DNA from: [Eubacterium] yurii subsp. margaretiae ATCC 43715
Lineage (GTDB): Bacteria; Bacillota; Clostridia; Peptostreptococcales; Filifactoraceae
NCBI GenBank assembly: GCA_000146855.1
Contig: GL405246.1
Location: 2,020,374 to 2,053,703, forward strand
Direction: 5' to 3'
DNA: 33,330 bases
Shown here: piece by piece, positions 1 to 33,330 of the stretch
How the letters are laid out: every line of letters starts with the position of its first letter
Position numbering within the stretch: the first letter of the stretch is position 1
The notes under the pieces: model-generated
What the model was told of the DNA's origin: nothing
What the model saw: the letters and a program-made list of their open reading frames with translations, nothing else
Database searches by the model: none
Made by a program: the position numbers and the translations under genes

Positions 1-92
1 CACCTGTTAAGTGAGATTTTTTATTTGTTGGAAAGGGTATGTTTATATTAAAAAAACTGTAATATCACTTTTACCTTATCCTTAAGATATTT

Positions 93-1367
93 TTAGTACC
101 AGCCTCTAAGTTTCATAGCTTCTGCAACTTTCTTAACTGAGTAAGCAAATGCAGCATCTCTCATAGTAGGAGCTTTGTAAGTTTGTTTAGTTTCCCAAAT
201 ATTGTTAAATGCTTTAACCATTTCTATTTCTTGTTTTTCTTCTACTTCTTTTTCTGACCAGTAGTATCCGTATAGGTTTTGTACCCATTCAAAGTAAGAA
301 ACAAGAACTCCACCAGAGTTAGCCAATATATCAGGAGCTATTTCTATTCCTTTAGCGATAAGTTTAGCTGCAGCTTCAGGAGTTATAGGACCGTTAGCTG
401 CTTCGCATATCAATTTAGCATTGATTAGTTCCACTTCTTGTTCTTTTATTGCATTTTCAAGAGCTGCAGGTATCAATATGTCAACTTGCAATTTCCAGAA
501 ATCTTCCAAAGTTATTTCTTTTGATCCAGGGAATCCTATCAATGTCTTATTTTCAACTTGATATTTGTCAAGTTCAGCAAAGTTTATACCGTCTTCTTTA
601 ACTATAGCATAAGTTTTCTTTTGTTTAGGATCGAACTCAGCAACAGCTATAACTTTTGCACCTTGTCTTTCAACATTTTTAACAGTGTATCTACCAACGT
701 TACCGAAACCTTGAACAGCAACAGTAGCTTTCTTCATGTCTATTCCCATTTTAGCAGCCATTTCTCTTGCTATAACGGCAACACCGAATCCTGTAGCTTC
801 GTTTCTTCCTTTTGATCCGCCAAATCCAAGTGGTTTACCTGTGATGAAACCTATTTCCATCTTATCCCCGTTGCATTTGATGTATTCATCAGTCATCCAA
901 GCCATTATTTGACCGTTTGTTCCTGAATCCGGAGCAGGTATGTCTATTTTTTCGCCAAGATATTTGTATACTCCTCTGATGTATCCTCTTGATATTTGTT
1001 CCAATTCTCTTTGAGAAAGTTCATTAATATTACAACTTACTCCACCTTTTCCGCCGCCGTAAGGTATACCTACAACACCGCATTTGAATGTCATCCAAAG
1101 TGAAAGAGCCTTAACTTCATCTAAGCAAACGTCGGGATGGAATCTTATTCCGCCCTTTGAAGGACCTATTGCTGAGCTATGAGCAGATCTCCAGCCTTTG
1201 AATACCTTAACTTCTCCGTTATCCATTCTTACAGGTATAGTTATTTCTATAACTCTTTGTGGTTCTTTAAGTAATTCGTAAACTATAGGTTCAACTCCTA
1301 ACAAATCGCAAGCGCTCTTAAGTTGTTTTTGTGAGTTTACCAAAGGGTTTAATGATTCTTTTGACAT
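93..1367 (-). CDS. gdhA: Glutamate dehydrogenase, NAD-type hexameric family (424 aa)
   Basis: Interconverts glutamate and 2-oxoglutarate plus ammonia in the cytoplasm. In amino-acid fermenters it oxidises glutamate and keeps the transaminase acceptor pool turning. Visible signatures: the substrate-binding stretch K71-GGIRFHP, the glycine-rich PYGGGKGG around K107 (catalytic lysine region), the PAPDSGTNGQIM segment near residues 144-155, and the Rossmann motif GFGNVG at 220-225. Length of 424 aa is typical for short bacterial GDHs; NAD preference is inferred from relatives. The ATG has an upstream AAGGAG. It is a single gene with its own promoter and a long leader (separate entries). The product fits with the reductive Stickland operon in the same window, which needs a transamination partner. 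Identification is very secure; cofactor preference is not. Confidence 0.96.
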   Translation of the reverse strand: MSKESLNPLVNSQKQLKSACDLLGVEPIVYELLKEPQRVIEITIPVRMDNGEVKVFKGWRSAHSSAIGPSKGGIRFHPDVCLDEVKALSLWMTFKCGVVGIPYGGGKGGVSCNINELSQRELEQISRGYIRGVYKYLGEKIDIPAPDSGTNGQIMAWMTDEYIKCNGDKMEIGFITGKPLGFGGSKGRNEATGFGVAVIAREMAAKMGIDMKKATVAVQGFGNVGRYTVKNVERQGAKVIAVAEFDPKQKKTYAIVKEDGINFAELDKYQVENKTLIGFPGSKEITLEDFWKLQVDILIPAALENAIKEQEVELINAKLICEAANGPITPEAAAKLIAKGIEIAPDILANSGGVLVSYFEWVQNLYGYYWSEKEVEEKQEIEMVKAFNNIWETKQTYKAPTMRDAAFAYSVKKVAEAMKLRGWY

Positions 1368-1379
1368 TTTTAATCCACT

Positions 1380-1590
1380 CCTTAAAATTTTAAAATATAA
1401 AATATTATAAACTTAACTAAATTACTTAGAAGAATCTTATGTAATACAGCAAGAACTCTCTTCTTTAAGAACAAAAGTAAAACATACCGGAAACCTCTGA
1501 ATCTTGCGACGTCTGAAACACGCAGAAAATCTGCAAAGACCGCAAAAAAAGAAGATGTTCAATACTTTAATGCAAATGATTTCTCCTGTG
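1380..1590 (-). promoter_or_regulatory. Long structured 5' leader of gdhA, no recognised riboswitch family
   Basis: About 210 nt lie between the predicted transcription start near 1590 and the gdhA start. On the transcript strand there is a strong nested hairpin around 1503-1544: TTGCG pairs with CGCAA, GTCT with AGAC, and inner GCAGA with TCTGC. A weaker AAGAA/TTCTT hairpin follows near 1452-1466. The segment is richer in G and C than the flanking DNA. I could not match it to the glycine, lysine, SAM, c-di-GMP, T-box or other common leader consensus sequences. It may be a new or degenerate regulatory leader, or just a stabilising 5' structure. Confidence 0.45.
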
Positions 1591-1596
1591 ACAATA

Positions 1597-1625
1597 ATTA
1601 TAAACTAAAAGCTGGATTTTTGCAA
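1597..1625 (-). promoter_or_regulatory. Sigma-A-type promoter of gdhA
   Basis: Read on the minus strand, TTGCAA (1620-1625) and a perfect TATAAT (1597-1602) are separated by exactly 17 bp. The predicted start is near 1590, which gives the long leader described separately. Confidence 0.7.
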
Positions 1626-1905
1626 GTATTTTTTTAAATTTTTTTGATTTTTTTATTTTTTGAAATTTTTATTGCAAATTTTCTCTAAAATTTTTAATTT
1701 TTTACTAAGAAAACCTATGTAATTATCAGATTTTATATTATAATATCGTTTTTTTAGTATTTTTCGTATATGTTGCCTTTTTATATTACTATAATAATTA
1801 ATTTTTTAATTTCAAAAATGATAAAGCAAAATTATTAAAGTAGATGTCCCTATTAATTTGTTTATAAGGATAATCTAAGTTCAATACTTTAAGATACAGT
1901 TCTAC
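1626..1905. other. AT-rich non-coding spacer upstream of the gdhA promoter
   Basis: Runs of T and A with no open frame with a ribosome binding site and no hairpin-plus-T-tract on either strand. It lies downstream of the GtrA gene and upstream of the gdhA promoter. I see nothing definite in it. Confidence 0.5.
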
Positions 1906-2310
1906 TTACTTTTCTTTTTTAAAAACGAAATATCTATTTAATAAGAAATTGAGTGGAGTAGTCATAATAATGTTGATTATAGGCATTATCTTGTCTGAAA
2001 TACCAAATTTTTCCACTCCTAAATACAGCATTATCTGACTCAACAAAAATGTGGAGCCGTAAGAAATATATATTTTTACCAATGAACTTTTGCTATTGAC
2101 ATTGTCAACTTTAAATACTATTTTGTTATTAAACACATAAGAAAACAATACGCTGAATATAAAGCTGATAGCAAAAGATATGTTATAATTAACTCCCGTA
2201 AATAAGAGAAAATAGTAGATGCCTAGTTGGAAAATAGTATTTATCAATCCGACTACTATGAATTTGATAAACTTTATAAATTCTCCATTATTTTTAAATG
2301 ATTTTGACAT
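1906..2310 (-). CDS. GtrA-family small membrane protein
   Basis: A protein of 134-136 aa with about four hydrophobic segments. It has the GtrA-family pattern: an N-terminal F-I-K-F-x-x-V-G-x-x-N-T motif (FIVVGLINTIFQ, around residue 20), a middle FxFSYxxNxxxVF-like segment (FSYVFNNKIVF), and a C-terminal NFLLNRYFVF ending in lysines. The family is linked to flipping or handling of polyprenyl-phosphate-linked sugars in the cytoplasmic membrane, often for cell-wall or surface glycan decoration. No glycosyltransferase sits beside it here, so the substrate is unknown. Of two closely spaced ATGs (2316 and 2310), the second is better spaced from GGAG (seven bases), so it was chosen. The gene seems monocistronic. 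Confidence 0.85.
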   Translation of the reverse strand: MSKSFKNNGEFIKFIKFIVVGLINTIFQLGIYYFLLFTGVNYNISFAISFIFSVLFSYVFNNKIVFKVDNVNSKSSLVKIYISYGSTFLLSQIMLYLGVEKFGISDKIMPIINIIMTTPLNFLLNRYFVFKKEK

Positions 2311-2404
2311 GCTCATTCTCCAAAAAACATAATCTTCTTATTAAAAAATCAATAAAACTACTTATACTAAAAATTATATTAAACTATCCTAATACTGATT
2401 TATT

Positions 2405-2432
2405 CAAAAAAACTCCCGCATAAGCAGGAGTT
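2405..2432 (-). terminator. Intrinsic terminator of the ECF S-component gene
   Basis: Just after the stop at 2438 the minus strand reads AACTCCTGC-TTAT-GCGGGAGTT followed by a T7 run: a nine-pair stem (one G-T pair) with a four-base loop. Confidence 0.85.
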
Positions 2433-2437
2433 GTAAA

Positions 2438-3205
2438 TTAGTTTTTAATTTGATTCATCTGAGCGACATGACTTACTTGTGAGTTTAGAGCCTTTATTAC
2501 AGCAGTCGTCAAGATGACTGATATGATAGCCTCAGGCAATCCTGAAGTCAAAGCTATGCCAAGTAGCACATTTCCGGCTTCTGACGGAGCTTTATTTAGT
2601 TTTTGCATATACATCGAGCCGTACATAATATACACTCCACCAAGCACCAAGACGGTATTGGTAAGTGAGCCTAAGAAACTGCTGATTATCACAGCAAAAT
2701 TGTCATAACTTTTCCTATAAGTCAGATAAGCTGTTGCAATTACAAATATCAAAAGTATCAGACTTAAAAAAGCATTGAGTGTCTTTGCAGCAGTTACATT
2801 AGTATAGAAAAGATATAACATGAAAATCGCCAATAATGCGTATATTGCATAACTAACGGCTTTTAGAGTAGAGCTTTTCCTCTTTGAAAAAAAGCTAAAT
2901 ACATAGTAGCTGACTAAGCCTATTAAAACACGAGGCAATATGGAAATCAGCGGGTTGTAAAATGCAAATGAAAGTAAATTCGGTGTGGTGATGTTTTTTA
3001 CAAGGGATGATATTCCGAATATCAATCCTATAGATGCACCTACCACAGGCCCTTCCAAAATTGCACCTACTATTACGGGAATATGCATTGTAGTTGCATT
3101 AATAATCCCTAGTGGTATCAAACCAAGAGGAGTCAATCCCAGTACAACGGTAATTGCCCCGAGCATCGAAGATACCACGAGTTTTCTCAATTTTTCTTTT
3201 TTCAT
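2438..3205 (-). CDS. ECF transporter S component (substrate-binding membrane subunit), substrate unknown
   Basis: A membrane protein of 255 aa with about six hydrophobic segments and the ECF S-component signature near the N-terminus: residues 20-65 contain LGLTPLGLIPLGIINATTMHIPV, then VGAILEGPVVGASIGLIFG (split here for length). The family captures vitamins or precursors and works with a shared energy module (two ATPases plus EcfT), not encoded here, so this is a group-II 'solitary' S component. Closest in feel to the PF12822-type proteins that include pantothenate and folate carriers; the sequence alone does not decide the substrate. A hydrophilic, lysine-rich break around 105-112 may be an extended cytoplasmic loop. 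It has its own promoter and terminator, with GGAGG six bases before the ATG. Confidence 0.85.
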   Translation of the reverse strand: MKKEKLRKLVVSSMLGAITVVLGLTPLGLIPLGIINATTMHIPVIVGAILEGPVVGASIGLIFGISSLVKNITTPNLLSFAFYNPLISILPRVLIGLVSYYVFSFFSKRKSSTLKAVSYAIYALLAIFMLYLFYTNVTAAKTLNAFLSLILLIFVIATAYLTYRKSYDNFAVIISSFLGSLTNTVLVLGGVYIMYGSMYMQKLNKAPSEAGNVLLGIALTSGLPEAIISVILTTAVIKALNSQVSHVAQMNQIKN

Positions 3206-3256
3206 TTTTTCCTCCAGATACAGTTCTTAAATTTAAGATATTGTTCCTCAGATATA

Positions 3257-3284
3257 ATTATACATAAATTTTGCATAATGTAAA
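3257..3284 (-). promoter_or_regulatory. Promoter of the ECF S-component gene
   Basis: Minus strand TTTACA (3279-3284), 16 bp, then TATAAT (3257-3262). The predicted leader is only about 45 nt with no obvious riboswitch. Confidence 0.6.
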
Positions 3285-3372
3285 GATTTTTTGTTAATCT
3301 TTTGTTATTTTTTTACTTATTGTAAGTTATATTTAATCTAGACAATATTTTATATTTTTTTAGCTTACAAAT

Positions 3373-6300
3373 CTACTTAGATTTGAGATATAAATCTGTG
3401 AGTATAATCGGATATTCCTTATCTTCCTGCTTATCTCTCCATGCTACTATGAATCTTACAACCGACTTATAAGGTTTATAGCCTTTTTGAGAATAATTAT
3501 CTAATTTTTCCTTGCAGGATTTTGAAAACTTTGCAAGTCTTATTATTTGACCACCCATTTTAACAGCTAGAAATTCTTTTTCAACTATCAGTTCACTTCC
3601 ACTTAGCAAAGAAAATATCTCAGCTGTTTTATCTTTGAAGTAGTTTAAGACGACATCTTTATAAGAAAGTTGAATGCTTATTTCCTCAGGCTTATCATAG
3701 GTATTTTCGTCATAGTATCTCTCTATGTTATCTATATTGATATTATCAAATACATCATTATTGCAATGAATATGAAGCTTATTTTTTGCCCTTGTCAAGC
3801 CTACATATATCTTTCTTTTCTCCTCATCATCATCTCTTAGCTTTCCCCTTAACATAAGATATACAGTGTCAAACTCCCTACCCTTGGATTTATGAATAGT
3901 TGAAATAAATACCGCCTTGTTATCCTGTCTGTAAAAATCCTCGTATACAGATTCATCTATGAATTCCTGAAGATCTGACATAAACTTTGCTTTATTTGTA
4001 TTTTCAAAATCCTCTATCATATTGAGACAATTTTCCAAAACTTCACTATCCTTGTATTTTGATATCAGGCTTTCTTTAGCAAGCTTCCAAATATTTTCTG
4101 ATATTATTAGAGAGGATGGGTTTTTTTCAATCTCCTGATTGATTTTTTTGGTGAAGTACCTGACCTCTGCAAGGTCTGAAAGCTTGAACCTTTCCATAGT
4201 TTGTAGAAGTTTTGTATTTATTTTCATAGACTTTAAGGCTGCTGAAATTTGAAGTGCCTCCTCATTAGTACTTGTTAATATACAGCTTGTATCACTACCT
4301 TTTTGTATCTGATTTATAAGGGCAGTTTGTATATTATTGCTCTTATATTTTGTTACGGATACCTTGCCGTTTGAGTCAGAAAAAGATACACAGGATTCAG
4401 ATTTTATCCTATTTTTTAGATTTTTTAGGAATTCATCGGAAAACTCCACTATCTTTTTTGCACTTCTGTAATTTGTCACAAGTTCATATTTTGTTGCTTC
4501 ATACTTATCTATTAGAAGCTGCATATATTTTGAGCTTGAACCTCTAAAACCGTAGATATTTTGATCGTCATCTCCTACTGCAATCACTCTTATGCCGTCA
4601 TTTGCAGCTATGATTGCTTCTAAGAGTTTGAAGCTGTCCTCATCCATATCTTGCGCCTCATCTATTACTATTACTGACTTTGTAACCTGTCCCTGCTCTA
4701 CTTTCTTAGATAGTATTTCATCTACAGCCTTGGACACTATGTTTTCCGATTTTTCCACAGTACCCCTTTGCCCTAAGATATCAAAACAGTAGGAATGGAA
4801 AGTTTTTATATCAACAAAATACGCTCCGTCACCAATAAGTTCAATAAGTCTTTTCTTAAATTCTGTAGCGGCTGCTCTTGAAAATGTCAGCATTAACAAC
4901 TGCTCTGCCTTTACATCTTCCATAAGTAGCAGTGATGCAAGCTTATGCACAAGAACCTTTGTTTTTCCACTGCCTGCTCCTGCCAATACTGTAATAAACT
5001 GGGAATTATCATCGTTTATTATCTCTTTTTGCTTTGGAGAAAGCTCTTCAAACAGCTCCTTGTATTTTTCAGGAGAAATATTTCTTTCCAAATCAACTTG
5101 TTCAGCCTTGTCAAAATACTTTATTAAGAAGTCTTTAAAAGGCATTTGAAAGTAGTCTTTGACAAATTGCAATGCTTTTTCATAGTTTTCCGCCATAACA
5201 CGAGCATATTTTCCAACTATGTGAATCTGCTGTTTCTTCTGATTATAGTGTTCTTTCAGTATCTTATAATCCATCACCTTATACTGCACTCTATTATCCT
5301 TTTCAAGCCTTGAAATGTGCATGGTATTATAAAGCACGAGGAAACTACCTTCCAAAGACATCGCTCCTATCTTTGTAAGATACAGTATGGCTTCTTCAAT
5401 ATCTTCCAATTTAACATTTTCATTATTCGCCTGCTTTTTATAATCGTTGAACATCTCTATTAGAGAAAATTCAACAGTTGCTTCTTTTTCAAATGAACTT
5501 ATTTGCCCATAGAGTTTTTCAATAATAAATTGCGATATATCCTTTCTGAGTTTGAAAAAGTCCAACAATTGCTTCTTTGTAAATTGCGGATATACCATGG
5601 CTTTTTTAGCAAAACTGTTATCCTGTTTTTTAATGTATTTTTTAATTGCTAAAAAAAGTAGTATAGTCTTGATATTTTGTACTGTAGATGTTGTTATTCC
5701 GGCATTTATAGCATTTTCGTTAATTTCCTTAATATCCAAAGTGATATTTTCAGCATCAAAGTATTGCAATATCAACTCTTCAAGAGCTAAAAATCTGTCC
5801 AGAGTTCTCTTTGCCACATTTTTCGAAAAAGATATATGGGCACTCATATCTTTGCTGTCAGCAAGTATACTGTGTTCTCTCAAAATATTTATGGCATCAA
5901 TTACATCCTCTTTTTTAATACCTAAAATATCACTTAGAAAATCAACCCTTGAGTCCGCATCCACACCAAGGTTAACCGATGACCTTTTACTGAAAAGTGA
6001 ACTTAGTATTCTCTTGGCATTTTCTTTTTGAATTTCACTTATGCCTTGTATATTTTCTACTTTTTCAGTTACATCTATCATACTTTTTGCCAATATTCCT
6101 GTAGCATAGACTCTTGTAGAATTATTTTCTCTTTTTATATACTTTGCATTTTCCAAAGCTCCTAAGGCAATTTTTACTCTACTTTCCAAGTCCCTAATAT
6201 TTTCATTCCATCCTGCTTCCCTTGCTATTTCAAGTGCAGAAGAAGAAAAAAACGGCTTATTTTTTGTAAAGCTTTTAACTGCCTTCCATACCTGTTGTAT

Positions 6301-8136
6301 TTCACTCATACTGAGCTTACTTTGATTGAGTAGAGCAAAGTGTTTATTTAAATCCGCATCGTTGTATAAGATATAACAGTCGGCATCTATATTAGGATCT
6401 CTTCCTGCTCTACCTGCCTCCTGTACATAGTTTTCAAGAGAATTGGAAATATCGTAGTGTATTACGAGCCTTACATCGCTCTTGTCAACTCCCATGCCAA
6501 AAGCTGATGTTGCAACTATCACCTGCACCCTGTTATTAATGAAGTCATCCTGATTCTTCACCTTCTCATTTACATCCATCTGACCATGAAAAGACTTGGC
6601 ATATATGCCGTCCCTGTTCAACCTTTGCGCTAATTCCTCTGTTGTAGCAGTCCTTGAGGCATAGACTATAGTAGGACAGTTTTTCGCCTGTATTATATCT
6701 CTCATTGCACTATACTTTTCTTCTTCTGTTTCCTTGTACAGCACCTTATAACTTAGATTTTCCCTTTCTATATCAGTGGAAAAAAGCTGCATATTAAGAT
6801 TAAGTTTTTCTTTGAAATACTGTCTTATGTCATCAATAACCTGCTTTTTGGCTGTAGCTGTAAAACAAGAAATAGCTATCTTATTTCTACCTGACTTTTG
6901 CTTCATGAGATTTTTGATAAAATCTCCAATATAGAGGTAATCCACCCTAAAATCATGTCCCCAAGAAGAAAAACAGTGTGCCTCATCTATTACAAATCTA
7001 TCTATATTCCTTGAAAGCAGTGCATTTTGTATGCTGTTTGACCTAAGTTGTTCAGGAGAGATATATAGTAGTGATGCAGTCCCGTCTATCAATCTTTCAA
7101 AGGCATTCTTCCTTTGGATTTCATCAAGCAATCCGTTGATAGTTACAGCAGAAGTAATACCTCTATCCTCAAGATTGTCCACCTGATCTTTCATCAGAGA
7201 TTGTAGAGGAGATATCACCACTGTCAGCGATGATGAAGCCTCTTTTTGTATCAGAGCAGGTAATTGAAATGTCAGAGATTTTCCTCCCCCTGTTGGAAAT
7301 ACAGCTATCAATGACTTTCCTTCCATAGCACAATTTACTGCCTTTTCCTGTAGATTCTCACCGTTGTACTGTCTAAACTTTTCATAGCCGAATATTTTTT
7401 TTAGATATTTATTAGGGTTGAGATTTTCATTACAATAGTTGCACTTTTTACAGCTGATACCCCTAAGCCTCTTCATTATATTCTCTATATTGGGAAAGGT
7501 CTTCATAGTCCATTTCGGAGTGATAGAGTTTTCATCTCCAAATCTAATAAGAGCTAAGCTATAAGCAAGCTCCATAGGATATTGCTCCACAAATTTTTCC
7601 AACTTTGCATTTTCACAAATCTCAGACTTAAACTCCTCTTGTATAAACTCTGTAGATATCTTGGGAAATTTAACTCCCATAAAGTCAAAAAATCCTGAAA
7701 ACTCCTCCTTATCATGAAGCAAAAAATAATAAATATTTTGTAAGTTAAAATCAAGCTCTAAAAAAGCATTGAGTTCATCATAAAATAAAATCATGGATTT
7801 TTTCGCATCATTTAGAGGATTATTAAGTTCGTATGTATTGAGTTTATCATCTTTTAACAACTTGTGATACGGTCTTTTCGGAAAGAGCAAGGCGGAAAGA
7901 TAAAGTGTATCTATATATTTTTTATTAGAGCTGTCATTTATATATTTACTCAAATACTCAAGGTCATGATGTATGAAATTGTGTCCGCAGATGAATTTGT
8001 AGTCTTTAGTCACTTTTAAAAGAGTGTCTTTATCATTAAAGTGAAATTGCAAATTATCACTTGTAATACAGCCTATGTCCGATATTTCATGAGATTTTAC
8101 ACCTATCTCACTGTCAACAAATATTATTTTCTCCAT
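3373..8136 (-). CDS. Giant three-part protein: DEDD exonuclease-like domain + RecQ helicase + UvrD/Rep-type helicase (1587 aa)
   Basis: Domains in order. Residues 1-125 look like a DEDD 3'-5' exonuclease: D8-x-E10, N53..D58 and D110, but the position five before D110, usually His in DEDDh enzymes, is Asn105. Residues 225-236 hold CxxCxxC (C229, C232, C235), a likely metal site. RecQ SF2 core about 250-600: Walker A TGGGKS (282-287), DEAH (384-387), the FTATA motif near 425, and QEAGRAGRD (572-580). The 600-1000 stretch is a helical linker region. UvrD-type SF1 core about 1030-1460: GAGSGKT (1053-1059), DEAQ (1159-1162), GDDDQNIYGFRG (1188-1199), TIHKSKGREF, and VGLTRAK (1445-1451). Likely acts in DNA repair or recombination. 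Proteins of this size and architecture occur scattered in Firmicutes and Bacteroidetes; their role is not settled. No frameshift seen; monocistronic. Confidence 0.88.
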   Translation of the reverse strand: MEKIIFVDSEIGVKSHEISDIGCITSDNLQFHFNDKDTLLKVTKDYKFICGHNFIHHDLEYLSKYINDSSNKKYIDTLYLSALLFPKRPYHKLLKDDKLNTYELNNPLNDAKKSMILFYDELNAFLELDFNLQNIYYFLLHDKEEFSGFFDFMGVKFPKISTEFIQEEFKSEICENAKLEKFVEQYPMELAYSLALIRFGDENSITPKWTMKTFPNIENIMKRLRGISCKKCNYCNENLNPNKYLKKIFGYEKFRQYNGENLQEKAVNCAMEGKSLIAVFPTGGGKSLTFQLPALIQKEASSSLTVVISPLQSLMKDQVDNLEDRGITSAVTINGLLDEIQRKNAFERLIDGTASLLYISPEQLRSNSIQNALLSRNIDRFVIDEAHCFSSWGHDFRVDYLYIGDFIKNLMKQKSGRNKIAISCFTATAKKQVIDDIRQYFKEKLNLNMQLFSTDIERENLSYKVLYKETEEEKYSAMRDIIQAKNCPTIVYASRTATTEELAQRLNRDGIYAKSFHGQMDVNEKVKNQDDFINNRVQVIVATSAFGMGVDKSDVRLVIHYDISNSLENYVQEAGRAGRDPNIDADCYILYNDADLNKHFALLNQSKLSMSEIQQVWKAVKSFTKNKPFFSSSALEIAREAGWNENIRDLESRVKIALGALENAKYIKRENNSTRVYATGILAKSMIDVTEKVENIQGISEIQKENAKRILSSLFSKRSSVNLGVDADSRVDFLSDILGIKKEDVIDAINILREHSILADSKDMSAHISFSKNVAKRTLDRFLALEELILQYFDAENITLDIKEINENAINAGITTSTVQNIKTILLFLAIKKYIKKQDNSFAKKAMVYPQFTKKQLLDFFKLRKDISQFIIEKLYGQISSFEKEATVEFSLIEMFNDYKKQANNENVKLEDIEEAILYLTKIGAMSLEGSFLVLYNTMHISRLEKDNRVQYKVMDYKILKEHYNQKKQQIHIVGKYARVMAENYEKALQFVKDYFQMPFKDFLIKYFDKAEQVDLERNISPEKYKELFEELSPKQKEIINDDNSQFITVLAGAGSGKTKVLVHKLASLLLMEDVKAEQLLMLTFSRAAATEFKKRLIELIGDGAYFVDIKTFHSYCFDILGQRGTVEKSENIVSKAVDEILSKKVEQGQVTKSVIVIDEAQDMDEDSFKLLEAIIAANDGIRVIAVGDDDQNIYGFRGSSSKYMQLLIDKYEATKYELVTNYRSAKKIVEFSDEFLKNLKNRIKSESCVSFSDSNGKVSVTKYKSNNIQTALINQIQKGSDTSCILTSTNEEALQISAALKSMKINTKLLQTMERFKLSDLAEVRYFTKKINQEIEKNPSSLIISENIWKLAKESLISKYKDSEVLENCLNMIEDFENTNKAKFMSDLQEFIDESVYEDFYRQDNKAVFISTIHKSKGREFDTVYLMLRGKLRDDDEEKRKIYVGLTRAKNKLHIHCNNDVFDNINIDNIERYYDENTYDKPEEISIQLSYKDVVLNYFKDKTAEIFSLLSGSELIVEKEFLAVKMGGQIIRLAKFSKSCKEKLDNYSQKGYKPYKSVVRFIVAWRDKQEDKEYPIILTDLYLKSK

Positions 8137-8754
8137 TAGATATTGCCCTCTTTATAATTTACGGTATTTGAATTTAATAATATATCGTCGTTTTTATATC
8201 TTAGTATTATACAATATTTTATACTTTTTTTACAGATAAATTTAATTTCTTATCTTATTTATATTTACTTTGACACCACTATACTCAGCTATACTATCCT
8301 CTTAAATCATATAGTCTTTTATATACTCCATCCATATTTAATAATTCTTTATGACTTCCATGTTCAATTATCTCTATTTATAATTACCTCCTAAATCTCC
8401 TATTTAAAAGAGTAATATTTTCAAACTCATGTGGAAAAAACAAAGTTAAATCAATCGTAATTTATAATACTAAAGAGCAATTAAATAGTCCAAAAATATA
8501 TTAATGGTGAGTTGTCGAAGGCTAAAAAAGAAAATATTTCAATAAGTTTTAATATATTACATTATAAATGGTGATTACTGTAAGTTATCCCACAAAGTTA
8601 GTATTGCCATAGATAATCTATTTTCTAATAGCTTGTTATTATTATAAATAACTAGTTAATATTGTAACAATAAATCCTAAAATTTTTTCTATTACTAAAC
8701 AACATTTTATCATTACTCAGCCTTCATACGAAAAAAGCCAGAAAATACTTGTTA
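8137..8754. other. Decayed intergenic region holding gene remnants
   Basis: No intact gene. On the minus strand the last codons of an ABC-transporter ATPase survive (separate entry). Just upstream of it, 24 codons are open (about 8385-8456) ending in NRRFRR and a stop, which I do not recognise. On the plus strand at about 8508-8572 is a short open stretch (ELSKAKKENISISFNILHYK then a stop) and, in another frame, DYCKLSHKVSIAIDNLF. These faintly recall the GHKL domain of AgrC-type peptide-sensing kinases, but the match is too weak to call. The pattern suggests a lost transporter or peptide-sensing locus. Confidence 0.4.
8294..8374 (-). pseudogene. C-terminal remnant of an ABC-transporter ATPase/permease
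   Basis: The minus strand encodes EIIEHGSHKELLNMDGVYKR followed by LYDLRG and a stop. This is the characteristic tail of exporter-type ABC ATPases (I-x-E-x-G-x-H-x-E-L-L ... G-x-Y-x-x-L-Y). Immediately upstream the frame is closed by TAA codons and no Walker or signature motifs are present, so only about 26 codons remain. It probably marks a deletion that removed an ABC exporter next to the CPBP protease gene. Confidence 0.7.
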
Positions 8755-9555
8755 TTAGCTATTCTTATATGATTTCATATTCCTAAAAATCGCAAAGAGC
8801 AAATATAAAAAAAGAAATATAATCCCGGATACAAGCAATGTCACATAAATAATATCTTCATTTAAAGATTTTAATGGTACAAATAAACTTACAATAGGTA
8901 GTACATAAAACTCCCTCGTATTAAAAATAAAATGAAATATTATCGGGTAGATAATACTATTTGTTTTTATGTATATTTTTCCTAAAATAAAACCTATGAC
9001 TAAGGCATTCAAAATCGTTATAATACTTAAAGAATGTATTAAAGCAAACGGGATGGACATAATACATAATATGGAATTTTCATCCAATTCATCCTTAAAA
9101 TAATTATATACTGCATATCTATAATAAAGCTCCTCGGTAAATACACCTACAAATACGAATATAATAGCTATAAACTGATTTTTTATAAGAGGCTTAATGT
9201 CACTTTTAATAGAAATATCCATAACACTGTTAAAAACAGGTAATTTTATAGCGCAGAAAAATATGAGAAAACTTATAAAAAAACCTATGCAGCCATATTT
9301 AAAAAGAATATTAATATTATTAAAAATGGTATTTTTTCTAAGTACGTTAATATTTATATTTTTATGTTTGAAGATTAAATGAATTAAAATCATTAAAACA
9401 ACGAGATTTACAGTACAATAAATCAACTGATTAAGTTCAAAGTCTAAATATAAATTGGAAGTTAATTTTAAAAATATAAAATTATATATAAATGTATATA
9501 TGAAATATAATAACAGAACATAAAAACACTTGAAAGCAATATTTATTATCTTCAT
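8755..9555 (-). CDS. CPBP-family intramembrane glutamic endopeptidase (Rce1/Abi family)
   Basis: An integral membrane protein of 266 aa with about seven to eight hydrophobic segments. The three CPBP catalytic motifs are present in order: EExxxR as E141-E142-LYY-R146, FxxxH as F170-ALI-H174, and HxxxN as H208-FIF-N212. Family members are membrane metal-independent proteases related to Rce1; bacterial ones are often involved in bacteriocin maturation or self-immunity. Substrate unknown here. The gene lies beside a deleted ABC exporter, which fits a degraded bacteriocin- or peptide-related locus, but that is inference. GAGGTAAGAG precedes the ATG. Strong A/T bias, stronger than in the neighbouring housekeeping genes. 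Confidence 0.88.
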   Translation of the reverse strand: MKIINIAFKCFYVLLLYFIYTFIYNFIFLKLTSNLYLDFELNQLIYCTVNLVVLMILIHLIFKHKNININVLRKNTIFNNINILFKYGCIGFFISFLIFFCAIKLPVFNSVMDISIKSDIKPLIKNQFIAIIFVFVGVFTEELYYRYAVYNYFKDELDENSILCIMSIPFALIHSLSIITILNALVIGFILGKIYIKTNSIIYPIIFHFIFNTREFYVLPIVSLFVPLKSLNEDIIYVTLLVSGIIFLFLYLLFAIFRNMKSYKNS

Positions 9556-10096
9556 CTCTTACCTCAAATATAAAGTAAATTGTGTGAATCAAAAGAATAA
9601 GTTAATTATTTCCTGTTCCGGAGCATTTCCATTACCATGAGTTCCCTTTTTAATAATTCGATTTTAACTGCCCACATTTTATTAATTTTATAATATTATT
9701 TTGAATTAAATATTTATTACTAAGAATAACCGTATTCTTAAAAATATCCCTATTTTTATAGTGAGCATAAAGCTTTTTTTATGTTTTGTCAAGTATCTTG
9801 GACTATTTTGGATTATATTCAAAAAATTTCATACTATTATCCATTTAATCTTGTGGATAATTTTCATCGATAGTTTTAAAAAAATAGTATATAATTTATG
9901 ACCTTATTATAATTGCACCAGAGACATCATATCCATTATTTTATTCGCTTTTAATATCAAAGATAAATAGAAACTATCCCTATCTACAATATATATTAAT
10001 TAAGCAACTATAAGTATTGACATTTTCAATAATATTAAAGCTTATAACAAAATTATTTATTTTGACATCTTTATATAAAATATTTTAACTTTATGA
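9556..10096. other. Non-coding spacer between divergent CPBP and nadK genes
   Basis: AT-rich. It holds one good copy of the dispersed repeat (9833-9918, separate entry). On the minus strand a 24-codon open stretch (9589-9663) encodes RIIKKGTHGNGNAPEQEIIN plus LFF and a stop; it is unusually G/C-rich for the area but has no start codon or ribosome binding site in frame, so it may be a peptide-gene remnant. Nothing else is supported. Confidence 0.4.
9833..9918 (+). repeat. Dispersed intergenic repeat, copy 1 (full)
   Basis: About 86 bp, nearly colinear with 32083-32170. Both share a block starting CTATTxTC(C/T)ATTTAATC, then TGTGGATA, then AGTTTTAAAAAAATAGTATA (20 identical bases), then TTTATGAC and TATAATTxCACC. 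I judge about 80 percent identity by eye. Confidence 0.65.
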
Positions 10097-10102
10097 TATA
10101 AT
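10097..10102 (+). promoter_or_regulatory. Extended -10 promoter of nadK
   Basis: TATAAT preceded by TG one base upstream (TGATATAAT). Transcription would begin near 10109, which lies after the ATG at 10103 and therefore supports the downstream ATG at 10130 as the true start of nadK. Confidence 0.6.
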
Positions 10103-10129
10103 ATGCAAAAATACATTCAGGAGATTTGT

Positions 10130-10945
10130 ATGAAACCTTCAAAAACAATTAAAAAAATATATATAAAATCCAATTTCAACTTTTCGTCAAAAAAAGTCTA
10201 CCCTACTTTAATGGATAAGCTCTTGAAAAACGGCTTTGAAATAATGAAAGAATTTGATGAGACTTGTGATATGGTAATATCAATAGGTGGCGACGGCTCT
10301 TTTTTGAAAATTGTACATGAATTACAATATCCTAAGTGCATTTTCACCGGAATAAATACGGGGCACCTGGGATTTTTTCAAGACTCCCTGCCATCTGAAA
10401 TAGACTATCTGATTAACTGTATCAAAAGCTCAAATTACGAAATTCAAAATATAATACCACTTAAGGCTATAGTAAAGACAAATCTTAGAAATTTTGAACT
10501 ACACTCAATAAATGAGTTTGCAATAAAGGGCTATAAAAATAAGACTGTCCATGTGAATTTATCGATAGATGGCAATCATATAGAGTCTTTCTCCGGAGAC
10601 GGTATCATCATATCCTCATCTACAGGCTCTACTGCCTACAACTATTCTGCATCCGGCAGTATCATAGACCCCAGACTTAATATCATCCAAGTGACACCTA
10701 TAGCACCGCTTAATTCCAACGCATATCGCTCACTTACATCGAGTATTATTCTACCTTACAAATCAAAGGTAAGGATAACTCCGGAAAATCAATATCAAAA
10801 TACTACTATTTTCTTGGCTGACGCCATACAGTTCAAGTATGAAAAAATCCAGGATATAGAGATAAGCTATTCAAATTATAAAATTAAACTGCTCAGACTT
10901 GAAAAATATCGCTTTTGGAAGAAAGTAAAGGAAAAATTCCTATAA
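10130..10945 (+). CDS. nadK: NAD kinase (271 aa)
   Basis: Phosphorylates NAD to NADP in the cytoplasm. Motifs, numbered from the ATG at 10130: the GGDGS form of the usual GGDGT around residue 55, GINTGHLGFF near 75-84, the NE pair (NEFAIKG) near 129, and the SGDGIIISSSTGSTAYN block near 156-172, followed by PIAPLN. An in-frame ATG exists 27 bases upstream, but CAGGAG six bases before the 10130 ATG and the promoter position make the shorter form far more likely. Length matches Firmicute NAD kinases. Usually nadK sits near recN/argR or tlyA in Clostridia; here it stands alone before a two-component system. Confidence 0.93.
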   Translation: MKPSKTIKKIYIKSNFNFSSKKVYPTLMDKLLKNGFEIMKEFDETCDMVISIGGDGSFLKIVHELQYPKCIFTGINTGHLGFFQDSLPSEIDYLINCIKSSNYEIQNIIPLKAIVKTNLRNFELHSINEFAIKGYKNKTVHVNLSIDGNHIESFSGDGIIISSSTGSTAYNYSASGSIIDPRLNIIQVTPIAPLNSNAYRSLTSSIILPYKSKVRITPENQYQNTTIFLADAIQFKYEKIQDIEISYSNYKIKLLRLEKYRFWKKVKEKFL

Positions 10946-11067
10946 TGTTTAATTTATATTTAAGTAACAGCGGTATAATAGAAGTAGCAGATACTGCGGT
11001 ATTATTAAGAATTAAAGTAATTTTATATATTTTTGTGTAGTTTTATTAGTTTTAGGAGATGATGAGC

Positions 11068-11740
11068 ATGAACGTGCTGGTTGTAGAAGATGAAGTAAGG
11101 TTGGCAGATGCCATTGGTGAGCTTTTAAAAAAGGAAAAATACCTTGTAGACGTGGTAAATGACGGTCAAGAAGGATATGAATTTGCCAGCGGTTTTTCAT
11201 ACGATGCCATAATATTGGATGCGATGCTCCCAAGACTCAATGGTTTTGAAGTATTAAAAAAAACTCAGGAGCGAGAAGATAGAAACTCCAATCATCATGC
11301 TTACTGCCCTAAGCCAAACTGACGACATTATAAGAGGCTTGGACTTCGGAGCTGACGATTACATGACAAAACCTTTTGAAACTAAAGAATTGCTTGCAAG
11401 ATTAAGATCCATAACAAGAAGAAAAGGTGAGGTAGTATTAAATGAGCTTTCTTTTGGAGACCTGTCATTGGATCTTGACAGCAATCAGATAAAAAGCAGT
11501 ACAAAATCCATCCAGCTGGGATATAAGGAATTTGAAATAATGAGGATGCTTATGACTCACCCTCAGATTATATCTACAAAGGAAGATATTATAGTAAAGG
11601 TGTGGGGAATTGACTCTGATGCTGCAGACAACAACGTGGAAGTGTATATTTCATTCCTTAGAAAAAAATTGCAATTTTTAAAATCCAAGGTTGTAATTCA
11701 AACTATAAGAAAGGTCGGCTACAAGCTGGATTTTGAATGA
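11068..11740 (+). pseudogene. OmpR/PhoB-family response regulator broken by a +1 frameshift in an A8 tract
   Basis: The receiver domain begins MNVLVVEDEVRLADAIGELL and reaches the phospho-acceptor region ILDAMLPRLNGFEVLKK. At 11256-11263 a run of eight A throws the frame off and it closes at 11322. Removing one A restores KLRSEKIETPIIMLTALSQT, continuing with GADDYMTKPF (the conserved receiver lysine) and a winged-helix DNA-binding domain ending VIQTIRKVGYKLDFE. Together this makes a normal regulator of about 224 aa. The start has AGGAG nine bases upstream. It overlaps the kinase gene by 4 bp. Could be a real mutation, a phase-variable or slippage-prone site, or a base-calling error; everything else in the gene looks intact, which suggests the break is recent or corrected in some transcripts. 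Confidence 0.85.
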
Positions 11741-12987
11741 TGCTTAAACAACTGAAGATAAAATTTATTGCAATTACCATGATACTTGTCAGCATTATCC
11801 TATCCTTCGTATTTACGCTGATGTATCAGTCAAACGTTAAATCAACTTATGACAAGAGCGTGGCAGATTTAAAAACCATTTCCACTCTTGACATATCTAA
11901 GTTTTCTGAACCACAGACCAATAAAGTTCTCAAAGAATTACAGTTTGTTCCGCTTTTCATAGTAAATATAGACGAAAGCGGAGTAATACTGTCTCAAATA
12001 AAAAGTAATATATCCATGGATGACGAGAGTTTCAAGTCAATAGTCAAAGCTGCACACGAGTCTCAAGAAGACATTGGCACTATAAAAAGCATGGATATTA
12101 GGTATTATAAAAAGCATTATTCCCTCTATGAAAAAATATCTTTCATAGACATCTCAAGGGATAATAAGAATCTTGAAAATCTCTTTGTAGTCTTTATAAT
12201 GACCGGAGCTATCACGCTTTTGTTTTTCTTCTTCATCGTGCTTTTCCTATCGAATTGGGCACTTATGCCGGTGGAAAAAACGTGGAATCAACAAAAGCAA
12301 TTTATAGCAGACGCATCTCATGAGCTCAAAACACCACTTACTGTCCTTCTTGCCAATATGGATATACTGGAAAATAACAAGTCTGACACCATACAAAGCC
12401 AGATAAAATGGATTCAAGCAAGTAAACAGGAAGCAAAACAGATGAAAAACCTCATTGAAGAGATGCTTTTCCTTGCCAAGTCTGATGCAAATAGGATAGA
12501 CAATTCAAAAACAACGATAAATGTCAGCGACACCCTGTTTTCTCTCATACTTAGTATAGAGGTAATAGCCTTTGAAAAAAATGTAATTATAAATTATGCC
12601 AGTACAATAGACGAAAATCTATACACTACAGCAAATGAGAAACAATTGGTGAGCCTTTTTTCCATTTTACTTGAAAATGCTTGTAAATACTCTTATGAAG
12701 AGACATCTATAACAGCAAAACTCAAGAGAGAACAATCCAAGATAAAATTCGAGCTAAACAATTTTGGTCCTGTAATTCCTAAACATGAGGTAGCTCACAT
12801 ATTTGAAAGATTTTACAGGGTTGATAAGTCAAGGAACAAAGAGCATGGCGGATATGGACTTGGACTTTCAATAGCAAAGAAAATCACCGACGAAAACAAT
12901 ATGAAGATATCTGTAGAAAGCTCAGAAGAAAAAGGAACTACTTTCAAGGTGATAATGAATGCGGCAGATGTAAAAAAACCGCAGTAA
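11737..12987 (+). CDS. Sensor histidine kinase of a two-component system (416 aa)
   Basis: A membrane-bound kinase partner of the frameshifted regulator just upstream; its ATG overlaps the regulator's TGA. Two transmembrane segments (about 8-29 and 149-173) flank an extracellular sensor of about 120 residues that I do not recognise. The H-box is FIADASHELKTPLT with His195. The ATPase domain has the N-box LLENACKYS (N314), NNFGPVIP, IFERFYRVDKSR and the G-box GGYGLGLSIAKK. No HAMP domain is evident between TM2 and the H-box. The signal sensed is not predictable from this sequence. An intrinsic terminator follows. Confidence 0.92.
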   Translation: MMLKQLKIKFIAITMILVSIILSFVFTLMYQSNVKSTYDKSVADLKTISTLDISKFSEPQTNKVLKELQFVPLFIVNIDESGVILSQIKSNISMDDESFKSIVKAAHESQEDIGTIKSMDIRYYKKHYSLYEKISFIDISRDNKNLENLFVVFIMTGAITLLFFFFIVLFLSNWALMPVEKTWNQQKQFIADASHELKTPLTVLLANMDILENNKSDTIQSQIKWIQASKQEAKQMKNLIEEMLFLAKSDANRIDNSKTTINVSDTLFSLILSIEVIAFEKNVIINYASTIDENLYTTANEKQLVSLFSILLENACKYSYEETSITAKLKREQSKIKFELNNFGPVIPKHEVAHIFERFYRVDKSRNKEHGGYGLGLSIAKKITDENNMKISVESSEEKGTTFKVIMNAADVKKPQ

Positions 12988-12999
12988 TCAAGATGTTAT

Positions 13000-13030
13000 A
13001 AGCACATTCCAAAAGGTCTGTGCTTTTTTT
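13000..13030 (+). terminator. Terminator of the two-component operon
   Basis: AAGCACA (13000-13006) pairs with TGTGCTT (13019-13025), running into a T tract; it starts 13 bases after the kinase stop. Confidence 0.85.
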
Positions 13031-13087
13031 GAACAAATTAAAAGCGAAGATTTCCATTAATTTATTAATCCTATTATAACTAATACT

Positions 13088-13106
13088 ACTTTCTATTTAA
13101 TCTATG
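13088..13106 (+). repeat. Dispersed intergenic repeat, short fragment
   Basis: The stretch TTTCTATTTAATCTATGGAT matches the left part of the full repeat copies (CTATTTAATCTGTGGATA in copy 2). Only the first 18 or so bases are shared. Confidence 0.35.
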
Positions 13107-13226
13107 GATAGGTTATCAAGCATTTAATTACAGTGATTTAGAATTTCTAGCTTAATTATCAATGTTTTAAATAGTTCTTCAATAATTCTAATAAATTTTA
13201 ATATAAAACTTTTTTAAGGAGATAAG

Positions 13227-15143
13227 ATGAAAGATAAGATAATAAGAGATTTTGAAAAGATGAGATTTCTAAATAATATCCAAAAAAATAAGGCCGGAAA
13301 CAAGCTTGTCTTTAGTGTAGCAAGTATGAATTATAAGAAAAATAAATACGATAACAAACTCTTCTTATATGACGGAGACAAAATTTCAAGACTCAAACTC
13401 TTCAATAGCCCGGTAATATACAAATTTATCGACAACAATCATCTGATTTACACTGTAAAATCTGAGAAAATAAAGAAAAAATCATATACAAAAATCTACA
13501 TCCAAGGCATAAACTCAAGAAAATATACCCAAAGTTTCAACATTCCATTTGAAATAAGTAGCTTTGATGTAGTAGATGCCAGATACCTTGTAATCATAAC
13601 ATCTGAAAAAATAGATGAAAATATTGAAAAAGAAGAATTTAAACATGAAATCACAAGGATAAATTTTGTTGAAAACGGAAGTGCCTACACTTACAACGAC
13701 ATCTCAAGAGCCTATGTTTACGATATGGAGCAAAATAAACTCAAACTTATTTCCAATGTCAATGAATCTATATCCTTTGTAAACATATACAACAGAGATA
13801 TATACTTTATAACAAGCGAAAAATTTGACGTGTTTACTCCATATAGTAAACTCTACGTCCACAACATAGATGAAAATACTACAAAAGCTCTCTACGACAA
13901 GATGGACTTTGAAATAGTGGAAGTTCATAACATTGGAGAAGATATAATCACCCTTGCGAGTGATATGAAAATCTACGGTGTAAACGAAAATCCAAAATTT
14001 TACAAGCTCAAAGGCGAAAATTTAGAGCTTTACTGTGATAACGAATATTCCTTCGGCAATTCTACTAACAGCGACCTAAGATACAGGATTTCAAGCAAAA
14101 CAAAGCAAATTGGAGATACTCTTTACTTTTTGACTACAAGAAATGACAAATCAAGCATCTACCTCCTTTCTAATCAGAAAATAGAAAAATACTTTGATGA
14201 TATAAACATAGTTGACGACTTTGAATTTTTGGATAAAGCCTTGCTAATTTGCGGTTTTGACAAATACAATATGCAGGAGATTTACTCATATAATCTTAAA
14301 AATATGGCTTACGACTTAAAGAGTAAGAAAAATATTACAGATTTTTCATCAAAATTTGAAAATGCCATCTCATCATATAAATCAGATGAATTTGAATTTT
14401 TATCAAATGGCGACAATCTCAAAGGATATGTGATTTACCCTAAAGACTTTGACAAAAATACAAAATACCCTGCTGTACTTTGCATACATGGCGGACCTAA
14501 GACAGTATACTCGTCAAACTTCTTCTATGAAATGTATCTCTTGTCACAAAGCGGATATTTCGTATTTTACACCAATCCACACGGCTCATGCGGTGGAAAT
14601 AACGACTTTGCCGATATAAGAGGAAAATATGGCACTATAGACTATGATGATTTGATGAACTTAACAGATGAAGTATTAAAAAGATATCTATCCATAGATA
14701 AGGGCAGACTTGCAGTAATGGGCGGTTCTTATGGCGGATATATGACTAACCACATCATAGGTCAAACAAATAGATTTAAAGTTGCAATCACCCAAAGGAG
14801 CATAAGCAACTGGATAAGCTTCTACGGAACTAGCGATATAGGATATTATTTCGCCACAGACCAAAATGGCTGCGAATACGAAGTTGACAAACTATGGGAT
14901 AAGTCGCCTATGAAAAATGTAGATAAGATTAAAACTCCACTTTTGATAATACACAGCGATGAAGACTACAGATGCCCACTTGAACAAGCTTTACAATTAT
15001 TTACAAGGTTGAAAATCAACAAGGTCAAGGCCAAGATGCTGATATACAAGGGCGAAAATCACGACCTCTCAAGAAGTGGCAAGGTACAGTCAAGAGTGTC
15101 GAGGTTGGAGCAGATTTTACTTTGGCTAAAAGAAAATTTATAA
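13227..15143 (+). CDS. S9-family serine peptidase (prolyl oligopeptidase / acylaminoacyl-peptidase type, 638 aa)
   Basis: Two parts: an N-terminal half (about 1-370) of beta-rich repeats consistent with a propeller, and a C-terminal alpha/beta hydrolase (about 385-638). Catalytic residues: Ser501 in GGSYGGYM, Asp580 in SDEDYRCP, His612 in GENHDLS. HGGP (421-424) forms the oxyanion region. No signal peptide, so it acts in the cytoplasm on short peptides or on acylated N-termini, which suits a proteolytic, amino-acid-fermenting anaerobe. The start has AAGGAG seven bases upstream. It stands alone; the next gene begins about 160 bases on. Confidence 0.93.
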   Translation: MKDKIIRDFEKMRFLNNIQKNKAGNKLVFSVASMNYKKNKYDNKLFLYDGDKISRLKLFNSPVIYKFIDNNHLIYTVKSEKIKKKSYTKIYIQGINSRKYTQSFNIPFEISSFDVVDARYLVIITSEKIDENIEKEEFKHEITRINFVENGSAYTYNDISRAYVYDMEQNKLKLISNVNESISFVNIYNRDIYFITSEKFDVFTPYSKLYVHNIDENTTKALYDKMDFEIVEVHNIGEDIITLASDMKIYGVNENPKFYKLKGENLELYCDNEYSFGNSTNSDLRYRISSKTKQIGDTLYFLTTRNDKSSIYLLSNQKIEKYFDDINIVDDFEFLDKALLICGFDKYNMQEIYSYNLKNMAYDLKSKKNITDFSSKFENAISSYKSDEFEFLSNGDNLKGYVIYPKDFDKNTKYPAVLCIHGGPKTVYSSNFFYEMYLLSQSGYFVFYTNPHGSCGGNNDFADIRGKYGTIDYDDLMNLTDEVLKRYLSIDKGRLAVMGGSYGGYMTNHIIGQTNRFKVAITQRSISNWISFYGTSDIGYYFATDQNGCEYEVDKLWDKSPMKNVDKIKTPLLIIHSDEDYRCPLEQALQLFTRLKINKVKAKMLIYKGENHDLSRSGKVQSRVSRLEQILLWLKENL

Positions 15144-15300
15144 TTTTTTTAAAATTTATGTTTAGATAATTTTTTATGGTGTATAAATGTATTAGTTACA
15201 AATTGAGAATATAAAGTTGTTTTTAAATATAAAACTTCTAATTTTGCTTTATATTCCAATAACTATCAATTGAAACTAGAATTTTAAAAGGAGAATTATT

Positions 15301-15741
15301 ATGTCAAAGAAATTAGTAGAATTTTTAAACGTTCATCTTAGCGACCTACATGTTTTATATACAAAGATACACAACTATCACTGGAATATTGAAGGAAATG
15401 CGTTTTTCACACTACATTCAGCACTTGAAGGCGAATACAATAAGATAGCTGAACAACTTGACGAAGTAGCAGAAAGAGTATTGCAACTTGGCGAAAGACC
15501 TCTTGCATCACTTGAAGACTATCTAAAACATGCCAAGATAAAGGAAGCAAAGAGCGAAGGAATAAAATCTGAAGCACTTGTAAAATCTGTGCTTGCAGAC
15601 TATGAATATATGGCAAACAGCCTAAGAGAAGGACTTAAACTTGCTGAAGAAGCAGGGGATAAGGTGAGCGAAGATATGTTTACAGGAATGCTTGCCGGAT
15701 ATGAAAAGACAGTATGGATGCTAAAAGCATACTCTAAATAA
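15301..15741 (+). CDS. dps: Dps-family ferritin-like DNA-protecting protein
   Basis: A 146-aa four-helix protein that forms a dodecameric cage, oxidises ferrous iron with peroxide and stores it. The ferroxidase ligands are present with the classical spacing: H27 (NYHW), H39 (LHSALEG), D54 and E58 (DEVAER), equal to the H31/H43/D58/E62 set of Listeria Dps. There is no basic N-terminal tail, so DNA binding is doubtful and the protein may be mainly an iron and peroxide scavenger. AAAGGAG precedes the ATG. I looked for a PerR-type box upstream and did not find a convincing one. Followed by a shared bidirectional terminator. Confidence 0.95.
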   Translation: MSKKLVEFLNVHLSDLHVLYTKIHNYHWNIEGNAFFTLHSALEGEYNKIAEQLDEVAERVLQLGERPLASLEDYLKHAKIKEAKSEGIKSEALVKSVLADYEYMANSLREGLKLAEEAGDKVSEDMFTGMLAGYEKTVWMLKAYSK

Positions 15742-15760
15742 AATATAAAATGTTAAACGC

Positions 15761-15791
15761 AAAAAACCCGAGAATAAAACTCGGGTATTTT
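15761..15791. terminator. Bidirectional terminator between dps and ybaB
   Basis: ACCCGAG (15766-15772) pairs with CTCGGGT (15780-15786) around a seven-base loop. A-run on the left and T-rich ATTTTTG on the right make it work for both converging genes. Confidence 0.88.
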
Positions 15792-15822
15792 TGTATTATA
15801 TCATTTCTAAGAAATTTTACTA

Positions 15823-16167
15823 TTAGAATAAGCCGGGTATATTCATACCCCCTGTTACAGATGAAAGTCCTGATGACATACTTGCATCAGCTTGTGACAT
15901 AGCCTGATTTATAGCAGACAATATCAAATCTTCAAGCATTTCCACATCGTCCTTGTCCACTACTTCTTCCTTAATCTTTATGGACAAGAGCTCTTTCTTG
16001 CCATTTACTTTTACAGTTACAGCTCCACCGCCCGAAGTAGTTTCAAACTCTTTATTTGAAAGTTCTTCCTGCATTTTTTGCATATCATTTTGCATTTTTT
16101 GAACTTGCTTTAGCATGTTGTTCATATTTCCCGGCATCATCCCCGGAAATCCGCCTTTTTTTGCCAT
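15823..16167 (-). CDS. ybaB: YbaB/EbfC nucleoid-associated protein
   Basis: A 114-aa DNA-binding protein of the YbaB family. It has the usual glycine/methionine-rich start ([17 protein letters not shown]), the coiled [14 protein letters not shown] helix, the [12 protein letters not shown] strand region, and the [11 protein letters not shown] helix. It begins 13 bases after the dnaX stop with its own AAAGGAG, so both are co-transcribed. In most Firmicutes recR follows directly; here the operon ends at a terminator and the next gene (dps) is on the other strand, so recR has moved elsewhere or been lost. Confidence 0.95.
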
Positions 16168-16180
16168 TTTTTAGTCTCCT

Positions 16181-17797
16181 TTAATCATTTATTATTTCTA
16201 CATTTACATCTCCGAGCAAATCCTGCATCTGTTTTTTTATATTTGCATCTTCCTCTTCGACATTTCTCTTTATTATATCATCATCAAATACTATACAAAT
16301 TTCAACATCTTTGGACAGTATTTGTGCAAAAGCCTCTTTTAATAAATTTTTGTTTCCTTCTTCTTCTATCTTGGTCTTGTGAAAACCGTGAGAGCTGTCA
16401 TATGATATATATATTGTGTCTTCTACATATCTTCTGATATTTCCCTCTATCAAAAATGCGGAAACAGGCATATGACTCTTACTTCTAAGCACGTTATGCA
16501 CATCACCCAATATTGACTTTACAAAGTCTATATCTTGCTTTTCATTTTCGCTAATCTCATCACTTATCTTTTCTATACTTTTCTTATTGTTTGAGCCTTG
16601 TACTTTTTCTTCTTTATTTTCATCTTGATTGGAATCTGCAGTTTTTATCTCGCTTACATTAGATGAAATGCCTTTTTCAAGATTTTCAATCCTTTGTTTA
16701 AGTGCACTTATCTCCTTTACAAGAGCTGAGACATCTTGATTTGATGTAATGCTTTGACATTTTTTCACTGTGAAAGACTGGAACAAAATATCCGGAAAAG
16801 AGGCATATTTCATATCGCTTTCTACCTCGCTTATCTCCACAATCAAGGTAGATATATCCTCGTCCTTTGATAAGCTTGCCAACTCCTCCAAGCTCTCAAG
16901 CATTTTTACATCTGTCTTCACATTATTTTGTAGATATATAATATCCAGCAACCTTGAAATTATTTGTGACGGGAGTTTTTTGATATCAACATTATCTGAT
17001 GTCATCTCATTGACAGTCTTTAATGAGTCAAATGTATTTTTTGTAAATACACTCTTTAGATACTCATCTATTTTTGAAATTGACGTCATACCTGTAACAA
17101 AATCAAGATTTTCCATACTGATGCGACCAAGTGACGCTACCTGATCAAGAGTGGATATTGCATCTCTTAGCCCACCGTCGCTCATGGTAGCTATATAGTC
17201 TATGGCGTCAACATCATATGGAATATTCTCATTTTCCACTATAAATTTCAACCTTGATTTAATATCTTCTATGCTTACCTTTTTAAACTCAAATTTTTGA
17301 CATCTCGACAAAATAGTCGCCGGAATCTTATTTATCTCAGTAGTTGCCAAAATGAAAATCACATGCTCCGGCGGTTCTTCAAGAGTCTTGAGTAAGGCGT
17401 TGAAAGCACCGATAGAAAGCATATGAACCTCGTCAATTATATAAACCTTGTACCTTCCAAACGAAGGTCTGTAGATTATATTGTCTTTCAAGGCTCTTAT
17501 ATTGTCTACCGAATTATTTGAAGCCGCATCAATTTCTATGGTGTCTACATAGTCATTTTTACAGCTTTCACAATGATTGCAAGGTCCGCTTTCCGGACTG
17601 TAGTTTTGACAATTCAGAGATTTTGCAAAGACCTTTGCTGTAGATGTCTTACCTGTACCACGAGTACCGCTGAAAACATAGGCATGAGAAATCTTATCTT
17701 CTTTGATTTGATTTTTCAGCACATCTGTTACTTGGCTTTGCCCTATTATATTTTCAAAATTATCAGGTCTGTACTTCCTGTATAGTGCAGTGGACAT
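16181..17797 (-). CDS. dnaX: DNA polymerase III subunit gamma/tau (538 aa)
   Basis: The clamp-loader ATPase of the replicative polymerase. Walker A GTRGTGKT (44-51), zinc-binding cysteines C63, C73, C76 and C79, Walker B DEVHML (122-127), and SRC with the arginine finger (164-166). After the AAA+ and collar domains (to about 360) comes a charged, asparagine/lysine/glutamate-rich linker (about 365-420) and a C-terminal domain typical of tau. Transcribed with ybaB downstream. The ATG is preceded by TTGGAG. No obvious A-rich slippage site for producing a separate gamma form was identified by eye. Confidence 0.96.
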   Translation of the reverse strand: MSTALYRKYRPDNFENIIGQSQVTDVLKNQIKEDKISHAYVFSGTRGTGKTSTAKVFAKSLNCQNYSPESGPCNHCESCKNDYVDTIEIDAASNNSVDNIRALKDNIIYRPSFGRYKVYIIDEVHMLSIGAFNALLKTLEEPPEHVIFILATTEINKIPATILSRCQKFEFKKVSIEDIKSRLKFIVENENIPYDVDAIDYIATMSDGGLRDAISTLDQVASLGRISMENLDFVTGMTSISKIDEYLKSVFTKNTFDSLKTVNEMTSDNVDIKKLPSQIISRLLDIIYLQNNVKTDVKMLESLEELASLSKDEDISTLIVEISEVESDMKYASFPDILFQSFTVKKCQSITSNQDVSALVKEISALKQRIENLEKGISSNVSEIKTADSNQDENKEEKVQGSNNKKSIEKISDEISENEKQDIDFVKSILGDVHNVLRSKSHMPVSAFLIEGNIRRYVEDTIYISYDSSHGFHKTKIEEEGNKNLLKEAFAQILSKDVEICIVFDDDIIKRNVEEEDANIKKQMQDLLGDVNVEIIND

Positions 17798-18059
17798 AGT
17801 ATATCTCCAATATTAGTTCCTGAAATTTTATGCTTGTTTATTAGATTTTATTAATTACACTAAAATTCGTATATTTAAAATCTGCTGTTTAATACTAATA
17901 TTTTTTCTTTGATAGATAATATAGAATATTTCTTCTATTGCAATAAATTTCAACTTTTCTAAGAATAGCAAAAAATAAAAATATCCAAGATTTCAAAGTA
18001 CATTTTTTTGTAAATATTGATATTACCTTAATTAATATCCAAATTTCAGTATAAAATCA

Positions 18060-18083
18060 AAAAAAGAGAGTGCAAACTCTCTG
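18060..18083 (-). terminator. Terminator of the SRP RNA gene
   Basis: Minus strand AGAGAGT-TTGC-ACTCTCT followed by T7. It lies about 50 bases after the mature RNA's 3' end and separates the RNA gene from dnaX. Confidence 0.88.
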
Positions 18084-18131
18084 TCAATGAATTAAATAGA
18101 GTTTTCTACTTAATCAAATTTATATTAAATT

Positions 18132-18405
18132 AAGTCGTGAACCCGTCTTCGCATATGCCTCCCAAGCGGTATTAACACTTAAGACTCAACCGAGGCACCC
18201 TTGTATCACATGCAGGGTTTTACTTACCGCTGCTTCGATCAAGACCTGACGGGGTTCGTAAATCTACATTGCACAAGACCCCGATCTCAACACCTACCAT
18301 GCTCTCCAGCCTTACAAAACAATACACTCAATACGGGAATTCAATCCTGCTAAAGCGGATTGCAGGTTACAGGACTCCGCTACTTCCCCATCTATCACGA
18401 CAAAT
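18132..18405 (-). ncRNA. ffs: Large-type (Alu-containing) bacterial signal recognition particle RNA
   Basis: About 270 nt, the size of Bacillus scRNA. Conserved blocks in order on the minus strand: GGGGAAGTAGCGGAGTCCTG and ACCTGCAATCCGC (Alu domain), TAGCAGGATTGAATTCCC, then the SRP core GTCAGG ... AAGCAGC (about 18230-18250), GTAAAACCCTGCATGTG, AAGGGTGCCTCGG and TTGGGAGGCATATGCGAAG. The terminal helix closes perfectly: GTCGTGA (18395-18401) with TCACGAC (18134-18140). The RNA pairs with Ffh to target nascent membrane and secreted proteins. Gene order with dnaX is the usual Firmicute arrangement. Odd point: the apical loop differs from the standard GGAA form (see findings). Confidence 0.95.
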
Positions 18406-18431
18406 CTTAAAGACTTAAAAATACTTTTACA

Positions 18432-18460
18432 ATTATATTATAAATATCAAATTTTTTCAA
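18432..18460 (-). promoter_or_regulatory. Promoter of the SRP RNA gene
   Basis: Minus strand TTGAAA (18455-18460), 17 bp, TATAAT (18432-18437). Transcription would start about 20 nt before the mature 5' end, implying 5' processing as known for Bacillus scRNA. Confidence 0.75.
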
Positions 18461-18507
18461 GTACTTTTAAAAAAGCCTGCGATTATTTTAAAAATTTTAA
18501 AATAAAA

Positions 18508-19401
18508 TTATTCAAAAAGCTTGAATTTTTGATTTAAATATCTTATGATAAAACCCTTACTATACTTTATCTCAAGTCCATCAAGTAGACCATCTTTATC
18601 GGTATCAGGATTATTAGGATCTGTCCCATATTTTCTCTCTTGAAAGTCGTCAAGATAGTCCCTGTCCCAGTCTTTGAAAAGCACATTAGAGCCAAATTTA
18701 ACTTCTTCTTTGGCTGTCAATCCATCTCCATCTATATCAATGTCAGAATCTAAGACATCATCTTTAAATGTATGAGGATTTGTAGGGCTTGAAAAGCAAC
18801 TATACTCCTCTCCATCGGATAAGCCGTCCCCGTCAGTATCTATATTGTGTGGATCACTGTCTTGTCCAATATGTTCCTCTTCCCAATCCAAAAGCCCATC
18901 TCCGTCGCTATCAGTCTTCATATCTATCCATATCGCATAAAGCTCAAGATCCCTATCTATAGGTTTCATCAACATATCAATGCCTTTTGTATAATCTTTA
19001 GGATTTTTTTCAATATGCCAACCTAAAAAATAAAAGTTTCCCCTTATTCTTGGTAAAGATATAAATTTTATCTTCCCTCCTGCCTTTAGCTTCACAGTCT
19101 TTTTTGGAGTAACACCATCATTGAAGTTATATGTTACAGTATAGTATTCCTTAGCTTTTGAATTATTACCACTTTTAGTATTCTTCTTATTGTTATCTTT
19201 AACTGTTTCAACAGTTTTGCTTCTATTATTTAGCTTGCTTTTAGTATTATTGACTTTTAAATCATTGACCTTGGAATCATCACTTATGCCTTGGATAGGC
19301 TTGATTTTTAAATTAGTGTTTTTATGAGCTGATACACCAGCTGTAAATAGCAAGCTCGCACTGCATAAAAAGGCTAATAGACTTCTAACTTTCAATGACA
19401 T
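18508..19401 (-). CDS. Secreted protein with an InlB-type repeat and calcium-binding DxDxDG repeats (297 aa)
   Basis: A signal peptide (1-25, cleavage after VSA) is followed by a low-complexity Lys/Asn/Ser linker (28-82), one Listeria-Bacteroides InlB B-repeat (about 86-159, with VTYNFNDG and FLGWHI...LYAIW), then thrombospondin type-3-like calcium repeats: DSDGDG (164), DTDGDG (188), DIDGDG (222), a weaker DWDRDY (244) and DTDKDG (266). Such proteins are surface-attached or secreted adhesins or protease-associated modules. It ends abruptly after the last repeat (ylnqkfklfe) without a sortase signal, SLH or other anchor, where relatives often continue into a longer C-terminal domain. It is therefore either a short secreted form or truncated. 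Neighbours (lipoprotein, SLH remnant) support a cell-surface region. Confidence 0.8.
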   Translation of the reverse strand: MSLKVRSLLAFLCSASLLFTAGVSAHKNTNLKIKPIQGISDDSKVNDLKVNNTKSKLNNRSKTVETVKDNNKKNTKSGNNSKAKEYYTVTYNFNDGVTPKKTVKLKAGGKIKFISLPRIRGNFYFLGWHIEKNPKDYTKGIDMLMKPIDRDLELYAIWIDMKTDSDGDGLLDWEEEHIGQDSDPHNIDTDGDGLSDGEEYSCFSSPTNPHTFKDDVLDSDIDIDGDGLTAKEEVKFGSNVLFKDWDRDYLDDFQERKYGTDPNNPDTDKDGLLDGLEIKYSKGFIIRYLNQKFKLFE

Positions 19402-19510
19402 AAGACTCTCCTTCCATAAATATAGCTCTTATATTTATATTATCTTGCTCAACTTTCCCACATGAAAAACACATTATAAATATTGAAATCTGAGTATATT
19501 TTAAAAACGC
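19402..19510. other. Upstream region of the calcium-repeat protein
   Basis: Contains AAGGAGAG before the gene and a TATAAT on the minus strand near 19475, but no good -35 partner at the right spacing. A better promoter-like pair, TTGACA with TATTTA 17 bp away, lies farther upstream inside the adjoining inverted-repeat element (about 19571-19600). Confidence 0.35.
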
Positions 19511-19611
19511 AATATTATACTTGACATAGTTTTTTCAGTATTTTCATTTTTTGATAAATATGCAAATTTCAATAAATATTATTTAGAAAATTATGTGTCA
19601 AGTAGTATATT
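19511..19611. repeat. Candidate miniature inverted-repeat element (about 101 bp)
   Basis: The ends are imperfect inverted repeats: left AATATTATACTTGACATA (19511-19528); right end, reverse-complemented, AATATACTACTTGACACATA (19592-19611). No coding content. An internal 19-base stretch, ATAGTTTTTTCAGTATTTT (19526-19544), recurs at 33299-33317. Could be a MITE-like element that also supplies a promoter to the gene below. Confidence 0.4.
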
Positions 19612-19714
19612 AAAAAATCTATAAATTTTTAAATTCCAACTAAAATTACGATAGTTTTAGTAAGAAAGTTGAGTTATTAAGATTTTATTATTAAATTTAT
19701 AAAAGCAATAGTAA

Positions 19715-20272
19715 TTATAATTCTAATTGATTTTCGTGTGATACTGTAATTTTTAAAATGTAATCCGCTTTTTTATCCTTAAATGCCTTTCCCATCTCAT
19801 TTACATTTGACCATTTGAAAATCAATGTCGTCTTTTCATCATCAGCTACCTTAATTCTAAACCTCTGCACTCTGTTAGAAGTACCATCAAGCATATCCTT
19901 AGTATCAATTGGAAATTCTATTACATTATTGGAAATTAAGCTCAGGCTTTCTTCCATACTCCAATAATTAATTACCGACCACTGCGGAAGTGCTACATCA
20001 ACAATATCATCCTTTCCCCTTAGTTCAATCTCCATTTTATGCTCTTTTTCGACTTTTTCATTGGGACTTTTTGCAATATTTATAGCATAGCTTTTGCCAT
20101 TTATCATCACTATATCACTCTTAGGATAGCCCCTTTCAGCTTTTGGAAAATCAATATCAGCAGCTTTCCTCCCTGAGTTTGTCGGACTGTCACAAGCCAT
20201 TACCAAGGACAGCATAAGAAAAAACGCAAGTACGCACTTTACAAATTTAAAGAAGTTCTTGTAATAAGTCAT
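19715..20272 (-). CDS. Small lipoprotein with a chagasin/I42-like fold signature (185 aa)
   Basis: Begins MTYYKNFFKFVKCVLAFFLM and then a lipobox LVMAC, so it is lipidated at the cysteine (residue 26 from this start) and held on the outer face of the membrane. An in-frame ATG 42 bases upstream has no ribosome binding site, whereas AAAGGTGG precedes this one, so the shorter form was chosen. The mature part (about 70-185) has a layout like I42/chagasin cysteine-protease inhibitors: a beta-strand with 'VALPQWSVINYW', 'LSLISNN', then RFRIKVADDEKTTLIFKW and a final ILKITV strand. The classic NPTTGYxW and RPW motifs are not conserved, so this is a tentative fold-level resemblance. Its promoter lies within an inverted repeat. 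Confidence 0.6.
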   Translation of the reverse strand: MTYYKNFFKFVKCVLAFFLMLSLVMACDSPTNSGRKAADIDFPKAERGYPKSDIVMINGKSYAINIAKSPNEKVEKEHKMEIELRGKDDIVDVALPQWSVINYWSMEESLSLISNNVIEFPIDTKDMLDGTSNRVQRFRIKVADDEKTTLIFKWSNVNEMGKAFKDKKADYILKITVSHENQLEL

Positions 20273-20290
20273 AACCCTACACCACCTTTT

Positions 20291-20360
20291 TGCATAAATA
20301 TCAAATCCTTTCATAAATTTTGTGGTGAAATTATGATAACTTAGAATTGATATTTATGCA
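20291..20360 (-). promoter_or_regulatory. Lipoprotein promoter bracketed by a 14-bp perfect inverted repeat
   Basis: Minus strand TTGCAT (20356-20361) and TATCAT (20333-20338) are 17 bp apart. TGCATAAATATCAA at 20291-20304 is the exact reverse complement of TTGATATTTATGCA at 20347-20360. One arm overlaps the -35 region and the other sits just downstream of the expected start of transcription, a typical layout for paired operator sites or for a hairpin near the 5' end. Confidence 0.5.
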
Positions 20361-20368
20361 ATTTTTTT

Positions 20369-20414
20369 ATAATGTATTATCCAAGAGAGGTACCTCTCTT
20401 GGATAATACATTAT
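20369..20414. repeat. 46-bp perfect palindrome
   Basis: The left arm starts ATAATGTATTATCC, continues AAGAGAG to the centre GGTACC, and the right arm mirrors every base out to ATAATACATTAT. There is no spacer and no mismatch. T-runs are poor on both sides, so it is not a clear terminator. It lies just upstream of the lipoprotein promoter and downstream of the SLH remnant. Confidence 0.85.
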
Positions 20415-20504
20415 TTATCTTTAGTTATTTTTCACTATATTTTTGATATACTTTTTTATATTTTATATCCCCCATATTTATTATAGAGCCTATTAATATA
20501 GAAG

Positions 20505-20765
20505 TCACCATTTATATATAGTTTCAGCAATTTCCCCTCTACTTATGGGCTCATCAGGTTTTAATATTTTGATATCTGAAGATATTATACCTAATTTTAC
20601 AGATCTTGCAACAGCATATTTTTAGTCTTTAGGAATCTTGTCTTTATCTTTAAATCTTGATAATATATTTTCCATATTATTTCCTTCTTCTAAATATTTT
20701 TTTAAATATTCATTGTATTTACTTTTTTTTATACTAAAATTTAATAAAATAATGGATAAGTATTT
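20505..20765 (-). pseudogene. Remnant of an S-layer-homology (SLH) domain protein
   Basis: Minus-strand reading gives ILSRFKDKDKIPKD, then an internal TAA, then KYAVARSVKLGIISSD, IKILKPDEPISRGEIAETIY, KW and TGA. This is a recognisable SLH module (F-x-D ... A-V-A-x-x-V-x-L-G-I-I ... P-x-x-x-I-S-R-G-E-x-A). A tyrosine or similar codon is expected where the stop is. Upstream, about 30 open codons lack a good start. No other part of the parent protein is visible. SLH modules anchor proteins to cell-wall polymers in Clostridia, so an anchored surface protein once lay here. Confidence 0.8.
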
Positions 20766-20818
20766 TCAGTGATTTTATAATAAAGTCATACCTCATATAC
20801 TGTTTTCTAACAATTTAT

Positions 20819-20975
20819 AATACTAAAAATCTTTTAAACTGTCATTAAAACAAATTGTACACAATCTACTACAGTTTAAAAATTTGTGTACATAATTAAT
20901 ACTAAAAACCTTTTAAATCACCATGTAAATATTCTGCTTATGAATGTCATACAATTTAAAAATAATCACCATACA
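20819..20975. repeat. Imperfect ~79-bp tandem duplication
   Basis: AATACTAAAAATCTTTTAAA (20819-20838) recurs as AATACTAAAAACCTTTTAAA (20898-20917), 79 bp later, 19 of 20 bases identical; ACAGTTTAAAAAT and ACAATTTAAAAAT are similarly placed. Within the first unit TTGTACACAA and TTGTGTACAT form a short inverted repeat (about 20855-20893). Confidence 0.35.
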
Positions 20976-21038
20976 AAATACTTTGCATGACTTTTTAATG
21001 GATATTAGTATAAACTTACATAACTTCCTAAATGGTAA

Positions 21039-21070
21039 TTAGAATGAATATTATCCATAGATTAAATATA
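21039..21070 (-). repeat. Dispersed intergenic repeat, fragment on the minus strand
   Basis: Minus strand ATTTAATCTATGGATAATAT then TCAT matches the left 24 bases of copy 1 (ATTTAATCTTGTGGATAATT). Confidence 0.4.
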
Positions 21071-21078
21071 TAATAATA

Positions 21079-21131
21079 TTAAAAATGTCAGTCATATATA
21101 AACTATAAAGCTTTCATATATGACTGACATT
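21079..21131 (-). terminator. Terminator of the had-etf-ykvI transcription unit
   Basis: A 16-bp perfect stem: AATGTCAGTCATATAT (21084-21099) with ATATATGACTGACATT (21116-21131), loop 16 nt, followed on the minus strand by TTTTTAATATT. Confidence 0.88.
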
Positions 21132-21167
21132 ATTTTATGAGAAAAATAAATGGCGATGAATTATTAG

Positions 21168-22295
21168 CTATTTAATTTCCGGATGTTCTTTTTTAAATTT
21201 TGCATTTTTAATAGGTGCAATGATTGCAAGCGGAATAACCAATAGGAAAATACAAACTCTTCCTATCCAGCCATAACCTACAGCAACAAGTTTTGTCAAT
21301 CCCACTAATGAGAATATTACAGATATGAACAGACAAGTAAATGAAATAAGTGCACGACGCTTGCTGATATCAACACTCTTGAGTACGACATTTTCAAAAC
21401 GTGCAACCAATCCGAAGACTACACCTACACCTGTAGATACAAAGGCACAATACAATACTATAGAGTAAGAATATAGTAGAAACGGATTATTTTGATTTTT
21501 TGCAATTGTAAGAATAGGCAACTTATTTGAAGCTATATCAGGCATATACCCCAAAATCATCATGGCACATAAAGCTGTCATCACAGCATTAAGTATGAAT
21601 CCTATAATAGCAAAACCTGCACAGTCTCTTGTTGTCTTTAAGTTTTGAGAAGTAGATACTAAAGACGCCACAACCAATATTTGGAATCCACCATATATCA
21701 ATCCCATCCATAAAACTTCTCCCCAACTACCTTGCATATACTTTGTACTTACTATATGTCCTAAATTTTCACTTCCTGAACTTAGACCAGGTACCAAGAG
21801 TATAATTAAAAATATTAGAATAAATATTGTAATGTACGAAGATGCCTTTCTAACAACTTCCGCACCGAAAATAGTCAATAAGAAGAATACTAAGCCCGTA
21901 ATAGTGATCCCTACATAATAGTTTAACTTAAATAACTCTTCAAATAATGAACCTCCTCCTGCGATTGCAATACCTGCAGCTACAGTTACCAACACGAAAA
22001 AAGCTATATCAAAAAAAATCTTTCCTGCAGTTGAAAAAGGTGCATATAATTCTCTTGCAAAGTCATCGTAGCGGAATATTTGATGATTTTTAGCCATAAC
22101 AACTCCGTTATAATAGCACCAACCCAATAGTCCTATAATCAGTACCGGCATGAATACAGCCGGCCAACCAAATCTTACAAAATATTGAACAGTTTGATTA
22201 CCAGTTGCAAATCCACCACCTACGTGCGAGCCAAACCATACTGCTGCTACAGCAAACATCGCTCCAAACGATGCCTTAGAAGTCTTATTATCCAT
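21168..22295 (-). CDS. YkvI-like multi-pass membrane transporter (375 aa)
   Basis: Ten or so transmembrane segments with the YkvI-family N-terminus, in which the first helix carries AVWFGSHVGGGFATGNQ, a broken glycine-rich helix like the substrate-binding helix of APC/LeuT-fold carriers. Family members are uncharacterised. Its place directly after etfA, on the same strand and ended by a strong terminator, makes uptake of the amino acid (leucine or phenylalanine type) or exchange of the fermentation product plausible; this is inference from neighbourhood. TTAGGAGG precedes the ATG. A long hairpin lies between it and etfA, so its expression may differ from that of the enzymes. Confidence 0.82.
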   Translation of the reverse strand: MDNKTSKASFGAMFAVAAVWFGSHVGGGFATGNQTVQYFVRFGWPAVFMPVLIIGLLGWCYYNGVVMAKNHQIFRYDDFARELYAPFSTAGKIFFDIAFFVLVTVAAGIAIAGGGSLFEELFKLNYYVGITITGLVFFLLTIFGAEVVRKASSYITIFILIFLIILLVPGLSSGSENLGHIVSTKYMQGSWGEVLWMGLIYGGFQILVVASLVSTSQNLKTTRDCAGFAIIGFILNAVMTALCAMMILGYMPDIASNKLPILTIAKNQNNPFLLYSYSIVLYCAFVSTGVGVVFGLVARFENVVLKSVDISKRRALISFTCLFISVIFSLVGLTKLVAVGYGWIGRVCIFLLVIPLAIIAPIKNAKFKKEHPEIK

Positions 22296-22449
22296 TGTTT
22301 CCTCCTAATTTTAATATTCCAATTTTTCGTTAAAATTATTACTAATTTCCACACATACCATCATCATTCCGTCATTATCACATTAATTATATTTCTTCAT
22401 TTCACAGACCGCTTTATATATGTATGGTAATTAAAATTGCCCTAATAGT

Positions 22450-22504
22450 ATAGTTACAAGTTATAAGAAAAAAATACATTACTTTTTCTTATAACCATAA
22501 CTAT
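22450..22504 (-). promoter_or_regulatory. Long stem-loop in the etfA-ykvI spacer
   Basis: GTTATAAGAAAAA (22460-22472) pairs perfectly with TTTTTCTTATAAC (22483-22495), extended by ATAGTTA (22450-22456) with TAACTAT (22498-22504) across a small internal loop: about 20 bp in total. No T tract follows on the minus strand, so it looks more like an mRNA-processing or stabilising structure than a strong terminator. Confidence 0.6.
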
Positions 22505-22568
22505 TTTAAATTATTGGAGATTTCACAGTAAGTATTTATATATTATTAATATTTTTTGAGAGCTGAAA

Positions 22569-23630
22569 TCATTGTAACTGCGAAACATCTATTCTGTTTG
22601 AATTAAATAAATCTACCAATCTCTTATCATCATCCAAAAGTTCAATCAATTTTGGAACTACATCGTATACGTCGCCGACAATACCATAATCTGCCACTTC
22701 AAATATAGGTGCATTCTCATTAGTATTAATAGCAATAATTATATCTGAGTTTTGCATTCCAGCTAAATGTTGAATTGCTCCTGAAATACCGCAGGCAACA
22801 TAAACCTTAGGCTTGACAGTAGTACCTGTTTGACCTACCTGTCTTGAATGATCAATCCAACCTGCATCAACCGCAGCACGAGATGCTCCTATTGTTCCTC
22901 CCAATCTGCCTGCCAATTTTTGCAATAGTTTGAATCCGTCTGCATTTTTAATTCCCAAACCTCCCGATATTATGAACTCTGCATCTGTCAATGATATGAG
23001 GTCTTTTTTAGTCTTAACAATTTCAACAACCTCAGTTCTAATATCAGCTTTTGTCAATTTAGTATTTAGCTTGATTATTTCGCCCTTGTGGTCTGCATCT
23101 TCAACAGCCTTATCCATAACTCCAGGTCTTACTGTAGACATTTGCGGTCTTCTTTCAGGGCAAACTATTGTAGCCATAATGTTTCCACCAAATGCAGGAC
23201 GAGTTTGTTTTAACTTTTTATCTTCAGGATCAATCTCAAGCTTAGTACAATCGGCAGTCAGTCCGGTATTCAAATTAGATGCTACACGAGGTGCCAGATC
23301 ACGACCTATATGAGTTGCTCCGATTAGAATTATTTCAGGCTTAAATTCTTCTACAGCATCTATGATTATTTTAGCATAACCATCTGTAGTATAATTTTTC
23401 AACAGTTCATTATTTGCATAGTAAACCTTATCAGCTCCAAAACGTATAAGCTCATCAGCTAAAGCATCTACATTATATCCACCCAAAATTGCACATAATT
23501 CAACTCCGATTTCATTAGCAAGCTTTCTTCCCTCTCCAAGAAGCTCTATAACCACAGGAGTCAAAATACCGTTTCTCTGTTCGGCAAATACCCAAACATT
23601 TTTAAATTGTTTTATATCTCTATTATCCAT
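22569..23630 (-). CDS. etfA: Electron transfer flavoprotein alpha subunit
   Basis: Pairs with EtfB to carry electrons to the acyl-CoA dehydrogenase. The C-terminal FAD-binding domain is clear: [53 protein letters not shown] and a [19 protein letters not shown] tail segment. About 353 aa. A TTG overlapping the etfB stop could be read as the first codon, but GGGGG five bases before the ATG at 23630 makes the ATG the better start. In C. difficile the equivalent EtfBA with AcdB performs electron bifurcation, reducing ferredoxin; that role here is inferred from the identical gene order. Confidence 0.95.
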
Positions 23631-23642
23631 CTTTTCCCCCAA

Positions 23643-24428
23643 CTAAATGATGTGCTTATGTTTTAATTCGACAACAAGTCTTTCAATCTTATCTTGTGTA
23701 GTACCTTCAAGCATAACGCCTTTTCCTTTTGGACTTGGAGTGAAAGAACGAGCCACACGAGTAGGAGAAGCCTTTAAACCTACAACCGTGCTGTCGATGT
23801 CAAGATCATCAATGGTCCAAATTGTAACATCTTTTTTAAAAGCATCAAATATCATATCTACACTCATGTATCTTGGATCATTCAACTCCTTGACTGCTGT
23901 CAACATCACAGGTGTTTTTACCTTAATAACTTCATATCCGTCTTCTAATTGTCTTTGAACAGTTACAGTATCTCCATCCAAAGAAAAATCCTGTACATAA
24001 GTTACTTGAGGAATGTCAAGTTTTTCCGCAATTTGAGGACCGACTTGAGCAGTATCTCCGTCAATAGCTTGACGACCTGCAAAAATAAATTTATAATCGC
24101 CTATTTTACGAATCGCCGCTGCAAGTGCATTTGAAGTAGCCCATGTATCAGAGCCGCCAAATGCACGGTCAGAAATCATATATACTTCATCAGCTCCCAT
24201 AGCAAGGCATTCTCTTAGCATAATTTCTGCTTGAGGAGGTCCCATAGTTACTACAGAAACTGTAATATCGGGATTATTATCTTTTAATTTCAAAGCTTCT
24301 TCTAAAGCATTTGCATCATCAGGATTCAAAATGCTTGGCACACCTTCTCTTATAAGAGTGCCGGTTACAGGATCTATACGTACCTCAGTCGTATCAGGTA
24401 CTTGTTTCGCACAAACTATAATTCTCAA
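23643..24428 (-). CDS. etfB: Electron transfer flavoprotein beta subunit
   Basis: 261 aa. Typical EtfB opening (IVCAKQVPDTTEVRIDPVTG), NPDDANALEEAL, and the conserved FAGRQAIDGDTAQVGPQIAE loop (residues about 120-140). The C-terminus VARSFTPSPKGKG, LEG and a recognition loop contact EtfA. Located between acdB (45 bases upstream) and etfA (adjacent), so one transcript. The protein would bind a flavin or AMP at this site; bifurcating Etfs bind FAD here, but sequence inspection alone does not separate the two. Confidence 0.96.
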   Translation of the reverse strand: MRIIVCAKQVPDTTEVRIDPVTGTLIREGVPSILNPDDANALEEALKLKDNNPDITVSVVTMGPPQAEIMLRECLAMGADEVYMISDRAFGGSDTWATSNALAAAIRKIGDYKFIFAGRQAIDGDTAQVGPQIAEKLDIPQVTYVQDFSLDGDTVTVQRQLEDGYEVIKVKTPVMLTAVKELNDPRYMSVDMIFDAFKKDVTIWTIDDLDIDSTVVGLKASPTRVARSFTPSPKGKGVMLEGTTQDKIERLVVELKHKHII

Positions 24429-24473
24429 AATAAACCTCCATATATACTCTTTTAATCTATCTATTTCATAACT

Positions 24474-25607
24474 TTACTTAATAACATGACCCGCTATTAC
24501 CATTTGTTGCACTTGAGATGTACCTTCATAAATGGACAATATTCTTGCATCCCTGTAAATTCTTTCGATAGGATAATCCTTGATAAATCCATACCCACCA
24601 TGTAATTGCAAAGCCTTATATGCAACTTCATTAGCAATTTCAGCTGCATAGTATTTTGCCATAGCAGACTCTAATCCTGGAACCTGTCCATTGTCTTTCT
24701 TCTCTGCAGCATCATATACCAATAATCTTGCAGCCTGAACTTTCGTTGCCATATCAGCAATTGTGAATTGTGTATTTTGGAATTTTGCAAGAGGTTTGTT
24801 GAATTGTACACGTTCCTTCACATATTTGATAGCCTCATCCAAAGCACCTTGAGCAACACCAAGAGCTTGAGCAGCAACTCCTATACGACCGTAGTCAAGT
24901 GTATTCAACATTATCTTAAAGCCTTGACCTACTTTACCAAGAAGATTTTCCTTAGGAACCTTTACATTCTCCAATATTATATCTGAAGTTTCCGTTCCAC
25001 GAATACCCATCTTATTCTCATGAGCTCCATGAGAGAAGCCTTCCCATTTTGATTCAACAATAAATGTCGAAATTCCCTTTGTTCCCTTGCTCTTATCTGT
25101 CATGGCTGAAATAATTGCAAAATCACAAATCGGAGCATTAGTAATAAAGCATTTTCTTCCGTTTAGTTCATAGTAGTCACCTTTGTCAATAGCTATTGTC
25201 TGTCCTGCACCTGCATCAGATCCGGCTCCAGGCTCAGTCAACCCGAAACAACCAATGTATTTCCCTTCAGCCAAAGGTCTTAAATATTTCTCTTTTTGCT
25301 CTTTTGTTCCGAAGTTTACAAGCGGAAGTGCAACCAATGAAGAAGCTGCAGTAATATAAGTACCTGTAGAAGCGCATCTTCTGCTAATTTCCTCCATTAC
25401 AATGGTGTAAGAAACGTAGTCTGCACCTGCACCGCCATATTCCTTCGGAATGATAGTTGAAATAAATTTATGCCTCACCAATTTAGCAATAACTTCTTTG
25501 GGAAGTGATCCAACCTCATCAACTTCATCCGGATATGTAGCCATTTCCCTTTCAACAAAATCACGAACAGTCTTTCTTAATAATTCATGTTCCTTTTTAA
25601 ATATCAT
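24474..25607 (-). CDS. acdB: Acyl-CoA dehydrogenase (AcdB-like, reduces the 2-enoyl-CoA)
   Basis: 377 aa. Acyl-CoA dehydrogenase motifs: CFGLTEPGAGSDAG (FAD/substrate contact), FITNAPICDFAIISA, the middle beta domain KMGIRGTETSDIILENV, and the C-terminal LQLHGGYGFIKDYPIERIYR DARILSIYEGTSQVQQ region; the glutamate of YEGTSQ is the usual catalytic base. Position after hadC matches C. difficile acdB, where it reduces isocaproenoyl-CoA with EtfBA. A GTG 12 bases upstream is in frame, but GGAGG sits directly before the ATG at 25607, which I take as the start. An intrinsic terminator separates it from hadC. Confidence 0.94.
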   Translation of the reverse strand: MIFKKEHELLRKTVRDFVEREMATYPDEVDEVGSLPKEVIAKLVRHKFISTIIPKEYGGAGADYVSYTIVMEEISRRCASTGTYITAASSLVALPLVNFGTKEQKEKYLRPLAEGKYIGCFGLTEPGAGSDAGAGQTIAIDKGDYYELNGRKCFITNAPICDFAIISAMTDKSKGTKGISTFIVESKWEGFSHGAHENKMGIRGTETSDIILENVKVPKENLLGKVGQGFKIMLNTLDYGRIGVAAQALGVAQGALDEAIKYVKERVQFNKPLAKFQNTQFTIADMATKVQAARLLVYDAAEKKDNGQVPGLESAMAKYYAAEIANEVAYKALQLHGGYGFIKDYPIERIYRDARILSIYEGTSQVQQMVIAGHVIK

Positions 25608-25650
25608 GCTTTCCTCCACTTAATATTAAGTTACATTTAAACTATATTTG

Positions 25651-25696
25651 AAAAAAGGAGCAAAGAGAACAATTTTATCATAATTTGCTCCTTTTT
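25651..25696 (-). terminator. Intra-operon terminator between hadC and acdB
   Basis: A 13-bp stem (AAAAAGGAGCAAA with TTTGCTCCTTTTT, arms 25684-25696 and 25652-25664) followed by T6. It falls inside the operon, so it probably reduces rather than stops transcription into acdB-etfBA. Confidence 0.82.
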
Positions 25697-25719
25697 CATA
25701 TAACTATACATCTATAAAG

Positions 25720-26841
25720 CTACAGAATTTCAGCAAATGTCTGAAGTCTTGTCTTAACCTGTTCAGAAGCACCGTCTTGTTGGTCAAATTCAAAAGAGAT
25801 TACAGGAATTTTACCTTCTTCAATATCTTTCAAACAAATAGGCATATCATACTCTTCATTATCTGAGAATTTCATCAATGCATACAGAGCACCGTCTGCC
25901 TTTCTTTCCTTAGCCAAATCTACCATCAACTTTCCTCTAAGTTTTTTTGGATCATATGCGAAAGAAAATCCTTTGATAGCTCCCCAATATTCAGCCAATC
26001 TTGAAATTCCGTCTCCCTTCTCAGGAATGTCAGAATTATATTGAACTGATTCATGTGCCAAGTAGTCTCCTACAATACGAAGTTTGTTGTTTTCAAGTAT
26101 ATCCAATAACTTTGGATCGTCCATTTGTAGTCCTGTAACAACAATGCGTTTTCCATCAAAATTTTCTTCAGGTAGTTTTCTCAACTCTTCATTTATAGAC
26201 TTGACAATATCTGCGTGTTCCTTCTTAGGCATAAACCACGCACTCTTAAATACAAATGCTCTTTGTCTGTTATTAATAGTATTTGGATGAGAAGCTGCCA
26301 ATTTTGAAAATTCTCTCATAACTTCCTTATGTTCATTATAAATTTTGATGCTTCTTTGTATATCTTCTTCGGTAATTTCTCCACCCTTAATTTTTTCCAA
26401 TTTTTTCTTAATTCCTTCAAGTTCATTCTTCAAAAATTCAATTCCACTTGGAATAAATCTATTTTGAGGATATGCAATAAAGATTGTAGGATATTTTTTA
26501 ACTCCTGATTCCAAATTTTGTGCCAAACAATTCAAAGTATCAGATAGTCCCGGAACAATAATAGCACTTAACATATCATAAGTTCCATTTAAACCAAATT
26601 CCATAATGGCAAACGCTGCAGATGCGGCAAAAGCAGGAAAATATTGTTTAGCCAAATCATATTCAACGTCATATCCTCCCCAAAGGCCTACAGGAAGCAT
26701 TCCGGCTGCATCTATAAGTTCTTCTGGACCAATAGGCATGCAAACACCAACCGCCTTCATATTATTATTTTTTACATAGTCATTGACAGTATCTTTAGGA
26801 TTTAGCGCAATCTGTTCACACTTTTTCAATAATTGTTCCAT
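25720..26841 (-). CDS. hadC: 2-hydroxyacyl-CoA dehydratase, beta subunit (HadC-like), with the usual cluster cysteines replaced
   Basis: 373 aa, the second subunit of the radical dehydratase that removes water from (R)-2-hydroxyacyl-CoA. Family features: CMPIGPEELIDAAGMLPVG LWGG near 34-56, YFPAFAAS at 67-74, VPGLSDTLNCLAQN at 96-109, and the final MKFSDNEEYDMP and FDQQDGASEQVKTRLQTF region. Compared with the C. difficile HadC as I recall it (FACS, GMCDTL, KFCDPEEYDYP), the three cluster-ligand cysteines are here Ala73, Ser100 and Ser326. The rest of the fold is well kept, so the change looks real, not decay. Overlaps the hadB stop by one base and has GGGGGC upstream, indicating translational coupling. 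Confidence 0.93.
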   Translation of the reverse strand: MEQLLKKCEQIALNPKDTVNDYVKNNNMKAVGVCMPIGPEELIDAAGMLPVGLWGGYDVEYDLAKQYFPAFAASAAFAIMEFGLNGTYDMLSAIIVPGLSDTLNCLAQNLESGVKKYPTIFIAYPQNRFIPSGIEFLKNELEGIKKKLEKIKGGEITEEDIQRSIKIYNEHKEVMREFSKLAASHPNTINNRQRAFVFKSAWFMPKKEHADIVKSINEELRKLPEENFDGKRIVVTGLQMDDPKLLDILENNKLRIVGDYLAHESVQYNSDIPEKGDGISRLAEYWGAIKGFSFAYDPKKLRGKLMVDLAKERKADGALYALMKFSDNEEYDMPICLKDIEEGKIPVISFEFDQQDGASEQVKTRLQTFAEIL

Positions 26842-28091
26842 TACTTATTCGCCCCCTTATGTTGCTCCATAACTTCAACCAAACCTTGTAACCTTGTTTC
26901 AAACTGTGCTTCAGAAAATGCACGGGCATCAGCTTGACATCCGTCAAATCCGGCATAAGGTATACCTGTTTGTTCAAATACATCTCTTTGCATCTGATAT
27001 TGAATAAAACTCATCAACTTGCAACTTCTATTCATATGATAAAACGCACCTTCGCAGTTACCGTCTTTTAGAGCATTTACACGATATTCTACCATCTTCT
27101 TCAAGTTTACATTGTTAAACATACCTGAATAAGCACGAGCCAAACCTTCAAGGTCATTTTTATCATATTGCAATGCCCATGCATGAGGATAGACACTACC
27201 TGTCATATTTACTCCATATTTTGTGAAAGTCTTCATCTTATAACCTATATAAGGCCAACATGGAATCCCTTCCATCATAATACGATACTTTTCTTCGCCT
27301 CTAAATGATGTAGTCTTGTTTGCAATACGTTCTTTCAACTCTTCTATCAGCATTTCAAAAGCTTCAGTAGTTTCTTTTTTACCTCTATAACATACAATGA
27401 CAGCCATGTAAGTAAATAAATCAAAACCATTCATTGGAGCCGGATACACGTCTTTAGACATCTGCATTGATTCTTTCCAAAGTTTACCGTTTTTAGAAGA
27501 GATTTCCATAACTTCTTCCAATTTTTTAGGATCGAATTTCTTTCCAGATATTTCTTCCAATTGTTTGATTCCATAATTAAATTGTTCTATGAAGTATTTT
27601 ACTCTGCTTTCACTGATATTATCATCATCATTATAAGCAGTATCAATCAGAATAAGCGGAATATTCTTCTCTCTTGCTATATTTTCATACCACTTGATAA
27701 CTTCATTACAGATATTGTTGCAGCAGCATAAAAAATCTGGTTCCGGCATACTTAGGTTTTCTGTTCCTCCGTTAATCAATCCACCATAGTTTGTACGTGC
27801 ATAGGCACACAAATCTATAGAATAGCCCTTTGCTTCCGCCAATTCTTGAAGTTTTGGAGCCTCTCTTTTTGCTGCAAGTCCAGCTGCCTGATTTTCAGGA
27901 TATAGTAAAGGTAAACCGAAACTTTCTACTAATTCTTGTGGAAATACGGATGTAGACCATCCTACAGGAATTCCTTTTTTCTTTGCATCCCATGCTTCCT
28001 TGTAAGATTGGGCGAGCAAATTATTTATTAATGTCATAGCATTTAGTTTTTTCTCTTCAGGTTTTGGATTTTTAACTTCTTCTCCCATCAT
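26841..28091 (-). CDS. hadB: 2-hydroxyacyl-CoA dehydratase, alpha subunit (HadB-like)
   Basis: 416 aa. The catalytic subunit, carrying a [4Fe-4S] cluster that binds the substrate thioester. Cysteine motifs are kept: SIDLCAYARTNYGG (C95), FLCCCNNICNEV (C122-C124, C128), KDGNCEGAFYHMNRSCKLMS (C346, C357), plus GVNMTGSVYPHAWALQYD and AGFDGCQADARAF. Very close in pattern to the 2-hydroxyisocaproyl-CoA dehydratase alpha subunit; phenyllactyl-CoA dehydratase (FldB) is the other possibility, and the sequence alone cannot decide the side-chain. The hadI stop overlaps its start (ATGATG); GGAG spacing favours the second ATG at 28088. Confidence 0.94.
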   Translation of the reverse strand: MMGEEVKNPKPEEKKLNAMTLINNLLAQSYKEAWDAKKKGIPVGWSTSVFPQELVESFGLPLLYPENQAAGLAAKREAPKLQELAEAKGYSIDLCAYARTNYGGLINGGTENLSMPEPDFLCCCNNICNEVIKWYENIAREKNIPLILIDTAYNDDDNISESRVKYFIEQFNYGIKQLEEISGKKFDPKKLEEVMEISSKNGKLWKESMQMSKDVYPAPMNGFDLFTYMAVIVCYRGKKETTEAFEMLIEELKERIANKTTSFRGEEKYRIMMEGIPCWPYIGYKMKTFTKYGVNMTGSVYPHAWALQYDKNDLEGLARAYSGMFNNVNLKKMVEYRVNALKDGNCEGAFYHMNRSCKLMSFIQYQMQRDVFEQTGIPYAGFDGCQADARAFSEAQFETRLQGLVEVMEQHKGANK

Positions 28092-28888
28092 AAACTCCTT
28101 TCTGATTTGTTATTCTTAATATATTCTTCATATGCGAAAATCGCTGCCCCTAATGCACCGGTAAGTTGAGGAAATTCAGGTACTATTATTTTAGTATTTA
28201 AAGACTTTTCCATCTCACGTACAACTCCGGAATTTTTTGCAACTCCACCTACCATCACTACTTTTTCCTCAACTCCGACACGCTTGGCCAAGCCAGAAAC
28301 ACGTTTTGCAACAGAGGCATGGATTCCCGCAATCACATCTTCAATCTTTTCTCCGGAAGACAGTTGGGATATGACCTCAGATTCTGCAAATACCGTACAA
28401 GTATTGCTAATGGATATTTCTTTAGTTGATTTTTCTGAAAGCTCTCCTAATTTGGAAACTTCTGTCTCCAAAACATTAGCCATAACATCCAAAAAGCGTC
28501 CTGTTCCCGCAGCACATTTGTCATTCATTACAAAATTACTCAAACGACCAGTCTTGTCAAGTTTTAACACCTTTGCATCTTGACCACCTATATCTATGAC
28601 AGTATGTGCATCTGGCTCTAAAAAATTAACTCCTTTAGCATGGCAACTAAGCTCACTAATCTGTTTGTCTGCACCTTGATAAGTAGTTCTACCATAGCCT
28701 GTTACAACTGTAGCTTTGATATCATCATCCGTCAATCCGCTTTTTTTTGTTAATTCCTCTTTGACTCTTTTTGGTCCACTTGTACCTGTACCGGCGTGAA
28801 TAGTAACTGTTTCAACAACTTCACTACCATCTTTAAGTATTACACCTTTTGAAGCTGTAGAGCCAAAATCTAATCCCAATGTATACAC
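28088..28888 (-). CDS. hadI: ATP-dependent activator of 2-hydroxyacyl-CoA dehydratase
   Basis: 266 aa, an ASKHA-fold 'archerase' that uses ATP hydrolysis to inject one low-potential electron from ferredoxin into HadBC. Visible: DFGSTASKGV (phosphate 1), DIGGQDAK (98-105), and two cysteines per monomer that together hold a cluster between two subunits: C125 in NDKCAAGTGRF and C164 in SNTCTVFAESEV. GGVAKNSGV and the C-terminal LTGALGAAIFAYEEY complete the fold. The start is a GTG with GAGG seven bases upstream, matching the family N-terminus. Fits exactly between hadA and hadB. Confidence 0.95.
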   Translation of the reverse strand: MYTLGLDFGSTASKGVILKDGSEVVETVTIHAGTGTSGPKRVKEELTKKSGLTDDDIKATVVTGYGRTTYQGADKQISELSCHAKGVNFLEPDAHTVIDIGGQDAKVLKLDKTGRLSNFVMNDKCAAGTGRFLDVMANVLETEVSKLGELSEKSTKEISISNTCTVFAESEVISQLSSGEKIEDVIAGIHASVAKRVSGLAKRVGVEEKVVMVGGVAKNSGVVREMEKSLNTKIIVPEFPQLTGALGAAIFAYEEYIKNNKSERSL

Positions 28889-28910
28889 CTATCTACCTCA
28901 CTGATTAATA

Positions 28911-30119
28911 TTAATTAATAACCTTCTTATCTCTTAATTCTTTCAATTGTTCGTCAGTATAACCTACGCCTTTCAACACTTCTTCTGTATGTTCTCCAAG
29001 AAGTGGTGAAAGCACATATTCTTGTGCTTCCCTATAAGGGAATTGAACAGGATTTGTAAACATAATTCTTTCATTACCGTTACGATATTTAATCTTAATT
29101 AAGAAATCATTAGCCCAACATTGTTCATCTTGTATAATATCAGAAGGTTGTTGCAAAATTTCATAAGGTATTCCTGCTTGTTGCAATCTCTTGCACCATT
29201 CAGCACTTGGACGTTTAATAAATTCTTTTTCCATCATTTCAACAAATTCTGTAACATAGTTTACAACACTCTTCATTGTGCTATACTTTGAGCCTTTCAA
29301 ATCAGGTCTTTCAACAACAATATCGCAGAATCCAGGGAACCATTTATCATATTGGAAAAATGCTAATTGAATCCATTTATCATCTGAACATTTATAGAAA
29401 GTATTCAAAGGATTAGGAGGTTCACGACGAGAAATAGGCATATCATATCCATATTGAGCGGCATTGACATATAATCCCAATCCAAATACTGCAGTATGGA
29501 ATAGAGAAACAGTTACTTTTTCTCCTACTCCTGTCTTAGATTTATTATATAAAGCAGCCATAATTCCTGAAACCAAATTCATTCCTGCATAGTGATCGCC
29601 AAATGCCGCTGCAGAGTTACAAGGAGATGTTCCCTTTTCCATCAAACTTGCTGCTACACCACCACGCGCAAAATATGCAGTATAGTCGAACGCAGGGTTA
29701 TCCTTAGCAGGTCCCTTATCTCCATATCCAAGTAGGTGAGCATATACGATGTGAGGGGCTACCTTATGTACTGATTCATAATCCAAGCCGCTCTTTACTA
29801 ATGCTTTTTGGCGAGTATTAGTAATAAAAACATCTGCATCTTCCAATAATTTCAATATAACCTTCGCACCTTCAGGAGAACTTGTATCCACAACTATACC
29901 TTTTTTACCTGAATTTTCCATTTCAAATAAAGGACATTCATCTTCTCCTGTAGGGAAATTCCACTGCATTCCTACAGCACGTGTAGTATCGCCAAAAGCA
30001 GGTTCAATTTTAATAACCTCTGCTCCCCAATCAGCTAAAACACGTCCACTAATAGGAGCTGCAACGAAATTTGCATACTCAATAACCTTTAATCCTTCGA
30101 GTAATTTACGTTTTTCCAT
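28911..30119 (-). CDS. hadA: Family III (CaiB/BaiF) CoA-transferase of the 2-hydroxyacid branch
   Basis: 402 aa. Moves CoA from an enoyl-CoA product to (R)-2-hydroxyisocaproate (or phenyllactate), which primes the acid for dehydration. Family III signatures: LEGLKVIEYANFVAAPIS, RVLADWGAEVIKIEP, NSGKKGIVVD, and FGDHYAGMN with Asp175 as the probable catalytic aspartate that forms the aspartyl-CoA anhydride. C-terminal region ANDFLIKIKY ... LLGEHTEEVL is normal. First gene of the operon; AGGAGG seven bases before the ATG. The C. difficile operon has ldhA just before this gene, absent here. Symbol by gene order; fldA is the alternative name if the substrate is aromatic. Confidence 0.93.
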   Translation of the reverse strand: MEKRKLLEGLKVIEYANFVAAPISGRVLADWGAEVIKIEPAFGDTTRAVGMQWNFPTGEDECPLFEMENSGKKGIVVDTSSPEGAKVILKLLEDADVFITNTRQKALVKSGLDYESVHKVAPHIVYAHLLGYGDKGPAKDNPAFDYTAYFARGGVAASLMEKGTSPCNSAAAFGDHYAGMNLVSGIMAALYNKSKTGVGEKVTVSLFHTAVFGLGLYVNAAQYGYDMPISRREPPNPLNTFYKCSDDKWIQLAFFQYDKWFPGFCDIVVERPDLKGSKYSTMKSVVNYVTEFVEMMEKEFIKRPSAEWCKRLQQAGIPYEILQQPSDIIQDEQCWANDFLIKIKYRNGNERIMFTNPVQFPYREAQEYVLSPLLGEHTEEVLKGVGYTDEQLKELRDKKVIN

Positions 30120-30207
30120 TATAATACCTCCTATAATCTTTGATTTTTAGATAAAATATTCATCTTTTACTTTATTGTCTATGAGTAAGTTTTCAAAATT
30201 AAGATAA

Positions 30208-30235
30208 AGTATACCACTTATACACCTAAGATGAA
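30208..30235 (-). promoter_or_regulatory. Probable promoter of the had operon
   Basis: Minus strand TTCATC (30230-30235), 16 bp, TATACT (30208-30213) with the extended -10 element TGG directly before it. Leader of about 80 nt. AATTTTGAAAACTT just after the start resembles half of a CodY site, but lacks the central bases. Confidence 0.45.
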
Positions 30236-30939
30236 GTATTTTTCTAAACATCAACAAATATAATTTTTTTATATTTAGCCATGTATAAAGCAAAATTATA
30301 AAAATAGCTTTGAACATGACGAAACTAACTAAATTATCTCAAAATTATCAGCTGATTACCTTAATAACCAGCCTCTTATACTTATTATGTAAGTTTTAAC
30401 GCTTTATGAAATCTTTTTCCAAAAACTCTAATATGTATTATAAAAGAACATATTTAAAAACAAACGTCATCATATTTAAAGTAATAGTAACAGCATCTCT
30501 TTAATAAATTTAGAAATATTCAGTTTTCTATTATTAAAAGCACACTAAAAACAAGATCTGCTTACCTACAGTCTTTTAAGTACATTCTAAAATGAAAATC
30601 ATATTTTCTTTGCAATAAGTACGATTACCAAATTATTGTTAATTCCTATCTTCCATACAAATAATATTAAAGCTTTATCCTTATGCAAAAAAAGGTATAC
30701 AATTAAAAGAATCGCGATTATACAGAGTATACAACCGTCCATTTTATACCGATTTTAATATGTAAAAGACCCTCGATACCTTAAACAAACTTACAAATCT
30801 AAACTAAGCATTAATTACAGAACTTAAATTTCCTACAATGTGTTTACGCACAATCTAAAGTCTTAGTCCATTATATCTCAATTTTAAAATTCTTACAAGT
30901 ATTTCTTTAAAATAAAATATAAAATTTATAAATAGAGTT

Positions 30940-31056
30940 ATGAAAACATTATTTTATATTCTTTTGAAGTTATTATTAAGTATTGCAATTTTATTTTTTT
31001 CAATCATTCATACTTTAAGTTATTTTAAAGATAATAATGTTCATAAAATAATGTAA
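30940..31056 (+). CDS. Possible small single-pass membrane peptide (38 aa), unconfirmed
   Basis: Encodes MKTLFYILLKLLLSIAILFF, then SIIHTLSYFKDNNVHKIM and TAA. One hydrophobic segment (4-25) with a basic/polar C-terminus, resembling in form type I toxins or other short membrane peptides. The ribosome binding site is poor (AATAGAG two bases before the ATG) and AT-rich DNA yields such frames by chance. No homology claim. Confidence 0.2.
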   Translation: MKTLFYILLKLLLSIAILFFSIIHTLSYFKDNNVHKIM

Positions 31057-31099
31057 TTAACTTAGCTCTTAAATATGTAAATTTCAATAGATATCCTTC

Positions 31100-31175
31100 G
31101 AAAAACTTTTATCAAATAGATAATATTCATCAATAGTTTTTAAACAAAATAGAATATACTTTATTACTCTATTTT
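31100..31175 (+). repeat. Dispersed intergenic repeat, diverged copy
   Basis: The sequence ATAGATAATATTCATCAATA then GTTTTTAAACAAAATAGAAT follows the same order as copy 1 (GTGGATAATTTTCATCGATA, GTTTTAAAAAAATAGTATAT). About 70 percent alike by eye. Confidence 0.45.
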
Positions 31176-31294
31176 AAATGAAAATATTTTATCCATTGTT
31201 TTATTAGATTTTAGTATAAGTTTCTGTGTCAAATCCGATTTGTTTAATTTTTTTCTTTTAGCAGTTTATAAAGTCCGGAATAATCGTACATAAT

Positions 31295-31360
31295 AAAGCC
31301 CTCCATATCTTTACTAATTATCACATAAAAATAAATAAAAGTAAAGATATGGAGGGCTTT
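31295..31360. terminator. Strong stem-loop after dapB, likely bidirectional terminator
   Basis: A 21-bp perfect stem: AAAGCCCTCCATATCTTTAC and T (31295-31315) pairs with its complement at 31340-31360, with a 24-base AT-rich loop. It begins three bases after the dapB stop. The T-run is better on the plus strand (CTTTTTCTT) than on the minus (CTTTATTAT). Confidence 0.75.
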
Positions 31361-31363
31361 TTC

Positions 31364-32032
31364 TTAAATAAGCTCCATTGTATCGTAAAATCCTATGTCT
31401 TTGCTTAACAATTTTTTAGCTAAGTCAATAGCTCCAAGAGCAAAAATCCTCTTTGATAGTGCTGTATGAGATATCTTAATTACTTCGTCATCTTTAGCAA
31501 ATACTATCTCATGCTCTCCCACTATATTTCCTGCTCTTAGAGAGTGTACAGGTATATCCGTCTTTCCTGTAGCCTTAAGCACATCAGCTTTCAATGTCTT
31601 GGCTGTACCGCTGGGCATGTCTTTTTTCTTGTTATGATGAGATTCCACTATTTCTATATCAAAATCCTTCATCGTAGGCGATATGAGCATAGCTATTTTT
31701 CTAAGTATGTTTATACCTATGCTTGTATTTGATGACAGTAATACCCTTATCTTTTCACCGGCTTTTTTGATTTTTTCTATCTGCTCATCCGTATAGCTTG
31801 TAGTACAAATTACGAGAGCTACATTGTTTTTTAGAGCATAGTCCAGCAAGAAGTCTATATTTTCAGGTCTTGAAAAATCTATTATAACATCTATGTTCTC
31901 ACTTATGTCCTGACCTTTGATGTCATTTCTTGGAGAGAAGTATCCCACCAGCTTATTTTCTTGGCTTTGCTCTATCTCTTCTTTTAATATCTTGCCCATT
32001 GCTCCATGTATTCCGCAAAGTGCTATATTCAT
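31364..32032 (-). CDS. dapB: 4-hydroxy-tetrahydrodipicolinate reductase
   Basis: 222 aa, a short-form DapB. Reduces hydroxytetrahydrodipicolinate with NAD(P)H in the lysine/meso-diaminopimelate pathway. The nucleotide-binding GxxGxMG appears as GIHGAMGK (7-14); the active-site signature VESHHNKKKDMPSGTAKTL has H132-H133, K137 and SGT 141-143. IDFSRPENI and CTTSY are conserved. Lies downstream of dapA on the same strand, 240 bases apart, with a dispersed repeat between them, so they may be separate transcripts. GGAG before the ATG. Confidence 0.95.
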   Translation of the reverse strand: MNIALCGIHGAMGKILKEEIEQSQENKLVGYFSPRNDIKGQDISENIDVIIDFSRPENIDFLLDYALKNNVALVICTTSYTDEQIEKIKKAGEKIRVLLSSNTSIGINILRKIAMLISPTMKDFDIEIVESHHNKKKDMPSGTAKTLKADVLKATGKTDIPVHSLRAGNIVGEHEIVFAKDDEVIKISHTALSKRIFALGAIDLAKKLLSKDIGFYDTMELI

Positions 32033-32082
32033 AAAAACTCCTTTTTTTACTCAACTTTTTCTTATTAAAAGCATTGGCATTT

Positions 32083-32170
32083 TATTCTATTGTCTATTTA
32101 ATCTGTGGATATTTTCATAAACAGTTTTAAAAAAATAGTATATTTTTTATGACTTTACTATAATTACACC
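32083..32170 (+). repeat. Dispersed intergenic repeat, copy 2 (full), between dapA and dapB
   Basis: Colinear with 9833-9918 across about 88 bp; shares AGTTTTAAAAAAATAGTATA exactly and keeps the TATAATTACACC end. Lies in the short spacer between two biosynthetic genes. Confidence 0.65.
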
Positions 32171-32270
32171 CAAAAAAATTTTCCATTAGTTTAAGGAAGA
32201 ATGGTGTTAATATGTGTTTAAATGTCCACTAAACTTATAATATTTTTGCTTGAAAAGTTGAGTTTTAATA

Positions 32271-33152
32271 TTAAATATTTTTTTGAAAATCTTTCATTAT
32301 CTCTATAAGTTTTTTTGAGTTTTGCTCTGTCATAGGTACAAGCGGGAGCCTAAGCTCATTTTCACATAATCCGATATAATTGCAAGCTTTTTTGATAGGT
32401 ATAGGGTTGGTCTCTACAAAGAGTATATTGCTCAACTCTACCATATTTACCTGCATCTTACCTGCTTTTTCAACTTCGCCCCTGTCAAAACTATCCACCA
32501 TTTCTTTGATGTATTTCGGATAGGCATTGGATATTACAGATATTATTCCCTTTGCTCCTATAGACATCATAGGTATTGTTATATCATCATTTCCGCTAAA
32601 TAGCATAAAATCTTCTTTCGTATTTGCTACTATCATTTGAGATTTTACTATATTGCCACTTGCTTCTTTAATTCCAACAATATTGTCTATTTTACTTAGC
32701 CTTATTACTATATCACTTGCCATATTTAGCCCTGTCCTTGAAGGCACGTTATAAAGTATTATAGGCAGAGAGGTATTTTTTGCAATTTCCTTGTAATGCT
32801 GATACAATCCCTCTTGAGTAGTCTTGTTATAGTAAGGTGTAACTATGAGCAGTCCGTCTGCTCCTGCTTCTTCGCAAAATTTTGCATTTTTTATAGTCTT
32901 TTTGGTGCTGTTTGTTCCGCATCCGGCTATAACATTTACTCTCTTATCTACTTTTTCGACCACATATCTTATAAGAGCAGTGTATTCCTCTTCCTCAAGA
33001 GTAGCGGTTTCAGCTGTAGTACCGCATACAAGTATGTCTATATCATTTTGTACATTTTTTTCTATCAGTTTGTCCAGCGATGAATAGTCTATTTCTCCAT
33101 CTTTAAAGGGAGTTATCATCGCCGTCATACAATTGCGTAAATTCGTCTTCAT
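32271..33152 (-). CDS. dapA: 4-hydroxy-tetrahydrodipicolinate synthase
   Basis: 293 aa. Condenses pyruvate with aspartate semialdehyde, the first step of the lysine/diaminopimelate branch. TIM-barrel lyase features, counted from the ATG at 33152: GTTAE (44-48; usual form is GTTGE, so Gly to Ala), TPYYNK with Tyr107, YNVPSRTG with Tyr134 and Arg139, and the Schiff-base Lys162 in GIKEASG. An in-frame ATG 24 bases upstream exists, but GCGGAG eight bases before the 33152 ATG fits better and gives the family's normal N-terminus. No lysine riboswitch is visible in the 170 bases before it. Confidence 0.95.
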   Translation of the reverse strand: MKTNLRNCMTAMITPFKDGEIDYSSLDKLIEKNVQNDIDILVCGTTAETATLEEEEYTALIRYVVEKVDKRVNVIAGCGTNSTKKTIKNAKFCEEAGADGLLIVTPYYNKTTQEGLYQHYKEIAKNTSLPIILYNVPSRTGLNMASDIVIRLSKIDNIVGIKEASGNIVKSQMIVANTKEDFMLFSGNDDITIPMMSIGAKGIISVISNAYPKYIKEMVDSFDRGEVEKAGKMQVNMVELSNILFVETNPIPIKKACNYIGLCENELRLPLVPMTEQNSKKLIEIMKDFQKNI

Positions 33153-33298
33153 ATCATCTTCTCCGCAATATCTCATTTTGCTCTTTTAATTCGATAATAA
33201 AAGCTTATACATAATTTAGTTGTTTAATCTATATTACCCTGCACAAACATATTAAAAGCTTTGAAATATAAACATACTTTTAAAATATAATGCTTTAT

Positions 33299-33317
33299 AT
33301 AGTTTTTTCAGTATTTT
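33299..33317 (+). repeat. Second occurrence of a 19-base motif from the MITE-like element
   Basis: ATAGTTTTTTCAGTATTTT is identical to 19526-19544. The flanks differ and the window ends soon after, so whether a full element is present cannot be seen. Confidence 0.3.
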
Positions 33318-33330
33318 AATAAATAAACAA

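Follow-up and report, generated by a model that had tools for sequence, protein, structure and literature searches.

In the canonical scheme of the (R)-2-hydroxyacyl-CoA dehydratases, as excerpts of one review set it out (PMC11574389), an activator fires an electron into a cluster in the beta subunit, from where it passes to the cluster of the alpha subunit 12 Å away, and the beta cluster takes the electron back after each turnover. Three protein cysteines hold the beta cluster according to the same excerpts (PMC11574389), and a second review, in an excerpt, makes the general statement that each dehydratase subunit holds a cluster (PMC8473912). As both excerpts describe the beta cluster as the place where the electron enters and is stored (PMC11574389, PMC8473912), its loss should cost something.

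Several described systems bear on the enzyme that we analyse here, which is encoded in a 33,330-nucleotide stretch of the [Eubacterium] yurii subsp. margaretiae ATCC 43715 genome (the window, meaning this whole stretch). HadBC, the (R)-2-hydroxyisocaproyl-CoA dehydratase of Clostridioides difficile (PDB 3o3m, 3o3n and 3o3o), shares its fold and gene order and has like alpha cluster ligands and activator cysteines. The class I benzoyl-CoA reductase BzdNO has the same fold and the same alpha-type cluster with three cysteines, whereas its beta-like subunit BzdN carries six cysteines and a double-cubane cluster (excerpts of PMC11971306), a change opposite to that in the window beta. The double-cubane cluster protein DCCP is homologous in fold to the window beta, which lacks its cysteines and, with 103 bits, stays below the cut-off of 350 for the double-cubane cluster reductase profile NF040772.

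A had-type operon in the window

The operon lies on the minus strand and is transcribed in the order CoA-transferase, activase, alpha, beta, acyl-CoA dehydrogenase, etfB and etfA, as identified by Pfam and NCBIfam profile searches:

28911..30119, minus strand: class III CoA-transferase (HadA-like), in the same order at the C. difficile had locus
28088..28888, minus strand: activator (HadI-like acyl-CoA dehydratase activase), Cys125 and Cys164 intact
26841..28091, minus strand: alpha subunit (HadB), 416 aa, C95, C128 and C357 intact
25720..26841, minus strand: beta subunit (HadC-like), 373 aa, ATG start, no cluster cysteines
24474..25619, minus strand: acyl-CoA dehydrogenase (AcdB-like), in the same order at the C. 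difficile had locus
23643..24428, minus strand: electron-transfer flavoprotein subunit beta
22569..23642, minus strand: electron-transfer flavoprotein subunit alpha

This is the gene order of the C. difficile had locus (L014), by analogy with which the operon would belong to the reductive branch of leucine fermentation, with a leucine-type substrate. Both dehydratase subunits exceed the cut-off of PF06050 (HGD-D superfamily; 28.4 bits) by a wide margin, the beta with 254.6 and the alpha with 231.8 bits. The alpha also passes the NCBIfam HadB equivalog NF052455 (784.4 bits, cut-off 750), and the gene beside the two subunits passes the activase profile TIGR00241 (275.7 bits, cut-off 125.4). The beta scores 468.2 bits against the HadC equivalog NF052456, for which the cut-off is 700.

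The beta subunit lacks the three cluster cysteines

Whereas HadC has three beta-cluster cysteines, the window beta, 47% identical to it in the structure alignment, has none. The earlier note had read alanine and serine at these places, and an end-to-end phmmer alignment with HadC (3o3m_B; 378 bits, E value 4e-112) agrees, pairing FAAS with FACS, GLSDTL with GMCDTL and KFSD with KFCD. The codons concerned, and two more that are discussed below, are:

26623..26625, minus strand: Ala73, first ligand position (Cys in HadC, FACS), from the alignment
26611..26613, minus strand: Phe77, one helical turn past position 73, from the alignment of 275 betas
26542..26544, minus strand: Ser100, second ligand position (Cys in HadC, GMCDTL), from the alignment
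25864..25866, minus strand: Ser326, third ligand position (Cys in HadC, KFCD), from the alignment
25858..25860, minus strand: Asn328, Pro in most betas with three cysteines, from the alignment of 275 betas

That these three positions are the ligand sites of the beta cluster, as the note had proposed, is borne out by cysteine counts, by the helices of a structural model and by the equivalent positions in the alpha subunit and BzdO. Positions 73, 100 and 326 are the three most constant cysteine columns of the family: among 159 betas picked by Pro328, a selection that is not fully independent as Pro328 itself covaries with the ligand cysteines, position 326 is cysteine in all 159 and positions 73 and 100 in 157 each, compared with 126 for the next most cysteine-rich column (292). 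An AlphaFold2 model of the window beta (mean pLDDT 95.5, from 66 sequences in the alignment) superposes on 3o3m_B with a TM score of 0.98 and an rmsd of 1.0 Å, and in it residues 73, 100 and 326 directly precede helices 74-84, 101-113 and 327-342. The cluster cavity of BzdN is lined by helix N-termini at 74:85, 103:113 and 327-343, according to a figure legend (PMC11971306). In the alpha subunit, C95, C128 and C357 align with Cys95, Cys128 and Cys380 of BzdO, which an excerpt of the same paper names as cluster ligands (PMC11971306). As the note had also said of the alpha subunit, these cysteines are intact in the window, and so are Cys125 and Cys164 of the activator.

Loss of the beta cluster in the window enzyme is well supported at the level of sequence and, since all three ligand cysteines are absent, the beta subunit very probably holds no [4Fe-4S] cluster, as first suggested.

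The loss is widespread

We placed the window beta among its relatives in a set of 275 non-redundant betas, obtained from 640 rows by removing those shorter than 345 aa and clustering the remainder at 90% (rows with loss) or 80% (rows with all three cysteines, CCC). All three cysteines are found in 162 of these, none in 85, and one or two in 28. Of the 120 best matches listed for the window beta, 25 have no cysteine at the three positions and four are incomplete sequences in which none is readable; the remainder read Cys/Asn-Asp-Cys (13), Ala-Ser-Cys (one) or have all three (77). Among 80 named loci, four lack all three cysteines (in E. yurii, Pseudoramibacter alactolyticus and two Peptoniphilus), three read Asn-Asp-Cys (all Lachnoanaerobaculum), 72 have all three and one is an incomplete sequence, the last two groups making up loci L008-L080 (n = 73); the scan behind these 80 used peptide patterns that allow only Ser or Cys at position 326, so that other states are under-sampled. 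Closest to the window among named relatives is [Eubacterium] yurii ATCC 43714 (L001), whose beta is 93% identical.

Two further Cys-free groups stand out, one reading Tyr-Asp-Asn, which occurs in Filifactoraceae and in the family of a Peptoniphilus genome (G003), the other a second Ala-Ser-Ser group, found in Peptoniphilus and Peptostreptococcus. Matches at 1e-60 occur in 48 of the 130 genomes of the G003 family, and 34 of these 48 carry a Cys-free beta, 31 of them with no canonical beta among the matches read; the other 14 carry canonical betas only. All listed matches of the family searches were read except two further copies in G121 with the same score as one that was read, and one relative search took in only matches at 1e-110 or stronger. 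The loss is seen in three operon types, namely with leucine-type HadC, with 2-hydroxyglutaryl-CoA dehydratase and in a third Stickland-type operon. In three genomes, whose assemblies may be incomplete and in which every PF06050 match was accounted for, the betas are all Cys-free: E. yurii ATCC 43714 (two pairs), Peptoniphilus KCTC 25270 (two) and Peptoniphilus BV3C26 (one).

The window enzyme is thus less unusual than the earlier note had assumed, as the loss extends through its nearest clade and to separate branches that include the 2-hydroxyglutaryl-CoA dehydratases of Fusobacterium. The note had also counted an absence of the cysteines from most close relatives against its own reading; for the nearest clade that absence is literally what we found, but the ligand assignment stands, because more distant HadC-type betas keep all three cysteines, which points to a clade-wide loss and not to mistaken ligands.

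Near the second Ala-Ser-Ser group, betas show a graded erosion in which most have lost the first two ligands and kept the third cysteine (Ser-Ser-Cys, Ser-Thr-Cys, Glu-Ser-Cys, Pro-Ser-Cys and others), the third ligand often being the last to go:

Graded-erosion betas, part 1: P0280-P0288, P0294, P0296, P0301, P0306, P0311, P0314
Graded-erosion betas, part 2: P0330, P0333, P0335, P0354; loci L284, L294

A group related to Peptostreptococcus (L183, P0319, P0325 and P0345) reads Cys-Ser-Ser, with the first ligand kept and hence another order of loss, and P0337 of the same group reads Thr-Ser-Ser.

Glutamate-type enzymes of Fusobacterium

With a Tyr-Asp-Asn beta (L210) as query, 2145 proteins match at E ≤ 1e-60, and all 120 listed are Tyr-Asp-Asn, including betas of F. 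necrophorum, F. varium (P0175), F. ulcerans, F. russii and Treponema phagedenis. At L210, a sodium/glutamate symporter adjoins the activase, alpha and beta genes, with a carboxyltransferase upstream, and the canonical sister locus, L218, combines genes for two CoA-transferase subunits with those for a carboxyltransferase and an activase, a layout that would be expected for a 2-hydroxyglutaryl-CoA dehydratase of glutamate fermentation. Excerpts of one review name F. nucleatum, F. varium and P. asaccharolyticus as users of the 2-hydroxyglutarate pathway, which F. varium follows in fermenting glutamate when B12 is absent (PMC8473912). Fusobacterium-type HgdB is like the window beta in lacking the three beta cysteines, with the alpha cysteines intact in the related loci read, and differs from it in its Tyr-Asp-Asn residues, its glutamate-type operon and a separate origin of the loss (below). 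The strictness of Tyr-Asp-Asn in the listed glutamate-type betas may reflect a replacement function. Two new invariant cysteines occur in the Tyr-Asp-Asn clade, at window-numbered columns 79 and 318 (26 of 26).

Independent losses

On the 275-row beta tree the canonical label changes six times, and on a 102-row beta tree built with the ligand columns left out it changes five times, all of these changes being forced by starred branches; a tree of the alpha partners (185 pairs) has four. The AU test, with groups that were named after the first tree had been seen, rejects a single clade of the window group with Tyr-Asp-Asn (p = 8e-56), of the second Ala-Ser-Ser group with Tyr-Asp-Asn (p = 0.008) and, weakly, of the window group with the second Ala-Ser-Ser group (p = 0.02). 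The window group and the Asn-Asp-Cys group sit together on the beta tree (support 73, not starred) and their alphas have derived residues in common (for example at 29, 32, 34, 59 and 207), which are best explained by common descent, so that the two may represent one erosion.

These trees give changes without direction. We read the changes as losses and not gains because distant relatives also have cysteine in these columns (loci L081-L084 and L086-L087, 42-58 bits).

What changes and what stays with the loss

A scan of alignment columns, from which columns 77 and 328 were chosen, points to changes around the ligands. Position 77 is Gln, Arg, Lys or His in 157 of 162 CCC betas compared with one of 85 Cys-free betas, 62 of which have Leu, and Gln is found in 13 of the 28 partial betas. 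Pro328 is present in 157 of 162 CCC betas, in two of 28 partial betas and in none of the 85 without cysteines. From these sequences, the surroundings of the ligands seem to have been remodelled to suit a pocket that holds no cluster.

The partners keep their ligands. The alpha cluster cysteines are intact in 225 of 227 distinct alphas and the activator cysteines in 89 of 98, the other two and the other nine being incomplete sequences. Compared with E. yurii, dN/dS is 0.05 (NG86) or 0.03 (YN00) for the window beta and 0.02 for the alpha, and selection on the window beta is strongly purifying. A large acceleration of the beta after the loss, which was expected, was not seen in the ratio of beta to alpha distances (2.27 and 2.41 after loss compared with 2.10; 1.91 for the Asn-Asp-Cys group against CCC). 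The beta, evolving only a little faster once the cysteines are gone, remains under constraint and may have a further task.

A scan of alpha and activator for compensating changes, a weak one with one sequence in the Asn-Asp-Cys group and six in the window clade, gave no fixed alpha difference with the same replacement in two clearly separate lost clades. At alpha position 385 (26937-26939), the window, E. yurii and Pseudoramibacter have Cys and the other alphas read have Asp (288 Asp, nine Cys and one gap, the nine being the window and repeated loci of those two genomes).

A probable one-cluster dehydratase

We consider it likely that the operon encodes a leucine-type (R)-2-hydroxyacyl-CoA dehydratase with one cluster, in which the beta subunit is structural and the alpha cluster does both catalysis and electron storage; one cluster probably suffices in these dehydratases. 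The beta, which is modelled with the HadC fold, would serve as the structural half of the heterodimer. The ATP-driven activator would dock as usual and, as the earlier note had supposed, hand its electron directly to the alpha [4Fe-4S] cluster, which would form the ketyl radical, regain the electron at the end of the turnover and hold it for the next substrate. Trees and alignments suggest that the same simplification took place several times in the family, including the Fusobacterium-type 2-hydroxyglutaryl-CoA dehydratases.

With a homodimeric activator, and with alpha and beta as related halves of a pseudo-symmetric dimer, direct transfer to the alpha cluster looks feasible. The DCCP complex has coinciding two-fold axes. 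An excerpt on BzdO proposes that activator binding closes a water channel to its alpha-type cluster (PMC11971306), which would place the activator near that cluster.

The main rival to a one-cluster enzyme keeps the relay through beta and fills its pocket with a different electron carrier, a flavin or a metal on oxygen or nitrogen ligands. Some dehydratases do carry flavin besides their clusters (excerpt of PMC11574389), the fold of the beta is kept in the AlphaFold2 model, and Tyr-Asp-Asn is constant across the listed glutamate-type betas (120 of 120). Against this, the window clade offers Ala or Pro, Ser or Thr, and Ser, which are poor metal ligands, position 77 turns hydrophobic, and the residues differ between clades with no shared new site seen, so that we regard another carrier as unlikely. 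Far less probable still is that the beta holds a [4Fe-4S] cluster through other cysteines. The window beta does have four (8, 34, 105 and 336), and C8 and C336 recur in 18 and 19 of the 21 betas of its clade, but no cysteine column is universal among these 21; C72 (18 of 21) and C132 (17 of 21) are nearly as frequent and are missing from the window beta itself. The 38 Cys-free rows outside the window and Tyr-Asp-Asn clades have a mean of 2.3 cysteines, with at least three anywhere in the sequence in 15 of the 38.

A decaying beta, in a dehydratase that is inactive or has another function, would fit the score below the HadC cut-off (468.2 against 700). The full-length frames and the dN/dS of 0.03-0.05, which also led us to reject a pseudogene, speak against decay, as do an alpha above the HadB cut-off, operons that are intact in several families and genomes whose only dehydratases are of the Cys-free kind, and we give this explanation very little weight. 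A sequencing or assembly error has no point in its favour and is refuted by independent records, as the same residues occur in E. yurii ATCC 43714 and in protein clusters P0001 and P0002, leaving it a negligible chance. Nor is the window a lone oddity, as independent relatives have the same residues; chance or error is improbable because E. yurii (93% identical) and Pseudoramibacter (60%) share the loss.

Beyond the window, we give even odds that dehydratases with one cluster form a widespread class, with at least four to six separate origins through loss of the beta cluster, in which the alpha cluster unaided takes up the electron, forms the ketyl and stores the electron. We speculate that such a class is favoured where hosts expose anaerobes to oxygen, with one labile cluster fewer to protect.

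Implications for the role of the beta cluster

With the beta cluster repeatedly removed while the ligands of alpha and activator are kept, these proteins amount to natural mutants for the role of the beta cluster. With Cys-free enzymes one can test directly what purpose this cluster serves, whether ATP-driven transfer can do without it and how many turnovers a single electron sustains in its absence. If the reading is true, the expected iron content and redox scheme change for the enzyme of glutamate-fermenting Fusobacterium and Peptoniphilus, and the Fusobacterium-type glutamate enzymes become an exception to the general rule of one cluster in each subunit. Among the titles and abstract beginnings of the open-access matches listed, we found no description of cluster-less beta subunits; specialists may already know of them, because the central literature on these enzymes appears in subscription journals.

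Other genes in the window

Downstream of etfA, at 21168-22295 of the window, lies a gene for a 375-aa hydrophobic protein with no Pfam or NCBIfam match at an E value of 0.001, possibly a transporter of the pathway. Further away, at 3373-8136, the window encodes a protein of 1587 aa that combines a DEAD-box helicase (first half) with a UvrD-type helicase (second half).
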